In this document: one piece after another, positions 1 to 64,000 of the stretch
Layout: each line of letters begins with the position of its first letter
Position numbering within the stretch: position 1 is the stretch's first letter
Source of the DNA: Candidatus Aphodovivens avistercoris
Lineage (GTDB): Bacteria; Actinomycetota; Coriobacteriia; Coriobacteriales; Eggerthellaceae
Reading direction: 5' to 3'
Assembly (NCBI GenBank): GCA_018710945.1
Contig: DVIW01000004.1
Span: 124,001-188,000 of the forward strand
DNA: 64,000 nt
Position numbers and translations under genes: made by a program
Notes under the pieces: generated by a model
What the model was told of the DNA's origin: nothing
The model's input: the letters and a program-made list of their open reading frames with translations, nothing else
The model's database searches: none

Positions 1-41
1 CGGCAACGAGAGAACGGACGCGGAAACGCGAGGAGATCGCC

Positions 42-284
42 ATGGTTGACATCAGCAAGCTTCCGAAGGGCCGCACCGCCATCAGGGAGCTGACGGAAGA
101 GGACTTCGACGGGTTCGACCTTGCCGACATCAAGTGCCGCTCGTGCAGCGGATACGGCAACTGCGGCTTCAAATCCTACGGCTTGTACCAGGGCAAGGCC
201 GTTTCCATCTGCAACCAGCGCAAATACCAGCTGCAGTGCGAGCGCGACGGCGTTCCCTTCGACCCCAGCGACCTGTTCAAGTAG
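42..284 (+). CDS. Small cysteine-rich protein of unknown function
   Basis: An 80-residue soluble protein with no signal peptide or membrane segment. Five cysteines (C32, C35, C41, C57, C66) could bind a metal or an Fe-S cluster; C32 and C35 form a CxxC pair. A GAGGAG ribosome site lies just before the ATG. It is followed by a strong hairpin terminator and stands alone ahead of the tRNA gene. I do not recognise the family. GC-rich third codon positions and the clear ribosome site support a real gene. Confidence 0.7.
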   Translation: MVDISKLPKGRTAIRELTEEDFDGFDLADIKCRSCSGYGNCGFKSYGLYQGKAVSICNQRKYQLQCERDGVPFDPSDLFK

Positions 285-311
285 GGAACCCGCACTCATC
301 CCCAAAACGAA

Positions 312-348
312 AACAGGCTCGGCGCGGTGCCGAGCCTGCGGCTCTTTT
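312..348. terminator. Bidirectional intrinsic terminator
   Basis: A perfect 10-bp stem (CAGGCTCGGC at 314-323, GCCGAGCCTG at 329-338) with a 5-nt loop. On the plus strand a T-rich stretch follows at 342-350. On the minus strand TTTTCGTTTT follows. It can therefore end both the upstream small gene and the minus-strand tRNA-Ser. Confidence 0.8.
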
Positions 349-349
349 C

Positions 350-437
350 TGGCGGAGGCGGTAGGATTCGAACCCACGGAACCTTGCGGCTCAACAGTTT
401 TCAAGACTGCCGCCTTCGACCACTCGGCCACGCCTCC
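350..437 (-). tRNA. tRNA-Ser (anticodon UGA)
   Basis: On the minus strand the acceptor arms GGAGGCG and CGCCTCC pair, followed by discriminator G and an encoded CCA. The anticodon loop reads CTTGAAA, giving anticodon UGA, which decodes UCA. The T-arm GGTTCGAATCC is present, and the extended variable arm gives the 88-nt length typical of class II tRNA-Ser. Confidence 0.95.
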
Positions 438-520
438 GTGCTGGCTGCGGTCCGCGCGCCGGGCAAGTAACGCCTGCGTGGCGATTGCCTCCGCGCGGAA
501 AACGCCGCATCAGAATACCA

Positions 521-534
521 TATAATACGCACCA
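521..534 (+). promoter_or_regulatory. -10 box for a probable leaderless tadA transcript
   Basis: A perfect TATAAT lies at 521-526. The tadA ATG begins 8 nt after its last base, which is where transcription would start. No Shine-Dalgarno sequence precedes the ATG. No clear -35 box is visible. The simplest reading is a leaderless mRNA. Confidence 0.55.
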
Positions 535-1022
535 TGACCGACGAAGACTACATGCGCATGGCGCTCGACGAGGCGCGGCGAGCAGCAAGCCTCGACGAGG
601 TTCCCATCGGGGCGGTGGTGGTGTACCACCCCATCGACCCGGCCACGCGCCGCCCGCTGCAGGAGCCGCGCGTCATCGCGCGCGCCTGCAACCTGCGCGA
701 GACGACGCGCGATCCGTCCGCGCACGCCGAGTTCCTGGCGATGCGCCAGGCGGCGCGCGAGCTGGATGCCTGGCGGCTGACCGGCTGCACCGTCTACGTG
801 ACGCTGGAGCCGTGCGTCATGTGCGCGGGGCTGATGCACCAGGCGCGCATCGACCGGTGCGTCTACGGCGCGTCGGACCAGAAGGCCGGCGCGGTGGGCA
901 CGCTGTACGCGGTAAACGCCGACGAGCGCCTGAACCACATGTTCGAGGCGACGCCGGGCGTTTTGGAAGAGGAATGCGCTGCGCTTTTGCGCAGCTTTTT
1001 CAAGGCCAAGAGGAAGCGATGA
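534..1022 (+). CDS. tadA: tRNA-specific adenosine deaminase TadA
   Basis: A cytoplasmic zinc enzyme that converts A34 of tRNA-Arg(ACG) to inosine so that one tRNA can read three Arg codons. The 162-residue length is usual for the family. The catalytic H-A-E motif is at residues 64-66 and the zinc-binding PCVMC at 93-97. The TATAAT box sits so close to the ATG that the transcript is probably leaderless. The stop overlaps the start of ispE by 4 nt (ATGA type), which implies translational coupling. Confidence 0.95.
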   Translation: MTDEDYMRMALDEARRAASLDEVPIGAVVVYHPIDPATRRPLQEPRVIARACNLRETTRDPSAHAEFLAMRQAARELDAWRLTGCTVYVTLEPCVMCAGLMHQARIDRCVYGASDQKAGAVGTLYAVNADERLNHMFEATPGVLEEECAALLRSFFKAKRKR

Positions 1023-2110
1023 TGGAACACGACGAGCAGCACCTTTCAGAAAACGCCACCGCGACGGCCGGCGCGGCCGAAGCCGCAGCGGCCACTGAAT
1101 CCGCATCCGAGGCCGCGCGCCCCGTTGCAGCGCGCGGCGCGAAGGTGGACATGGTAGGCGAGGCCCGCAACGCGCAGATGGCCGACAGCCGGCTGGAGCC
1201 GGGCGAGATCCGCCTGATCGCCCCGGCGAAGGTGAACCTGTACCTGGAGATCGGCGACAAGCGCGCCGACGGCTACCACGATGCCGTCACGGTCATGCAC
1301 GCCCTCATGCTGCACGACGCGGTGCGGATGAAGCGCGAGCCGTCGGACGGCGACGGCCTGTCCGTGGACGTGCGCTGCGTGCCGCGCGAGGGGCTTGCGC
1401 CGCTGGACGTTCCCCCCGAGGACAACATCGCTGCAAAGGCCGTGCGCACGCTGGCGCAGATCATCGGCCGCAACGAGCACGAGGCGCTGCGCGTCATCAT
1501 CGAGAAGCACATTCCCGCCGAAGCCGGCTTAGGCGGCGGCTCGTCGGACGCGGCGGCGGCCCTGGTGGGCGCGGCGCAGCTGTGGGGCCTCGATCCTGAC
1601 GACCCGCGCATCGAGGAAGCCGCCCGCCAGCTGGGCGCCGACGTGGCTTTCTTCCTGCATGGCGGCTGCGCCTGCCTCACCGGCGTGGGCGACAAGCTGC
1701 ACCACCGCTTGACGCCCCTGTCCGGTTCGGTGGCGCTCATCAAGCCGGAGGGCGGCGTTTCCACCAAGGAGGCGTACCGCGCCTTCGACGAATGCCCCCA
1801 GACCATCGACGCCGCAGACCGCGCGCGCGTGCTGGAGGCCGCCGACGCGTCCCTGGTGCCGCTGCGCAACAACCTGGTGTGCGCGTCCGAGCTGCTGCTT
1901 CCCGCGCTCGCCGAGGTGCGCGCCTGGGTCCAGAGCCAGCCCGAAGGGGTGGCAGACGCCCTCATGTCGGGCAGCGGGTCGGCCGTATTCGTGGTGTGCG
2001 ATGACTTTTCCGCCGCCTGCCGCGTGGCGGCGGGCGCCCGCGCGCAAGGATGGTGGGCGCGCACGACGGCGTTCTGCTCGGCGCGCGCAGCGGCAGTCCC
2101 CGGGCGCTAG
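1019..2110 (+). CDS. ispE: 4-diphosphocytidyl-2-C-methyl-D-erythritol kinase IspE
   Basis: A GHMP-family kinase that phosphorylates CDP-ME in the MEP isoprenoid pathway. The ATP-binding glycine-rich motif GLGGGSSDAA lies near residue 170, and PAKVNLYLEIG marks the start of the kinase fold near residue 65. With the ATG at 1019 the protein has 363 residues, about 60-80 more than usual. The excess is an Ala/Glu-rich N-terminal extension. I chose 1019 because AGGA lies 8 nt upstream and the start overlaps the tadA stop. ATG codons at 1150 or 1177 would remove the extension. Expected to be essential. Confidence 0.92.
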   Translation: MMEHDEQHLSENATATAGAAEAAAATESASEAARPVAARGAKVDMVGEARNAQMADSRLEPGEIRLIAPAKVNLYLEIGDKRADGYHDAVTVMHALMLHDAVRMKREPSDGDGLSVDVRCVPREGLAPLDVPPEDNIAAKAVRTLAQIIGRNEHEALRVIIEKHIPAEAGLGGGSSDAAAALVGAAQLWGLDPDDPRIEEAARQLGADVAFFLHGGCACLTGVGDKLHHRLTPLSGSVALIKPEGGVSTKEAYRAFDECPQTIDAADRARVLEAADASLVPLRNNLVCASELLLPALAEVRAWVQSQPEGVADALMSGSGSAVFVVCDDFSAACRVAAGARAQGWWARTTAFCSARAAAVPGR

Positions 2111-2134
2111 CCCGAACTCGAGGAGGGAGACCGA

Positions 2135-2698
2135 ATGGACCCGACAATCATCATCGGCATCGTGGTAGCGGCGGTCGTCGTCATCGTCATCGTGGCGGCC
2201 ATCGCGCTGTACAACAATCTGGTGAAGCTGCGCAACCGCGTCGACAACGCCTGGTCGCAGATAGACGTGCAGCTCCAGCGCCGCCTGGACCTCATCCCCA
2301 ACCTGGTGGAGACGGTCAAGGGCTACGCGACGCACGAGCGCAGCACACTTGACGAAGTGGTAGCCGCGCGCTCCGCGGTGGCAAGCGCTCCGTCGCCCTT
2401 CGCGAAGATGCAGGCCGAAGGCATGCTGACGAACGCGTTGAAGAGCCTGTTCGCCGTCGTGGAGGCCTATCCCGACCTCAAGGCGAACGTGAACTTCCAG
2501 CAGCTGCAGGCCGAGCTGTCCAGCACCGAGGACAAGATCAGCTACATGCGCCAGAGCTACAACGACACCGTGATGACGTACAACACCGCCATCCAGACGT
2601 TCCCGGCCGTGCTGCTGGCCGGCGCGATGGGATTCAAGGAACGCGAGGGCTTCGATGCCATCGCCGCGGCGGAAAGCGCTCCGGAGGTGCGCTTCTAG
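2135..2698 (+). CDS. lemA: LemA family membrane-anchored protein
   Basis: A 187-residue protein with one N-terminal membrane helix (about residues 5-27), followed by a helical domain with LVKLRNRVDNAWSQIDVQL and RRLDLIPNLVETVKGYA, the signature of LemA. The molecular role of the family is not well defined. A GGAGGGAG ribosome site precedes the ATG, and the gene starts 24 nt after ispE, so co-transcription with tadA-ispE is likely. Confidence 0.93.
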   Translation: MDPTIIIGIVVAAVVVIVIVAAIALYNNLVKLRNRVDNAWSQIDVQLQRRLDLIPNLVETVKGYATHERSTLDEVVAARSAVASAPSPFAKMQAEGMLTNALKSLFAVVEAYPDLKANVNFQQLQAELSSTEDKISYMRQSYNDTVMTYNTAIQTFPAVLLAGAMGFKEREGFDAIAAAESAPEVRF

Positions 2699-2815
2699 CC
2701 GCACGCTGACGGCCCGCGGATGTGCCAGCCTAAAGGGGCGACAGCATTTGCAGGCCAGTGAAAGACTCCGCGCAGCGGCGCGGACGCAACGCGAAAGAAC
2801 GAAAGGAGGGACGCC

Positions 2816-3166
2816 ATGATCGCACGGCTCACCCGCATCATCCCGCTGCTCATCGTGCTTGCCGTGGTGGCCGCCATCGTGTACCTGGTGGCAACGTGGC
2901 GCTATTCCCCCAACAAGGCGAAAGAGATCCTCATCCGGGTGTTCACCTGGTTCACGGGCGTCTTGAGCGGCGCGTTCGCGCTCATGTGCCTGTACACGCT
3001 GCTCGACGGGAACCTGCCGGTGCTTGAGCTGGTTGCCAGCTTCCTGGTCACCTCGCTCGTCGCGCTGGGCATCACGCGCATCTGCCATGCAGTGTTCGTG
3101 CACCACCACCCCAACTGGAAGAAGAAGGCGCAGAAAGCCGAACGCCTGAACGGCCACAAGGGGTAG
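2816..3166 (+). CDS. Small integral membrane protein, unknown function
   Basis: A 116-residue protein with three probable membrane helices (about residues 7-28, 43-62 and 68-88) and a basic C-terminal tail. An AAAGGAGGG ribosome site lies before the ATG. It is 117 nt downstream of lemA and may belong to the same transcript; a perfect hairpin follows at 3197-3224. I do not recognise a family. Confidence 0.75.
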   Translation: MIARLTRIIPLLIVLAVVAAIVYLVATWRYSPNKAKEILIRVFTWFTGVLSGAFALMCLYTLLDGNLPVLELVASFLVTSLVALGITRICHAVFVHHHPNWKKKAQKAERLNGHKG

Positions 3167-3196
3167 CAACCCGCCGCCGCATCTTCGGCGCGCCTC

Positions 3197-3224
3197 TGAG
3201 CGCAGACCGTCCGCTCTGCGCTCA
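3197..3224 (+). terminator. Hairpin after the membrane-protein gene
   Basis: Perfect 10-bp arms TGAGCGCAGA (3197-3206) and TCTGCGCTCA (3215-3224) with an 8-nt loop, 30 nt past the stop codon. No T-tract follows, so it may act as a Rho-assisted or processing hairpin. Confidence 0.5.
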
Positions 3225-3250
3225 GCCGTCCCTCGCCTCCGATCGCGAAG

Positions 3251-3382
3251 GTGTTGCGCAACACGCAGCAGGACAGCCCCAGCAGCGCGCCGGCCGAGCA
3301 CTACCTGACCTACGACGAGCAGGGCCGCCCTGTCGGCGCCACGGCGCGCAGCAACGGTCAGAACCTCCATCTCTCCATCTAG
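3251..3382 (+). CDS. Possible 43-residue ORF or remnant of a larger gene
   Basis: An open frame from GTG 3251 to the TAG ending at 3382. Nearly every third codon base is G or C, which is coding-like in this genome. The predicted tail AEHYLTYDEQGRPVGATARS looks like the end of a longer protein. The ribosome site before the GTG is weak, and the frame is closed upstream by TGA at 3197. It could be a real small gene or the surviving 3' end of a deleted one. Confidence 0.35.
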   Translation: MLRNTQQDSPSSAPAEHYLTYDEQGRPVGATARSNGQNLHLSI

Positions 3383-3555
3383 GAACGCAGCGTCGGGTGC
3401 CCTCCCGCGCCCCTTGCCGCCCTGATCGGCCATCGGCGCCGATCCGCAGCGGCGCTCCTTTCAGAATCGTCGCGGATGCGCCGGCAATCGATCCCCCATA
3501 GCCAGCCTCCACGTGAGACAATGGAAGGGCGAAATCCACACGAAGGAGGGCCGTC

Positions 3556-4443
3556 ATGAACACCGACACGTTGGTCCATCGGCCGCCCTACGACATGGGC
3601 TGCCCCGTTCTGCAGGTGACGCGCGGATGCTCGCACGGCAAGTGCCGCTTCTGCGACATCCAGGAGGGCAAGGCGTTCAGCGTCGTTCCTTTCGAGGAAA
3701 TCCTGGAGGACATCCAGGAGATCGCGAAGAGCGCCACGCAGCTGACCCGCCGCATCTACCTGGCGGGCGGCAACCCCTTCGTGCTGCCCAACGAGCACCT
3801 CATCCGCATCTTCGACGCCGTGGAAGAGCGCATCCCCACGGTGAACAGCTACGGCGGCTTCGCGCGCATCGACGACTTCGCAAAGAAGACCGACGCCGAG
3901 CTGGCCCAGCTGGCGGCGCGCGGCGTGACCGACCTGACCATCGGCGCCGAAAGCGGCTGGGACGAGCTTCTGGCCTACATGGACAAGGCGCAGACCGCAC
4001 GCGACCTCATTGAGCAGGGCAAGCGCCTGCACGCGGCGGGCATCCGCTTCACGTTCTTCTACCTGGCAGGACTGGCGGGCGCCGGCAGGGGCCAGCAGAA
4101 CGCCCTTGAGTCCGCGCGCGTGTTCAGCGAGGCGGCCCCCGACCGCATCCTGGTGGTCACGCTGACGCCGGCGAAGAACTGGCCGCTGGCCGCGGACATC
4201 GCCTCCGGCGACTGGGTGCCCTTCACCGAGCGCGAGGCCGCCGAGGAGATACGCACGTTCATCGCGAACCTCACCTGCAAGACGAACGTCATAGCCTCGC
4301 ACGACACCGACGTCATCCGCTTCGACGGCGGCATCCCGCAGAATCACCAGGGCATGCTGGATCTGCTGGACAACTACATTCCCAAGATCAACGAGGACGC
4401 CGCCCGCCGGATGCGCAACCTCATCCACAAGGCGTCGTTCTAG
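3556..4443 (+). CDS. Radical SAM protein of the Elp3/MiaB-like fold
   Basis: A 295-residue radical SAM enzyme. The cluster cysteines are C25, C30 and C33 (CSHGKCRFC), a CX4CX2C spacing instead of the classical CX3CX2C. A later GAESG motif fits the SAM-binding part of the TIM barrel. There is no extra C-terminal domain, and the substrate is not predictable. A GAAGGAGGG ribosome site precedes the ATG. The gene converges on the pst operon and ends at a GC-rich hairpin. Confidence 0.88.
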   Translation: MNTDTLVHRPPYDMGCPVLQVTRGCSHGKCRFCDIQEGKAFSVVPFEEILEDIQEIAKSATQLTRRIYLAGGNPFVLPNEHLIRIFDAVEERIPTVNSYGGFARIDDFAKKTDAELAQLAARGVTDLTIGAESGWDELLAYMDKAQTARDLIEQGKRLHAAGIRFTFFYLAGLAGAGRGQQNALESARVFSEAAPDRILVVTLTPAKNWPLAADIASGDWVPFTEREAAEEIRTFIANLTCKTNVIASHDTDVIRFDGGIPQNHQGMLDLLDNYIPKINEDAARRMRNLIHKASF

Positions 4444-4470
4444 GGCGTTCTAGGACGCAACGCAAAAGAG

Positions 4471-4504
4471 GCGGGGCCGCTCCGCTCAAGCGAAACAGCC
4501 CCGC
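4471..4504. terminator. GC-rich hairpin between convergent genes
   Basis: Arms GCGGGGC (4471-4477) and GCCCCGC (4498-4504) lie between the radical SAM gene and the 3' end of pstA. It could serve both strands; the T-tract is weak on each side. Confidence 0.5.
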
Positions 4505-4581
4505 CCCTATCGCGCCCCTCGCGCAGCGCCCAAGGCGCAGCATGTTGGGCGCTGCAGCGTTTTCCGCGTTCCGCGCCTCCC

Positions 4582-5496
4582 CTATTCCGGCGAGACCTTC
4601 TTCGAAGCCATGCGGCCGAAGAAGCGCGCCAACAGGTTGAACAGCAGGATGCACACCATCAGCACCGCGGCCGTGCCGTTCGACACCATCTCCAGGTCGG
4701 GCACCACGCCCTCGGAGTTGATCTTCCAGATGTGCACCGCCAGCGTTTCGGCGGGACGGAAGATGTTCCACGGGCACGACGGGCTGCTCAGGTCGAAGTT
4801 CGTGAAGTCCAGCGACGGAGCCGACTGTCCGGCGGTGTAGATCAAGGCCGCAGCCTCGCCGAACACGCGCCCGGCCGACAGGATGATGCCGGTGATGATG
4901 GCCGGCAACGCGGCCGGCATGAGCACGTGGATGGTGGTCTCCCAGCGGCTCGCGCCCAGTGCCAGGCCGCCCTCGCGCTGGTCGTCGGGGATGGCCTCCA
5001 GCGCCTGCTGGATGACGCGCACCAGGATGGGCAGGTTGAACATCGTCAGCGCCAGCGCGCCGGAAATGATGGAGAAGCCCCAGCCCATCTGCAGCACGAA
5101 GAACAGGAAGCCGAACAGACCCACCACGATGGACGGCAGCGACGACAGTGCCTCGATGACCGTCTTCACCGCCGCAGTGATGCGGTTTTGCGGCGCGTAC
5201 TCCGACAGGTAGATGGCCGCGCCCAGCGAGATGGGCACCGAGATGACCAACGTCAGCACCAGCAAGTAGAAGCTGTTGAACAGCTCCGGCCCAATGCCGC
5301 CGCCGGCTTTGAACTGCTCCGGGTCGCCGGTGAGGAAGTTGATGTCCACCAGCTTCCCGAACCCGTTGATGAGGATGTAGGCGATGATGGCCACCAGCAC
5401 CACGCAGATGAACGCCACGATGAGGGTCAGCACGCCCGTGGCCGCGTTGTTCTGCGCCGCGATGCGCTTGGCGTAGGCCTTTGCGTCTTTAGCCAT
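4582..5496 (-). CDS. pstA: Phosphate ABC transporter permease PstA
   Basis: A 304-residue inner-membrane permease with about six helices. The ABC-interaction loop is EAIPDDQREGGLALGASRWE. It pairs with PstC to form the phosphate channel driven by PstB. The start overlaps pstC by 8 nt, so the two are translationally coupled. It is the last gene of the pst cluster and ends opposite the radical SAM gene. Confidence 0.95.
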   Translation of the reverse strand: MAKDAKAYAKRIAAQNNAATGVLTLIVAFICVVLVAIIAYILINGFGKLVDINFLTGDPEQFKAGGGIGPELFNSFYLLVLTLVISVPISLGAAIYLSEYAPQNRITAAVKTVIEALSSLPSIVVGLFGFLFFVLQMGWGFSIISGALALTMFNLPILVRVIQQALEAIPDDQREGGLALGASRWETTIHVLMPAALPAIITGIILSAGRVFGEAAALIYTAGQSAPSLDFTNFDLSSPSCPWNIFRPAETLAVHIWKINSEGVVPDLEMVSNGTAAVLMVCILLFNLLARFFGRMASKKVSPE

Positions 5497-6433
5497 TCTT
5501 CTTCAACCCTCCCTTGTGCTCGATGAAGTGGATGATGGCGATGAACACGAGCGACATGATGAGCAGCAGCAGGGCCAGCGACCACAGCACGTTGCTGTAC
5601 ACGGTGCCCGTCATCTCGTTGCCGATGCCCATGGTCAGAACCGACGTGAGCGTGGCGGCCGGCGTGAACAGGCCGTCGGGCATCTGGGCGGCGTTGCCCA
5701 CCACCATCTGCACGGCCAGCGCCTCGCCGAACGCGCGCGTCATGCCCAGCACGACGGCGGTGCACAGCGACGGCATGGCCGCGCGCAGCACCACGTGCCA
5801 GACGGTCTGCCAGCGGCTGGCGCCCACGCCGTAGGCGCCTTCGCGGTACGAGCGCGGGACCGAGGTCAGCGCGTCGATGGAAAGCGAGGTGATGGTGGGA
5901 AGGATCATCAGCGCCAGCACGATGGACGACGACAGGATGCCGTAGCCGGTGGTGCCGGTGAGGTCGCGCATCCAGCCCACGATGATGGTCAGGCCCAACA
6001 GGCCGTACACGACCGAGGGGATGCCCACCAGAAGCTCCACCACCGGCTGGAACACCGTGCGACCGAACTTCGGCGCCACCTCCACCACGAAGATGGCCGA
6101 GCCGATGGCGAACGGGATGGCGATGGCGGTGGACAGCAGCGTCACCGAGAACGAGCCGACGATCATCGGCAGGGCGCCCACGGTGGGCATGCCGTTCGCG
6201 TCGTCAACATGCGGGTTCCATTCGGTTCCCGTCAAAAGCGCAAGGGGGTTGATGCCGTCCACGAAAAACGTCGCCAGGCCATGCTGGGCGACCATGAAGA
6301 TAAGGGTGATGACCAGCAGCACGACGACGGCGATGCAGGCCGCCGACACCGTTTTGCCGGCAAGATCGACGCGCCCTTTCTTGCTGAGCTTGCGCCGCCC
6401 GCCGTTGGCAGGGGCGTCCAGTGCGGTTGACAC
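5489..6433 (-). CDS. pstC: Phosphate ABC transporter permease PstC
   Basis: A 314-residue permease with about six helices and the EAA-type loop REGAYGVGASRWQT. I chose the GTG at 6433 (VSTALDAPANGG) because AGGAAGG lies 8 nt upstream. The open frame continues to 6502 but has no ribosome site there. It is separated from pstS by a strong hairpin, which probably lowers permease output relative to the binding protein. Confidence 0.93.
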   Translation of the reverse strand: MSTALDAPANGGRRKLSKKGRVDLAGKTVSAACIAVVVLLVITLIFMVAQHGLATFFVDGINPLALLTGTEWNPHVDDANGMPTVGALPMIVGSFSVTLLSTAIAIPFAIGSAIFVVEVAPKFGRTVFQPVVELLVGIPSVVYGLLGLTIIVGWMRDLTGTTGYGILSSSIVLALMILPTITSLSIDALTSVPRSYREGAYGVGASRWQTVWHVVLRAAMPSLCTAVVLGMTRAFGEALAVQMVVGNAAQMPDGLFTPAATLTSVLTMGIGNEMTGTVYSNVLWSLALLLLIMSLVFIAIIHFIEHKGGLKKNG

Positions 6434-6580
6434 AGATGAACCTTCCTCTTTGGTGCCGCACGAAGCGGAGGGTCGAAGCGGCGCGGCGCATGCAGGCCGC
6501 ACCGGTTGAGGGAGCGTTTGGCGCCGGTGCGCGGGGCACCGAACGCCGGCGGCGCAGGCCGCGGACGCATCCCATGAAGA

Positions 6581-6607
6581 AGCCCCCCGAGGTGGCCCCG
6601 GGGGGCT
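6581..6607 (-). terminator. Attenuating hairpin between pstS and pstC
   Basis: A 9-bp perfect stem (AGCCCCCCG at 6581-6589, CGGGGGGCT at 6599-6607) sits 18 nt past the pstS stop. Only a short T-poor tail (TCTTC) follows on the minus strand, so it probably acts as a partial terminator or mRNA stabiliser that raises PstS over PstC and PstA. Confidence 0.65.
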
Positions 6608-6625
6608 GTAAGAAGGGAAAGAGTT

Positions 6626-7573
6626 TTACAGCTGGGTGACGTTGCCCTCGGCGTCCTTCTCCACCTTCATGCCGGAGACGGGGATGTAGCCGTTCTCCTC
6701 CACCAGCGAGCCCTGGACCTCTTCGCTCATCATGTAGTCGATGAACGCCTGGGTGGCAGCATCGGACTCAAGCGCGGTGTACATGTGCTCGTAAGCCCAA
6801 ATGGTCCAAGAGTTGTCCTCGACATTGGCGGTCTCGGGCGCAACACCGTCCACCGACAGGGCCTTGGTGGAGTCATCGAAGTAGGAGAACGCCAAGTAGG
6901 AAATGGCGCCGGGGGTCTCGGAAACCATCTTGGCGACGGTGCCCGAGGAATCCTGCTCCTGGAAGGTGGCGGATTCCTGATCGCCCAGCACGGCGGCCTC
7001 GAACACCGCACGGGTGCCGGAACCGGCCTGGCGGTTGATGACCACGATCTCCTGGTCGGAGCCGCCCACCTGGTTCCAGTTGGTGATCTCGCCGGTGAAG
7101 ATCTTGGCGAGATCGGCGATGGCGATGTCGTCGACAGAGACCTCGGGATTCACGATCGGGCCCATGCCCACAACGCACACGCGGTTGTCCTTGATCTTCT
7201 CGGCGTCGGCAGGATCGTCGACCTTTTCCTCGGCGAACACATCGGAGTTGCCGATCTGGACAGCGCCTTGGACGATCTGGGTGATGCCCTGACCGGAACC
7301 GCCGCCCTGGATGGTGATCTGAACGCCGGAGTTCTCCTCCATGAACTGCTCGGCAGCGGCCTCGACCAGCGGCTGCAGAGCGGTGGAGCCCACGGCGGTG
7401 ATGGAGCCGGACAGCTCGGCGGCCGGCTCGCCCTCGGAACCGCCCTCGGCCTCGCCCTCAGAGGAACCGCCGTTGCTGGAGCAGCCCACCATGCCCAGGC
7501 CGGCCAGGGCGGCGGTGCCGCCAGCAACCGTCAGGAAACGACGACGGCTCATCGAATTCTTCGCGATCTGCAT
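6626..7573 (-). CDS. pstS: Phosphate-binding lipoprotein PstS
   Basis: The extracellular phosphate-binding subunit of the Pst system. The N-terminus combines a twin-arginine-like SRRRFL (residues 9-14) with a lipobox ending at C31, which suggests a Tat-exported lipoprotein. A Ser/Gly/Glu linker follows, then the PBP fold with AVGSTALQPL and RQAGSGTRAVFE, both typical of PstS. I chose ATG 7573 because GGAAAGGAAA lies about 10 nt upstream; a TTG at 7579 is the alternative. Pho-box-like repeats lie about 100 nt upstream. Confidence 0.95.
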   Translation of the reverse strand: MQIAKNSMSRRRFLTVAGGTAALAGLGMVGCSSNGGSSEGEAEGGSEGEPAAELSGSITAVGSTALQPLVEAAAEQFMEENSGVQITIQGGGSGQGITQIVQGAVQIGNSDVFAEEKVDDPADAEKIKDNRVCVVGMGPIVNPEVSVDDIAIADLAKIFTGEITNWNQVGGSDQEIVVINRQAGSGTRAVFEAAVLGDQESATFQEQDSSGTVAKMVSETPGAISYLAFSYFDDSTKALSVDGVAPETANVEDNSWTIWAYEHMYTALESDAATQAFIDYMMSEEVQGSLVEENGYIPVSGMKVEKDAEGNVTQL

Positions 7574-7673
7574 GATCAATGTTTCCTTTCCTCAGAACAA
7601 TTCGTTCACTCGTTTCGCTGGGCGCGGGGGCGCCTCTTGCGATAGCTAATGGTAGGAAGCGGCCATCAAAGGT

Positions 7674-7703
7674 TGTTAAGAGGCCTGCAAAATCTCTGTT
7701 AAG
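7674..7703 (-). promoter_or_regulatory. Pho-box-like direct repeats upstream of pstS
   Basis: On the minus strand CTTAACA, TTTTGCA and CTTAACA occur at 7703-7697, 7692-7686 and 7680-7674. The starts are 11 and 12 bp apart, the one-turn phasing expected of PhoB/PhoP boxes. They lie just after the phoU stop and would give pstSCA its own phosphate-controlled promoter. Confidence 0.6.
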
Positions 7704-7707
7704 TCGG

Positions 7708-8376
7708 CTAGTTCAGCGGCTCGCCCTTGTACAGGCCGGTGACGGAGTACTCCACCCACTCGGCGATGTTCTGGGCGTGGTCGCCCACGCGCTCCAGGTA
7801 CTTGGCGGCCATCAGCGCCTCCACGAGGTTGGACGCGGGGTCCGTCTCGTCCTTGATGCCCTTCACCACGTCGGCCTTCACGCGCTCGAACAGGTCGTTC
7901 ACACCCTCGTCCTCGCCGATGACCGCATGGGCGCGATCGCCGTCGCGATGGATGTAGGCGGCCACGGCCTCATGCACCATGGCGCTGGCGCGGCCGGCCA
8001 TCGACGTGATGTGCCCGCCCAGCTCGTCGCCGAAGGGGCTGTGGCCCTCCAGCGTCAGCACCACTTCCGCGATGTCGGTGGCCTGGTCGCCGATGCGCTC
8101 CAGGTCGCCGACGATCTTCATGGCGGCGCCCACGCGGCGCAAATCGCCCGCCACCACGGGCTGCTGCATCAGCAGCAGGCGCAGGCACAGGCTTTCCACC
8201 TCGCGCTCCAGATGATCGATCTCGTCGTCAGCGGCGATGATGGCGCGCGCCTTCTCCGCATCGCGCGTGGACAGCACCTCCACGGCGCCCATCAGCGCCG
8301 CCTCGGTGGCGGTGGCCATTTCTTTAAGCTGCTCGTTCAGCAGATCGAGCTGCGAATCGAATCTCGCACGCGGCAT
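7708..8376 (-). CDS. phoU: Phosphate signalling protein PhoU
   Basis: A 222-residue all-helical protein with two PhoU repeats. Each repeat carries the metal-binding signature, seen as DLERIGDQATDIAE and KYLERVGDHAQNIAEW. It inhibits Pho signalling through PstB and the sensor kinase when phosphate is plentiful. I chose ATG 8376, 7 nt after the pstB stop and behind GGGTGA. A TTG at 8391 would overlap pstB but has poor spacing. It lies between pstB and pstS, which is unusual. Confidence 0.95.
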   Translation of the reverse strand: MPRARFDSQLDLLNEQLKEMATATEAALMGAVEVLSTRDAEKARAIIAADDEIDHLEREVESLCLRLLLMQQPVVAGDLRRVGAAMKIVGDLERIGDQATDIAEVVLTLEGHSPFGDELGGHITSMAGRASAMVHEAVAAYIHRDGDRAHAVIGEDEGVNDLFERVKADVVKGIKDETDPASNLVEALMAAKYLERVGDHAQNIAEWVEYSVTGLYKGEPLN

Positions 8377-8383
8377 GCGACGA

Positions 8384-9205
8384 TCACCCAAACCTTCCCG
8401 TGATGTAGTCTTCAGTACGCTTGTCGGAGGGGTTGCTGAACAGCTTCTCGGTGTCGTCGAACTCCACCAAATCGCCCAGCAGGAAGTACGCGCATTTGTC
8501 GGACACGCGGGCGGCCTGCTGCATGTTGTGCGTAACCATGACCACCGTGTAGTCCTTCTTCAGCTCCACTGCCAGCTCTTCGATGCGGCTGGTGGACAGC
8601 GGGTCCAGAGCGCTGGTGGCCTCGTCCATCAGCAGGACGTCGGGCTCCACCGCCAGGGCGCGCGCGATGCACAGGCGCTGCTGCTGGCCGCCGGAAAGCG
8701 CCAGCGCGCTGTCCTTCAGGCGGTCCTTCACCTCGTCGAAGATGGCCGCCTTGCGCAGGGCCGTCTCCACGATCTGGTCGAGCGACGCCTTGTCCTTGGT
8801 GCCGTGGGTGCGCGGGCCGAACGCCACGTTGTCGTAGACGCTCATCGGGAAGGGGTTGGCCTTCTGGAACACCATGCCGATGCGCTTGCGCAGCAGGTTG
8901 ACGTCCATCTCCTTGCCGTAGATCTCTTCGCCGTCAAGCGTGACGGAGCCCTCGATGCGGCACCCGTTCACCATGTCGTTCATGCGGTTCAGCGTGCGCA
9001 GCAGCGTCGACTTGCCGCAGCCCGACGGGCCGATGAACGCCGTGATCTGGTTTTCGGGGATGTCCATGTTGATGCCGTGCAGGGCGTGGAAATCGCCGTA
9101 GTACAGGTCGAGATCCTTCACAGCCATCTTGATGGAGTGCGCGACGGGCTCTTCGACGTCGCGCGACCCGCTCCCCATGAAACCCTGGAGGCTGGCTTCT
9201 ACCAT
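8384..9205 (-). CDS. pstB: Phosphate ABC transporter ATPase PstB
   Basis: A 273-residue ATPase that energises phosphate import. Walker [10 protein letters not shown] is at residues 59-67, the signature LSGGQQQR and Walker [13 protein letters not shown] follow, and the H-loop is VTHNMQQ. The N-terminus carries about 25 extra residues. It is the first gene of the minus-strand cluster, behind a well-formed Pho-box-like array and a small 5'-leader hairpin (9254-9269). Confidence 0.95.
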
Positions 9206-9291
9206 TCACTTTCCTTTCGCTTCGTTTCCTGGCGCAGGCGCACGACTACCCAGCCGGCGCTTTCGCCGGTAGAGAACTGTATGGGCCGCGA

Positions 9292-9329
9292 ATTAAGCCC
9301 ATGTCAGACGCATGTCAGGTTTTCGTAAA
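9292..9329 (-). promoter_or_regulatory. Pho-box-like array upstream of pstB
   Basis: Read on the minus strand, the hexamers TTTACG, CTGACA, CTGACA and CTTAAT start at 9329, 9318, 9307 and 9297, spaced 11, 11 and 10 bp. The exact CTGACATG duplication with an 11-bp period is the strongest part. Such one-turn direct repeats are the hallmark of PhoB/PhoP operators. Confidence 0.65.
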
Positions 9330-9573
9330 CTCTGAGGGAGGCGGGGGCGCGGAGCGCAGGGGGAGCGCAACTCCCATCCCTTTCCCGACTTGCTGCTCAG
9401 TTTTTTCGAAAGCTGGGGTTTTCGGGCTCGTTTTTTCGTTTTGTTGGGGTTCTTCGACTTCGAACGAGGGGACAGGGAAATCGCCTTGGGTTTCCTGTCT
9501 GGCATTTCCGCAGTTCAAAGTGCTGTCGTGCATCTATCAGCAAGCGAGCGGAAATCGCACCTCCGACGCGAGA

Positions 9574-9628
9574 CCCCAAGATTCGACTTTTTCTATCCAA
9601 AATCTCAATTTTTCTGTTTGTTGGGGTG
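9574..9628 (-). repeat. CCCCAACAAACAG dispersed repeat, copy A
   Basis: About 55 bp bounded by ACCCCAA at one end and TTGTTGGGGT at the other, with an A/T-rich core. It matches copies at 56883-56937 and 57113-57166 base for base over most of its length, including GATTCG next to the left end and CTGTTTGTTGGGGT at the right end. Confidence 0.75.
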
Positions 9629-9833
9629 CGGAAAAAGAGCGAGCAAAGAAGCTGCGGAAAGCGCTGACGGGACGGGCGCGAAAGCGCAGTAGAAAAAGCT
9701 TCGGAAGGCATGGCCGAACGAGCCGCGAAGGGGAAGAAGCCGCACGCGGCCCCTTCCCAAGGCGAACAGGCAGGACGCGAAAGCGCGCCCTGGTACGCTG
9801 CCGAAGCGGCGCGACGCAGCCGCGCCGCCGCAG

Positions 9834-10307
9834 CTAGGAGCGCACGGAGCTGAAGATGGTGCAGATGCGGTTGCCGTCGGCGTCGATGGAGTATGCCTCG
9901 AAGTCGGCCACGTCGCCGCGGGGGAAATCGGGACCGTAGATGATGTCCCAGGCCGCGTTCATGGTGTCGGGCGTCACGTCGAAGCGCGCGTAGGTGCCGG
10001 CGGGGATGGTGAACGCGACCATGCCCTCAGGCACCGCGCCGTCCGCCGCGCAACCGACCACGGCGTCGTATTCCCACACCGCGTAATCGTAGTTGCAGTA
10101 GATGGCGTAGAAGTCGTAGGGCTCCTGGGCGCGGCCCGCAATCTCGTTGACGCGTCCCTCGGGCGTGGCGGGCTGGCCCATGGGGGCGCCCAGCATCGCG
10201 CGCCAGAGGTTCGGAATCTTCAGGCTGCACTCGCCCGTGGTGGATTCGATGCGGTCGCACATGCCTACCACGCGCGTTTCGGGGAACTCGACCAGCGTGT
10301 ACTCCAT
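9834..10307 (-). CDS. GyrI-like / AraC effector-binding domain protein
   Basis: A 157-residue stand-alone effector-binding domain of the GyrI/Rob C-terminal type. Supporting features are the opening LVEFPETRVVGM, the central YCNYDYAVWEYDAVVGC strand pattern, and the VPAG-like turn seen as FTIPAGTYARFDV. Such proteins bind small hydrophobic ligands, or gyrase in the case of SbmC, and lack a DNA-binding part here. It stands alone after a 628-bp gap; no partner is evident. Confidence 0.75.
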   Translation of the reverse strand: MEYTLVEFPETRVVGMCDRIESTTGECSLKIPNLWRAMLGAPMGQPATPEGRVNEIAGRAQEPYDFYAIYCNYDYAVWEYDAVVGCAADGAVPEGMVAFTIPAGTYARFDVTPDTMNAAWDIIYGPDFPRGDVADFEAYSIDADGNRICTIFSSVRS

Positions 10308-10551
10308 GGAAGCCTCGCTTTCCTTGAGTCGATGCGGGACGCAGCGTCATCGGCCGCGCACCCGACGCGAAGCACGACGGCCGCTTGCCGCACGACCGAT
10401 GCAAAAGGCTCCGCGCTTTCGTCCCATTGTAGCGCGGCGGAACGCGATGGCGCCGGCGGTTCCACAGGCGGAGCGTTTCGAGAGGCGTTTCGCGAAGGGC
10501 GCGGACGGAGGCTCGACGGGCGGCGAAGCAGCTGGCGCAGCCCGCACCGCC

Positions 10552-11460
10552 CTACTTCTTCGCGCTGCGCTTCTCCGACAGGAACAGTCCGGCGATGGTG
10601 AGCGTCACGCCCACGACGATGCGCCAAGTGAGCGGCTCGCCCAGCACGGCGACCGAACACGCCACCGTGACCACCGGCACCAGGTAGATGTAGGCACTCG
10701 TGCTGACCACGCCGATGATGCGCGCCGCGGCGCTCCACGTGGCGTAGCAGGCCGCCGACGCCACGAAGCCCAAAAACGCCAGGTTCGCCAGCATCACGGG
10801 ATCCAGCAGACCGGCGATGCCCGCGCCGTCGGCGCCCTGGCCAAAGCCCATCAGCGGCAAGAACGGCAGCATGAACACCAAGCCCCAGAGAAACGTGCGC
10901 TTGGTGGTGGCGATGACCGGCAACCCCAGCCGCTCGATGCGCCGCACCAGCGTGGAGTACACCGCCCACGCGCACGCCGCCAGAAGCGCCAGCAGGCAAC
11001 CCTCCAGCCCCAGGCCGCCCGCCTCGGCGCCCTCGAAGCTGATGAGCGCGATGCCCCCGATAGCCAGCGCGAAGCCGACGAAGAAACGGCCGCCCACGCG
11101 CTCCTCGCGCGTGACGAACGACGCGATAAGGGCGATGAACAGCGGCGACACCGCCACAATGACGCCGACGTTCGACGCACTGGTCATGGTGAGCGCGATG
11201 TTCTCCATGAAGAAGTACAGGGTGACGCCCGTGGCGCCGGCGGCAGCGAACAGCGCCTCGGTGCGCCAGCCCATGAAGCGCGTCACCTTGTGATGCAGCA
11301 CGCACAGCGCGCAGAAGCCCAGCGCAAAACGCAGGAAGAGGATCTCAATGGGCGATGCGACCGTGAGCAGCACCTTCGTCGACACGAACGTGATGCCCCA
11401 CACCAGCACCGTGGCGCTTGCCAACAAATGCCCGCGCGCCTTGCTCGCAGTTGCCATCAT
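10552..11460 (-). CDS. EamA/DMT family transporter
   Basis: A 302-residue membrane protein with about ten helices arranged as two EamA repeats (WGITFVSTKVLL near the start; a second repeat from about residue 150). The family exports metabolites or amino acids; the substrate is not predictable. I chose the first of two adjacent ATGs (11460), 6 nt after GGGAGGA. The start overlaps the stop of the upstream AraC-like gene by 4 nt, so the pair is probably co-expressed. Confidence 0.85.
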   Translation of the reverse strand: MMATASKARGHLLASATVLVWGITFVSTKVLLTVASPIEILFLRFALGFCALCVLHHKVTRFMGWRTEALFAAAGATGVTLYFFMENIALTMTSASNVGVIVAVSPLFIALIASFVTREERVGGRFFVGFALAIGGIALISFEGAEAGGLGLEGCLLALLAACAWAVYSTLVRRIERLGLPVIATTKRTFLWGLVFMLPFLPLMGFGQGADGAGIAGLLDPVMLANLAFLGFVASAACYATWSAAARIIGVVSTSAYIYLVPVVTVACSVAVLGEPLTWRIVVGVTLTIAGLFLSEKRSAKK

Positions 11461-11855
11461 GAGCGTCCTCCCTTGGATGCAGAAGCAGCCGGCGAAACGG
11501 GGCAGCCGCAAGCAGCGGACGCCGAACGCGGAGCCGAACCGCGCTCGCCAGACGTTCCGCCGCGCTGCGGACCCTCTTCCGCAGCGCGCATCATGCGGGC
11601 GTACTGCCCCGGCGTCAGACCCGTCACCTGCTTGAACGCACGGCTGAAATGCGCCTGGTCGGCGAAGCCCGTGCATGCAGCAGCCTCGCGCAGCGGTATA
11701 CCGCCCCCGATGAGGCGCCGCAATCCTTCGACCACCAGCCCCACCACGCAGTGCTCGTGGAAATGCGGCGGAAAGCACTGGGACAGCCGCGCGAAGCGCG
11801 TCACGCTCACGCCGAGCGCCGCGTCGTGATGCGCAGCGACAATGCTTCCAACCAT
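11457..11855 (-). pseudogene. AraC-family regulator with a large internal deletion
   Basis: A 132-residue ORF. Residues 1-45 match the start of an AraC cupin domain (RFARLSQCFPPHFHEHCVVG). The next residues jump straight to the second helix-turn-helix (IPLREAAACTGFADQAHFSR, then the LTPGQYARM ending). Intact relatives have well over 100 residues in between, covering most of the cupin and the first HTH. The frame is kept and a GAGGTGG ribosome site precedes the ATG, so a miniature protein may still be made. It overlaps the EamA transporter gene it presumably once controlled. Confidence 0.6.
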
Positions 11856-12044
11856 TTCCCACCTCGTTTTCCCGCCGTCGGACCCTTGCGGCGTCCCATT
11901 CTAGTGCAACGCGCGCGGACGTTCTTGAACGATATTGCCCTTTTCGCGCGAGCGCGCGCGGCGGCGGAGACGAGCAGGCGGACGCGAAAACTGGTCACAC
12001 GGCGTAGAATGAAGGCGTGCAACCGCAACGACGAAGGAGGAGAA

Positions 12045-12572
12045 ATGAACATCTTGGTTTGGACGGCAAGCCCGCGCAAGGGATCGAACACCGACCAGCT
12101 GGCCGACGCGTTCGCCGAGGGCGCGCGCGAGGCGGGGCACCAGGTGACGGTGCGCCACACCTACGATTATCAGGTGGCGCCGTGTCTGGCCTGCGGATAC
12201 TGCCGCAAGCACGACGGCGTGTGCGTGCAGAAAGACGACATGAACGCGCTGCTGGACGACATCGCCGCCGCCGACGCGCTGGTCATCGCTTCGCCCGTCT
12301 ACTGGTTCGACGTGACCGCGCAGGCGAAGTGCTTCATCGACCGCATCTACGCACATGGCGAAAAAGGGTTCGCCATCAAGAAGGCGGCTTATCTGCTGGT
12401 CTCCGCGTCGCCGGATGTGTACACGGCGGCCCGCGCCCAGCTGCACGACCTGTGCAACTACCTGAAGTGGGAAAACGGCGGCACCTTCGAGGCCCCCGGC
12501 GTTGGAGGCCGCGGCGAGATCGCTGACACCGACTACCTGCAGGACGCACGGGACTTCGGCCGCGCGTTCTAG
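12045..12572 (+). CDS. Flavodoxin-fold NAD(P)H-dependent oxidoreductase
   Basis: A 175-residue FMN-binding protein. The phosphate loop TASPRKGSNTDQL follows the first strand. A cysteine motif (C47, C50, C53, C60; PCLACGYCRK) is typical of iron-sulfur-flavoprotein-like members, and ASPVYWFDVTAQ is the second flavin-contact motif. Likely role: anaerobic reduction of quinones or other small acceptors. A strong GAAGGAGGAG ribosome site precedes ATG 12045. A TAGAAT -10 candidate lies at 12005-12010. Confidence 0.88.
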   Translation: MNILVWTASPRKGSNTDQLADAFAEGAREAGHQVTVRHTYDYQVAPCLACGYCRKHDGVCVQKDDMNALLDDIAAADALVIASPVYWFDVTAQAKCFIDRIYAHGEKGFAIKKAAYLLVSASPDVYTAARAQLHDLCNYLKWENGGTFEAPGVGGRGEIADTDYLQDARDFGRAF

Positions 12573-13051
12573 CGCAACGCGCGCGACGGACCGAATGGCG
12601 CGGCCTGTTTTGCCGCCCCGTGGTCGCATGCGTTCTAGCGCGGCGCGAGCGGCGGCCCGGACGGCGCAGGAAACGCAGACGGGCCTGGGGCGCCGAGGAC
12701 TGGGGCGCCGTCGACCTTCCCGGACGGTGCAGGCGCACGCGAATGGGCCTGGGGCGGGACGGGGCGGGGCGCCGCGGAACCGCGCCATTCTGACGTTCTG
12801 CGCGCCGTTCCGTTCGCCGTCGCCTTCAGACTCCTGGGCAATCGCGCTAATCCGCGCAAACGTGCACCGCTGCTGCGCAAATGTGCGGATTAGCGCGATC
12901 CACTTTCGCGCTTCCTTTCCCCGCTGAAAGCCGCCATGCGTTTGACCTGCGAATATGCAAATCGGGCGGAAGCTTCTTCGTCCAACCGTTCTGTGTCGGC
13001 GCGCTAATCCGGCGTTTCGCGCAACGAAGCTGCACGTTTTGACGGATTGGC
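12573..13051. other. 479-bp intergenic region with palindromic repeats
   Basis: It contains two copies of the GCTAATC palindrome family (12841-12899 and 12998-13056). The stretch 12590-12790 is extremely GC-rich with no coding signature. No gene is supported. Confidence 0.6.
12841..12899. repeat. GCTAATC palindrome, copy 1
   Basis: Perfect 15-bp arms ATCGCGCTAATCCGC (12841-12855) and GCGGATTAGCGCGAT (12885-12899) around a 29-nt centre. Confidence 0.85.
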
Positions 13052-13056
13052 GTGCC
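12998..13056. repeat. GCTAATC palindrome, copy 2
   Basis: Arms GGCGCGCTAATCCG (12998-13011) and CGGATTGGCGTGCC (13043-13056). Both mismatches are G-U compatible, so an RNA would still pair. It overlaps the apparent start of the degenerate gene at 13052. Confidence 0.75.
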
Positions 13057-14038
13057 GGATATCGGGAAGCGGCCCGAAACAGCCACAACGGCCGCCAACG
13101 ATCACCCACGCGACACTCGTCTTCGTCGGCGATCGTCCATGCGGCACCCGCCCTTGCCGGGGATCGTCCGTGTAGCACCCACTTCGCTGAAGATCGCCAC
13201 CTCCCTCCCGTCGAAAATCGCCGGCAGCACGCCCGGCCTCGTCTCGTCCGCCGCGCTGCCATCCGGCAACTTCTTCACCCTGACCGCCTACGCCGACGAA
13301 GCCAGCCAGCCCGCCGCCGCAGGAACCACCATCGAGCTGGACGCCAGCGGGATTCGCTCGGTGGGCGGCTTCGGGAAACCCTGGGTCGATCTGGAAACCG
13401 GGGAAACCGCCTCGCGGGCGGAGTGGTTCATGGCGAAAAGCGGCATCAATGCGGCAATCGTGGGAAACAACGTAGAAAGCATTTCCTATTCGGTTGAGAG
13501 GGGTTCGGGAGATGCCTACCTCGAGGCTCTTTTCGCTGATGACCCAACGAACATGCCAACGCACAGCACCTCCTTCGTCTTCCCCTGCGAAGATGTGGCC
13601 ATACGAGACGACGCCTCCTCCTCGCTCAGCGAAGCCAACGTCATTTTGTCAATTTGCGCAAAGATGTCCTATCCTGCAGAATCCCTCTCTCTTGTTGACG
13701 CGATGACTGCCGGCAACCTGACCTTTGATGAAGAGTTTTCGCTCGGGCATCAATACAACACTTACATGGACGTGGCAGCCGCGCAAGCGATAGCCGACTG
13801 CACGCTCACCCTCACCGCCACGTTCACCGACGGCAGCACGCAGACCAAGACCTACGACATCGGACTGGTGCCCGACTACGAGCAGCGCATAGCCGACTAT
13901 TGGAATGCCGCCGAGGAAAGCGGGCGCGACTACGAGCTTGCTTTGCACAACGGCGAAGAGCCCTCCGCCGAGGCCATCGCCAAAGCGGAAAACCGCCCCG
14001 AGGAACCTGCGCTCTACACGCTGACGGAAATCGCGTAA
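13052..14038 (+). pseudogene. Hypothetical protein, apparently missing its original 5' end
   Basis: A 328-codon frame of unknown function. From about residue 70 the protein looks real (FFTLTAYADEASQ, then a beta-rich domain ending in a charged tail). Residues 1-65 are Arg/Pro/Ser-rich, have no signal peptide, and begin inside palindrome copy 2. No ribosome site precedes the first ATG. The 13.5-13.7 kb part has lower GC than its neighbours. I infer a gene whose original N-terminus (perhaps a membrane or export segment) was lost. A short protein from an internal start is also possible. Confidence 0.5.
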
Positions 14039-14070
14039 AGGGTCGCACAAGGGAGCCTTCCACCAGCAGG

Positions 14071-14099
14071 CCGACCGCCGGCGCAAGCCTGGCGGTCGG
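14071..14099 (+). terminator. Hairpin after the hypothetical gene
   Basis: CCGACCGCC (14071-14079) pairs with GGCGGTCGG (14091-14099), 33 nt past the stop. No T-tract. Confidence 0.45.
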
Positions 14100-14136
14100 T
14101 CTCGCATTGCGACGCAGCCCGCTTCGACTGCGCCGA

Positions 14137-14194
14137 TCGTACCAATCGCGCGCTTGTTGCCACCCCTCTGGCACGAAACGCACGATTAGCACGA
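14137..14194. repeat. GCTAATC palindrome, copy 3
   Basis: Arms TCGTACCAATCGCG (14137-14150) and CACGATTAGCACGA (14181-14194). They match with G-U allowed, with inner arms TTGCCA/TGGCA. The rest of the 14039-14439 gap holds copy 4, a CCGGCC/GGCCGG hairpin at 14200-14218, and no gene. Confidence 0.7.
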
Positions 14195-14290
14195 TGCGTC
14201 CGGCCCTTTCCAGGCCGGCAAGAAAACGGCGCTCTTGCGACCTGGTGTTTTCTCTCGCATCGCGCGACCTGCCGGCAACGGTCCATCGAA

Positions 14291-14352
14291 AACCGTGCTA
14301 ATCGCGCCCTTCTTGCAAACGCGGCGGCAAGTTTCGCACGATTAGCACGGTT
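14291..14352. repeat. GCTAATC palindrome, copy 4
   Basis: Perfect 14-bp arms AACCGTGCTAATCG (14291-14304) and CGATTAGCACGGTT (14339-14352), with an inner CTTGC/GCAAG pairing. It lies downstream of nrdD and could double as its terminator. Confidence 0.85.
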
Positions 14353-14439
14353 GCCGGTTCGAAACGCAACAGCTATCGCGGCGTCGCCCTTCGCCCTTCG
14401 CCGCAATCGCAAGCAGCGCCACGCCGCGCCCGCGCCACG

Positions 14440-16893
14440 CTACGCCGTCACGGCGGCGGCGCGCAGCTCGTTCACGTGCTGCAGCACCGGGGCGGCGCCG
14501 GCCACGATCTGCACGGTGCCGTCGGGCGCCACCTCAAGCATCGTGGGCGCCTGCATGATGCTGAACCGCTGGCACAGCTCCACGTTCTCTTCCGCAAGCA
14601 GCTCTTCGTAGGGAATGCCCGCCGCGTCCATCTGCGCGGCGGCGAACTTGCAGTTGGGACAGGTGCGCGTCGCCACCAGGTAGCGCCCCGCCGGCAGCAC
14701 GCTGCCCGTCCGCGGCACCGAGCCCGCAGCCGCGCCCGCTGCGTTGCCGGAGACCACCGCCGCGCCTGCGGACACGTCCACCACCTTCGACCGCCGCCCC
14801 AGCGGCCCCGCATGCGTCAGCCGCGACGATGCCACGTCGTACAGCCGGCGATCCTTGAACTCCTGGCTCTTGCCGTCGTTCCAGTTCTTCACCGGGCGGT
14901 AGTAGCCGGTGATGCGCGAGTACACCTCGGTCTCCTCGTGGCACTGCGGGCATTCATGCACCTCGCCGGCCAGATAGCCGTGGTTGCGGCACACCGAGTA
15001 CGTGGGCGACAGCGTGTAGTACGGAAGCTCGTAATTCTCGGCGATCTTGCGCACCAGCGTGGCCGCCGCCTTCCAATCGGGCAGCTTCTCGCCGAGGAAC
15101 GCATGGAACACCGTGCCCGACGTGTAGAGCGTCTGCAGCCCGTCTTGGATGTCCAGCGCGCTGAACACGTCGTCGGTGTAGCCCACCGGCAGATGCGAGC
15201 TGTTCGTGTAGTAGGGCGTGCCGTTCTCGTTCGCCGTGATGATGTCGGGGAAGCGCTCCTTGTCGTGCTTGGCGAAGCGGTACGTCGTGCTCTCGGCCGG
15301 CGTGGCCTCCAGGTTGTACAGGTCGCCGTAGCGCTCCTGGTAGTCGCTCAGGCGCTCGCGCATGTGGTTGAGCACGGCCTTCGCGAACGTCTGCGCGCGT
15401 TCGTCGGTCAGGTCGCAGTGCAGCCAACCCGCGTTCAGACACGCCTCGTTCATGCCCACCAGCCCGATGGTGCTGAAGTGGTTCTCGAACGTGCCCAGAT
15501 AGCGCTTCGTGTAGGGGTACAGCCCCGCATCGAGCAGCTTCGTGATGACGACGCGCTTGGTCTTGAGCGAGCGCGCGGCCAGATCCATCAGGTGGTCCAG
15601 CCGCGCGTAGAAGTCGGCCTCGTCGGCGGCCAGGTAGCCCAGCCGCGGCAGGTTGATGGTCACCACGCCCACGCTGCCCGTGCTCTCGCCGCTGCCGAAG
15701 AAGCCGCCCGACTTCTTCCGCAACTCGCGCAGGTCAAGCCGCAGGCGGCAGCACATGCTGCGCACGTCGGAGGGCTCCATGTCGGAGTTGATGTAGTTGC
15801 TGAAATACGGCGTGCCGTACTTGCTGGTCATCTCGAACAGCAGGCGGTTGTTCTCGGTGTCGGACCAGTCGAAGTCGCGCGTGATGGAGTAGGTGGGGAT
15901 GGGGTACTGGAACCCGCGGCCCTCCGCGTCGCCCTCGATCATGATCTCGATGAACGCCTTGTTCACCAGATCCATTTCGGCCTGGCAGTCGCCGTAGGTG
16001 AATGGCTGCTCCGCGCCGCCGACGATGGCCGGCTGATCTCGCAGGTCGGCCGGGCACGTCCAGTCCAGCGTGATGTTGCTGAACGGCGCCTGGGTGCCCC
16101 AGCGGCTGGGCGTGTTCACGCCGAACACGAAGCTCTCGATGCAGTGCTTCGTTTCCTCGTAGGACAGCCCGTCGGCGCGCACGAACGGCGCCAGGTAGGT
16201 GTCGAAGCTGCTGAACGCCTGGGCGCCGGCCCACTCGTTCTGCATGATGCCCAGGAAGTTCACCATCTGGTTGCACAGGCTGGCCAGGTGCTTCGCCGGC
16301 TTGCTAGTGATCTTGCCGGGCACGCCGCCCAGCCCCTCTTGGATGAGCTGCTTGAGCGACCAACCCGCGCAGTAACCGGTCAGCATCGACAAGTCGTGCA
16401 GGTGCAGGTCGGCGTTGCGGTGCGCAGTGGCCACCTCTTCGTCGTACACCTCCGACAACCAGTAGTTGGCGGTGATGGCGCCAGAGTTCGACAGGATCAG
16501 CCCGCCCACGGAGTACGTGACGGTGGAGTTCTCCTTCACGCGCCAGTCCTCCACTTTCAGGTAGCTGTCTACCAGGGCTTTGTAGTCCAGCAAGGTCGCC
16601 TTGGCGTTGCGGACGTTCTCGCGCTGCTTGCGGTAGAGGATGTACGCCTTGGCCACGTCAGCGTAACCGGCGGTTGACAGTACTTCCTCCACGCTGTCCT
16701 GGATGTCCTCCACGGCGATGAGCCCGGAGGCGATCTTCGGCTCAAAGTGGGCCGTGACGTTCAGCGCCAGCAGGTCAATGGTCGACGGGTGGTACTGCTT
16801 GCCCAAGGCGTCGAAGGCTTTGGCGATGGCGGCGGAGATCTTCGCCACGTCGAATTCGGCTATCTTGCCGTCGCGTTTCTGGACTTGGTACAT
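14440..16893 (-). CDS. nrdD: Anaerobic (class III) ribonucleotide reductase with fused redoxin domain
   Basis: An 817-residue glycyl-radical enzyme that makes dNTPs without oxygen. Residues 1-90 form an ATP-cone regulatory domain. The catalytic barrel follows. A zinc site is suggested by HECPQCHEE. The radical glycine is probably G663 in RITGYYRPVKNWN. Beyond an Ala/Gly linker (about 705-735) lies an extra thioredoxin/glutaredoxin-like domain with CPNC at 745-748 and a cis-proline-like QAPTMLEV. Such a fusion suggests a thiol reductant in place of formate. It is divergent from nrdG, with NrdR-like boxes between them. Confidence 0.95.
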   Translation of the reverse strand: MYQVQKRDGKIAEFDVAKISAAIAKAFDALGKQYHPSTIDLLALNVTAHFEPKIASGLIAVEDIQDSVEEVLSTAGYADVAKAYILYRKQRENVRNAKATLLDYKALVDSYLKVEDWRVKENSTVTYSVGGLILSNSGAITANYWLSEVYDEEVATAHRNADLHLHDLSMLTGYCAGWSLKQLIQEGLGGVPGKITSKPAKHLASLCNQMVNFLGIMQNEWAGAQAFSSFDTYLAPFVRADGLSYEETKHCIESFVFGVNTPSRWGTQAPFSNITLDWTCPADLRDQPAIVGGAEQPFTYGDCQAEMDLVNKAFIEIMIEGDAEGRGFQYPIPTYSITRDFDWSDTENNRLLFEMTSKYGTPYFSNYINSDMEPSDVRSMCCRLRLDLRELRKKSGGFFGSGESTGSVGVVTINLPRLGYLAADEADFYARLDHLMDLAARSLKTKRVVITKLLDAGLYPYTKRYLGTFENHFSTIGLVGMNEACLNAGWLHCDLTDERAQTFAKAVLNHMRERLSDYQERYGDLYNLEATPAESTTYRFAKHDKERFPDIITANENGTPYYTNSSHLPVGYTDDVFSALDIQDGLQTLYTSGTVFHAFLGEKLPDWKAAATLVRKIAENYELPYYTLSPTYSVCRNHGYLAGEVHECPQCHEETEVYSRITGYYRPVKNWNDGKSQEFKDRRLYDVASSRLTHAGPLGRRSKVVDVSAGAAVVSGNAAGAAAGSVPRTGSVLPAGRYLVATRTCPNCKFAAAQMDAAGIPYEELLAEENVELCQRFSIMQAPTMLEVAPDGTVQIVAGAAPVLQHVNELRAAAVTA

Positions 16894-16961
16894 GGCGCGT
16901 CCTTTCGCTGGGAGGGATGCGTCCCATCCTAGTCGCGCGGCGGGCCAGCGTCAATGGAGAA

Positions 16962-17007
16962 TCAACATATGGGGTATTTGTTTTTCGGCAGCAACAATAT
17001 GTAGTGG
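16962..17007. promoter_or_regulatory. Pair of NrdR-like boxes between nrdD and nrdG
   Basis: Two 16-bp sites, TCAACATATGGGGTAT (16962-16977) and CAACAATATGTAGTGG (16992-17007), start 30 bp apart. The second matches 11 of 16 positions of the remembered NrdR consensus. Paired boxes about three helical turns apart in front of nrd genes are the usual NrdR arrangement. Confidence 0.6.
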
Positions 17008-17181
17008 TTTACCGGGTATTATGCGGAATGCGACGGGACGAAGGAGCGCTGCGAGAAGCGACCTGGGGCTATGCGGTTTGGAGCGGGTTGTGGCGAACGG
17101 GGAGAGCGCCGAAACGCGTGAGATCGCCTATGATGGGAAGCAACGGTGGCGACAAACGCGAAGAAGGAAGGAGGAGGCGTC

Positions 17182-18189
17182 ATGCGGATAGCCGGCATGC
17201 AGAAGCTGACGCTGCTCGACTTTCCCGGCAAGACCGCTGCGACGGTGTTCACGCCGGGGTGCAACCTGCGCTGCCCCTTCTGCCACAACGGCGAACTGGT
17301 AGCGGGAGGCGCGCCGGAGAGCGGCGACGTTCTCGGCAACGCTCCCGGCGCTTCGCACACCGCTCCCGGCAGCGCTCCCGGCGCCGCCCCTAGCGCCGCT
17401 CCCGGCAACGTTCCCAACAACGTTTCCGGCGACGCCGCTCTCCCCTTCCCCGAACTCCCCCTTGACGAGGTGCTAGCGTTCCTGCGCAAGCGACGCGGGC
17501 TTTTGGACGGGGTGTGCGTCTCGGGCGGGGAGCCGCTGCTGCAGCCGGAACTTGTCGCGTTCTGCGAAACCGTGCGCGAGCTGGGGTATGCCGTGAAGTT
17601 AGACACCAACGGCACCCTGCCGGACCGCCTGGCCGAACTGCTGGACGCAGGGCTTGTGAACTTCGTGGCCATGGACGTGAAGAACGCGCCGGAGCGCTAC
17701 GGGGAAACCGTCGGGATGCCCTCGTTCGATTGCGGAGCCATCCGCGCGAGCATCGAGGCGCTTGTGCGCTCGGGCGTCCCCTTCGAGCTGCGCACCACCG
17801 TCGTACGCGAGCTGCACGAAGCCGACGACCTGCGCAGCCTCGCACGCTGGCTGCGAGCGATGACGGCCAGAACGTGCGGCGAAACCGATGCAGAAGAAGG
17901 GAACCAAGCCGGGAGCGCCGAGAGGCCGAACGGCGATTGCCGCAAGGGTGGCGAAGCGGCCGAGCAGGACGAACCCGCCGAAACCCCCAAGGCAACCAGC
18001 AGCGAAAGCGACGCCGCCACCGATGAGCGCGAAAACGCAGCGCTCTGGTTCATACAGAACTTCAAAGACGCCGACACCGTGCTGGCCGGCTGCGACGTTC
18101 TGCACCCCTGGGACGAAGACGACCTGCGCAAGCTGCTTCCCGAACTGCAAGCCATCCTGCCCGGAGCCCGCCTGCGCGGCATCGGGTAA
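17182..18189 (+). CDS. nrdG: Anaerobic ribonucleotide reductase activating enzyme, NrdG-like
   Basis: A radical SAM activase that installs the glycyl radical on NrdD. The CX3CX2C motif CNLRCPFC is at residues 27-34, and SGGEPLLQ is the SAM-contact GGE motif. The ATG at 17182 follows AAGGAGGAGG. The protein (335 residues) is much longer than usual because of two low-complexity insertions. One is Ala/Pro/Gly-rich (about residues 43-85) right after the cluster; the other is acidic (about 235-285). Outside these the fold looks intact. It is divergent from nrdD. Confidence 0.88.
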   Translation: MRIAGMQKLTLLDFPGKTAATVFTPGCNLRCPFCHNGELVAGGAPESGDVLGNAPGASHTAPGSAPGAAPSAAPGNVPNNVSGDAALPFPELPLDEVLAFLRKRRGLLDGVCVSGGEPLLQPELVAFCETVRELGYAVKLDTNGTLPDRLAELLDAGLVNFVAMDVKNAPERYGETVGMPSFDCGAIRASIEALVRSGVPFELRTTVVRELHEADDLRSLARWLRAMTARTCGETDAEEGNQAGSAERPNGDCRKGGEAAEQDEPAETPKATSSESDAATDERENAALWFIQNFKDADTVLAGCDVLHPWDEDDLRKLLPELQAILPGARLRGIG

Positions 18190-18318
18190 GCGCAAGCAGG
18201 CAGCAGGCAAAAAACCGGACGGACCGCCAAAACAGCCACGCCGGAGCGGGCGCGCTGAAGCGGCCATCAACCTGTTTTTCAACAGCGGGTTGCCGGCCCC
18301 GGCGCCGCGGCGCTTCCG

Positions 18319-18324
18319 TATAAT
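18319..18324 (+). promoter_or_regulatory. -10 box upstream of the phosphofructokinase gene
   Basis: TATAAT at 18319-18324 predicts a start near 18331 and a 5' leader of about 270 nt before the ATG at 18598. No good -35 is seen. The 18190-18597 gap has no other gene that I can support. Confidence 0.45.
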
Positions 18325-18597
18325 GGGACCTTGCGGCACACGCACCACGAACCCCGCGCACCCGCGCCACAACCGCCCCACGCCGCTCCACACCTCACCC
18401 CACACCCACGCCTCCAGCGCCGAACGCTCTGTTCTTTCCCCGGCGATTGGGGGCGCCTTGGGGCGGCGGGGCGGCACGGCGGGCGCGCATGGTGTAGAGT
18501 GGAGCTGTTCGCGAAGAGCCCGCAACCGAAGCGGAAAACCCGCCCCGACGCGGCGCCTTCGCGGCGCATCCGCATCCGCGAGACCAAGGAGCACACC

Positions 18598-19806
18598 ATG
18601 GCCAACTGCCTCGTCGCGCAATCGGGCGGCCCCACCGCCGTCATCAACGCCAGCCTCGCCGGCGTCATCCGCGCCAACCAGCTGAACCCCGTCTACGACC
18701 GCGTGTTCGGCGGGCTGCACGGCATCGAGGGCGTGCTGGACGACAAGCTGTACGACCTCACCGATCTACCCGGCCGCGAGATCGAGATCCTGAAGCAGAC
18801 GCCCTCGAGCGCGCTTGGCACCTGTCGCTACAAGCTGAAGCGCGGCAACGACACCGACTTCCAGCGCCTCGTGGAGATCATGGACAAGCACGACATCGAG
18901 ACGATGTTCTACATCGGCGGCAACGACTCCATGGACACGGTGGACGCGCTGTCCGAATGGGCGCAGGCCCACAACATGCCGCAGCGCTTCGTGGGCATCC
19001 CCAAGACGGTGGACAACGACCTGGTGCCGGTGGACCACTGCCCCGGCTTCCCCAGCGCGGCGAAGATCGCCAACCAGATCGTGCACGCCACCTACCTGGA
19101 CTACGCCGCCTACACGCGCCCCGAGGTGTTCATCGTGGAGACGATGGGCCGCGACGCCGGCTGGCTGGCCGCCAGCTGCTGCTGCACGGGCGACGTTGAC
19201 CTGGTGGTGCTGCCCGAGGTCGATTTCGACAAGGACGCGTTCCTGGCCGAGGTGCAGAAGAAGTTCGACGAAAAGGGCGAATGCTACATCGTCATCTCCG
19301 AGGGCGCGCATTACGCCGACGGCACCTACTTGTCCGCCGGCGCCAGCGCCAACGACGGCTTCGCGCACGCGGTGCTGGGCGGCGCGGGCCTGCAGCTGAA
19401 GCAGATGATCATCGACGCCGGCATCGTGCCGCGCGGCGTGGTGCAGGACCTCTCGCGCGCGGCGCGCTCCAGCAACTTCGCGCAGAGCCTCACCGACGTG
19501 ACGGAAGCCTACGAGCTGGGCATGAGCGCGCACATGCGCAGCGCCGACCCGGCCTTCACGGCCCAGGTGGTGGGCGTGGAGCGCGCGGGCGACGCCGAGG
19601 GCAACTACAGCGCCCGCTACTTCGCCAAGCCCGCCAGCGAGTTCGCGAACTTCGTGAAGCACTTCCCCACCGAGTGGATCCTGCCGAACTACCAGGGCAT
19701 CACGCAGGAGGCGTTGGACTACTTCGCGCCGCTGATGGCCGGCGAGCCCAAGCTGGTCATGGACGGCGCCGTGCCGGCCACCATCGTCCCGTTCAACAAG
19801 CGCTAG
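18598..19806 (+). CDS. 6-phosphofructokinase, PPi-type active site
   Basis: A 402-residue glycolytic enzyme that phosphorylates fructose 6-phosphate. The nucleotide/PPi site reads GGNDS (107-111) where ATP enzymes have GGDGS, and PKTVDND (135-141) with Lys where ATP enzymes have Gly. In this family that pair of residues marks pyrophosphate-dependent enzymes, so PPi is the probable donor. The ATG follows AAGGAG. A strong terminator follows. Confidence 0.9.
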   Translation: MANCLVAQSGGPTAVINASLAGVIRANQLNPVYDRVFGGLHGIEGVLDDKLYDLTDLPGREIEILKQTPSSALGTCRYKLKRGNDTDFQRLVEIMDKHDIETMFYIGGNDSMDTVDALSEWAQAHNMPQRFVGIPKTVDNDLVPVDHCPGFPSAAKIANQIVHATYLDYAAYTRPEVFIVETMGRDAGWLAASCCCTGDVDLVVLPEVDFDKDAFLAEVQKKFDEKGECYIVISEGAHYADGTYLSAGASANDGFAHAVLGGAGLQLKQMIIDAGIVPRGVVQDLSRAARSSNFAQSLTDVTEAYELGMSAHMRSADPAFTAQVVGVERAGDAEGNYSARYFAKPASEFANFVKHFPTEWILPNYQGITQEALDYFAPLMAGEPKLVMDGAVPATIVPFNKR

Positions 19807-19869
19807 CAAGAACGGAACGGCGCCCGGCGGCACACGCAAGCGCACGCCGGGGCAACCTTCGAAGAAGCG

Positions 19870-19895
19870 AAACGGCCGCCCCGAGGCGGCCGTTT
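19870..19895 (+). terminator. Intrinsic terminator of the phosphofructokinase gene
   Basis: A perfect 11-bp stem AAACGGCCGCC / GGCGGCCGTTT with a CCGA tetraloop, 63 nt past the stop. The T residues are within and after the 3' arm. Confidence 0.8.
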
Positions 19896-20104
19896 CCGTT
19901 GTTGCGCTTGAACAGCGCGCCGAAACGTCTGAAGCCTCGGCCTCGGCCGCGTCGCCCGCCAAACAAGCCGACGAGCCCGCCCAACCAGCCGAGAGCACCA
20001 GACCAGCCCGGCACACCAGGCCAGTCAGCTCGGCCGGCCACGCCGAGCGAGCGCGCCGACCCAGTCGGCCGCCCCAAGCCAAGCCAGGCACCCGGAACAG
20101 GCAG

Positions 20105-20749
20105 CTATTCCTCTTCGCCCTCAACCAAAACCGCAACAAGCGCCGCCGCAAGCGCGCACGTCAGGGCGTAGAAGTCCTCATCCGTGGCAGCCAGGCACTC
20201 CGCCGCCTTCGGAATCCAACGACGAGCATGCTGGTCGGCGAACTGGGCCGCAAGCCGCGCCCAGTGGGACGCCTGGTCCTCGTCGCCCTCGTCCCAGCAC
20301 TCGGCCTCGCGCTTCTTGCAGAACGCCAGAAACGCCAGCTCGGAGGCAAAGGAGTCGGAATGCAGGCTCTTCACCGCCAACTTGTAGCCGGAAAGGGCCT
20401 GATAGTCGAACCCCACGGTGCGGTAGCACAGAAGCACGTGGTCGGTCAGATCGCTCTGCGTCGAGGCGTAGCGCATCACGCCGTCGGCGTCCTTGCCGCC
20501 GCGCGCGATGCTGCTCTCGACAAGCGGCACGTAGCAGGGCGTGGACGTGACGAACAGGCGGTCGTAATAGCGCTGCTTGAGCGCTTCGTCCACCGCAACG
20601 TCGAAGCCGCCCTGCCCCAGCGCTCGGGCGACCTTGCGCACATCGCCGACGATTTCTTCCGTAGGCTCGTCAAGGAACGCCTCGGCGCAGGCGTCGAACG
20701 CCACGCAGAAGCCGCGCGCCTCGGTAGCCTTTTCGGCAAAATCCGTCAT
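20105..20749 (-). CDS. TorD/DmsD-like chaperone for the molybdoenzyme
   Basis: A 214-residue, all-helical cytoplasmic protein resembling the TorD/DmsD family. These chaperones bind the Tat leader of a molybdoenzyme and hold it until cofactor insertion is complete. The start is ATG 20749 behind AAAGGAGG. It is the last gene of the minus-strand reductase cluster and is separated from the membrane subunit by 368 bp that contain a tandem repeat. The expected client is the Sec-containing enzyme at 22628-25726. Confidence 0.8.
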   Translation of the reverse strand: MTDFAEKATEARGFCVAFDACAEAFLDEPTEEIVGDVRKVARALGQGGFDVAVDEALKQRYYDRLFVTSTPCYVPLVESSIARGGKDADGVMRYASTQSDLTDHVLLCYRTVGFDYQALSGYKLAVKSLHSDSFASELAFLAFCKKREAECWDEGDEDQASHWARLAAQFADQHARRWIPKAAECLAATDEDFYALTCALAAALVAVLVEGEEE

Positions 20750-21117
20750 GGTGGTCCTCCTTTGGAAAAGCCGCTCAGGCGGCACACGACATCGAAAGCT
20801 CCAACAAAGCCCAGTATAGGGCAGGGAAACGATTCCCTCCTGTTTGCGCGCTGGAAGGAAGGAGACGAAGCGCGCAAGCAAGAAGGATCGCGTCACGACT
20901 GCCAGGCAGCCCGCAAAATGGGGCGCAGCGCAACAGCCGGGCGGCCCGCAGAAAAGGCCGCAGCGCAACCGCCAAACAGCCCGCAAGAAGGCGCCGCCAG
21001 CAGCAAGGGAAACGCGCCGCAGCAGCCCCGCCCCGCCTCCCAAAAGGAGACGGGGAACGGAGCCGCCGCGAAAGGAAAGGGGCCGCCGCAGAAGCAGCCC
21101 CTCCCCAACCAGGCGCC
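20750..21117. other. 368-bp intercistronic region of the reductase cluster
   Basis: No gene is supported. It contains the 35-bp tandem repeat at 20901-21005 and GC-rich potential hairpins near 21075-21110. It lies between the membrane subunit gene and the chaperone gene. Confidence 0.6.
20901..21005. repeat. 35-bp tandem repeat, about three units
   Basis: Units at 20901-20935, 20936-20970 and 20971-21005 share GCC..GCAGCCCGCA and, in the first two, CGCAGCGCAAC. The third unit is more diverged. Confidence 0.65.
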
Positions 21118-21981
21118 TTACGCCACAGCCACCGCCACGGCGGCCATGATGACCAGGTAACGCAGCATGAAGCCGCCCACCAGGACGCACGCCTCGCCCG
21201 CAATGGGCAGCGCCTTGCCCTTCGCCGAGCCGCGATGGGCCAGAAGCTCGATCGCGAACGGCGCGGCCAGGCCGATGACGACCAGGCCCAGCCAGAAGGC
21301 CACGGCATACGGGCCGCTCACCAGGTTGGCGACCGAAGCCGCGCCCGCAGCGGCAGCCGATCCGCCCGCCATGCCGGCAACCGCCAGCAACACGACCACC
21401 AGCACCAGCTCAAGCACCGGCAGCACCAGGCCGGACTTGCCCAGCCACGGCAGCGCGGCAACCTCGTCGGCGGCTGCCAGGCGCGTGATCAGCACCGTGG
21501 CGGCAATGCCGGTGGAGGCGGCGGAGACGATGAACAGAATCGGCAGCACCGCCATGTTCCACAGCGGGAAGGCCATGCCGGCGTCGCCCAGCAGCACGCC
21601 GGTGTAGGCGGCCACGCACACGGCCAGCACCGCGCCGATGATGTCGAGCGCCTTGGGCGAGCTCTTCTTCACCAGCAGGACCACCAGGTCGATGACGCTG
21701 ACCACCAAGAACAGCGACAGGATGATGACGCCCCAGGCCATGACGGAGTTCAAGTTCGCCACCAGGCCGAAGAAGCGCAGCGGGTTCATCAGGCCCGCAT
21801 GGGCGTCCACCACCAGCATCAGCGTGCCCACCGCCACGGCGACGGGCGCCACGATGAAGGCGATCTTCTTCATCGTGGGAGCGGGGGCCTTGGCCCAGTT
21901 GGTCAGCGCGCCCACGACGAACGCGCCCGCGCCCAAACCGGCCAGGAACAGGTAGATCGCGATGATCGCATCCCACACCAT
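21118..21981 (-). CDS. NrfD/PsrC-type membrane subunit of the reductase
   Basis: A 287-residue polytopic protein with about eight to nine helices. Its N-terminus, IAIYLFLAGLGAGAFVVGAL, is typical of the NrfD/PsrC/TtrC family, which oxidises menaquinol and passes electrons to the Fe-S subunit. It starts 1 nt past the Fe-S subunit stop, so the two are coupled. Together with the two upstream genes it makes a three-part CISM-type complex. Confidence 0.88.
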   Translation of the reverse strand: MVWDAIIAIYLFLAGLGAGAFVVGALTNWAKAPAPTMKKIAFIVAPVAVAVGTLMLVVDAHAGLMNPLRFFGLVANLNSVMAWGVIILSLFLVVSVIDLVVLLVKKSSPKALDIIGAVLAVCVAAYTGVLLGDAGMAFPLWNMAVLPILFIVSAASTGIAATVLITRLAAADEVAALPWLGKSGLVLPVLELVLVVVLLAVAGMAGGSAAAAGAASVANLVSGPYAVAFWLGLVVIGLAAPFAIELLAHRGSAKGKALPIAGEACVLVGGFMLRYLVIMAAVAVAVA

Positions 21982-21982
21982 G

Positions 21983-22612
21983 CTAGTTCACCCCCTCGTA
22001 CGGCTTGACGACGTTGCCACCGCGGTGCACGGCGGAAGCCACCGGCATCGCATCCACCTCGGACAGGCCGATGTAGGTCAGCTGCGGGTTCAGGCCCAGG
22101 TCGGCGTACAGCGCCTCGCTGCCGCCCGCCTCCTGGATGCGCTTGGAGATGTCGCTTTCGGGATCGTTCAGATCGCCGAAGATGCGCGCCTTCGTGACGC
22201 AGGTGGACACGCAGGCGGGCAGCAAGCCCTCGCTGGAGCGGTGATGGCAGAAGGTGCACTTCTCCACCTCGCCACTCTCCAGCTGGTAGCGCGCCTGGTA
22301 GGGGCACGCCGCCATACAGTACTTGCAGCCGATGCACTTCTCAAGGTCAACCTGCACGGTGCCGTCCTCGGCCTTGTAGCTGGCGCCCGTCGGACACACC
22401 TTCACGCAGGGCGCGTCCTCGCAGTGGTTGCACTGCTTGGGCACGTTCGCGCGGGCGATGCGGCCGTCGGGGCGCTCCACGTCGAAGCTCTCGATCCAGG
22501 TGTTGAACTTGTCGGCAGGCACGCCGTTCTCGTACTTGCACGCCACCACGCAGGCGTTGCAGCCGATGCAGAGGGCAAGGTCGATCAGCATGCCAAGCTT
22601 TTTCTCGCTCAT
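21983..22612 (-). CDS. Four-cluster ferredoxin subunit of the reductase
   Basis: A 209-residue electron-transfer subunit. Four cysteine groups are visible: CIGCNACVVAC, CNHCEDAPCVKVC, CIGCKYCMAAC, and CTFC followed later by CVSTC. This is the 4x[4Fe-4S] pattern of DmsB/PsrB/TtrB. There is no Tat leader of its own; it would be carried out with the catalytic subunit. The gene follows the catalytic gene by 15 nt. Confidence 0.92.
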   Translation of the reverse strand: MSEKKLGMLIDLALCIGCNACVVACKYENGVPADKFNTWIESFDVERPDGRIARANVPKQCNHCEDAPCVKVCPTGASYKAEDGTVQVDLEKCIGCKYCMAACPYQARYQLESGEVEKCTFCHHRSSEGLLPACVSTCVTKARIFGDLNDPESDISKRIQEAGGSEALYADLGLNPQLTYIGLSEVDAMPVASAVHRGGNVVKPYEGVN

Positions 22613-22627
22613 GTTCGCTTACCCTCC

Positions 22628-25600
22628 TTACGCCTTCTCGATCTTCCACATGCCGCCCACGCGTCCCGGCGATGCGGCCTCGTTCTCGGAGTAGATGCTC
22701 AAAACGCCGTCCTTGCTGACCACGGGATCGAGCATCTGATGCGTGCGCACGCCCGCGGCGATGGCCGGGTTGCCCTTCGTCAACTCGCCGTCGATCTCGA
22801 TGTCCTGGGCGCCGTAGTTGATGTGCTCGTAACCGAAGGCGATGGCGAACGCGCCCTTCGCCTGACCGGCACGCACCATGGCCTCGCCCTCGGAGACGTC
22901 GCCCATCGGGGTGATGCAGCGGACGCGGTCGCCGTCCTTGATGCCCAGCTCGGCCGCATCCTCGCGGTTCATCTCGATGTAGTTGTGATCGCAGATGCCG
23001 CGCATGATGGGGCTGTTGGACAGCATGGAAATGGAGCGGAAGCGAGGCTTGTGCTCCGAGTTGAGGAACGGGTACTCCTCGCGGGAGAACATGTCCTCGG
23101 TGTAGGACATGTCGGCCAGGCGCTCGCGCGTGTAGTGGAGCACCGGCCAGGTGCCCTCGCCGGAGTAGCAGTTCTTGTACGTCGCGCGCTTCTCGGAGTA
23201 GATGAAGGTCTGGTGGTCCTTCTCGTAGCCGAGGCAGTGGATGCCGTCGTCCTCGCGCACGTACTCGATGGGCCAGTAGCGGCCGCCGCGCGAAAGCACG
23301 TTGAGAACCTTGGGCCACTCTTCCTCGGTGACCGTGGCCTTCATGTCCTCGGGCAGCTCGTCGAGACCCTGCAGGTGCGCTTCCTCGTCGGAGATGTCGG
23401 CGACGGGATCGTTGGCGTAGGCCAGGTTGGCCACGGCCTTCAGGTAGAAGTCGCCCGCGTCATGCAGCGGCCAGGAAGAGCCGTCGGTGCCCTTGATGGC
23501 GTCCTCGCCGAAGCCGGGCATGCCGATGGACTCGGCCACGTCGCACAGGAAGGCCTCCCAGCTGGCGTAGCGGCCGTCGTCCAGCTGCACGCTCTCGGGA
23601 GTCTTGACGGGCCAGCGCACCGTGGTGCCGTAACCGACCCACGTGGTGCCCGGGGTGGGCAGGCCGTAGCTCTCGTAGGGGGTCACGTCCGGCACGATGT
23701 AGTCGGCGTACTGCGCGTGCTCACCCACGAACACGTCGCACGCGATGTGCAGCGGCAGGATCTCGGGGTCGCACAGACGCTCGATGACCTCGTCGCGCAT
23801 GGCGCCCGGGGTGGCCTGGATGGTGTTCACCATCCACGAGGTGAGGATCTTGCACTGGTAGGGGTACTGGTTCACGATGGACATGAGCGCCTGGCTGTCC
23901 GAAGAGGAGCCCAGCGGGAACCAGGGCATCTTCGGCTTCGGGTCGGTTTCGCCCGCAGCCACGCGGTTCTTGTACTCGTCGGTCTTGTCCCACGCCTTGC
24001 TCGTGCGCGAGATGGCCTGCGCGGTGATCTTCGGCTTGCCGGCCACGGTGGCCAGGTCGTAGCGCACGCCCTTGCCCGCCGTGGTGGGGCTGGGGCTGTT
24101 GGGAGCGTTGCCGCCGATCATCTGGTTGGTGCCCATCATCATGTGCAGCATGTTGGCGCCCACCATGCAGTCGACGCCGTGCACCGATGCGCACTCGCCG
24201 CCCTTGTGGCACACGCTGACCTTCTGGCCATGGGAGGTGAACTCCTTGGCGATGCGCTCGATGTCCTCAACGGACACGCCCGTGATCTCGGAGTACTCCT
24301 CGATGGTGTACTCGTTGACGGACTCGGTGAGGATGGCGAAGCCGGTACGCACCTTCACGCCGTTCACTTCGCCCTCGAAGTCGAGCACGCCCTTGGAGCA
24401 GTTGTCCGTGATGGCGGGCTGGTTCGTCTCGGCGTCGATGCACACGAACTGGTCGACGGGCTTGCCGTCCTTGTCCAGCTTCTCAGGCGCGTCGATGCCC
24501 GCGTCGGCGGGGCGCATGAGCTTCTTGTAGTTCGGGTGGTTCTCGTCGTCGATGACGAGGAACGTGCCGTTGCAGAACGCGCCGTAGCCGGCGGCGACAG
24601 CGGCCTTCTGGTTGGTGAAAGACATCGCCTCGGCGTCGAAGGTCTGGTCGGCGATCATCTTCTGGATGAGGGCCGCGCAGAACGCCGAGTTGGTGGCCGG
24701 CTTGATGGGGATCCAGTTGATCCCGGGCAGCGTGGGGGTCACGCAGCCGTTGGCCAGCGACGGATCCAGAACGTCGATCTTGAGCTTGCCCGCAGCCAGG
24801 TTGGCGGCGGTGCGCTTGCCGGAGCTCTGGTAGTTGATCATGCTACCGCCGGGGAAAGCGCCCAGCCAGATAGCGTATTCGGCCTCTTCAGGGTCGGGGG
24901 AGAGGCCAGTACCCGAGGTTGCCAGCGAACTCGCTGAGTTGGCAACCGCTCAACTGGAGGCGTGTCCGTACGCGTTGACGGAGCCGAAGCTGCCGGCAAA
25001 GCGGCTGGAGAAGTTGCCACGGCCGTCGGAACGGCTGCCCAGCATCACCAGCTGATTGGACACGGGGCCCAAAGAGGGCTCGTCGGGGTTCATCGGGGTT
25101 TCGGTGTCGTACAGAGCGCGGAAACCGGTGATCTCGCGATCCTCGCCGATCTCCTCGAACAGCTTGCCGCCCTCGACCACCTCGTTGATCAGCTGGTCCC
25201 AGCTGATGGGCTTCCACTTGCCCTCGCCGCGCGCACCCGCGCGCTTGAGCGGCGTGGTGATGCGGTCGGGCTGGGTGTAGCCGTCCAAGGTGCCGTTGCC
25301 GCGGCCGCACACGCTGCCGCGCAGCAGGTTGCCCTTGCCGTTCGCGTAGCTCATGGACTGGTACGCCTCGGTGAGAGGCGCCTCGAAGTCCAGATAGGGG
25401 TACGCGCACGCCGGGTTGTAGGGGTTTCCGCCCACGCTCAGGACGCGTCCCGTCTCGCGATCCATCTTCACGCGGTTGCCGCAGGAGCTGTAGCAGCCCA
25501 CGCAGCCGGAATAGCGAACGATGACGTCCTCGTTGACGGTAACGTCTCCGGTTTGAGGATCCACCTTCGCCTCGATGGGCTGGCCATGCTTCGGCGCGGG

Positions 25601-25726
25601 GAATTCCGCATCCGCAGCCAAAGCGCGGTTCATCTGACCGCTCAGGCCGACGCCGGCAACCGACAGCGCGCCGACGGCCGCAGCGGCCTTGACGAACGTG
25701 CGTCGATTGATGTTCATCGATTCCAT
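22628..25726 (-). CDS. Tat-exported TtrA-like molybdopterin oxidoreductase with selenocysteine (UGA 259)
   Basis: Catalytic subunit of a DMSO-reductase-superfamily enzyme, read through an in-frame TGA at 24950-24952 (1032 residues). The ATG at 25726 follows GGAGGAGGG. Tat leader: NRRTFVK (residues 7-13). A [4Fe-4S] motif is at C75, C78, C82 and C140. Residues 165-258 resemble tetrathionate reductase TtrA as I remember it (GEGKWKPISWDQLINEVVEG, then FGSVNAYGHASS). The TGA sits exactly where TtrA has its Mo-ligand cysteine. The frame continues with AVANSASSLATSGTG and a full C-terminal half. A SECIS-like hairpin starts 2 nt after the TGA. The likely substrate is an oxidised sulfur or selenium compound. 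A nonsense pseudogene is the alternative. Confidence 0.85.
24917..24947 (-). promoter_or_regulatory. Candidate bacterial SECIS hairpin
   Basis: On the minus strand, 2 nt after the TGA: GGTTGC pairs with GCAACC. Inside a 5-nt one-sided bulge (CAACT) comes CAGCG/CGCTG with an AGTT apical loop, about 19-22 nt past the UGA. The bulge and a G-U in the loop are what SelB recognition needs in the known bacterial examples. Confidence 0.65.
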
Positions 25727-25803
25727 ACCCTCCTCCTCTTCTCGTCTCGTGTTGGACATGGTGCGGAACAGTATGGGGGCTGCGCCGCGCGAAAGCATGA
25801 CCA

Positions 25804-25878
25804 CGATATGACCATTTAAAGGTGAGAAGGCAACGAGCGGCCACCCCGTCATGCGACTTCCTCTCACTGCGATATGAC
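25804..25878. promoter_or_regulatory. Two CGATATGAC direct repeats in the divergent promoter region
   Basis: CGATATGAC occurs at 25804-25812 and again at 25870-25878, 66 bp apart, between the reductase operon and the luxR-type gene. These are the best candidates for binding sites of that regulator. The gene-free stretch 25727-26143 holds nothing else except promoter elements. Confidence 0.5.
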
Positions 25879-25995
25879 TAGGAGTACGAAAACCCCCTGG
25901 TGAGCGCCGTGCCGTCGAAGGGTGCCCACCGAAACGGGCCACCCCGGACGAGAAACGCCGACGCGATCGCGCGAAGATGCGCCGGTTGTTGATGC

Positions 25996-26001
25996 TATAG
26001 T
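25996..26001 (+). promoter_or_regulatory. -10 candidate for the LuxR-type regulator gene
   Basis: TATAGT on the plus strand; a clear -35 box is not seen. Confidence 0.35.
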
Positions 26002-26143
26002 GGAGCAAGCTTAAATTTTCAGTGGAAAGCTAGGTTTTCAAGGACGCGCGACGGGCTGCCGGGATCGGGCCAGCCGGCGACGCGCCATGACGGGAGGCCG
26101 GCTACGAGGAGAAGCCGCCTATCCGGTGAGAGGGGGCCCAGCA

Positions 26144-27745
26144 TTGGGCGAGATCGTCGTGCGCGTGAAAGCGTTCGGGTCGGACAACGCAGGCCTGGCG
26201 TTCTTCTTGGCGTGGAGCTACATGACCGTGTTCACCTCCAGCGTCTACACCGGCGAGGGGGATCCGTTCGGCATCGAGCGGCTGTGGGCCGCCAGCGCCG
26301 CAGTGCAGATCGCCGTGGCCCTTGTCGGGCTTGCGCTGGCGCGCACGGGCAAGCTCAGGCCAAGCCGCGTGTTCGGCGTCATCGCCGTTGCCGCCGCCGT
26401 CATCGGCAACGTTGCCCTGTGGCTGAGCTTCAAAAGCCCCCAGCTGTACTGGGCGCTGCTGCCCGTCGGCGGCGTCTCCATCGGCATCAGCATGACGCTT
26501 TTCAGCGTGATATGGGGCGCGCGACTGGCGCGCTGCACCTTCTCCCAGATAGAGTTCGACGTGCTGGGCAGCTTCGCCATCGCGTTCGCGCTGTACTGCG
26601 TCACGCTGCCCATGAAGCTCTACGGCATCCCCCAGCTCATCATCGCCACCATCCTGCCCATCGTGTCGGCCTGGCTGGCCTACCGGCGCAGCCCCGCCGC
26701 AGAACCGTTCGCCGACCAGCAAGCCGCGCAGGCGCTTGGACGGTCCCAGCTGCGCGACGAGCTGCGCGGCACCGGATCGACGCTCGCGATGGTGGCGGCG
26801 CTGTGGGTCATCGCGGCGTTTCTGCGCGTGATCTACACGCCCTACGGTGCCGCCGACACGTTCATGCACTACTTCGCGCCGTTCTTCCTGGCCTGCATCG
26901 CATCGGTGGTGCTGTTCGGAGCGTTGGTGTGGCTGGCGCGGCACGTGAACGTGACGCTGGCGTTCCGCTGGGCCATCCCGTTCTTTCTGGCGTCGCTGGC
27001 CGCCGTGAGCTTCAACCCGTTCGGAGTGGAAGCCTATTCAGCCGCCTACACCCTCAACTACCTGGGAATGTTCGGCGTGCAGGTGAGCCTGTGGATGGCC
27101 ATGGCGAAGTTCAGCCACAACAAGCCCGGCGCGGCGGCGCGGGTGTTTCTGGGATATGCAGCCGCCAGCGGGCTGGGCATCGTCATCGGGTGCGTGCTGG
27201 GACTGGTGGCCTGGGAGCAGTTCTCCGGCACGCAGCGGCTTGCCGCGGCGCTGGCGGTGCTGTCGGCGTGCGCGTTCCTGGCGCTGCTGTTGGGATTCAG
27301 CCCCCACTGGCGCACGCCCGCCCCCGTGCGGCGCGTGATGCGGTCCGCGGCAGCCGGCGTGCGGGCGCAGGAGCTCAGCGAGGCGGGGGGCGGTGTGGAG
27401 CGCGTCGAAGCGTCCGGGGCAGCGAAGGGCGGCGCAGGCGCAGCGGAGTCTGCGGATGCGGCGGGGTCCGGGAAAGCGACGGGGCAGGCGCTTCCCCACA
27501 TCTCCGACGAGGACATGATCGCGCTGCTGATGCGCAACAAGGCGCGGGCGCTGCAGCAAGAGTTCGGCCTAACCGCGCGCGAGACGGAAGTCGCCGAGCT
27601 GCTGCTGACGGGACGCAGCCGCCCCTACATCCGCGACACGCTGATGATCTCGCTGAACACCGTGCACACCCATGCCAGCAACATCTTCTCCAAGTGCGGC
27701 GTGCATTCCCAGCAGGAGCTCATCGACCTGGCACGCGGCAACTGA
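26144..27745 (+). CDS. Membrane-bound LuxR-family regulator (12 TM + HTH)
   Basis: A transcription regulator anchored by about twelve membrane helices, then an Ala/Gly linker, then a C-terminal LuxR helix-turn-helix (GLTARETEVAELLLTGRSRP, then SLNTVHTHASNIFSKC). This architecture is frequent in Eggerthellaceae beside respiratory-type oxidoreductases and is thought to sense the substrate. I chose TTG 26144 because GAGGGGG lies 7 nt upstream. An ATG at 26087 in the same frame has no ribosome site. It is divergent from the selenoprotein operon, so that operon is the likely target. It ends 15 nt from a convergent MFS gene. Confidence 0.88.
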   Translation: MGEIVVRVKAFGSDNAGLAFFLAWSYMTVFTSSVYTGEGDPFGIERLWAASAAVQIAVALVGLALARTGKLRPSRVFGVIAVAAAVIGNVALWLSFKSPQLYWALLPVGGVSIGISMTLFSVIWGARLARCTFSQIEFDVLGSFAIAFALYCVTLPMKLYGIPQLIIATILPIVSAWLAYRRSPAAEPFADQQAAQALGRSQLRDELRGTGSTLAMVAALWVIAAFLRVIYTPYGAADTFMHYFAPFFLACIASVVLFGALVWLARHVNVTLAFRWAIPFFLASLAAVSFNPFGVEAYSAAYTLNYLGMFGVQVSLWMAMAKFSHNKPGAAARVFLGYAAASGLGIVIGCVLGLVAWEQFSGTQRLAAALAVLSACAFLALLLGFSPHWRTPAPVRRVMRSAAAGVRAQELSEAGGGVERVEASGAAKGGAGAAESADAAGSGKATGQALPHISDEDMIALLMRNKARALQQEFGLTARETEVAELLLTGRSRPYIRDTLMISLNTVHTHASNIFSKCGVHSQQELIDLARGN

Positions 27746-27760
27746 CGCGCCAGAGCGGCG

Positions 27761-29038
27761 CTACCTTCCGGCGGCCTCCTTGGCACCCTCTTCGGCGCCT
27801 TCCCCAGACGGGCCTTCCCCGGACGCAGCCGGGCTGGGCGCCGCCTCTTCCGCATCCGGCGCCGAGGCGGCCGCGCGACGGTCCGCCTCGGTGATGCGCT
27901 TGCGGAACGCCAGCACGAACAAAAACGCCAGCCCGATGGGGATGATCATGACATCCCACATCAGCTGGTAGCCCACCAGCCCCACCACATGCCCGGCGAT
28001 GACCGGCCCCACCAGGTTGCCCACGTCCATGCCGATGAAGTACGCGCTGCTGCCCGCCCCGCGCCGCTCCGGCGGCACGCTCTTCATGCAGAACGCCTGG
28101 ATCATCGGACCGGCCGCCCCATAGCCGAACGCCGCGAACACCGCCGCCAGCAGGAACAGGGGCAGGCTGGACGCCTGGCTGATGATGAGGAACGACAGCG
28201 CGAAGCTGCACATGGACGGCAGCATCACCTTCACCAGGCCGTGCTTGTCGGCCATACGCCCCACCAGCGGGCGCGAGAACAGCATGAAGATCGCGTTCAC
28301 CGTGAAGTACCAGCCGATGTCGTCGCCCACCCCGCGCTCGCCGGCGTACAGCGCCAGAAACGAGTTCACGTTGCAGAACGAGATGGCCAGAAGCCCTGCC
28401 AGAAACGCCGGCAGGATGGTCTCTTTGGCGAACATGCTGCCCAGCGACAGCTTGAACGGACGGCGCTTGTGTGGCGGCTCCTTCACCAGGAACACCGCGG
28501 CGGTGCCGACAAGCATCAGCACGCCGCCCGTGGCGAACGCCGCGTTGTAGCCGAACGCGCCCGCCAGGTTCAGGCCGATCATGGGCCCCACCGCCATGCA
28601 CGCCGCCTGCGCGACGGAGAAGTACCCGATGCCCGAGCTGATGTGGTCCGGCGGCAGCGTATCGGTGGCCATGGCCAGGCACGTGGTGGTGGTGAACGCC
28701 ATGGCCGACCCCTGCAGAAGGCGCGCGAACACCAGCATGAAGATGTTGGACGAAGCGCTCATCATCAGGTACGACAGCGCCAGGACGAACAGCGACCCAA
28801 TGAGGATGCGCTTGCGGCGGAACGCGTCGATTGCCGGGGCCGACACGAACTTGAGCGCCAGCGCCGTGTAGGCGAACGCGCTGACGGTGAAGCCCACCAT
28901 CGAGGCGTCGGCGCCCAGCGAGTCGGCGTACAGCGCGATGAGCACGTTCATCATCATCTGCCCGAGCGACAGCAGCCCGTTGACGAAGAAGAGGCTGATG
29001 AACGACTTGCTCCAGATCCCGCTGCCCCGTTTCGCCAT
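27761..29038 (-). CDS. MFS transporter, paralogue of 49695-50984
   Basis: A 425-residue, 12-helix transporter with the MFS motif-A-like loop AIDAFRRKRIL and the second-half loop GRMADKHGLVK. The C-terminus is a charged, Ala/Glu-rich tail. The ATG at 29038 follows GAAGAGGG; a GTG at 29059 is possible. It shares long blocks (FCNVNSFLALYA, KEPPHKRRPFK, PPERRGA) with the gene at 49.7-51.0 kb, so the two arose by duplication. The substrate is unknown. Confidence 0.88.
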   Translation of the reverse strand: MAKRGSGIWSKSFISLFFVNGLLSLGQMMMNVLIALYADSLGADASMVGFTVSAFAYTALALKFVSAPAIDAFRRKRILIGSLFVLALSYLMMSASSNIFMLVFARLLQGSAMAFTTTTCLAMATDTLPPDHISSGIGYFSVAQAACMAVGPMIGLNLAGAFGYNAAFATGGVLMLVGTAAVFLVKEPPHKRRPFKLSLGSMFAKETILPAFLAGLLAISFCNVNSFLALYAGERGVGDDIGWYFTVNAIFMLFSRPLVGRMADKHGLVKVMLPSMCSFALSFLIISQASSLPLFLLAAVFAAFGYGAAGPMIQAFCMKSVPPERRGAGSSAYFIGMDVGNLVGPVIAGHVVGLVGYQLMWDVMIIPIGLAFLFVLAFRKRITEADRRAAASAPDAEEAAPSPAASGEGPSGEGAEEGAKEAAGR

Positions 29039-29263
29039 GCGCACCCTCTTCAACCGCACCCTCGCCCTCCCCTCTATGATAAAGAGATTCGCGGCAGGCG
29101 GATGGAAGAATGCCTTTCGAAGCCCTCAACAGCTTGTTTCCTGTGCGGTGGACACATTGTCACCACCCAGGCCGGGCGAAGCGCACCAGGGGCATCGAGT
29201 GCGGAGCAGCCGAGGGCAGCATGCAACGGGAAGCCCCGCGAAGCCGCCCGGCCGCGCGGCGCT

Positions 29264-30082
29264 CTAGCGGCCGAGGGCGGAAAGCAGCGCCGCCAGCTCC
29301 TTCTGCACGCTGTGCTGCGCGTTGGAGCCGATCACCCGATGGGCGATCTGCTTGATGGCCGAGCGGCCGTTCTCCATGGCGCAGCCCAGGCCCACCATGC
29401 GCAGGATCTCGTAGTCGTTCATGGAGTCGCCGAACGCCATCACCTCGTCGGGGCGGATGCCGTGCGCGGCCAGGACCTGCTCGATGCCCGTCGCCTTGTT
29501 CACGCCGCGCTGCATCACGTCGATCCAGCGCACGCCCGAGGGCGCGAACACGAAGTCGTCGCCCAGCTCGCGCGTCAACGCGTAGGCCATGTCCATCACG
29601 CTCTCGTCGCAGTACACCGACGCTTTCACGATGCTCACCTCGGGAGACGGCACGTCGTGCATGCGCACCGGCAGCGGCAGGTTCTTGTCGATCTCGCGCT
29701 CGAACGCCGACTCGTCGTCCAACAGATAGCTGCGCACATCGTCGAACAGGGCCAGGTGCAGCGTGTCAAACAAATCGACCGCGCGCGCCAGCCGGCGCAC
29801 CGCCGCGTGCGAGAACACCTCGCGGTCGATCAACCGGCCGTCAACCACCACCTGCGCGCCGTTGGCCGCAACGAAGTCGATGCGGTCGGCCACCGGGGCG
29901 AACAACTCCTGCAGGGTGTCGAAGCGTCGGCCGGAAGCGGCGACGAAGCGGACGCCCGCGTCGTGCAGGCGGTCGATGAGCTCGAAGGTCTCCTGCGGCA
30001 GCTCGCCCTCGGGGTCGAGCATCGTTCCGTCCATGTCGCTGGCCACGAGCTTGATGCGCTGGCAGAGCGCGGGTGAATCCAT
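29264..30082 (-). CDS. Cof-type HAD-superfamily phosphatase
   Basis: A 272-residue hydrolase with the nucleophile motif DMDGT (16-20), a Ser/Thr motif (AASGRR), and the terminal acidic motif GDSMNDYEIL. It has the large type IIB cap seen in Cof/YbiV sugar-phosphate or flavin-precursor phosphatases. The ATG at 30082 follows AAAGGA. It is a single gene with no operon partner. Confidence 0.9.
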   Translation of the reverse strand: MDSPALCQRIKLVASDMDGTMLDPEGELPQETFELIDRLHDAGVRFVAASGRRFDTLQELFAPVADRIDFVAANGAQVVVDGRLIDREVFSHAAVRRLARAVDLFDTLHLALFDDVRSYLLDDESAFEREIDKNLPLPVRMHDVPSPEVSIVKASVYCDESVMDMAYALTRELGDDFVFAPSGVRWIDVMQRGVNKATGIEQVLAAHGIRPDEVMAFGDSMNDYEILRMVGLGCAMENGRSAIKQIAHRVIGSNAQHSVQKELAALLSALGR

Positions 30083-30393
30083 GTGCGTCCTTTCTTCGGA
30101 ATGCGTCGCGCGCAACGGATGGGCGAAGCGATGCCCCTCTGGCGCGTTTCGCCGCCATTGTACGGTGCAGCGGCCCGCACGCGGCCGGCGCCACGGTCTC
30201 GCCACAGCGATTTTGCACGCTTCAGATGTTCGCAGCGGCGCCGTAGCGGCAAGGGACGGCGTTCGCCTGATGCGTCGCGGCGACAGGAGCCGAATCCCGC
30301 CCGCCGTGCCGTTGCGAGGCTGCCGCCCGCCAGCAGCGCGGCCGCGAAGGTTGCCGCTATAATGGCAAGGTTCATGAGGAAAGGCTGGATGGC
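30083..30393. other. Divergent intergenic region
   Basis: A 311-bp stretch between the HAD and ABC-F genes. The only signal I see is TATAAT at 30358-30363, about 30 nt before the ABC-F start. No -35 box or small gene is clear. Confidence 0.5.
30358..30363 (+). promoter_or_regulatory. -10 box of the ABC-F gene
   Basis: A perfect TATAAT. The predicted start of transcription near 30370 leaves a 24-nt leader with GAGGAAAGG. Confidence 0.5.
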
Positions 30394-32301
30394 ATGGCGT
30401 TTTTGCTCGGCTGCGAGAAAGTGCGGGTGGACTTCCCCACCAAGACGGTGTTCGACAACGTGTCGCTGGGCATCGATGAAGGCGACCGCATCGGCATCGT
30501 CGGCCGCAACGGTGACGGCAAATCGACCCTGCTCGGCCTGCTGTCCGGCGTGCTGGATCCCGACGAGGGTCGCGTGGTGCGCAACCGGTCGGTGCGCGTG
30601 GGGCTGCTGGGGCAGACCGACCAGCTTGACGACGCCGACACCGTGCACCACGCGCTGGTAGGCAACGCACCTGAATACGAATGGGCCGGCGACGCGCGCA
30701 TCCGCGACATCCTGGCGGGCCTGGTGTCCGACATCCCCTGGGACGCGCAGATCGGCACGCTCTCGGGCGGCCAGCGCCGCCGCGTCGACCTGGCGCGGCT
30801 GCTCATCGGCGACTGGGACGTGCTTGGGCTGGACGAGCCGACCAACCACCTGGACATCCGCGCGATCTGGTGGCTGGCGGAGCATCTCAAGAAGCGCTGG
30901 AAGCCCGGCGCGGGCGCGCTGCTGGTGGTCACGCACGACCGCTGGTTCCTTGACGAGGTATGTCTGAGCATGTGGGAGGTGCACGACCGCCGTGTCGAGC
31001 CATTCGAGGGCGGCTACTCGGCCTACATCCAGCAGCGCGTCGAGCGGCAGCGCGTGGCGGCGCTCGCCGAAGAGAAGCGCCAAAACGCGCTGCGCCGCGA
31101 GCTGGCCTGGCTCTCGCGCGGGGCGCAGGCACGCTCGACCAAGCCCAAGTTCCGCGTGGAGGCGGCGCGGGCGCTCATCGCCGACGTTCCCGAGCTGCGC
31201 AACCCCATCGAGCTCAAGCGCATGGCGATGGCGCGGCTGGGCAAGCAGGTCGTTGAGCTGAAGCAGGTGACAGTGCGCTTCGACGGGTGCGCGGTGCTCG
31301 ACGGGCTCGACTGGATCATCGGGCCGGGCGACCGCTACGGCATCGTCGGCGGCAACGGCGCGGGCAAGACCACGCTGCTGCGCACGATCCAAGGGCTGCA
31401 AGCGCCTGATGCCGGCACGGTCAAGATCGGCAAGACGGTGCGGTTCGCGGTGCTGTCGCAGCACCTTGACGAGCTCATGCAGTACAAAGGCGACCGCGTG
31501 CGCGAGGTCATCGGGCGGCTCGGCCGTCGGACGATGCTTGATGGCAAGGCGATGACTCCCGCGCAGCTTCTGGAGCGGCTCGAGTTCACGCGCGACGACC
31601 TCAACGAGCCGGTGGAGGACCTCTCCGGCGGCCAGAAGCGCCGGCTGGCGCTGATGCTCATCCTGCTTGACGAGCCCAACGTGCTCATCCTGGACGAGCC
31701 GGGCAACGACCTGGACACCGACATGCTGGCGGCGGTCGAGGGGCTTTTGGACGGCTGGCCGGGCACGCTGCTTCTGGTGACGCACGACCGCTACCTGATG
31801 GAGCGCGTCACCGACCACCAGTTCGCGCTCATCGACGGCAAGCTGCGGCATCTGCCACGCGGGATCGACGAGTATTTGGAGCTGGCGGAGAGCGGACCGG
31901 CCCGGCCCGGCGGAGCTCCCCTCGGGGGTGTCCACCAAGCGAGTTCCGCACGAGCCGGAAGCGCCAGTGGCGCTTCCGTGCGAGCAGGACTGTCTGAGCG
32001 ACTGGGTACCCCCGAGGGGGGCTCCGCCCGCGGCGACCACGCTGAAGAAGAGGCTGACTCCACCCCAAAGCGTCTCTCTGGCGGCGAGATCCGAACGCTG
32101 CGGAAGACGATGGCCTCCAACGAGCGAAAGATGGAAACGCTGCGGGACAAGATGGAGGCGAAGCGGGCCGAGATGACCGCCGCCGACCCCTCCGACTTCG
32201 TGGCGCTGGGCGATCTGCAGGCGCAGCTGAACGACCTGCAGGCGCAGATCGACGCCCTTGAAGAGGAATGGCTGGAAGCGGCCGAAGCGCTGGGGGAATA
32301 G
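30394..32301 (+). CDS. ABC-F ribosome-associated ATPase
   Basis: A 635-residue soluble protein with two ABC domains. Walker A motifs are GRNGDGKST (37-45) and GGNGAGKTT; the signatures are LSGGQRRR and LSGGQKRR. There is no membrane domain. ABC-F proteins act on the ribosomal E site in translation quality control or antibiotic protection. A C-terminal coiled coil follows (from about residue 560). Between the second ABC domain and the coiled coil lies a Gly/Ala/Ser-rich insert (about residues 505-545) that is encoded by a nested palindrome. It is convergent with an MFS gene. Confidence 0.92.
   Translation: MAFLLGCEKVRVDFPTKTVFDNVSLGIDEGDRIGIVGRNGDGKSTLLGLLSGVLDPDEGRVVRNRSVRVGLLGQTDQLDDADTVHHALVGNAPEYEWAGDARIRDILAGLVSDIPWDAQIGTLSGGQRRRVDLARLLIGDWDVLGLDEPTNHLDIRAIWWLAEHLKKRWKPGAGALLVVTHDRWFLDEVCLSMWEVHDRRVEPFEGGYSAYIQQRVERQRVAALAEEKRQNALRRELAWLSRGAQARSTKPKFRVEAARALIADVPELRNPIELKRMAMARLGKQVVELKQVTVRFDGCAVLDGLDWIIGPGDRYGIVGGNGAGKTTLLRTIQGLQAPDAGTVKIGKTVRFAVLSQHLDELMQYKGDRVREVIGRLGRRTMLDGKAMTPAQLLERLEFTRDDLNEPVEDLSGGQKRRLALMLILLDEPNVLILDEPGNDLDTDMLAAVEGLLDGWPGTLLLVTHDRYLMERVTDHQFALIDGKLRHLPRGIDEYLELAESGPARPGGAPLGGVHQASSARAGSASGASVRAGLSERLGTPEGGSARGDHAEEEADSTPKRLSGGEIRTLRKTMASNERKMETLRDKMEAKRAEMTAADPSDFVALGDLQAQLNDLQAQIDALEEEWLEAAEALGE
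31912..32025. repeat. Palindromic element inserted in frame in the ABC-F gene
   Basis: The outer arms are 19 nt long (31912-31930 and 32007-32025; GGAGCTCCCCTCGGGGGTG against its complement, 17 of 19 pairing). A perfect 10-bp inner stem CGGAAGCGCC / GGCGCTTCCG lies at 31956-31965 and 31969-31978. At 114 bp (38 codons) it preserves the reading frame. Confidence 0.75.
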
Positions 32302-32321
32302 CCCGCCGCAACTCGCACGGC

Positions 32322-32392
32322 GCGCGCGATTCGCGCAGGTTACGGCGCCGACCCGGCATCGCGTGACCGCGTAACTCACGCGATCCGCGCGC
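32322..32392. repeat. Imperfect 71-bp palindrome between convergent genes
   Basis: The 23-nt arms 32322-32344 and 32370-32392 match at 18 of 23 positions (GCGCGCG outside, GTTACG inside). It lies between the ABC-F and DHA2-type MFS genes and may terminate both. Confidence 0.55.
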
Positions 32393-32428
32393 CCTATCCC
32401 GCTGCGCGCACCTCGCGATCCCGTCCGG

Positions 32429-33805
32429 CTACGCGCGCACCTTCCACACCGCGCCCACGAAGACGCTCAGCGACAGCACGGCCGACAGCCCGAACGCCAG
32501 CTGGTAGCCGACAGCCGTCGGCTCACCCGTCGCCGCCACGCCGAACGCGGCGATGAGGAACACCATGAGCGCCGTGCCGAACGAAGCGCACGCCTGGCGC
32601 ACGCAGGCGAAGAACGCGCTGCCGTCCATCATGATGGCGTGCGGCAGCTCCGACATGCCCCAGGAGTTCAACGGGCCTATGAGCGAGCTCACGCCGATGC
32701 CGCGGATGGTCTGCATGAGCGTGACCAGCCACAACGGCGTGTTCTGGTCGATGAACGCCATCGACGCCGCGCCGATGAACAGAAGCGCGCCGGCGGCGAT
32801 GGTCACGCGGCGCGGGCCTATCTTGTCGGCCAGGATGCCGGCCAGCGGGTTGAACACGATGGCCAGGATGGTGGCCGGGATGAACACGATGCCCGCTTCC
32901 AGCGCGCTGCCGCCGCACAGCCCCTGCACGTACAGCGGCACGATCAGCGTGATGCCCATGAACGACCCGAACAGGCAGTTCTGGATGACGAAGCTGGCAC
33001 GGAAGCGCTTCGAGGCGAAGATGCCCAGGTTGATGAGCGGATGCTCCACCCGCTTCTGCCGACGGAGGAACAGGGCCAAAAACGCCGCGCCCACCAGGAT
33101 GGCCGCCCACACCGCGGGGCTTGCGAACCCCAGGCTGGACGCGTTGGAGAATCCCAGCAGCAGCCCGCCGAACCCGCAGGTGGAAAGCACGAACGACGGC
33201 ACGTCCAGTACGGCGGGGCGATCGGGCGCCGGCTCGCGCTCCACCAGCAGAACAGACAGCACGAACAGCGTCGCCAGCGCGATCATCAGCAGCACGAAGA
33301 AGCTGCGCCATCCCCACGAGTCCACCAGCGCGCCGCCGATGGTGGGGCCGATGTTGGGCGCGAAGCCCATCGCGATGCCCGAGATGCCCATGGCCGTGCC
33401 GTTCTGCCCCTTCGGAAAGCGCAGCATGGCGATGGACTGCACCAGCGGCAGCGTGACGCCCGCAGCGAACGCCTGCAGCACGCGCGCCGCCACCAGCACG
33501 GGAAAGCTGGGCGCGAAATAGGCCAGAAGCGAGCCGGCGAAGAACACGGCCAGCACCAGAAACAGCAGGCCGCGCGTGGAGAACTTAACCGAAAGGAACG
33601 TCACCAGCGGCACCGTGATGCCCAGCGCCAGCATGTAGATGGTGGTGAGCCACTGCCCCGTGCTGGCATCGACGCCGAAGTCGGACTCGATGCCGCCCAG
33701 CATCGCGTTCATCACCGTTTGCGTGAGCGAGCCGAACGCGCACGCGAACACCACGATGGCGAACAGTGCGTACACCTGCCCGCGCTCAGATTTGATCAGC
33801 CCCAT
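32429..33805 (-). CDS. DHA2-type MFS drug exporter
   Basis: A 458-residue transporter with about 12-14 helices. The pattern VMNAMLGGIESDFGVDASTGQWLTT in the first helix region is typical of multidrug DHA2 exporters, as is the GFAPNIGPTIGGALVD motif C. The ATG at 33805 follows AAGGAGGG. It is a single gene with no regulator next to it. Confidence 0.88.
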   Translation of the reverse strand: MGLIKSERGQVYALFAIVVFACAFGSLTQTVMNAMLGGIESDFGVDASTGQWLTTIYMLALGITVPLVTFLSVKFSTRGLLFLVLAVFFAGSLLAYFAPSFPVLVAARVLQAFAAGVTLPLVQSIAMLRFPKGQNGTAMGISGIAMGFAPNIGPTIGGALVDSWGWRSFFVLLMIALATLFVLSVLLVEREPAPDRPAVLDVPSFVLSTCGFGGLLLGFSNASSLGFASPAVWAAILVGAAFLALFLRRQKRVEHPLINLGIFASKRFRASFVIQNCLFGSFMGITLIVPLYVQGLCGGSALEAGIVFIPATILAIVFNPLAGILADKIGPRRVTIAAGALLFIGAASMAFIDQNTPLWLVTLMQTIRGIGVSSLIGPLNSWGMSELPHAIMMDGSAFFACVRQACASFGTALMVFLIAAFGVAATGEPTAVGYQLAFGLSAVLSLSVFVGAVWKVRA

Positions 33806-34033
33806 TGCGCCCTCCTTGCGACTACGCCGCATATGCCCGACGCATATGCTCGATGCCGCTCGGCGGAGTTCTCAGATCCCGCGCGAGCCGTCGGCACACC
33901 TTCCGCGCGGGACGAGTTGCAGTATAGCGCGCAACCGCCCATTCGACCCAACCGATTGAAGCGAACGGCAACAGGGCATGCCGACAGGAAACTTTGCGCG
34001 TGCGATTGAACCCGCCATCCTTCGAATAGGTCA

Positions 34034-34058
34034 GGATGCCGCAACAGCTGCGGCATCC
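34034..34058 (-). terminator. Hairpin downstream of pth
   Basis: A perfect 10-bp stem GGATGCCGCA (34034-34043) / TGCGGCATCC (34049-34058), 42 nt past the pth stop. The T-tract is poor. Confidence 0.5.
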
Positions 34059-34099
34059 GGGAACGCTGCGACCACCTGATGCGGGGGCACCGGTGCACG

Positions 34100-34657
34100 T
34101 TAGTTGAACTTCTGCTGCGTTTTCTCCAGGCCGTGCTCTATCAGGTAGAGCGTCGCCTGGCGGGCCAGGTCGCAGGCGTATTCGAAGTCCTCGGCCGCCT
34201 CTTTCTTGGGAAGCGACAGCACGTAGTCCGCCACCGGCATGCGTCCCGGCGGGCGGCCGATGCCGCAGCGCACACGGAACCAATCACGCGTGCCCAGCTT
34301 GTCGCAGATGGAGCGCAGGCCGTTGTGGCCCGCGTGCCCGCCGCCGAACTTCACGCGGATGGTGCCGGGGTCGATGTCCAGCTCGTCGTGGATGACGACC
34401 AGGTGGTCGGGATCGATGCCGTAGGCGTTGCACAGCTGCTTCACCGGGCCGCCCGAGGTGTTCATGTAGCTTTGGGGCTTCGCCAGCACCACGTCGATGT
34501 CGTGGTAGGCGCCCTTCGCGGTAAGCGCCCCGCACTCGGTCTTCCAGTAGCGTGCGCCCACGTCCTCGCCGATCAGATCAACGGTGTCGAACCCGGCGTT
34601 GTGCCGCGTGTGCGCGTACTCTTCGCCCGGATTTCCCAGGCCGACGATCAGGTACAT
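34100..34657 (-). CDS. pth: Peptidyl-tRNA hydrolase
   Basis: A 185-residue enzyme that frees tRNA from stalled peptidyl-tRNA. GLGNPG (6-11), TRHNAG (with catalytic H19) and KPQSYMNTSG are the family motifs. I chose ATG 34657 because AAAGGG lies 7 nt upstream and the length then matches the family. It follows prs, as in many Gram-positive genomes. Confidence 0.96.
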   Translation of the reverse strand: MYLIVGLGNPGEEYAHTRHNAGFDTVDLIGEDVGARYWKTECGALTAKGAYHDIDVVLAKPQSYMNTSGGPVKQLCNAYGIDPDHLVVIHDELDIDPGTIRVKFGGGHAGHNGLRSICDKLGTRDWFRVRCGIGRPPGRMPVADYVLSLPKKEAAEDFEYACDLARQATLYLIEHGLEKTQQKFN

Positions 34658-34846
34658 GAACATCCCTTTCGATGACTCGCAGATCTCTCGCAACGACAGC
34701 GAAGGGCGCGCCCGCGCCGAAGGATCGCGAAACCGCGCGAACGAAGCGCATCCTCATGCGCAGGTTCGCAGGATCGCGCGAAGATCCGGTGCAGGCACGC
34801 CCCGCAGCAGCAGCTCGCACCGCCGGTCGGCAGACCGGCGGAACCC

Positions 34847-35809
34847 TTACTCGAACAGGCTGGCCACCGAGCCGTTGGCGTAGACGTTCTGGATGGTCTG
34901 CGCGAACAGCGGTCCCAACGACATCACCTTGATCTTGCCGGTCTGGCGCTCCAGCGGCACGGGCACGGCGTTGGTCACCAGCACCTCTTCGATGCAGGAG
35001 TTCTCGATGCGGTCGTACGCCGGTCCGCTGAACAGGCCGTGCGTGGCGCAGGCCAGCACCTTCGCGGCGCCCTTCGCCTTCAGCGTGGCGGCGGCGGCCA
35101 CCAGCGACCCCGCGGTGTCGATCATGTCGTCGTTCAGGATGCAGATCTTGTCCGTCACGTCGCCGATCAGCGCGGTGATCTCGGCCTGGTTGTGCTTCGG
35201 ACGGTCCTTGTGCATGATGGCGATGTCGCAGTCCAGCATGGTGGAGAACTTCTTCGCGGCCTTCGCGCGCCCCACGTCGGGCGAGACGACCACGGTCTGC
35301 TCGGGGTCAAGCCCCATGCTCTTGTAGTAGTCCACGAAGATGCCCATGGCGGTCATGTGGTTCACCGGGATGTTGAAGAAGCCCTGGATGGCGTCCTGGT
35401 GCAGGTCGATGGTGATGACGTTGTCCACGCCGGAAGCCTCCAGCAGGTCGGCCACCAGCTTGGCGGTGATGGGCTCGCGCGGGGCGGCCTTGCGGTCCTG
35501 GCGCGCGTAGCCGTAGTGCGCGATGACGGCCGAGACGTTGTGCGCCGAGGCGCGCTTGGCGGCGTCGGCCATGATGAGCAGCTCCATCAGCGAGTCGTTC
35601 ACATCCATGCCGTTGCCGGAGCACACCGACTGGATGAGGAACACCTCTTTGCCGCGGACGCTTTCCTGGTAGCGCGCGTAGATCTCGCCGTTGGCGAACT
35701 TCTCCAGCTTCACGTTGCCCAGCGGCACGCCGAGCTTTCGGGAGATGTCGTCGGCCAACCCGGGATTCACCGAACCCGCGAAAAGGGCCATGCTTCTTTC
35801 TTCCGCCAT
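34847..35809 (-). CDS. prs: Ribose-phosphate pyrophosphokinase
   Basis: A 320-residue enzyme that makes PRPP from ribose 5-phosphate and ATP. The metal/ATP motif DLHQDAIQGFF and the PRPP loop DDMIDTAGS (227-235) are intact, as is the flexible YARQDRK loop (101-107). GGAG lies 9-10 nt before the ATG. It belongs to a glmU-prs-pth group that is interrupted here by an oxidoreductase. Confidence 0.96.
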   Translation of the reverse strand: MAEERSMALFAGSVNPGLADDISRKLGVPLGNVKLEKFANGEIYARYQESVRGKEVFLIQSVCSGNGMDVNDSLMELLIMADAAKRASAHNVSAVIAHYGYARQDRKAAPREPITAKLVADLLEASGVDNVITIDLHQDAIQGFFNIPVNHMTAMGIFVDYYKSMGLDPEQTVVVSPDVGRAKAAKKFSTMLDCDIAIMHKDRPKHNQAEITALIGDVTDKICILNDDMIDTAGSLVAAAATLKAKGAAKVLACATHGLFSGPAYDRIENSCIEEVLVTNAVPVPLERQTGKIKVMSLGPLFAQTIQNVYANGSVASLFE

Positions 35810-35942
35810 TATGCGCGCTCCTTACCTTGCTGTCCGTGGCTTTTGCGCAGCGGCCGCAGCTTGCGCGCAGCGGCGCCGCAGGGCCTATTCTACCGTGCCG
35901 GAACTGCCAAAACGCGAAACCGCGCGGATTTCCCCGGAAGGT

Positions 35943-37898
35943 CTAGATATCCAGCGCGGCGTGATGCGCCTCGTACACGGCGGTGCAGATGTTCGCCGGA
36001 CGCGCGGCGTCTCCCACGACGCGCACGAACGGCGCGGCATCCCGCAAGGCGCGAACGGCCTCGACGCGCGACCGCTGGCCGATGGCGCACACCACCGCGT
36101 CGCCGGGAACCACGCCGCGCACGCCGTCGGGCTCCTTGACGGCCAAGCCGTCGAAGCGCACCGCCGTGCCGCGCGTGCCCAGCTGCACGTCGATGCCCGC
36201 CTGGGCGACGCGCTCCAGCAAGATGGGGCGATGCCGCCCGTTGGCGTCCTTCGCCAGGCCGTTGCCCATCTCCACCAGATGCACGCGTTTTCCCTGCTGC
36301 GCGAGCCACAGCGCGCACTCGCAGCCGGTCAGGCCTCCGCCCAGCACCACCGGCTCGTCTCCCGCATCCGCCCCTTCGGCGTACAGCTGCTCGACGTTCA
36401 CCACGCGGGCGCCCGGCTCGCAGGGCAACGGAAGGGGAAGCGGCTCAGAGCCCACCGCCACGATGACGGCATCGGGCATCAGACGCTCCGCCAACGCGGC
36501 GTCAACCGGCGTGTTCAGGCGAATGTCCACGCCCAGACGCTCGCAACGGCGCGCGTAGCTGCGGCCGAGCTCGTACATGTCGCGCTTGAACGGCAGCGCC
36601 CGCTCAAGACGCAGGATGCCGCCCAGCTCGGATCCCGCCTCGCACAGCGTCACCGCATGCCCGCGCTCTGCCGCCGTGCACGCCGCCACCATGCCGGCGA
36701 TGCCGCCGCCCGCCACCAACACGTTCTTGCGGCGCGCTGGAAGGACGGGAACGGTTTCGAACCCCTCGCCCTCGCGGCCGATGCGCGGGTTCACGGCGCA
36801 GCGGCGCGTCTGCGTGACGCCGCGCTCGGCCATGCAGGTGAAGCAGCGCAAACACCCCAGCACCTCGTCGCCGCGATTCGCCATCACCTTGTTGGGAAGC
36901 TCGGGGTCGGCGAGCAGCGCGCGGCCCATTACCACCACGTCAGCCTGCCCTGAAGCGACGATCTCCTCCATCTGCGCCGGGTCGGACAGTCCGCCGATGG
37001 CAGCCACCGGCTTCTTCACGCACTGCTTGACGCGCGCGGCCAAAGGCACGTTGCAGCCGTGATCGCTGAACATCGAAGGATGCGTGCGCTCGAAACCGAA
37101 CTGGTGCGAACCGGCGGACACGTGGATGAGGTCGACCAGATCCTCCAGCGCCTGCGCGATGCGGCAGCCCTCGTCGATGTCGTAGCCGCCCTCGAACAGC
37201 TCCGCGCCGCTCATGCGCAGCTCGATGGGAAAGCCCGGGCCTACGGCGGCACGCACGCTGCGCAGCACCTCGCGCACAATGCGCACGCGGTTCTCAAGCG
37301 ATCCGCCGTAGTCGTCATCGCGCTTGTTGAAGTAGGGCGAAAGGAACTGGTTCAGCAGCCAGCCGTGGCCGGCATGCACCATCGCCATCTGGAAACCGGC
37401 GCGACGGGCCAGCTTCGCCTTCTCGCCGTACGCTCGGACGATGGAGGCGATCTGGTCGCGCCCGAGCGCCGTGACAGGCAGGCCGTCGGCGCGCACGCCG
37501 TCGCTTGGCCCGAAGAAGCTCAGGCCGCTGCGCTCGGACGCGTCGGCCACGTAGGCGCTCGCGTACTGTCCGGCATGCGACAGCTCGATGCTGGCGATGG
37601 CGCCGTGGCGCTTGATGCCGTCAGCCACGTAGGCGAACGCGGCAAGCTGGCCGGGAGTCTCCAAGCCCAAGCGCAGCATATGCGAGCAGTCGGTCTCGGG
37701 ATGCACCGTCAGCTCGCTCACCGTCACCACGGCGGCGCCGCCCCGCGCACGCAGCTCGTAGAAACCCTGGGTGCGCGGGCCAGGCGTGCCGTCGGCGGAG
37801 TAGTCGGTGGCGCCCAACGGCGCCGAGCACATGCGGTTGCGCAGGACAAGGCCGCCCAGATCAAGCGGCGCGCAGAGATGCGGATAGTCGCGCTTCAT
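35943..37898 (-). CDS. Old-Yellow-Enzyme-type NADH:flavin oxidoreductase with Fe-S and FAD domains
   Basis: A 651-residue enzyme of the 2,4-dienoyl-CoA reductase / BaiCD-BaiH type. The N-terminal FMN TIM barrel has HAGHGWLLNQFLSPYFN (176-192) and DDYGGSLENR. A [4Fe-4S] site follows at C349, C352, C355 and C367. The C-terminal half binds FAD (GGGIAG, 397-402) and NAD(P)H. Members reduce C=C bonds next to carbonyls, as in steroids, bile acids or unsaturated fatty acids. It lies between glmU and prs but is not functionally related to them. Confidence 0.92.
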   Translation of the reverse strand: MKRDYPHLCAPLDLGGLVLRNRMCSAPLGATDYSADGTPGPRTQGFYELRARGGAAVVTVSELTVHPETDCSHMLRLGLETPGQLAAFAYVADGIKRHGAIASIELSHAGQYASAYVADASERSGLSFFGPSDGVRADGLPVTALGRDQIASIVRAYGEKAKLARRAGFQMAMVHAGHGWLLNQFLSPYFNKRDDDYGGSLENRVRIVREVLRSVRAAVGPGFPIELRMSGAELFEGGYDIDEGCRIAQALEDLVDLIHVSAGSHQFGFERTHPSMFSDHGCNVPLAARVKQCVKKPVAAIGGLSDPAQMEEIVASGQADVVVMGRALLADPELPNKVMANRGDEVLGCLRCFTCMAERGVTQTRRCAVNPRIGREGEGFETVPVLPARRKNVLVAGGGIAGMVAACTAAERGHAVTLCEAGSELGGILRLERALPFKRDMYELGRSYARRCERLGVDIRLNTPVDAALAERLMPDAVIVAVGSEPLPLPLPCEPGARVVNVEQLYAEGADAGDEPVVLGGGLTGCECALWLAQQGKRVHLVEMGNGLAKDANGRHRPILLERVAQAGIDVQLGTRGTAVRFDGLAVKEPDGVRGVVPGDAVVCAIGQRSRVEAVRALRDAAPFVRVVGDAARPANICTAVYEAHHAALDI

Positions 37899-38105
37899 GA
37901 CGGAATCCCCTTTTCAACGAAACGGACGGTCGGAAAGATCGCGCGGAGGCGCGAGGGCGCAGGTGCGGCGAAGGGGCCGGCGCCAGGCGGGGCGCGCGAC
38001 GTCGAACGGCTCCGCCCGGACGGGACGGCAGGAGGCCAAACGCCCGGCGGACGAATCCGACCCGCCGGCCACGCAGCCCGTCCGCGCCCATGCGCCGCAC
38101 GCGAA

Positions 38106-38135
38106 AAGGGGCGCCGGCTTCCGCCGACGCCCCTT
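38106..38135 (-). terminator. Intrinsic terminator of glmU
   Basis: The stem AAGGGGCG..CGGC pairs with GCCG..CGCCCCTT around a TTCC/GGAA loop, and TTTTCGCG follows on the minus strand. It begins 9 nt after the glmU stop. Confidence 0.75.
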
Positions 38136-38144
38136 CAAACCGCG

Positions 38145-39536
38145 CTACTTCTTCTTGCTGAAAATGCCCAGCCGGGCGCGCTTCTTCTCGGCCCAACCCT
38201 TTACCTCGTGCTGCTCGGCGCGGGCGATGCCCAGCGAGTCGGCCTGCACGTCCTCGGTGATGACCGAGCCGGCGCCCACGATGGCTCCGGCGCCGATGGT
38301 CACCGGCGCGACCATCATGGTGTCGCTGCCGATGAACGCCCCGTCCCCTATGACGGTGGAGTGCTTGTTCGCACCATCGTAGTTGCAGGTGATGGAGCCG
38401 GCGCCTATGTTGACGCCCTCGCCGATGAGCGTGTCGCCGATGTAGCTGAGGTGCGGCACCTTGGAACCCTTGCCCACCGTGGACTTCTTGATCTCCACGT
38501 GGGTGCCCGCCTTGGCGTCCTCGCACAGGTGCGCGCCGGGACGCAGGTAAGCGCGGGGGCCGCACGTCGCGCCGTCGTCGATGGCCGATTCCAGCGCCAC
38601 CGTCTCGTCCACCGTGCAGCCGCGGCCCACGGCGGTGTCCACCAGGCGCGTGTTCGGGCCGATGACGCTGCCCTCGCCCACGCTCGTCTTGCCGTACAGG
38701 AAGGTGAGCGGCAGAAGCTCCACGTCGCGTGCCACCTTCGCGTCGGGTCCCACCCACACCAGGTCAGGGTCGGTCATGGTGACGCCCTCGTCCATCAGGC
38801 GGCTGTTGATGCGGCGCTGCAGCTGCTTGGTGGCCTGCGCCAGCTGGCCGCGCGAGTTCACGCCCAAGCACTCCGCCGGGTCGTCGGTGGCCAGCGCCAG
38901 CACCGAGCGGCCCGCCTCGCGGCAGATGGACAGCACGTCGGTCAGGTAGAACTCGCCCTGGACGTTGTTGTTGCTCACCTTCAGCAGCGCGTCGAACAGG
39001 GCCTTGCCGTCGAAGCAGTAGAAGCCGGAGTTGCACTCGGTGATGGCCGCCTCTTCGGCAGTGGCGTCCTTCTGCTCCACGATGCGCTCCACCTCGCCGG
39101 CCTCGTCGCGCACGATGCGTCCGTAACCGGTGGGGTCGTCAAGCTGCATGGTCAGCACCACCACGGCGGCGTCGGCCTCTTCGCGCGTCTTCACCAGCGT
39201 GCGGATGGTGGAGGCGGTGATCAGCGGGCAGTCGCCGGAAAGCACCACCACCGAGCCCGTGAAGTCGCCCAGCTGCTCGCGGCAGGAGTTCACCGCGTCG
39301 GCCGTGCCGCGGCGCACGTACTGCTCGGCGATTTCCGTATCGGACTCCACCAGGGGGATCACCTGGTCGCGCTCGTGCCCCACCACGGTGACGATGCGGT
39401 TCAGGCCCGCCTCGTGCGCGGCGTCTACCACCCAGCGCACCATCGGTTTGCCCAGCACCTCGTGGGCCACCTTCGGCTTGCGCGACTTCATGCGGGTGCC
39501 CGCACCGGCGGCCAAAACGATTGCAGCGGATTCCAT
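38145..39536 (-). CDS. glmU: Bifunctional UDP-GlcNAc pyrophosphorylase / GlcN-1-P acetyltransferase
   Basis: A 463-residue enzyme that makes UDP-GlcNAc for peptidoglycan. The N-terminal nucleotidyltransferase has LAAGAGTRMKS (8-18). The C-terminal half is a left-handed beta helix of hexapeptide repeats (IGEGVNIGAGSITCNYDGANK holds the acetyl-CoA site). AAAGGGAGG precedes the ATG. The gene heads the glmU-prs-pth group. Confidence 0.96.
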   Translation of the reverse strand: MESAAIVLAAGAGTRMKSRKPKVAHEVLGKPMVRWVVDAAHEAGLNRIVTVVGHERDQVIPLVESDTEIAEQYVRRGTADAVNSCREQLGDFTGSVVVLSGDCPLITASTIRTLVKTREEADAAVVVLTMQLDDPTGYGRIVRDEAGEVERIVEQKDATAEEAAITECNSGFYCFDGKALFDALLKVSNNNVQGEFYLTDVLSICREAGRSVLALATDDPAECLGVNSRGQLAQATKQLQRRINSRLMDEGVTMTDPDLVWVGPDAKVARDVELLPLTFLYGKTSVGEGSVIGPNTRLVDTAVGRGCTVDETVALESAIDDGATCGPRAYLRPGAHLCEDAKAGTHVEIKKSTVGKGSKVPHLSYIGDTLIGEGVNIGAGSITCNYDGANKHSTVIGDGAFIGSDTMMVAPVTIGAGAIVGAGSVITEDVQADSLGIARAEQHEVKGWAEKKRARLGIFSKKK

Positions 39537-39781
39537 GGCAACCTCCCTTTCCCCAGCCCGGCAGGAGCGCCCGGCGGACGCGACCGGCGCGCCGCTGCTG
39601 CGGCGAACGCCGTTTCGGAAGCGCGCCGCACGCGGGATGCGCGGGCGCGCGGCTCTCTAAAAGCGGATCGCTTCGGAAAAGTATAGCGCACGCCGCCGCG
39701 CCCGCGCCCGCGCGCCCCGAACCCGCACGCGATCTCCGGCAGACGCCGAGGACGGCGCAGGCGCGGGGCACGCGGAAAGCA

Positions 39782-39818
39782 GCTCCGAACTTTTGCATTT
39801 CTTGCAGAAGTTCGGAGC
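39782..39818. repeat. CTCCGAACTTTTGCA palindrome, copy 1
   Basis: Arms GCTCCGAACTTTTGCA (39782-39797) and TGCAGAAGTTCGGAGC (39803-39818), 15 of 16 paired, 77 nt past the stop of the ATPase gene. The rest of the 39537-39895 gap holds nothing I can support. Confidence 0.8.
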
Positions 39819-39895
39819 AACGGCAAAGCAGGAATGGCGCGTCCACCCAGGAACCTCGTGTCCCGGCGCGAAACGGACGGCCTTGACGCCTCCGC

Positions 39896-41209
39896 CTATA
39901 TCAGCGACTCGTCCAACAGAAACGGAATGACCCCCACGTACATGATGCCGTTTTCGTCATAAGACGGCCGCCTGCTGCCTCCCGTCACGACGATTTTGCG
40001 GAAGAAGTCCCCTGTTTTGAGCAGCGGCGACGTTTCCTGCGCGCGCTTGCCTTCGCCCTCGATGGAAAGCGCCGACTGGATGTAGAGCTTCTGCGCGCCC
40101 ATGTTCAAGACGAAGTCGATCTCGTGCATCGAGGCCGCCTTGCTTCCTTCTTCCGCATCTGCGAACCGAACCGCGCCCACGTCAACGGAGTAGCCGCGCA
40201 TCACGAGCTCGTTGTAGAGGATGTTTTCCATAAGATGGGTTTCCTCCACTTGGCGGAAGTTCAGCCGCGCGTTTCGCAGCCCCGCATCCACCGCATAGTA
40301 CTTCATGGGGTAGTCGAAATAGCGCTTGCCTTTCACGTCGTAGCGTGCCGCTTTGCGGAACAAGAAGGAATCGACCAGCGCGTCAAGGTAGCGCTTCACC
40401 GTCTTGTCGGTGGTTTTCGCGTGAGCCACGCTGTTCAGCGTCTTCGTAAGCTTAGAGGGGTTGGTCAACGAGCCCACTGCCGACGAAAGCGCATCCATGA
40501 GCGCATCGAGCACGTATTCGTTGTCTATCCCATAGCGCTCCACTATGTCGGCCTTGTAGACCTTCTGGAACAGCCCCTGCAAGTAGCGTTCGCGCGCGCG
40601 GTCGTCGGGCTCCAACACAGCAGCAGGCATGCCACCGTACACCAGGTAGCGATCCCAGTCCTCGGCCTTCTCCCCCTTCGACCAAGCATGAAACTCGGCG
40701 AAGCTCAACGGCTCCACGCGCACCTCCGTTCCGCGGTCGCGGAAGTTGGTGACTATGTCGGAAGAGAGCATCTTCGAATTGCTCCCCGTGACGTACACGT
40801 CCAGATTGGGACGCGCCATGAGATCGTTCAGCACGTCGTAGAACGTCACATAGAGAAGGTCTCGGTCTTCAGGCGGCACGAGCGATTCATCCACATCGGC
40901 GCGCTTAACGCGATAGCTCAGCTGGATCTCGTCCACGAACACGTAATGGATTCGGTCATCGACAACGCGCGCCATCACGTGCTCGTAGAGCTCGTTGGGA
41001 TTGCGCAGGCGGCTGAACTCCTTCCGATCGAGCGCCACTTCCACGATGTGAGCCTCATCCACGCCTTCGGAAAGGAGCTGCTCTTTGAAGAGCTTGAACA
41101 GCAAGTACGATTTTCCGCAGCGTCGAATCCCCGTGATTATCTTCACGCGCCCATTGGTACGTGCGGCAAGGAGCTGCTTCACATAGCGATCTCGTCGTAT
41201 GAAGGACAT
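39896..41209 (-). CDS. AAA-type ATPase with DUF4143 domain
   Basis: A 437-residue protein of the large archaeal-ATPase/DUF4143 group. Walker A is GIRRCGKS (27-34), Walker B YVFVDEIQ, with an arginine-finger region VTGSNSKML. The C-terminal DUF4143 part is nuclease-like, suggested by HEIDFVLNMGAQKLYIQSAL. The cell role is unknown; members occur in many scattered copies per genome. The ATG at 41209 follows AGGGAGG. GC is lower than in its neighbours, and palindromes of one family lie 77 nt after its stop and 34 nt before its start, which suggests a transferred cassette. Confidence 0.88.
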   Translation of the reverse strand: MSFIRRDRYVKQLLAARTNGRVKIITGIRRCGKSYLLFKLFKEQLLSEGVDEAHIVEVALDRKEFSRLRNPNELYEHVMARVVDDRIHYVFVDEIQLSYRVKRADVDESLVPPEDRDLLYVTFYDVLNDLMARPNLDVYVTGSNSKMLSSDIVTNFRDRGTEVRVEPLSFAEFHAWSKGEKAEDWDRYLVYGGMPAAVLEPDDRARERYLQGLFQKVYKADIVERYGIDNEYVLDALMDALSSAVGSLTNPSKLTKTLNSVAHAKTTDKTVKRYLDALVDSFLFRKAARYDVKGKRYFDYPMKYYAVDAGLRNARLNFRQVEETHLMENILYNELVMRGYSVDVGAVRFADAEEGSKAASMHEIDFVLNMGAQKLYIQSALSIEGEGKRAQETSPLLKTGDFFRKIVVTGGSRRPSYDENGIMYVGVIPFLLDESLI

Positions 41210-41242
41210 GCCGCCTCCCTTCATTTTGCTTCTGCGCACCTA

Positions 41243-41285
41243 GATGCTCCGAACTTCTGCATCTGATGCAAAAGTTCGGAGCATC
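41243..41285. repeat. CTCCGAACTTTTGCA palindrome, copy 2
   Basis: Arms GATGCTCCGAACTTCTGCA (41243-41261) and its near-exact complement ending in CGGAGCATC (to 41285), 34 nt upstream of the ATPase start. Confidence 0.85.
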
Positions 41286-41326
41286 TTTGTGAACAGTATG
41301 CCACATGAAAGGGGACGAGAAGCGTT

Positions 41327-41369
41327 CCTACTCCGAACTTTTGCATGATTTGCAAAAGTTCGGAGTAGG
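41327..41369. repeat. CTCCGAACTTTTGCA palindrome, copy 3
   Basis: A perfect 19-bp stem: CCTACTCCGAACTTTTGCA (41327-41345) and TGCAAAAGTTCGGAGTAGG (41351-41369), with a 5-nt loop. Confidence 0.85.
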
Positions 41370-41500
41370 GGACACCTGCGCGGGCGGAAGCGGCGGCGCA
41401 GGCGCGGGCGAAAGCGCCAACGCTGGTACGCGCGAACGATAGAGACGGCGCGGGCGCGGGCGAACGGCAACGCAGCCGCGCGAGAAGCGGAGGCGCAGCC

Positions 41501-42847
41501 CTACTTCGCCTTCCGCTTCGCCTGCACGAACAGGAACAGGAAGCCGACCGCGCCGGCGACGAGCGACGCCAGCAGGATGCCCAGCTTCGCCGTGGCGACG
41601 TGCGACGGGTCGGCGTAGGCCAGATTCGCCACGAAGATGGCCATGGTGAAGCCCACGCCGCCCAAGATGGCCGCGCCCAGCATATGCCCCCAGGTCACGC
41701 CCGTCGGCAGGCTGGCGGCCTTCACCTTCACCGTTAGGAAGCTCAAAAGCATGATGCCCACCGGCTTGCCGATGAGCAGGCCCAGCATCACGCCGGGCAG
41801 CACCGGGTCGGCGATCAGCGCGGCGGGGCTGGCGTCCACGAAGCGCACGCCCGCGTTGGTGAGCGCGAACAGGGGCAGCGCGGCGAAGTACACCCACGGG
41901 TGCAGCCGCTGCTCCAGCCGGATGGCCGGCGGCACCACCTGGCGCGCCACGCGGCTGAGGCTCTTCACCGTGTCCAGGTAGTCGCCCTGGGCCAGCACCG
42001 GCACCTCCGGCTCGAAGGCTTCGCGCGCCTGGCGCACCTTCTCGCCGGACCAGTCCATGAAACTGTGCAGGTTCACGCGCGAGCCGGTGGGGATGGCAAA
42101 AGCCAGCAGCACGCCTGCGATGGTGGCGTGAACGCCCGACATCAGCACGCAGTACCACAGCACAGCGCCCACCAGCAGATACGGAACCAGCGCGTACACG
42201 TGGGCACGGTTCAGGGCCACCAGCACCAGCATCACGCCCGCAGCCGTCAGAAGCCAGCCCATCGACGGCGCATGCCCATAGAACACCGCTATCACCAGGA
42301 TGGCGATGATGTCGTCGGCCACCGCCAGGGTGCTCAGGAACACGCGCACCCCGCTGGGCACACGCTCGCCCAGAAGCGCCAGGATGCCCAGCGCGAAGGC
42401 AATGTCGGTAGCCGTAGGGACGCCCCAACCGCCGGCGGTTTCCGGGCTGGCGGCATTGAACGCCAGGTACACGCCCACAGGCGCCAACACGCCGCCCACC
42501 GCACCCATGATGGGCAGGATGGCCTGGCGGATGTTGGTCAGCTCGCCCACCGTCATCTCGTACTTGATCTCAAGGCCCACCAGCAGGAAGAACAAGGCCA
42601 TGAACAGGTCGTTGATAACGTGCGCCGCCGACATGCCGGCCACGGCGCCGCCAAAGAACACGCCCACCTCCACGTGCAGCAGCTCTTCGAAGGGCTCGTG
42701 CAGCGGCGTGTTCGCGATGATCACCGCCACGATGGCGGCCAGCAGCATGACGAACGCCGCACGCGTGGACGAGTGCGTGAAGTCGATGAAGCGCCGGTAG
42801 CGCTTCTGGTGCCCCTGCACCTTGTCAATGAAAAGGCTGTCGGTCAT
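41501..42847 (-). CDS. nhaA: Na+/H+ antiporter NhaA
   Basis: A 448-residue antiporter with about twelve helices. The paired aspartates of the ion site lie in TLAVADDIIAILVIAVFY. The partner motif GLEIKYEM and the TDIAFALGILALLG helix are typical of NhaA. It exports Na+ in exchange for protons for pH and salt balance. Only a weak ribosome site precedes the ATG. It is a single gene, divergent from hpf. Confidence 0.95.
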   Translation of the reverse strand: MTDSLFIDKVQGHQKRYRRFIDFTHSSTRAAFVMLLAAIVAVIIANTPLHEPFEELLHVEVGVFFGGAVAGMSAAHVINDLFMALFFLLVGLEIKYEMTVGELTNIRQAILPIMGAVGGVLAPVGVYLAFNAASPETAGGWGVPTATDIAFALGILALLGERVPSGVRVFLSTLAVADDIIAILVIAVFYGHAPSMGWLLTAAGVMLVLVALNRAHVYALVPYLLVGAVLWYCVLMSGVHATIAGVLLAFAIPTGSRVNLHSFMDWSGEKVRQAREAFEPEVPVLAQGDYLDTVKSLSRVARQVVPPAIRLEQRLHPWVYFAALPLFALTNAGVRFVDASPAALIADPVLPGVMLGLLIGKPVGIMLLSFLTVKVKAASLPTGVTWGHMLGAAILGGVGFTMAIFVANLAYADPSHVATAKLGILLASLVAGAVGFLFLFVQAKRKAK

Positions 42848-43081
42848 GTTCCGCCCGTCTTCCCGAGGTTTCGGCCCATCATATCATGGGCGCGGCGCGC
42901 GCCGGTCGCCCATCGGCCTCCGTTGCGTGGACACGCGCGGACGCGTGGCGCTACCGGGCGCTTCACCTGCGCGTTCTTCGATTCTTGCAAATGGGCAACA
43001 AGGGAAAAACCTCCCGCACGCACACCGGTTTTGCGCTAGACTTTACGTGCAGCAGCAGTTGAAAGGAGCCAGCCCCGGACC

Positions 43082-43168
43082 GTGCCGAAGAGCATACGCC
43101 TCCCCGCACGAGACGGGAGGGTCGGCCCCTTTCCGCTGCTTTTTTATTCGTTCCGAGGTAAGAGGTGA
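43082..43168 (+). CDS. Possible 28-residue leader peptide of hpf
   Basis: A short open frame from GTG 43082 to TGA 43168, after a GAAAGGAG about 13 nt upstream. Its stop lies inside the GAGGTGA ribosome site of hpf and 4 nt before the hpf ATG. The spacing would allow translational coupling. It also covers an inverted repeat CCTCCC (43099-43104) / GGGAGG (43115-43120). Evidence is positional only. Confidence 0.25.
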   Translation: MPKSIRLPARDGRVGPFPLLFYSFRGKR

Positions 43169-43172
43169 TCTC

Positions 43173-43745
43173 ATGGCCATTACCGTGACCGGCCGCAAAA
43201 TGCCTGTAACCGATGCACTGCGCCAGTACGCCGAAGAGAAGATCGGCAACTCCATGAAGGTCATGGACATCAACCCGCTCGATGCCGAAGTGGTGCTCTC
43301 CGTCGAGAAGAATCCCGCCAACCCCCTGCCCGCCACCTGCGAGGTGACGCTGTGGACGAAGGGCCACGTCATCCACGTGGAAGAGAACGAAGAGGACATG
43401 TACGCCGCCATCGACGTGGCCGCCGCCAAGGTGGTGCGCCAGCTGCGCAAGTACAAGACCCGCGTGATCGACCACCGCATGCGCGCCAGCGAGAAGGCTC
43501 CTGCGGCTGAGGGCGGCGCGGGCGAGCCCGACTTCGACGCCCTGATGGAAGAGCTTTCGGCCGACGACGCCATCCTGCGCGTGAAGGAGATCGACTTCGA
43601 GCCCCTCACCGAGGAGGAGGCGCTGGTGAAGATCGACCTGCTGGACCACGATTTCTTCGTGTACACCGACCGCGACAGCGGCAACGTGAACGTGCTGTAC
43701 CGCCGCACCAACGGCGGCTACGGCCTGCTGAAGCCGAAGGAGTAG
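43173..43745 (+). CDS. hpf: Long-form ribosome hibernation promoting factor
   Basis: A 190-residue protein with the RaiA/HPF domain at the N-terminus (VTGRKMPVTDALRQYAEEK). A C-terminal dimerisation domain (IVRVKEIDF-like, then DHDFFVYTDRDSGNVNVLYR) brings two ribosomes together as inactive 100S particles. The length is that of the long form found in Gram-positives. GAGGTGA lies 5 nt before ATG 43173. A long 5' leader follows nhaA in divergent orientation. Confidence 0.95.
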   Translation: MAITVTGRKMPVTDALRQYAEEKIGNSMKVMDINPLDAEVVLSVEKNPANPLPATCEVTLWTKGHVIHVEENEEDMYAAIDVAAAKVVRQLRKYKTRVIDHRMRASEKAPAAEGGAGEPDFDALMEELSADDAILRVKEIDFEPLTEEEALVKIDLLDHDFFVYTDRDSGNVNVLYRRTNGGYGLLKPKE

Positions 43746-43883
43746 CTCGCCGCAACCCTGCGCCTGCGCCGCCCGCGCTGTCTGCGCACGGCGGCAGCTG
43801 CCGCAGGGAGGCGACCACGATCCGCCCCGCCGTCGCGCGCGGGCGGGTTTCCGGGGCGCGTCCGACGCGCCGCCCCGTTGCCA

Positions 43884-43918
43884 CGGAGGGCCGGCAGCTG
43901 CACGCTGCCGGCCCTCCG
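43884..43918. terminator. Strong hairpin between convergent hpf and MFS genes
   Basis: A 15-bp stem (GGAGGGCCGGCAGC at 43885-43898 with its exact complement at 43904-43917, plus a C-G closing pair) and a 5-nt loop. No T-tract; suited to both strands. Confidence 0.6.
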
Positions 43919-44001
43919 GCGCATTCGGGCTGCAGTGCGAGTGCGGCAGGACAGAGCGCCGCAAGCCGAGCGCCTACGTCCTGTCCCGCGAGCGGGCGGC
44001 C

Positions 44002-45174
44002 CTACGCGGCCGCTTCCGCGCGCTTGATGGAGCGCACGAGCGCCATCGAGCACACCAGGAACGCCGCCGCGCCGATGACGGCGCCACCCAGGCCCACGTC
44101 GGCCACCGACACGGCCGACGTCACCACGCCGCCCACCCACGTGCCGCTGCCGATGCCCAGGTTGAAGATGCCCGAGTACGCAGCCATCGCCACCGTCTGC
44201 GCCGGCTGCGGCGCGTTGCTTACCACCTCGGCCTGGAACGCCACGTTGTAGGCCGTGTAGCATGCGCCCCACACCGCGCACACCGCCAGCACCGCCACGG
44301 GCCCGATGGAGGCCGTCAGCAGCAGCGCAAGCGAGGCGACCACGCCCAGCACCGCACCGCGCATGAACGAGAAGCGCGTGCGGCGGTACGTGCGCGAGAA
44401 CACCATGCTGCCCGCAACGCCTGCAGCGCCGAACAGCACCAACGCGAACGTCGTGAGGTTTTCCGAGAAGCCCGCCACCTGCTGCAAAAACGGCTCGATG
44501 TAGCTGTACCCGGTGAAATGCGCCGTGGCAAACAGGGCCGTGACCACGTAGATGTTGCGCAGCGCGGGGATCTTGAACAGCTCGGGCAGCTGGCGCGCCG
44601 AGAAGCGCTGCCCCTGCGCAAGGCGCGGCATGGCCGTCAGCAGGAACACGAGCGCCACGACCGCAGCCGCCGCCACGCAGGCGAACGTCATGCGCCAGCC
44701 CAGCACCAGCCCGATGGCACGCCCCAGCGGCAGACCGCACACCATGGCGATGGCCGAGCCGGTGGCGATGGTGCCGATGGCCGCTTCCGCATGGCGCTGC
44801 CCCACCACGCGCACCGCCACCGGCGACGCGATGGACCAGAACACGGCGTGCGCGGCGGCCACCATCAGGCGCGCCGCCACCAGCAGCGGAAACGTCGGTG
44901 CCAGAGCGGATGCCACCTGACCGGCGGCGAACAGCGCGATGACGGCCAGCATCAGCCGCTTCAGCTCGAAGCGCGAGGCGAACACCATCAGCGGGATGGA
45001 AAGCAGCGCCACCGCCCACGCGTACAGCGAGATGATGAGCCCTGCGCCCGCCTCGGTCATGCCGAAGTCGGCCGCGATGTCCACCAGCAGCCCGATGGGC
45101 ATGAACTCCGACGTGTTCATGATGAACGCCGAAAACGCCAGCCCCGCCAGCACCAGCCAATCCTTGCGCGCCAT
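44002..45174 (-). CDS. MFS exporter of the AraJ/sugar-efflux type
   Basis: A 390-residue, 12-helix transporter. AFSAFIMNTSEFMPIGLL in the first helix is the signature of the SotB/AraJ/YdhP-like exporters of sugars, arabinosides or drugs. FASRFELKRLML is the motif A loop. The ATG at 45174 follows GGAAGGG. It is a single gene, convergent with hpf. Confidence 0.88.
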   Translation of the reverse strand: MARKDWLVLAGLAFSAFIMNTSEFMPIGLLVDIAADFGMTEAGAGLIISLYAWAVALLSIPLMVFASRFELKRLMLAVIALFAAGQVASALAPTFPLLVAARLMVAAAHAVFWSIASPVAVRVVGQRHAEAAIGTIATGSAIAMVCGLPLGRAIGLVLGWRMTFACVAAAAVVALVFLLTAMPRLAQGQRFSARQLPELFKIPALRNIYVVTALFATAHFTGYSYIEPFLQQVAGFSENLTTFALVLFGAAGVAGSMVFSRTYRRTRFSFMRGAVLGVVASLALLLTASIGPVAVLAVCAVWGACYTAYNVAFQAEVVSNAPQPAQTVAMAAYSGIFNLGIGSGTWVGGVVTSAVSVADVGLGGAVIGAAAFLVCSMALVRSIKRAEAAA

Positions 45175-45511
45175 GCCGCCCTTCCGCTCCTTGCCTGTGT
45201 TCGTTTCTGCTCTTTTCCGCGTTCCGCACCGCCTTGACGAGGCAGGCGGAAGCAAAACGAACGGCATTCTAGCGCAGCCGTGTTAACGCGCGATCAACCT
45301 TTCGGCAAGACGCGGCAAGCTTGCAAAGTCCGCACAATCGCGTGGGACAGCGAGCGCCGGGGCGGGCGTCCGGGCAGGCAGCCCCGTCCGCAACGCTCGG
45401 GACGCAGTACGGCGGCGGCGCGGCGAGATACGACGATGAGCAGCGCGCGGCGAGCCGACGGTTGCGGCCTCGCGCTTCGCGCTGGTGCCTGCGGCCTATG
45501 GCAACCTCCCC
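45175..45511. other. 337-bp intergenic region
   Basis: It lies between two minus-strand genes. I see no gene, strong hairpin or repeat family member in it. The promoter of the MFS gene should lie near 45200-45300. Confidence 0.5.
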
Positions 45512-46699
45512 CTACTGCACGTATTCTTCCGCAAGGGCCTTGAACGCGGGCATGCTGTTCTCGATGACGCTGGCATCGACGCAGTAGCCGATGCGGATCC
45601 AGCCCTCCACGCCGAAGCTGTTAGAGGGGACCAGCAGCAGCTCGTGCTTTTTCGCGCGCTCGGCGAATGCCTCGGCGTCGGGCTCCAGCGCACGCACCCA
45701 CAGGTAGAACGCGCCCTGCGGTTCCACGTATTCGTAGCCCAGCTCAGACAGGCCCTTCGTCAACAGCTCGCGGTTCGCGGCGTAAGCGGCCACGTCGCTG
45801 GGTTCGTCCACGCAGCGCTCCACCACGCGCTGGAACAGCGCCGGCGCGCACACGAAGCCCAGCGCGCGGCCCGCGCCGCAGATGGCCGCATATACGTCGG
45901 CGGACTCTTCCGCACCCATCTGGTCGGCGGCGTACAGCCAGCCGATGCGCTCACCCGGCAGCGACAGCGACTTGGAGTACGAGTAGCACACGATCGTGCG
46001 CGCGTAAACGGCGGGAACCCAGGGCACCTCGGCGCCGTAGACGATCTCGCGGTACGGCTCGTCGCTGATCAGGTAGATGCGCGTGCCGAGCTCGGCCTCC
46101 TTCTGGCGCAGGGCGGCCGCCAGCTCTTCCAACGCCGCGCGGCCGTACACGGCCCCGGTGGGGTTGTTGGGCGAGTCGATGATCAGCGCGCTGGTGCGCG
46201 GCGTGACGGCCGCCGCGATGGCGGGCACGTCCAACTGGAAATCGTTCGCGCGCGCGGGAACCTCGACGCAGGTGCAGCCGGCGCTTTCGATGAACACTTT
46301 GTATTCGGGGAAGTACGGAGCGACGACCAGCACCTCGTCGCCCGGATGCGTGACGGCGGAAAGCGCGATGGCCAGACCCGCCGCGGCACCGGCGGTCATG
46401 TAGATACGATCCGGCGACGCCTCGCAGCCGAAGCGGCGCTGGATGCTGTGCGCGACGGCTTGGCGGACAGCCGGCGTGCCCTGGGCGGGCGTGTAGCCGT
46501 GCAACGCGCACGCGGGCTCGCCCAGCGCGTCGGCGATGGCGCTGCGCACGGCAGCGGGCGCGGGGACGGAGGGGTTGCCCAGGCTGAAGTCGAACACCTT
46601 GTCAGCGCCGATCTCGGCTTTGCGCGTCAGACCGTACGCGAACAGCTCGCGGATAGCCGACGGCTCGTTGCCCAACGCGAGCATCCTCTCGTTCACCAT
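45512..46699 (-). CDS. PLP-dependent class I/II aminotransferase
   Basis: A 395-residue fold-type I aminotransferase. The lysine that binds PLP lies near residue 240 in YSYSKSLSLPGERIGW. Other conserved parts are DSPNNPTGAVY (substrate/PLP Asn), SDEPYREIVY, and the C-terminal carboxylate-binding Arg in WIRIGYC. It is closest to aspartate/aromatic transaminases; the exact substrate is unclear. I chose ATG 46699; two GTG codons just upstream are closer to the AAAGGA site. Confidence 0.9.
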   Translation of the reverse strand: MVNERMLALGNEPSAIRELFAYGLTRKAEIGADKVFDFSLGNPSVPAPAAVRSAIADALGEPACALHGYTPAQGTPAVRQAVAHSIQRRFGCEASPDRIYMTAGAAAGLAIALSAVTHPGDEVLVVAPYFPEYKVFIESAGCTCVEVPARANDFQLDVPAIAAAVTPRTSALIIDSPNNPTGAVYGRAALEELAAALRQKEAELGTRIYLISDEPYREIVYGAEVPWVPAVYARTIVCYSYSKSLSLPGERIGWLYAADQMGAEESADVYAAICGAGRALGFVCAPALFQRVVERCVDEPSDVAAYAANRELLTKGLSELGYEYVEPQGAFYLWVRALEPDAEAFAERAKKHELLLVPSNSFGVEGWIRIGYCVDASVIENSMPAFKALAEEYVQ

Positions 46700-46917
46700 G
46701 TGCACCACGTTCCTTTCACGATCTTCCAGCCGACGTTGCCGCGCGTCGTGTTTTTGCCGCCGCGCGCACGCTTTGTCGCGCTTGCGCAGCCACGTGACGC
46801 GCGGGCGTTTACTGCGGCTTCGTTGCCCTTTTCAGCGGCGCAACCGCGCTGACTGCGCAGCGGCTTGACGACGAAGCAGGCCATAGCGCCAACCATGCAG
46901 CCATCTGCAACGCGCGA

Positions 46918-46975
46918 CCGTGCTAATCGCGCCTTTCTCGCCCGTCAGGTGGCAAGAACACCGCGATTAGCACGG
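46918..46975. repeat. GCTAATC palindrome, copy 5
   Basis: Perfect 14-bp arms CCGTGCTAATCGCG (46918-46931) and CGCGATTAGCACGG (46962-46975). The arm sequence is the same as copy 4, 32 kb away. Confidence 0.88.
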
Positions 46976-47026
46976 TGGCGGCGACCGCAGCTTGCGCCGT
47001 CAAGCAGCACGCACCTGATTATGGCA

Positions 47027-47060
47027 CAAAAAAGCTCGGCAGCCCCGAAGGCTGTCGAGC
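47027..47060 (-). terminator. Intrinsic terminator of the MarR-type gene
   Basis: On the minus strand GCTCGACAGCC pairs with GGCTGCCGAGC (47050-47060 and 47034-47044, one G-U pair), followed at once by TTTTTTGT (47033-47026). A textbook terminator about 100 nt past the stop. Confidence 0.85.
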
Positions 47061-47158
47061 CCGTAACACGCCGCTTACATCAAGCATCCCACCGTGCACC
47101 CACAGCTACCTGCCGCGAAGAGGCGCGCAAGCAGCACGCCGCAGTGCCGGAAGGTCTG

Positions 47159-47635
47159 CTAGCAGTGGCAGCAGTGATGACGATGCGCCTTGCGGCCCTT
47201 CTTCTTGCCGTTGACGCCCTTGTCCTTCACCGACAGAATGAGCTTCTCGGTGAGGGCGTTCAGCTGGGCGACCTCTTCCTCGGACAGGCAGCTCAGGATC
47301 TCATCGGCGGCCTTGTCGTTGGCGGCAGCGCGCTTCTGGGCGATGGCGCGGCCCTCGTCAGTGAGGCTGACGGTGTAGGTGTGCTTGTCGGCATGGTCGC
47401 CGATGGTCACGTAGCCGTTGCGCGCCGCCTTCTTCACGACGTCCTTCAGGGCGCCGCGGTCGCAGCCGAGCACCTCGACCAGCTCGCGCTGGGTAGCGCC
47501 GTCGTTCTCCAGCAGAGCGTTCATCAGCGCACCCTGGCCGCGCTTGTAGCTTTTCGGGCCCATCTTGCGGAACGCGAGGCGGGTGAGCTTGCTGGCCTTC
47601 TTCAGCTGCGCCAGCGTGCGGGCGGATTCGTTCAT
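47159..47635 (-). CDS. MarR-family regulator with a His/Cys-rich tail
   Basis: A 158-residue winged-helix regulator. The HTH is in GATQRELVEVLGCDRGALKD, followed by a wing with KHTYTVSLTDEGRAIAQ. The C-terminal tail is basic and ends in HRHHCCHC, a likely metal or thiol sensor not usual for MarR proteins. The ATG at 47635 follows AGGAAGAGG. An AT-rich region with TATTCAC inverted repeats lies upstream, consistent with autoregulation. No obvious target gene adjoins it. Confidence 0.85.
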   Translation of the reverse strand: MNESARTLAQLKKASKLTRLAFRKMGPKSYKRGQGALMNALLENDGATQRELVEVLGCDRGALKDVVKKAARNGYVTIGDHADKHTYTVSLTDEGRAIAQKRAAANDKAADEILSCLSEEEVAQLNALTEKLILSVKDKGVNGKKKGRKAHRHHCCHC

Positions 47636-47730
47636 GGTGTTCCTCTTCCTTCTTGGTTTTCGCATCCATTGCATTCAGCGGTTGGAGACTATAGACCTTG
47701 GGAAGAGCCGCACACAGCGCATGATCATAT

Positions 47731-47795
47731 TATTCACAAAGTGTACATTGCGCAATTGTTTTCCCACGTGAATATGCTTATTTGCATTATTCACG
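47731..47795. promoter_or_regulatory. TATTCAC inverted repeats upstream of the MarR-type gene
   Basis: CGTGAATA (47767-47774) and TATTCACG (47788-47795) form a perfect 8-bp inverted repeat, and another TATTCAC lies at 47731-47737. The region is AT-rich in an otherwise GC-rich window. Probable operator of the adjacent MarR protein. Confidence 0.55.
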
Positions 47796-47850
47796 AATAG
47801 AATTGTTCTTGCAAGCAAGTGATTCTGGCACGCGCATAGCGCGGAAAGCC

Positions 47851-48390
47851 CTATTTCCCCTCGGGAGCTTTGCGGTCAAAGAAGGGGCTTTTGGAGGCGA
47901 TGCTTACGGGGATGGCGTAGACCTGGCGCACGTCGGCGCCCAGGAGCGACAAGCGCTGGGCGGCCAGGCCGGCGGAGAACATCACGCGCGTGTCCACGCG
48001 GTAGTCGGCCGCCTTTGCGCAGGCCGAGCCGATGGCGATGCCCACGTCCACGCTGTTGATGGCGCACAGCACGCCCTCCGCGCGGTCGCTGCACGTGGGG
48101 AAGCCGCAGTGGCCGCAGTTCAGGCCCAGCGCCTGCTCTCGCGTGCCCACCAGCACCACGGCCTGTGCCGCTTCGACGTTCAGCGCGTCGCGCAGGAAGA
48201 ACTTGAAGCCGCGCTCCGCAGCGATGGCGCGCATCTCGTCGGCGATGCGCTGTTTGTCGTCGCCGTCGGCCACGGCGCACTCGATGATGTCGACACCCTT
48301 GCCCTTCGGCGCCGTCCGCGCCGCCACCAGCATCTTCTCCGCGATGTCGCGCGCTTGGCCCTGACGCAGATCCCGCTCGTTCACGATCAT
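47851..48390 (-). CDS. DUF2148 ferredoxin-like domain protein
   Basis: A 179-residue cytoplasmic protein of the DUF2148 group found in anaerobes. The cysteines CGHCGFPTC, with others at C near AVADG, VLC and SAC, are the probable Fe-S ligands. The function is unknown, though the family is usually linked to electron transfer. The ATG at 48390 follows GGAAGGGG. It is the last of two minus-strand genes, 34 nt after the surface-protein stop. Confidence 0.85.
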   Translation of the reverse strand: MIVNERDLRQGQARDIAEKMLVAARTAPKGKGVDIIECAVADGDDKQRIADEMRAIAAERGFKFFLRDALNVEAAQAVVLVGTREQALGLNCGHCGFPTCSDRAEGVLCAINSVDVGIAIGSACAKAADYRVDTRVMFSAGLAAQRLSLLGADVRQVYAIPVSIASKSPFFDRKAPEGK

Positions 48391-48424
48391 GGATGCCCCT
48401 TCCGCCGTGCGTTTGCCGTTCTCG

Positions 48425-49456
48425 CTAGCGCTCACTGCGCTGACGCGCACGGGCAAGCGCGGCGCCGGCAACCGGCAGAGATGCGAGGGCACCCATGGCC
48501 GCAGCCGTTGCGAGAGCCGTCATATCGTCGCCCGTCTTGGCTAAAGCAGGTGCCTCGTCTTCGCTGGGAGCTGCGTTGTTCTTTTCGGGAGAGTCGTTGT
48601 TGTTGCCGTCGTTCTCTTCCTCGCCGTCCGCAGGCGGAAGCGGCTCTGCTTCCTCGTTCGCTTGCCAAATCGCGTAGAAGTTCAGGCTCTTGTCGTACAT
48701 GAGAGCCTCGGGGTCCCACTCCGCAGGCTCGCCGTCGGGGGAAGTCGCCCAGCCCAGGAACGTATAGCCCTCGCGTGCGGGAACGGCAGGAGCTGCGCCC
48801 AGCTGCTCACCGTAATGACGGTAGTAGGGAGTTTTCAAGGTGTCCGAATCGGAAGGATCGTAGTTGCGGTGGAACGTCACCGTCTGCTGCGACGTCAAAT
48901 CGCAGTCAACTTCGATGGTGACATCGCTTTCGATATGAGACAGCGTGAAAGAGGCGTAGCGTTTGTAAGACTCGCCCGGCGCAGCGCTCGGATACGTCAC
49001 GTTGGGGTATGAGGCGCTGCCTAGATGATCTATGTAGAGGATCCCCTCGTCCTTGTTGAGATAGCCAGCGCTAACATCGTAGAAACCGTCAGCGGGATCG
49101 CCCTCCTTGCAAGACGCCACCTCGTACGTTTTTCCGTCGCAGGTAATCGTTATCGACTCGATGCACCCGAAAGGCTCGGTGGCTCGAGCGGCAAAGTCCA
49201 CCATGCCGCCTTTGTCCGGATCCACGTTCTGCAACGTGATGGTGTCGGAATACCCTGCATCGGCGCTTCCAGCATCGGCGCCGAAATCTCCCTCGGCCAC
49301 ATCAACCACGCCCAAGGGCATGTTGACCTTTACCGTCACCGTCACCTGGCCATCCGCGGCATAGGCCGGCGAAACCCCGACGAACGCAAGCGCGGCCGCG
49401 ACGAGGCAGGCGGCGAACAGCAGCGACGCAACCGACTTGAATGATGCGCGTACCAT
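48425..49456 (-). CDS. Sortase-anchored surface protein with an InlB-like B repeat
   Basis: A 343-residue exported protein. A signal peptide is followed by AYA-ADG at about residue 33. A beta-rich domain follows, then one Listeria/Bacteroides-type repeat ending in REGYTFLGWATSPDGEP and FYAIW. The C-terminus has an acidic/Asn-rich spacer, the sorting motif LAKTG (305-309), a hydrophobic stretch, and ARARQRSER. LAKTG is a variant of LPXTG. Likely anchored to peptidoglycan, role unknown (adhesion is typical). GAAGGAGC precedes ATG 49456. Confidence 0.88.
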   Translation of the reverse strand: MVRASFKSVASLLFAACLVAAALAFVGVSPAYAADGQVTVTVKVNMPLGVVDVAEGDFGADAGSADAGYSDTITLQNVDPDKGGMVDFAARATEPFGCIESITITCDGKTYEVASCKEGDPADGFYDVSAGYLNKDEGILYIDHLGSASYPNVTYPSAAPGESYKRYASFTLSHIESDVTIEVDCDLTSQQTVTFHRNYDPSDSDTLKTPYYRHYGEQLGAAPAVPAREGYTFLGWATSPDGEPAEWDPEALMYDKSLNFYAIWQANEEAEPLPPADGEEENDGNNNDSPEKNNAAPSEDEAPALAKTGDDMTALATAAAMGALASLPVAGAALARARQRSER

Positions 49457-49694
49457 AAAAGCTCCTTCTCCACATCCTTCATGCCAGTATAGGGGACTCC
49501 GGGCACATGCCATAGAGAAATGCAGTTTTCCCGTCAGAATCGCTGCTGCCTCCCTCCAGCTGCAGGCGGCACAATGAACAACCGCGGCCCCATCGGTTGT
49601 CGTATACGCAAGCGCCAACCAGGCGGATGAGAGCAATCCGCTCCCGCGCCCCTATCCGCAAAGCTCGCCCGCCGCATCCGCCACGTCATCCGCG

Positions 49695-50984
49695 CTACGC
49701 GACTCCGCCCTTGCCCGCGTCACCGCCCTTGCCCGCAGCGCCGTCCGCATCCGCTTCCCCTTCCGCTCCGTCCGCTCCCGCGCGCGCGAAATCGCTCTCG
49801 ATGCGGGCGATCTTCTTGCGGAACGCCACGGTCAGCGCGAACGCGGCCGCAATGAACACCAGCAGGATCAGCCACATGGGCTGGTACCCCGTCACCTCGG
49901 CAACCGAGCCCGCCAGCACCGGCCCGATAATGTTGCCGGCATCGATGCCGATGAAGTACGCGCTGCCCGCCGCGCCGCGCCGCTCGGGGGGCACGCACTC
50001 CATGCAGCACGCCTGCAGCAGCGGGCCGGCCGCACCGTAGCCGAACGCCGACAGCGCCGCGGCCACCAAAAACATCCACAGCGCGTCGGCCTGGCTGATG
50101 ACCAAAAACGAGCACGCGAAGCTCACCATGGCCGGCAGCACCACTTTCACCAGCCCGTACTTGTCGGCCAGCCGCCCGGTAAGAGGACGCGACAGTAGCA
50201 TGAGCAATGCGTTCACCGTGAAGAACAGCCCGATGTTGTCCACCCCGCGCTCGGCGGCGTACAGGGCCAAAAACGAGTTCACGTTGCAGAACGCGATGAC
50301 CAAAAGCCCCGCGATGAGCGCCGGCACCGCGGCCTCGAAGGCGAACACGCTGTTCGGCGTTATCTTGAACGGACGGCGCTTGTGCGGCGGCTCCTTCACC
50401 ATGAGGGCGCAGCCCACCGCTCCCAGCATGATGATGCCGGCGATGCCAAACGCCGCGTTGTACCCCAGCGCATCGGCCAGCGTCAGGCCCACCATGGGGC
50501 CGATCGCCATGCACGCCGCCTGGGCCAGCGAAAAGTACCCGATGCCCGAGTTCACGCGGCTGCGCGGCAGCGTGTCGGTTGCCATGGCGAGGCAGCAGGT
50601 GAACGTGAACGCCATCGCCGACCCCTGCAGCAGGCGCGCCAGGATGACCACCACGATGTTGCTGGACAGGCTGAACACGAAGTACGACGCTGCCACGGCA
50701 AGAAGCGCCACCACCAGGATCTTCTTGCGGCTGAACGCATCGATGGCCGGTGCAGAGACGATCTTCAGGGCAAGGGCGGTGTAGGCGAACGCGCTCACGG
50801 CGAACCCCACCAGCGTGGTGGAGGCGCCCAGCGAGTCGGCGTACAGGGCAATGAGCACGTTCACCATCTGCTGGCCCATCGCCAACGCACCGTTAGCTAT
50901 GAAGATGCTGATGAACGCCTTGTTCCAGATCCGGTCGCCCGCGCTTTCGCGCGCGGTGCCGCCGTTTCCGCTTGCCCCGCCCAT
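49695..50984 (-). CDS. MFS transporter, paralogue of 27761-29038
   Basis: A 429-residue, 12-helix MFS protein very similar along its length to the transporter at 27.8-29.0 kb (shared blocks FCNVNSFLALYA, KEPPHKRRPFK, GYFS-AQAACMA). The C-terminus is acidic and Ala/Gly-rich. The ATG at 50984 has GGTGA 5 nt upstream; a GTG at 50993 is possible. It starts 12 nt after the amino-acid ABC ATPase gene, so it may be co-transcribed with that transporter. Confidence 0.87.
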   Translation of the reverse strand: MGGASGNGGTARESAGDRIWNKAFISIFIANGALAMGQQMVNVLIALYADSLGASTTLVGFAVSAFAYTALALKIVSAPAIDAFSRKKILVVALLAVAASYFVFSLSSNIVVVILARLLQGSAMAFTFTCCLAMATDTLPRSRVNSGIGYFSLAQAACMAIGPMVGLTLADALGYNAAFGIAGIIMLGAVGCALMVKEPPHKRRPFKITPNSVFAFEAAVPALIAGLLVIAFCNVNSFLALYAAERGVDNIGLFFTVNALLMLLSRPLTGRLADKYGLVKVVLPAMVSFACSFLVISQADALWMFLVAAALSAFGYGAAGPLLQACCMECVPPERRGAAGSAYFIGIDAGNIIGPVLAGSVAEVTGYQPMWLILLVFIAAAFALTVAFRKKIARIESDFARAGADGAEGEADADGAAGKGGDAGKGGVA

Positions 50985-50996
50985 CGCGCTCACCGC

Positions 50997-51860
50997 CTAC
51001 GCGATGTGCCCCAGGAAGTCCTTCGTGCGGTCGGACTGCGGGTTGTCGAACACCTCATCGGGGGTGCCCTGCTCCACGATCACGCCGCCATCCATGAACA
51101 CGACGCGGTCGGCGACATCGCGGGCGAAGCCCATCTCGTGCGTCACCACGATCATGGTCATGCCCTCGGCCGCCAGCTCCTTCATGACGTTGAGCACGTC
51201 GCGCACGAGCTCGGGATCAAGCGCGCTCGTGGCCTCGTCGAACAGCATCACGTGCGGGCTCATCGCCAACGCGCGCGCGATGGCCACGCGCTGCTGCTGA
51301 CCGCCGGAAAGCTGGCTGGGCTTGTAGTCCACGCGCTCGCCCAGGCCCACGCGCGTGAGCTGCTCGATGGCGATCTTCTCGGCCTCTTCCTTGGAGCGCT
51401 TGAGCACCTTCGTCTGCGCCAGCATCACGTTCTTCTTGGCCGTAAGGTGCGGGAACAGATTGAAGCTCTGGAACACCATGCCCACCTTGGCGCGCACTTT
51501 GTTGATGTCGGTGTCCTTCGCGGTGATCTCGGTGTCCTCGAAGAAGATCTGGCCGCCAGTGGGTTCCTCCAGACGGTTGATGCAGCGCAGCAGAGTGGAC
51601 TTGCCGGAGCCGGACGGCCCCAGGATCACCACCACCTCGCCGCGGTACACGTTCAGATCGACGCCGCGCAGCACCACCAGCTCGTCGAAGCTCTTCTGCA
51701 AGTTGCGGATGCGCACGACGGGCTGCTCGCCAGCGGCCTTGCGCTCTTCCTCAACGGCCACGGAGGCGTGGTGCATGTAGCCGTTGGGGTTGGCAGCGCC
51801 AGGCGCAGCGGCCGCAGCCGCCTCGGCCTCGGGAGTCTGCTTGATCTCGTTCTCGGTCAT
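50997..51860 (-). CDS. Polar amino acid ABC transporter ATPase (GlnQ/HisP type)
   Basis: A 287-residue ATPase. Walker [10 protein letters not shown] is at 81-89; the signature is LSGGQQQR, Walker [13 protein letters not shown], and the H-loop VTHEMGF. The first 45 residues are an Ala/Glu-rich extension not seen in typical GlnQ. It pairs with the permease gene 14 nt upstream and the lipoprotein before that. Confidence 0.93.
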
Positions 51861-51874
51861 GTCGGCTCCCTTCC

Positions 51875-53320
51875 CTACAGGCTCGACATCTGCTCGGGCG
51901 TGATGGCGCGGCCGGAACCGTCACCGCCATGCGCCGCCTCGGAGGCGTTGCGCGTCTCGACGGCGGGGCGCTCGGCCAGCTCGTCCACCATGCCGCGCTT
52001 CTTGCCCTTCGCGGCCTTCTTTTTCTTCTTCCCCACGCTGGTGCCGGTGTCGTTGCCCGCCAGCTTCGCCTCAAGCTTGCCCACCAGCTTGGCGGCAGGC
52101 AGCGTGATGAGCAGGTAGAACAACGCCGCCACGATGTAGGGGGTGATGGAGCCGGTGGCCGCCACGATGGTCTTGGCGTACATGACGATCTCCATCACGC
52201 CCACCGCGGCCAGCATGGAGGTGTCCTTGTACAGCAGGATGAACTCGCTGGTCATGGTGGGGATGACGCGGCGCACCGTCTGCGGCACGATGACGAACAG
52301 CATGGTCTGCGCGCCGTTCATGCCCAGGCTGCGCGACGCCTCGAACTGCCCCTTCGGGATGGACTGGATGCCCGCGCGGAAGATCTCGCACAGGTAGGCG
52401 CCCGAGTTCATGAACAGCACGATGACGCCCAGCGGGAACGACGGGATCTGCACGCCCGCCAGCGGCAAGCCGAAGAACGCGATGTAGATCTGCAGGAACA
52501 GCGGCGTGCCGCGCACGACGTTCACGTAAGTGGTGGCGATGCCGCGCAGCACGCGGAACTTCGACATGCGCATGAGCGACAGCACGAAGCCCAGCGGGAT
52601 GGCCAGCGGAAACGCGCACGCCACGATAAGCAGCGCCTGCAGGAAGCCCCAGAACACCACCGGCAGGCTGGTCACCAGGATGGTGGGATCCAAGAACAGC
52701 TTCATGAACTTGTTAGAGTTCCACGCCTGCACCCAGTCCTGCTCGGACAGGTAGCTGGAGAACTGCTCGAACGGGTCGACGCTGGCCACGGCGATGGAGG
52801 GGATACCCTCGATGTCGTGCGTGGAGCCGTCGGCCAGGGTGTAGGCGCCCGTCAGCTGCATGTCGCCGCCCGCGCCGGGGAAGAACACGTCGTAGACTTC
52901 CAGGCGCAACGTGCCCGCCGTGGACACCGGCTCGGCGAACGTCGCCGTGAACGTCTGGCCGTCCATGGAGAACTCCACGTCGGGGTAGTTGCGATCCATG
53001 CGGTCGGCGCCGGTCAGCAGCGTGGCGCGCGCGTCCTCCAGCGAGAACGTGGTGCCTTCGGGCAGCACCAGGTCCACCGATGCGATGCCCTCGCCGTCGG
53101 CCACGTCGGCGTCCCAGGTGATGCGCGTCTCGGTGGCGCCCAGCACGCTGTTGTCGCCGGCGGCATCGGCGTTGGGACGCGCCGAGCACTTCAGCGTTTC
53201 CAGCGCGCTGGCCTGGCTGGGAACGGCCGCAAGCGCCAGCGAGGCCGCCATCAGCAGCGCGAACGCCGCCATCAGGAAGGTGGCGGCGCGGTTGGTTCGT
53301 CCGTGTCGTTCGTGTTGCAT
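51875..53320 (-). CDS. Amino acid ABC permease with an N-terminal extracytoplasmic domain
   Basis: A 481-residue fusion. A signal-like helix (about residues 15-37) is followed by about 150 residues of beta-rich sequence that should lie outside the cell. Then comes a HisM/GlnP-type permease with the EAA loop ([18 protein letters not shown]) and the Lys-rich cytoplasmic tail [14 protein letters not shown]. Typical permeases have no such ectodomain. The ATG at 53320 follows GGGAGA. Two hairpins separate it from the binding-protein gene. Confidence 0.9.
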
Positions 53321-53347
53321 GGTTCTCGTTTCTCCCAAAGCGATCAA

Positions 53348-53390
53348 CTGCCGCGAGGCTTCCCGCGTCATACGGAAAGCCTCGCGGCAG
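53348..53390 (-). other. 14-bp stem-loop in the permease leader
   Basis: CTGCCGCGAGGCTT (53348-53361) and its exact complement (53377-53390) with a 15-nt loop. It lies between the terminator-like hairpin and the permease start, and could be an antiterminator, an RNase barrier or a repeat element. Confidence 0.6.
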
Positions 53391-53407
53391 GTGGTCTGAC
53401 GTTAAAA

Positions 53408-53437
53408 GCCCCCTTGGGCTTCGCGGCCCAAGGGGGC
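53408..53437 (-). terminator. Terminator/attenuator after the binding-protein gene
   Basis: A perfect 12-bp stem GCCCCCTTGGGC / GCCCAAGGGGGC with TTTT following on the minus strand, 20 nt past the stop at 53458. It should make the binding protein more abundant than permease and ATPase. Confidence 0.8.
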
Positions 53438-53457
53438 GGCAGGGCTCCTACCTTCCG

Positions 53458-54288
53458 TTAGGCAAGGAACTGGGCGGTGAGGTCGTCGATGGTGCCGTCC
53501 TCCTGCAGCGTGGCGATGGCCTCGTTGATGGCGGCCAGCAGCTCGGGGTTGTCCTTCGACACGGCCACGGCGTACTCCTCGCCGGTGGCGGCGCTCAGCA
53601 CGACCTCGGCGTCGGTGTAGGCCTCGGCCAGCATCTTCTCCACAACGGCCTTGTCCATGCACACGGCGTTGGCCTGGCCGGCCTGCATCGCGGCGAAGGC
53701 ATCGGTGGCGTTGCCGTAGGGCTGGATGGTGGCGTTCGGGAAGTTCTCCTGCGCGAAGGTCTCGCCGGTGGTGCCGGACTGCACGGCGATGATCATGCCC
53801 TCGGCGTTCAGCGCGTCAGCCGCGTTGTCGGCGGTGACGTCGCCGCCCTTCATCACGGCCACGGACTGGTCGGCGATGTAGTACGGGTCGGTGAAGTCGA
53901 CGGACTCGGCGCGCTCGGGATCAACGGTGATGCCGGAGATGCCCACGTCGGCCTGGCCGCCCGCCTGAATGGCCGGCACGATGCCGTCGAACTGGATGGT
54001 GGTGAACTCGCACTCAAGGCCCAGCTGCTCGGCGATGGCCTTGGCCAGCTCGATGTCGAAGCCGACGTACTCGTCGCCCTCGAGGTTCTCGAACGGCGGG
54101 AAGTCGGGCGAGGTGGCGACGGTCAGAACGCCATCGTTCACCAGGGTATAGCTGCCTTCCTCGGCAGCCGGCTCGCTGCCACCCTGCTGTTCGGCGGGCT
54201 CGCTGCTGCCCGAAGAGCAGCCGAACAGGCCCAGCGCCGCCGTCAGGGCGCCGCAGGCGACAACCGCCGCCACTTTGTTGAACTTCAT
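53458..54288 (-). CDS. Polar amino acid-binding lipoprotein
   Basis: A 276-residue solute-binding protein of the SBP_bac_3 family. The lipobox ends at C24 (LGLFGC), followed by a Glu/Ser/Gly linker. Core motifs are SPDFPPFENLEGDEYVGFDI, GISGITVDPERAESVDF and QSGTTGETFA. It feeds the permease/ATPase pair downstream. The ATG at 54288 follows GGAAAGGGG. A sigma-70-like promoter lies about 120 nt upstream. Confidence 0.94.
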   Translation of the reverse strand: MKFNKVAAVVACGALTAALGLFGCSSGSSEPAEQQGGSEPAAEEGSYTLVNDGVLTVATSPDFPPFENLEGDEYVGFDIELAKAIAEQLGLECEFTTIQFDGIVPAIQAGGQADVGISGITVDPERAESVDFTDPYYIADQSVAVMKGGDVTADNAADALNAEGMIIAVQSGTTGETFAQENFPNATIQPYGNATDAFAAMQAGQANAVCMDKAVVEKMLAEAYTDAEVVLSAATGEEYAVAVSKDNPELLAAINEAIATLQEDGTIDDLTAQFLA

Positions 54289-54412
54289 GTCTCTTTCCCC
54301 TTTCCAAGGTGTTCGCCGCACCCGCAGGGGAGCTCTCGTCAAGCCCGCCTGCCGGCCTGTGCGTTTGCGGGGACGCGCCCCCGTTTCGCGGCATACTTGC
54401 AACAGTTGGAAC

Positions 54413-54441
54413 ACTATACGCTTTTTATGCATATTTCTCAA
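54413..54441 (-). promoter_or_regulatory. Sigma-70-type promoter of the amino acid ABC operon
   Basis: On the minus strand TTGAGA (54441-54436), a 17-bp spacer and TATAGT (54418-54413). The spacer contains the palindrome TATGCATA (54426-54433), a possible operator. The leader is about 115 nt. Confidence 0.7.
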
Positions 54442-54571
54442 CGAAATGGCCCCATTTTTGCAAATGCGCGGGCGAGATCGGGGCGAGGCTCAGGCAAAGC
54501 GCTGGCAAGACAGAGGCGATCCCGAGCGAGGCAGGAACGAGATCCGGCCCTTGCAGCCGCTTCCCACTTGC

Positions 54572-55123
54572 CTAGCGCGCCTCTTCGGCAAGGCGGCGCA
54601 GGGGATTGCCCGTCTCAAGGGCCACGTAGCGGCAGCCGATATGCGGCGGAGCGCCGTATGCGCCATGGTAGTCGGACCCCCCGGTGAGAAGCAGGCCGAA
54701 GCGGGCGGAAAGGCGCTCGCAGCGCACGCGATCGACGGGGGTGTGGTCGGGGTGGTGGCATTCGATGGCTCGCAACCCGCATTCCACCAGCTCGGGAACG
54801 AGGTCGTAGCTGTCAAGCTGACCGGGATGCGCCACGGCGGGGATGCCGCCGTCGGCTGCGATGGCGCGCACGGCGTCGCGGGCATCCACATAGTCGATGT
54901 CGCGCGCGCAGATGCCATGCCCTTTGAGCAGGCCGCGATACAGCGTCGCGTACTCCTCCGACCCGTAGGGGGCATTCGTGAGCGCGGCCATGATGTGCTG
55001 CTCGTCCAGCACCGTCACCGCCGAGGCCGAACCTCCGCCGCGCTGCTCCACATCCCGCACGATCTCGCGTGCAAGCGAAGGATCCCCCTCCACCAGCACG
55101 CGGGTCCGTTCGTACCGTTTCAC
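54572..55123 (-). pseudogene. N-terminally truncated PHP-domain phosphoesterase (PhnPP-like)
   Basis: 183 codons from GTG 55123 (AAAGGG 8 nt upstream). The C-terminal two thirds of a PHP fold are present: IPAVAHPGQ, IECHHPDHT and LLTGGSDYHG supply the later metal ligands. The N-terminal HxH and following His/Asp ligands are missing, so it cannot be catalytic in the usual way. An Eggerthella lenta PHP protein, PhnPP, is known to hydrolyse cyclic phosphoribose phosphate in phosphonate breakdown. The position next to phn transporter genes suggests this is a remnant of that gene. Confidence 0.7.
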
Positions 55124-55201
55124 GTGAAATCCCTTTCCGTCCTTCTTCGCGATCTTGCAGCACCCCGCCGTCCGGCAGGAAGCCGCGCGCCTGCTTCTGG
55201 A

Positions 55202-56050
55202 CTACTTTTGGACTATGTAGCGCTTCCTCAGGCGCGTCGCGAGGACCTCAAGCGTCACCGCAACCGCCAGGCACAGGTACACGATCAGCCCTATCTCATG
55301 GATGTTCAGGTAGAAGCTGCCCGCAAGGAACAGCTGGTAGCCGATGACGCCGGCACCTGCCACCGCGCCCACCGCCACGGCGTTGACGAAGTTGATCTCG
55401 AAGCGGATGAACGTCCACGACAGCATTTCGTTCACCTTCTCGGGCACGACGCCGGAAAACACCACCTGCCACCACGACGCCCCTGAAGCGCGCAGCGCCT
55501 CGAGCACCCCGGGGTCGGCCTCCTCGAAGCTTTCCGAGTACGCCTTCACCAGATAGGCGACGCTGTGGAACAGAAGGCCGGTCACAGCGGCTTCGGCGCC
55601 CAAGCCGATGGCAACGCTGAACACCATCACCCACAGGATGGTGGGCACCGCGCGCGCCACCGACATGACCGCCTTGATGACGGTGCTCACCGCGCCGTTG
55701 GTGAGGTTGCGCGCCGCAAGAAGCCCCAGCACGAAGGCGATCACCGCTCCGATGAACGTGGTGAGCAGCGCCAACGCAAGCGACACGAACAGGCCCGTCA
55801 CCACATCGACCAGCGTGAAATGCCCGGCGAGCCCCGGCTGGGTCATCATGGTCAGGAAATCGCCGCCGGCTTCGCCCAACGCCTCGAAAAACGACACTTT
55901 GCCGTAGTCCATCGTGGCAAGCGCCACCGCCGTCAGCGCGGCAAGCACCGCAACCGTTGCCGCCAACGCCAGGTTGGGACCGCTCATCACGCGCGTCTTG
56001 ATCTTCTCGCCGCGCGTGTAGCGCGCCCCGGGCAGGTTCGACCCGTCCAT
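55202..56050 (-). CDS. phnE: Phosphonate ABC transporter permease PhnE
   Basis: A 282-residue permease with about six helices. The coupling loop is DPGVLEALRASGASWWQVVF and the helix before it RAVPTILWVMVFSVAIGLG. Both are typical of PhnE. The ATG overlaps the upstream stop by 1 nt (TGATG). The gene itself appears intact, but its ATPase partner is a deletion chimera, so import is probably lost. Confidence 0.88.
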   Translation of the reverse strand: MDGSNLPGARYTRGEKIKTRVMSGPNLALAATVAVLAALTAVALATMDYGKVSFFEALGEAGGDFLTMMTQPGLAGHFTLVDVVTGLFVSLALALLTTFIGAVIAFVLGLLAARNLTNGAVSTVIKAVMSVARAVPTILWVMVFSVAIGLGAEAAVTGLLFHSVAYLVKAYSESFEEADPGVLEALRASGASWWQVVFSGVVPEKVNEMLSWTFIRFEINFVNAVAVGAVAGAGVIGYQLFLAGSFYLNIHEIGLIVYLCLAVAVTLEVLATRLRKRYIVQK

Positions 56051-56868
56051 CAGAGGCGCTCCGTCTCCCTGTGCGCCTCGTAGGCATGGCGAACGGGATG
56101 CGGCGCATCGTCGGCGACGCGCCCCGCCGATCCGGCGCCCCAGCCGAAGCGCTCGAACAGGGCACCGGTGAGGCGGGTCCGCGCGGGCGCGCCCACCTCG
56201 GATGCGAGCAGCAGGGCGTTCGCCCGGGCTTCGATAGCGTATGCAGTCGCCGCGCGCAGCGCCTCCACGGGGCCGGCGGCCAGCTCGTCGATGTTCTCCA
56301 AAAAGCAGCGCACCAAATAGCCGAAGCTGGTGAGGAACAGCGCCAGAAAGCCGGTGAAATCGCTCTGCTTGAACGAGAACAGCAGGATGAACGCCCACGC
56401 CACCGTGGGGATGTTGCGGAACAGCGAAGCGATGGCGCGCACCAGCAGCGGATCCTGCACCAGCGCCCGCGCGATGCCCACGCGCTGCTTCTGCCCGCCC
56501 GAAAGCCGGTCGGTGCGCGTGTAGGCGAAGTCGGCCAGGCCCACCTCGGCCAGCACCTCGAACGCAGCGCGCTTCTCCTCCTCGGTGTACAGGCCCAGAA
56601 GGCCTGCGGCGGCGGATTTGTACCCCAGCCGCCCCTGCAGCACGTTTTCGATGGACGTGGCGCGATACACCAGGTTGTAGTGCTGAAACACTATGCTTAT
56701 GCGCCGGCGCACCTGCCGCAGCGCGCGGCCCTTCAGGCCCGTCACGTCCACGCCGTCGAAGGTTGCCGAGCCCTCGGTGGGGTCGATCAGCCGGTTCACG
56801 CAGCGCAACAGCGTCGACTTGCCGGCACCCGAGGGGCCGATCACCGAGACGAACTCGCCGCGGCGCAT
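56050..56868 (-). pseudogene. phnC-phnE deletion chimera
   Basis: A 272-codon frame joining two genes. Residues 1-140 are PhnC ATPase, with Walker A GPSGAGKST (11-19) and the signature LSGGQKQR (122-129). From about residue 142 the sequence is PhnE permease (VRAIASLFRNIPTVAWAFIL). Walker B, the H-loop and the first part of the permease are gone. The junction lies near 56440-56455 (QDPLLVRAIA). The first 20 or so PhnC codons are also missing, and a dispersed repeat abuts that end. The product cannot hydrolyse ATP normally. Confidence 0.85.
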
Positions 56869-56882
56869 CGTTGAAACAGCGC

Positions 56883-56937
56883 CCCAACAAACAGCTTTTT
56901 TTGAGATTTCGGATAGGTTTTTACGAATCTTGGGGTC
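56883..56937 (+). repeat. CCCCAACAAACAG dispersed repeat, copy B
   Basis: It runs from CCCCAACAAACAG to GAATCTTGGGGTC with TGAGATTT and GGATAG inside, the same order as copy A 47 kb away. It abuts the truncated 5' end of the phnC fragment. Confidence 0.75.
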
Positions 56938-57112
56938 GGAGAAAGCGCTTCGGCTTCAAATGCCCTTCGCCTCCAGATCGCGCATCTTTCGCAGCAACAT
57001 CTTTACCTGGTGTTTTCCCGGTTCGCTCGGTTTGCGGTGAAACCCACCAGGGACGTGCGCTTGTCAGCAAGACCCTTCGCGCCCCCAACATTTGGCGTTT
57101 TTGATCCACGCG

Positions 57113-57166
57113 ACCCCAACATTCGCAATTTTCTAGCCCAAAGAGCAAAAAGCTGTTTGTTGGGGT
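57113..57166 (-). repeat. CCCCAACAAACAG dispersed repeat, copy C
   Basis: ACCCCAACATTCG at one end and GCTGTTTGTTGGGGT at the other, with the same length and end sequences as copy A and the opposite orientation to copy B. An AGCGAGCGAAAG follows, as after copy A (AGCGAGCAAAG). Confidence 0.75.
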
Positions 57167-57213
57167 CGCGTGAAGCTCAGCGAGCGAAAGGAGGGCATCG
57201 GACGGCCGCCTGC

Positions 57214-57309
57214 ACCGCTTTCCGCACAACCGGCGGCACCGCTTTCCCCACGGGCAACGGTACCGCTTTTCCCACGGGCGACGGCACCGCTTTCCGCATC
57301 GGCAGCGGC
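57214..57309. repeat. 24-bp tandem repeat, four units
   Basis: Units at 57214, 57238, 57262 and 57286, each starting ACCGCTTT and ending in a GGC or GGT. The unit is a multiple of three, but no gene covers it with a ribosome site. Confidence 0.75.
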
Positions 57310-57320
57310 ACCACCTGCGC

Positions 57321-57360
57321 AAAAAAGAGAGGGCGCGTCCTCATCGGGGGACGCGCCCTC
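57321..57360 (-). terminator. Intrinsic terminator of the lipoprotein gene
   Basis: A perfect 12-bp stem GAGGGCGCGTCC (57329-57340) / GGACGCGCCCTC (57349-57360) followed on the minus strand by TCTTTTTTG, about 50 nt past the stop. Confidence 0.85.
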
Positions 57361-57411
57361 GCTCGACATCTCGTCCTTCGTCGGCAAACCGCGCCGGAGC
57401 GATTGCAGACT

Positions 57412-58125
57412 CTACAGCTTGAGCAGCGTGTTCGTTTCGATGGACTCCTCGGTCTCCGGATCGGTGTAGTCGCCTTGGATCAGCATCTCGGAAACGTTCT
57501 GCGGAGCTGAGAACAGGTAGGTGCCCGTTATCGCGTCGCCGGGGAACACGCTGTCCGGGCCGTCCACAGTGATGTCCTCGCCGTGCAGGCCGATGTAGGT
57601 GTAGCCGTTGGCCTCGATGGAACCGCCGTCGGTGCCGTACAGCGAGAAGTACAGGTTCGGCACCGAGGCTCCGTACTCGCTTAGCACCGTGTCTTCGGGA
57701 ATGTACATCTCGTAGCCCACGGTGATGTACATCATGTCGTCGGCGTCATCGGCATCGAGTTCCGAAATGTAGAAGATGCTGTCGGAGTTGTTGTAGGCGT
57801 CGATGGCCTCCTGCACCGCCGCCGCGTCGGTCTCGACGCTGGTGAAGCGGTAGTAGATGATGTGGTCGGCATCGTCCTCGACCGAGTAGATGGTGGCAGG
57901 CAGCCATTCGCCCATTTGGGCGGGCGACTCAACCGTTCCCTCGACGGGAACGATGTCCTCACCAGCGGGTTGGCTGGCGGCCGGCTCCTCGGTTGCCGCG
58001 CCGTCGGCAGATCCGTCGCCGGCGGCAGGCTGACTTTCGCCGCCTCCCGACGAGCAGCCGAACAACCCCAGCGCTGCAACCAGAGCGCCGCAGGCGACGA
58101 GCGCGCACGTTTTCCTCATCCTCAT
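57412..58125 (-). CDS. Lipoprotein of unknown function
   Basis: A 237-residue exported lipoprotein with its lipid cysteine at C24 (LGLFGC). The signal peptide is nearly the same as that of the amino-acid-binding protein at 53458-54288 (VACGAL-AALGLFGCSSG). An acidic Ala/Glu/Gly linker (25-60) leads to a beta-rich domain with no recognised fold. GAAGGGGG precedes ATG 58125. It is monocistronic with its own terminator. Confidence 0.8.
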   Translation of the reverse strand: MRMRKTCALVACGALVAALGLFGCSSGGGESQPAAGDGSADGAATEEPAASQPAGEDIVPVEGTVESPAQMGEWLPATIYSVEDDADHIIYYRFTSVETDAAAVQEAIDAYNNSDSIFYISELDADDADDMMYITVGYEMYIPEDTVLSEYGASVPNLYFSLYGTDGGSIEANGYTYIGLHGEDITVDGPDSVFPGDAITGTYLFSAPQNVSEMLIQGDYTDPETEESIETNTLLKL

Positions 58126-58321
58126 GGTTCCCCCTTCCAAAAGCCCAACCCGCGTCGCGGCGACCCGCAGCCCCGCGGATGCGCGGCGGCGTTGGCGAGC
58201 CCTTGAAGAGCGAACCGCGCTTCGACGGCTCAGCCTTCCCCTACCGCCATTATAAAGCCGAAGGAGTACCCTCCCTGTAAAATGTCGTGCTGAGAGCCAG
58301 GTGAACGGGAAGCCGCGGAGC

Positions 58322-58360
58322 GGACAGAGGGAGGTCTTCGCGCAGCTCCCCTCTGTCCGG
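58322..58360 (-). terminator. Hairpin downstream of the aldo/keto reductase gene
   Basis: CGGACAGAGGGAG (58322-58334) pairs with CTCCCCTCTGTCCG (58347-58360) with one bulged base. No T-tract. The 58126-58414 gap has nothing else I can support. Confidence 0.45.
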
Positions 58361-58414
58361 CAGCGCGGCGCCACGTTAACCCGCAACGCGGCGCCCCGCC
58401 CGCGCGCAGCCCGT

Positions 58415-59539
58415 TTACTCGTACTTTTCCGCCGCTTCGCGCAGGTGCTCCACGATGGCGATGCCCTGGGGGCACACGCGCTCGCACGCGCCGCACTCGA
58501 TGCAGGCCGAGGCCTTCGCCGGCGTGGCCTGCCACTGGTAGTTGTGCTTGGAGAACGCCGCGTTGCCCGTCATGGCCTCCAGGTTCAGCAGCATCATGAT
58601 GACGGGGATGGCCACCTGCTGCGGGCAACCCTTCAGGCAGTAGCCGCAGTTCGTGCACGGAATGCTGGACACGGCGCGCAGCTTTCCCACCACCGCGTCA
58701 AGCGCGGCGCGCTCGGCGTCGGACAGCGGGCGGTTCTCGTGGAACGCCTGGGCGTTCTGGCGCATCTGCTCCAACGTGGAGGCGCCGGAGAGCACCGTCA
58801 GCACGTTGGGCAGGTTCCAGCAGAAGCGGTACGCCCACGATGCCAAGCTGGCCTGCGCGTCCAGGGCGCGCAGCGGCGCGGCGGCGTCCTCCGACAGCTC
58901 CGCCAAGCGTCCGCCGCGCACGGGCTCCATGATGACCACCGGCTTGCCGTGGCGGGCGGCCACCTCCATCAGCGCGCGCGACTGCGTGAGCGGGTCGTCC
59001 CAGTCCAGGTAGTTCACCTGCAGCTGCACGAAATCGACCTGCGGATGCGCGGAAAGCAGCTGCTCCAGCGCCTCCGGGCCGTCGTGCAGCGAGAAGCCGA
59101 TGTGGCGGATGACTCCTTCCGCCTTCTTCTGCAGCAGGAAGTCCCACATGCCGAAGTCCTCGAACTTCTGCGTGCGCTCGGCGCCCAGGTTGTGCAGCAG
59201 GTAGAAGTCGATGTAGTCCACGCCCAGCCGCTCAAGCGAGGTGTCGAGGCAGGCCTTCGCCTCTTCGGGCGTCTTGAAGGCCGAAGCCGGGTTCTTCGTG
59301 GCCAGCACGTAGGACTCGCGCGGGTGGCGCTGCACCAGCGCCTTGTTCAGCGCGGTCTCCGACACGCCGTCGTGGTAGAGGAACGCCGTGTCGAAGTACG
59401 TGCCGCCTGCCTCCAAAAAGGCGTCCACCATCTGCTCGAACTGCGGCATATCGATGCTGGTCTGGTCTTTTGGATCGGTAAGCGGCAGGCGCATGCAGCC
59501 GAAGCCGAACTTGGCGATGCGGGCGAACTCGTCGTTCAT
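58415..59539 (-). CDS. Aldo/keto reductase with C-terminal 4Fe-4S domain
   Basis: A 374-residue protein. The AKR barrel (about residues 1-260) keeps the active-site Asp and Tyr in FDTAFLYHDG, Lys in LATKNP and His in LLHN. The C-terminal 90 residues carry two cluster motifs, CTNCGYCLKGCPQQ and CIECGACERVCPQG. This two-part form is common in anaerobes; the substrate is unknown. The ATG at 59539 follows AAAGGGG. It is divergent from a LysR regulator gene 160 bp away, which may control it. Confidence 0.92.
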   Translation of the reverse strand: MNDEFARIAKFGFGCMRLPLTDPKDQTSIDMPQFEQMVDAFLEAGGTYFDTAFLYHDGVSETALNKALVQRHPRESYVLATKNPASAFKTPEEAKACLDTSLERLGVDYIDFYLLHNLGAERTQKFEDFGMWDFLLQKKAEGVIRHIGFSLHDGPEALEQLLSAHPQVDFVQLQVNYLDWDDPLTQSRALMEVAARHGKPVVIMEPVRGGRLAELSEDAAAPLRALDAQASLASWAYRFCWNLPNVLTVLSGASTLEQMRQNAQAFHENRPLSDAERAALDAVVGKLRAVSSIPCTNCGYCLKGCPQQVAIPVIMMLLNLEAMTGNAAFSKHNYQWQATPAKASACIECGACERVCPQGIAIVEHLREAAEKYE

Positions 59540-59599
59540 GGGAACCCCTTTGCGATAGGCGCGCGACGCGGCGGGCGGCGCGGGTGCGGGCGTTTTCGT

Positions 59600-59629
59600 T
59601 TGCCGTCGGGCGCGCTTTGCTGCTATGAT
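59600..59629 (+). promoter_or_regulatory. Promoter of the LysR-type gene
   Basis: TTGCCG (59600-59605), an 18-bp spacer and TATGAT (59624-59629), in the divergent region with the aldo/keto reductase gene. Confidence 0.55.
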
Positions 59630-59699
59630 GACGCAGCAACACGCTTCCGAGGCAGCAAACAGTATAGTAAACATCCGGCAGCTCCCGGAAGGTGCACCT

Positions 59700-60659
59700 A
59701 TGGACATCGATACCATCCGAACGATCCTCACCGTCGCCCACTGCGAAAACTACTCCGAGGCCGCGCGAGCCCTGATATGTTCGCCGTCCGTCATCTCCAA
59801 GCGCATTGCGAAAGCCGAGCACGAACTGGGCGTGGAGCTGTTCGTCCGCGGCCGCAAATCAAGCCGGCTGGTGCCCACCGCCGCCTGCGAGGCGGTGTTC
59901 CCTGACCTGCAGGCCATCGAGGACGCCTGGCTGCGCGCGCAGGACACCGCCACGCTGCTGTCCGACCGCGCCTCCGACGGCACGCTGCGCATCGGGTCGC
60001 TGGCGAAGTTCTGGCCCACGCGCGAGGACGCCATCATCACCGATTTCATGGCGAAGAACCGCGACGCGAACGTCATCATCATCAAGCAATCGTGGGACCC
60101 ACTGGTGAAGGGACTTCTGCAGGGCCGCTACGATCTGGCCTTCCTCTCGTTCAACGGACCGCTTTCCGACCTGGTGGAACGCAACTCCGACACGTTGCTG
60201 GACCGCTTCGACTTCTACCTGGTCGACCACGTGGACCAGATGCTTCTGGCAGTGGGCACGCGCTTTCCGGAGGCCGCGCTGGGCGAGGCCACGCTGGAGG
60301 CGTTCCGCAACTTCTCCATCGCCTTCAACGTGGACGAGAACGGCGACATCTTCGAAAACCACGCCGCACCCTTCCTCATGTTGGCGCGCCGCTACGGGTT
60401 CGCCCTGAACGCCAAGCCGATGAACACGCGCGACGAGAGCGCGTTCCGTCTTGCCCGCGCGCATCGGCTGGCCATTCCGCAGCCGGTGCGCAAGGTGGAC
60501 ATCGAAGGCATCGGCTACGTGCGCCTGACCGACTGGCCCACCACGCTGTCGGCCTACTGCGCCGTGCCGAAGGGCCGCCACGCGCCGCTGGTGGTGAGCA
60601 TGATCGACCACCTGAAGCGACAGGGCTGCACGCTGGATTCGTTGACGAATCGGCGATGA
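59700..60659 (+). CDS. LysR-family transcriptional regulator
   Basis: A 319-residue regulator. The N-terminal winged HTH spans about residues 1-65 (TIRTILTVAHCENYSEAARA, then SPSVISKRIAKAEHELGVEL). The effector domain begins near residue 95. I chose ATG 59700 because GGAAGG lies 7 nt upstream; the open frame reaches back to 59625 without a ribosome site. It lies upstream of, and on the same strand as, the FAD oxidoreductase/transporter pair, and divergent from the aldo/keto reductase. Both are candidate targets. Confidence 0.9.
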   Translation: MDIDTIRTILTVAHCENYSEAARALICSPSVISKRIAKAEHELGVELFVRGRKSSRLVPTAACEAVFPDLQAIEDAWLRAQDTATLLSDRASDGTLRIGSLAKFWPTREDAIITDFMAKNRDANVIIIKQSWDPLVKGLLQGRYDLAFLSFNGPLSDLVERNSDTLLDRFDFYLVDHVDQMLLAVGTRFPEAALGEATLEAFRNFSIAFNVDENGDIFENHAAPFLMLARRYGFALNAKPMNTRDESAFRLARAHRLAIPQPVRKVDIEGIGYVRLTDWPTTLSAYCAVPKGRHAPLVVSMIDHLKRQGCTLDSLTNRR

Positions 60660-60858
60660 AAGCGGAACCCATCGAATGAAATACCTGGTAGAACGCATCC
60701 TATACTGAAGACGCTTCGGAAGCACGCAAAACCTATAGCGGCAGATCGCGCGGCGGCCCTCTAAGGGAAGGGCCTGCGGAAGCTTGCTGCCTAGGGGCCC
60801 TGAGCGCCCCGTGCTTCCCCGCCCGATCGCGCCGCCCGAGTCGAAGGAAGGCGATCGT

Positions 60859-62388
60859 GTGAACATCAACAGCGACTACAACGTGGACGTTCTGGTGTGC
60901 GGCGGCGGCGTCGCCGGCTGCTCTGCGGCAATCACCGCAGCGAGGCAGGGCATGCGCACGTTGCTCATCGAGAAGCGCGAGTCGTTCGGTGGCTTGGTCA
61001 CCAACGGCTACATCACCGGCATCGCGGGCCACGTGGACGGCGTCTGCAAGGAGTGGGTGGAGCGCCTGGTGAAGGAGAACGGCGCCATCATGAAACCCCA
61101 CCTTCCCGCCGTGGAACCCGAGCGAGCCAAGGTGATGTTCGAGCGCATGCTCATCCAGTCCGGCGCCCGCTTCCTGTACGGCACCCACATCGCCGAATGC
61201 ATCGTGGAGGACAACCGCATCGCGGGCGTGGTGGCCTACAACGTGAACGGCAAGATGGTCATCCGCGCGAAGATGGTCATCGACGCCACCGGCGACGCCA
61301 TCGTGGCGTCCGCCGCCGGAGTGCCCTGCGACGTGGGCGACATCGAGTTCATGGGCATGAACGAGTCCACCTCCATGGGCTTCCGCCTGTCTTACGTGAA
61401 CTACGAGAAGTTCCTGCAGGTGCGCGGCGAATACGAAAAGGCGAATCTGTCCAAGCCTCCCGAGCAGCGCGTGAACTACTTCGTGGCGAAGCAGCACGAG
61501 GCCATCGCGGCGGGCGATCTGCCCTGCATCGTGTCTCCCGGCAACCTGGTGTACCCGGTGGTGGGCAGCAAAGATCAGACCTGCATGGACGTGTGCTTGG
61601 ACGCCACGCACACCTACGACTGCCGCAACACCTCCGCCGAGGATCTGACGCGGCAGATCGTCGACCAGCACAACAAGGTGCTGATGTTCGTCGACTTCCT
61701 GCGCAAGTACGCCCCCGGCTTCGAAAACTGCACGCTGGCGCACTTCGCCGAGCAGAACGGCACGCGCGAGACGCGCCGCATGGTGGGCAAATACGTGTTC
61801 ACCGCTCGCGACATCTGCGCCGCCAAGAAGTTCGAGGACGGCATCGCCATCTACCCCGAACCGCTGGATTCGCACCATCCCACCAGCGACCGCACCACGG
61901 CCATGCGCCACATCCATGCGCCCGAGCCCATCGAGCCCGCATTCTGCCGCCCCTCGCAGGATGACGGCAATTGGCATATGCACCCCTTCGCCCCCATGGA
62001 GGGCTACGAGGTGCGCCCGAACCCGCGCGATTTCAGCGAGATCCCGCTGCGTGCGCTGGTCGCCGAGAACATCGACAACCTGTTCGGCGTCGGCCGCAAC
62101 TTCTCGGCGGACTGGCACGCCATCGGCGGCGCTCGCGTGATCGCCACCTGCATGACCACCGGCCAAGCCGCTGCCAACGCAGCCGCTTGGTGCGTCAAGC
62201 ATCAAGAGAACGCCTGGAACGCCGACGGCAAAGCCGTGCGCGAGATGCAGAAGCAGCAGGACGTGCCGCTTGACCAGCCGCTCGAAGGCTACTGGGCTGC
62301 CGCGCGGGATGCCGAGGGCGAGCTGGACATCCTTCACGACATGGCCGTGGTGCGCAAGCCTTCCGGCGAGACGTCGTTCCAGAACTAA
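60859..62388 (+). CDS. FAD-dependent oxidoreductase (FAD_oxidored family)
   Basis: A 509-residue flavoenzyme. The FAD-binding GGGVAG is at 15-20 and the ribose-binding acid in LLIEKRESFGG. The second FAD motif is VIDATGDAIVA, and the C-terminal FAD contact FGVGRNFSADWHAIGGAR. There is no signal peptide and no FMN attachment motif. It probably reduces or dehydrogenates an organic acid or sugar derivative. The GTG at 60859 follows AAGGAAGG. The gene is placed with an anion transporter and a LysR gene, so a catabolic or respiratory role with the imported substrate is likely. Confidence 0.85.
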   Translation: MNINSDYNVDVLVCGGGVAGCSAAITAARQGMRTLLIEKRESFGGLVTNGYITGIAGHVDGVCKEWVERLVKENGAIMKPHLPAVEPERAKVMFERMLIQSGARFLYGTHIAECIVEDNRIAGVVAYNVNGKMVIRAKMVIDATGDAIVASAAGVPCDVGDIEFMGMNESTSMGFRLSYVNYEKFLQVRGEYEKANLSKPPEQRVNYFVAKQHEAIAAGDLPCIVSPGNLVYPVVGSKDQTCMDVCLDATHTYDCRNTSAEDLTRQIVDQHNKVLMFVDFLRKYAPGFENCTLAHFAEQNGTRETRRMVGKYVFTARDICAAKKFEDGIAIYPEPLDSHHPTSDRTTAMRHIHAPEPIEPAFCRPSQDDGNWHMHPFAPMEGYEVRPNPRDFSEIPLRALVAENIDNLFGVGRNFSADWHAIGGARVIATCMTTGQAAANAAAWCVKHQENAWNADGKAVREMQKQQDVPLDQPLEGYWAAARDAEGELDILHDMAVVRKPSGETSFQN

Positions 62389-62450
62389 CCGGCTCAAAAC
62401 CGGTGAACCATCCCCTCCAAGCACAACCATCAGGCGGGCGGAGGCCCCTA

Positions 62451-62531
62451 GCGCCTAGCGGCGGCTTTCCCGACCGCCGCTAGGCGCAGCATCCCCGTCC
62501 GGCGGCTTCCTCCCAATCGCCGCCGGACGGG
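62451..62531. repeat. Two tandem perfect hairpins between the oxidoreductase and transporter genes
   Basis: The first stem is 14 bp: GCGCCTAGCGGCGG (62451-62464) / CCGCCGCTAGGCGC (62474-62487). The second is 13 bp: CCCGTCCGGCGGC (62494-62506) / GCCGCCGGACGGG (62519-62531). There are no T-tracts. They may tune expression within the operon. Confidence 0.75.
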
Positions 62532-62563
62532 ATTCGCCCGCAATCCTAGGAGAAGGGACTCCC

Positions 62564-64000
62564 ATGTCAGAGAAATCAACCATGAACCCGACGGCCAAGT
62601 ACGTCATCAAGATCATCATCGGCGTGCTGATCGTGTTCTGCTTCCAGTTCATCCCCGCCCCCGCCCCCATCACGCCTTTGGGAATGAACCTGATCGGCAT
62701 CTTCTTCGGCACGATCTACCTGTTCACCGTAGGCGGGATGCTATGGCCCTCGTTCCTGGCGCTTTTGGCCCTTGGCTACTCGGGAGCCACCGGCAGCCTG
62801 AGCGACACCGTCATGGCGGCATTGGGCAACTCGGTGATGTGGCAGCTGATCGTGCTGTTCCCCATCTGCCACGCCATCTCCGCAAGCGGCGCTGCGCAAA
62901 AGGTCGCCGGCAAGCTGATGACGCTCAGCTTCGTCAAAGGGAAGCCGATGCGCATCATGATCATGCTGTTCGTCGCCACGTTGATCGTGGGTATCCTCAT
63001 CAGCGCGACGGCGACCATCGTGCTGATGTTCGCGCTGATCAACAGCATCCGCGACATGATGGGCTACGAGAAGGGCGACAAGTGGTCCGCGGGGACCTGC
63101 GTCGGCTGCTTCATCTGCGCCCTCATCGGCTCCGCCGCCATCCCCTACCGCGGCTTGGTCGCGGCCATGATCGCCCCGTTCGAAAGCCTGACCGGCTACC
63201 CCATCGACGGCCCGGTGTATCTGACCATCGCCATCCTGGTCGGCTTGATCGTCGCTGTCTCCATTCCGTTCCTGATGCGCTACCTGCAGCGCTGCGACTT
63301 CAGCAAGGTCGCCGGCTTCGACTTCCATAAGCAGTTCGGCGACACCAAGCTCGACCGCCGCCAGTTCATCCTGCTGATGGGCCTTGCCGTCATCATGATC
63401 TTCTTCATGGTGCAGATGTTCGTGCCCGCAAAGAGCGATCTCGGCATCATCCTGAACGGCTTCGGCGCGAACGGCATCTTCACCGTCGTCGCCATCGCGC
63501 TGGCGGTCATCACCGTGGACGGCAAGCCCGCCATGAACCTAGCGCAGGCGATGAAGGACGGATGCCCGTGGGGCATCATCATCGGCGTCGGCGCCATGGT
63601 CGCCATCGCCGGCCAGTTCTCCACCGAGGCGTCCGGCATCACCGCATGGCTGAACATGATCCTGGGCGGCGCGCTGAACGGGCTGCCTTGGCCGCTGGTC
63701 GTCGTATTGACGCTCACCGTCACGGTCATCGTGACCGGCTTCTTCAGCAACGTGGGCACCTCGCTCATCATGCTGGCAGCCATCATTCCGCTGTGCCCCG
63801 AACTGGGCATCAACGCCACCGCGATGGCCGTGGGCATCGTCATGGCCTCCAACGTGGCCGTGCTTTCCCCCGGCGGATCCGGCGCATGCCCGCTGCTGTT
63901 CTTCAACGAGAACGAGTCGTGGGGCCGCATCTACAAGAACGGCATCCCCATCCTGGCGGTGTTCGTCGTCGTGGCCAGCGCCTTCATCATCGGCATGAGC
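62564..64000 (+). CDS. Anion/dicarboxylate transporter (SLC13/DASS-like), 3' end beyond window
   Basis: An open frame of 479 codons that runs off the window edge. It has about eleven to twelve hydrophobic helices and a SNVGTSLIMLAAIIPLCPEL segment that resembles the conserved SNT-type motif of DASS carriers. CGINATA-type small-residue helices follow. ATG 62564 lies behind AGGAGAAGGG. It probably imports a dicarboxylate or related anion for the FAD enzyme encoded just upstream. ArsB/CitM-type carriers are alternatives within the same superfamily. Confidence 0.75.
   Translation, partial: MSEKSTMNPTAKYVIKIIIGVLIVFCFQFIPAPAPITPLGMNLIGIFFGTIYLFTVGGMLWPSFLALLALGYSGATGSLSDTVMAALGNSVMWQLIVLFPICHAISASGAAQKVAGKLMTLSFVKGKPMRIMIMLFVATLIVGILISATATIVLMFALINSIRDMMGYEKGDKWSAGTCVGCFICALIGSAAIPYRGLVAAMIAPFESLTGYPIDGPVYLTIAILVGLIVAVSIPFLMRYLQRCDFSKVAGFDFHKQFGDTKLDRRQFILLMGLAVIMIFFMVQMFVPAKSDLGIILNGFGANGIFTVVAIALAVITVDGKPAMNLAQAMKDGCPWGIIIGVGAMVAIAGQFSTEASGITAWLNMILGGALNGLPWPLVVVLTLTVTVIVTGFFSNVGTSLIMLAAIIPLCPELGINATAMAVGIVMASNVAVLSPGGSGACPLLFFNENESWGRIYKNGIPILAVFVVVASAFIIGMS

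Follow-up and report, generated by a model that had tools for sequence, protein, structure and literature searches.

A predicted selenocysteine insertion element following the in-frame TGA of a ttrA-like gene in Candidatus Aphodovivens avistercoris

In-frame TGA codons in bacterial genes may terminate translation or specify selenocysteine (Sec), and the choice between these readings is the question raised by a gene encoded on the minus strand of the window, i.e., the whole 64,000-nucleotide stretch of the Candidatus Aphodovivens avistercoris genome that was analyzed. The open reading frame extends from an ATG at 25726 to a TAA at 22628 and contains one internal TGA, at 24952-24950, that is followed by a hairpin. 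We conclude that the hairpin at 24937-24922 is very probably a bacterial SECIS located within the coding sequence and directing Sec to the UGA of a TtrA-like enzyme, at the position of the molybdenum or tungsten ligand. The features referred to below are as follows.

22628-25726, minus strand: ttrA-like gene, catalytic subunit of a Tat-signal molybdopterin oxidoreductase, 1,032 amino acids through one TGA
24950-24952, minus strand: in-frame TGA, predicted selenocysteine codon (residue 259) at the Mo-ligand position; the other homologues have TGC or TGT (Cys) here
24922-24937, minus strand: predicted SECIS apical hairpin, 6-bp stem and 4-nt loop; 24937-24932 pairs with 24927-24922, and the outermost pair is U-G
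24928-24931, minus strand: apical loop AGUU; G23 is 24930 and U24 is 24929, invariant in 17 distinct homologues
24917-24947, minus strand: outer bounds of the lower stem and bulge as first proposed; 24947-24942 with 24922-24917
21983-22612, minus strand: ttrB-like four-cluster ferredoxin subunit; TtrB is the nearest likeness
21118-21981, minus strand: membrane anchor subunit of the NrfD/PsrC type
20105-20749, minus strand: cytoplasmic chaperone of the NarJ/TorD type, with a Nitrate_red_del match
26087-27745, plus strand: membrane LuxR-type regulator, divergent, upstream of the ttrA-like gene

The ttrA-like gene and the alternation of TGA with cysteine

Read through the TGA, the protein, of about 110 kDa, carries a Tat signal and a Cys-rich Fe-S motif, and it matches PF00384 and PF01568 (molybdopterin oxidoreductase and dinucleotide-binding domains) above their cut-offs. 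The top curated model was TtrA (equivalog NF011567), with a score of 583.9 bits, far under the curated cut-off of 1,750 bits; therefore, the protein is named TtrA-like rather than TtrA. No formate dehydrogenase model scored above its cut-off in the curated-model search. The AlphaFold model of the read-through protein has a mean pLDDT of 78 and is locally uncertain at residues 256-258; in a Foldseek search with this model, the PDB matches listed belonged to the DMSO reductase family only, with a probability of 1.00. Judged by its domains and modeled fold, the TtrA-like protein is a member of the DMSO reductase (MopB) family. The genes for the ferredoxin, the NrfD-type subunit and the NarJ/TorD-type chaperone lie directly downstream, and comparison of gene neighborhoods, based on the N-terminal half of the ttrA-like gene and the neighboring genes, showed a matching layout beside most Eggerthellaceae homologues. 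Diverged relatives of the LuxR-type regulator occupy the equivalent place beside many of the homologous operons.

The frame of the ttrA-like gene is open across the TGA, with 84% protein identity to a Rubneribacter orthologue that carries the TGA as well. In total, at least 27 distinct homologues have retained TGA at the equivalent codon, all other well-aligned homologues have TGC or TGT, and the alternation is restricted to this single codon. A tree of 76 distinct full-length relatives (27 TGA, 49 Cys) places all 27 TGA forms inside one well-supported clade of 44 rows, with at least seven state changes in all. The TGA form was found in Coriobacteriia (Eggerthellaceae and a few others), in the Bacillota Tissierella, Sedimentibacter and Fuchsiella, and in Desulfuromusa and one Geobacter MAG (Desulfuromonadia-type). 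In alignments, the codon falls on the Cys of ArrA (6cz7) and on that of the Thermus polysulfide reductase PsrA (2vpw), residues that we take to be Mo ligands. The gene shows both features looked for in a selenoprotein gene, namely, an in-frame TGA aligned with a Cys that is conserved in homologues, and a genome that encodes SelA, SelB, SelD and tRNA-Sec.

The tRNA-Sec of the source genome has the anticodon TCA, the SelB gene is present, and SelA is represented by two halves at two contig ends. Both SelD itself and an FdhA-type gene contain an in-frame TGA at the known Sec position and, therefore, UGA recoding is in normal use in this genome. Across genomes, the TGA form is accompanied by SelB in 13 of 14 genomes of the same family and in all six TGA-form genomes outside Actinomycetota, and SelB is absent from three of the six genomes that yielded Cys forms alone. 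The one TGA-bearing family genome with no SelB match (G394) is 82% complete and has two TGA-type genes; assembly gaps probably account for the missing gene. It should be noted that the FdhA-type gene (locus L128, contig C26:72174-73451), a second Mo selenoprotein in the source genome, has the hairpin GTCGCC-GGTCT-GGCGAC in the fdhF register. SelD (locus L125, contig C33:2226-3176) has its TGA in the context KGG-U-AAKWG, and the register of its downstream hairpin is unlike those of the FdhA and TtrA-like hairpins.

Some genomes carry two copies of the gene. In Gordonibacter pamelaeae, two TtrA-like genes of the TGA type are separated by about 7 kb; in Eggerthella sinensis, about 12 kb of a single contig separate a copy of the TGA type from one of the Cys type (loci L047 and L050/L048 are among these). 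The copies in these species form natural Sec/Cys paralogue pairs. The E. sinensis paralogue (L099:5769, also L031) has TGC at the Sec codon and retains the SECIS-type hairpin TGCAGCG-AGTT-CGCTGTG, with a 7-bp stem, the AGTT loop and an identical run of 12 bases, AGCGAGTTCGCT; its sister, the Cys homologue of Berryella, has lost the hairpin. From these sequences, the TGC paralogue with its hairpin is an apparent fossil of a recent Sec-to-Cys change. This is a single case, and the hairpin may instead be held there by the constraint on the encoded peptide ASSL.

The apical hairpin

The sequence-only reading had described a GGTTGC segment (24947-24942) that starts two nucleotides after the TGA and can pair with GCAACC (24922-24917), a one-sided 5-nt bulge, and a CAGCG/CGCTG stem with an AGTT loop, and all of these are present; the bulged stretch is CAACT. 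Numbering from the U of UGA as 1, the apical stem comprises positions 16-21/26-31 and the loop positions 22-25; CAGCG (24936-24932) pairs with CGCTG (24927-24923), and the loop starts 18 nt after the TGA.

The hairpin was compared to the published bSECIS model, which specifies a loop of 3-9 nt, an upper stem of 4-16 bp, a G at the first or second loop position, in most cases with G or U after it, a spacing of 16-37 nt between UGA and loop, and a minimum free energy of -7.5 kcal/mol or lower (PMC13188914). The 4-nt loop and the 6-bp stem lie inside these limits, as does the 18-nt spacing; the loop AGUU has a G within its first two positions, followed by U, and the energy is -7.6 kcal/mol for the 24-nt hairpin region and -16.2 kcal/mol for 45 nt. 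The Rfam scan of the window returned a tRNA alone and, therefore, no curated family model recognizes the hairpin.

Conservation of the apical stem was assessed in 17 distinct TGA sequences from Actinomycetota, nearly all of them Eggerthellaceae. In this stem, 93.1% of the cells are paired, and double, compensatory changes occur in five of the six pairs. The stem scores 0.510 for covariation, compared to a shuffled mean of 0.186, with none of 500 shuffles reaching the observed value, and registers slid along the alignment score 0.161 at most. For example, pair 17-30 underwent at least four separate changes when traced along the protein tree, and each of the 17 sequences has a standard pair there. 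Unconstrained RNAalifold predicted exactly the apical stem.

When the longest stem was sought freely, alternative pairings were chosen in some sequences and, therefore, fixed-register tests were used, one of which counted as a hairpin any stem of 5 bp or more around a loop that has G at position 23. By this definition, the hairpin is present in 17/17 Actinomycetota TGA sequences (synonymous shuffles predict 1.15 over all 23 TGA sequences) and in two of the 25 Cys homologues, for which 0.90 is predicted. The six distant TGA homologues, from other phyla, have a covarying stem of their own in a slightly shifted register, with a 3-nt loop at columns 24-26 and the G-U not in all of them; judging from these loops, the SelB contacts may differ between phyla. 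The single-codon alternation of TGA and Cys, the Sec machinery, the covariation and the invariant G23-U24 all support the earlier proposal of a SECIS-like hairpin serving Sec insertion at this TGA.

The lower stem and alternative explanations

The lower part of the structure behaves differently from the apical stem in the comparisons between homologues. The lower stem (positions 6-11/31-36) competes with the apical stem for base 31. Pairing is seen in only 34% of its cells, no more than the mean of the shuffles, and is matched by 450 of 500 shuffles; hence, of the two stems for which compensatory changes had been sought, the apical one exceeds all shuffles and slid controls, and the lower one fails. 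The same division holds for the other proposed check, orthologues that keep the TGA without the stem: all 17 Actinomycetota sequences retain the apical stem, whereas the nearest orthologues lose the lower one. A conserved lower stem, alone or combined with the upper stem, was therefore rejected as a candidate, being particular to the source sequence. Neither a conserved bulged U nor a conserved paired lower stem, which together characterize an SECIS of the fdhF type, was found. The lower stem and bulge are present yet unconserved and, on this comparative evidence, probably not functional. Of the two features likened to fdhF at the outset, the bulge is not conserved, and the loop G-U lies in the fdhF register.

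The expectation that the element would fold better than shuffled controls was not borne out. The fold energy of the 46-nt segment has z = -0.92, with 35 of 200 dinucleotide shuffles folding as well, and with synonymous-codon shuffles as the control, z averages 0.03 across 23 TGA homologues. The free energy of the whole fold is uninformative for both the TGA and the Cys forms. For a hairpin of just 6 bp within GC-rich coding DNA, energy is too weak a criterion and the wrong yardstick, and it gives no sign that the element is absent.

These results bear on the alternatives to the preferred reading. The proposal that the full two-stem structure is functional, with the lower stem and the 5-nt bulge providing a contact like that of U17 in fdhF, draws on the joint folding of both stems in the source sequence, in which the lower stem is perfect. 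However, the Rubneribacter orthologue keeps the TGA without the lower stem, the pairing of this stem is no better than that of most shuffles, and U17 is bulged in fdhF, whereas here columns 17 and 30 covary and form a pair in each of the 17 sequences; we consider this proposal highly unlikely. Even less credible is that the stem is conserved merely as a by-product of the protein sequence. In one sub-group, a common peptide, ASSL, is encoded by the very codons that make the hairpin, but the encoded residues vary between groups while pairing is preserved via double changes, synonymous shuffles seldom recreate the hairpin, and most Cys homologues are without it.

The remaining two explanations dispense with Sec altogether. 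A standard-code annotation would end the protein at the TGA, and the unremarkable folding energy is compatible with a hairpin that arose by chance in a pseudogene or in a gene expressed in two pieces. An ordinary stop codon is, however, hard to reconcile with a TGA common to at least 27 homologues from three phyla and strongly conserved on both flanks, with Cys as the sole alternative residue and with a covarying stem, and we assign this explanation a negligible probability. Stem-loops located 3' of stop codons can raise readthrough in general, so that a near-cognate tRNA might decode the UGA without SelB, the hairpin being a mere stimulator. Against this stand the invariable use of Cys as the alternative residue at a metal-ligand position, the Sec machinery that accompanies the TGA form, and the loop bases in a SelB-type register; SelB-free readthrough is thus an exceedingly improbable account of the locus.

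Predicted function and comparison with known systems

In bacterial Sec insertion, SelB with GTP and selenocysteyl-tRNA(Sec) sits on a stem-loop and delivers the tRNA once the ribosome reaches the UGA. Under the preferred reading, a SECIS at 24937-24922, this complex would bind the apical stem-loop, with G23-U24 as the recognized bases, and would deliver Sec instead of allowing termination. In the resulting full-length TtrA-like subunit, selenium would replace the Cys sulfur as the amino-acid ligand of the Mo (or W) bis-pyranopterin cofactor. The catalytic subunit would be folded with the TorD-type chaperone, exported by the Tat pathway and joined with the TtrB-like ferredoxin and the NrfD-type quinol anchor into a respiratory reductase. 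SelB binding, Sec insertion, Mo coordination and the quinol-to-acceptor reaction are all steps that we infer. Tetrathionate, selenate and arsenate are substrates of relatives (PMC7331816), and the substrate of this reductase is perhaps an oxyanion of sulfur, selenium or arsenic.

More broadly, the TGA forms likely represent a lineage of Sec-liganded respiratory Mo reductases that is distinct from formate and formylmethanofuran dehydrogenases and has undergone several Sec/Cys exchanges, the E. sinensis paralogue being one. This proposed lineage comprises, among gut Eggerthellaceae, the window species, Gordonibacter, Rubneribacter, Adlercreutzia/Enterorhabdus and Eggerthella and, elsewhere, Tissierella, Sedimentibacter, Fuchsiella, Desulfuromusa and Geobacter relatives. 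Ordinary annotation splits such genes or calls them pseudogenes; therefore, a group of respiratory enzymes from bacteria associated with the human gut may be wrongly annotated in numerous genomes. If the reading is true, dietary selenium is tied to the respiratory capacity of gut bacteria through a TtrA/SrdA-type clade, and the natural Sec/Cys pairs of one enzyme would make the value of selenium measurable.

Sec as a Mo ligand is established in formate and formylmethanofuran dehydrogenases. Of the 119 prokaryotic selenoprotein families inventoried in 2026, those given as Mo/W-cofactor enzymes are FdhA and FwdB, and no TtrA-like enzyme is listed (PMC13188914). Searches of the open literature found no published Sec-containing TtrA-like enzyme. 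The TtrA-like protein shares with Sec-containing FdhA and FwdB the DMSO reductase fold and Sec at the Mo/W ligand position (predicted here), but these have the motif UHxP, whereas the TtrA-like protein has HASSU, belongs to another clade and has TtrB/NrfD partners. With the TtrA/SrdA clade, it shares TtrA as the best curated model and an operon with TtrB-like and NrfD-type subunits; the difference is in the ligand, which is Cys for this clade in the published tables of two phylogenetic surveys (PMC7331816, PMC10100899), compared to TGA, predicted Sec, here.

At the level of RNA, the hairpin resembles the SECIS of E. coli fdhF (the comparison sequence was found in 5,368 genomes) in its location within the coding sequence just 3' of the UGA, in a loop at 22-25 with G23 and U24, and in a closing stem directly around the loop; the FdhA loop of the source genome also has G23-U24. 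It differs from fdhF, which has a bulged U17 and the loop GGUC, in the paired column 17 and the loop AGUU. Compared to the bSECIS consensus, the hairpin falls wholly within the model, although its energy, taken for the hairpin alone, is barely under the limit. As a SECIS, the hairpin would be unexceptional, and the apparent novelty lies in the host protein.
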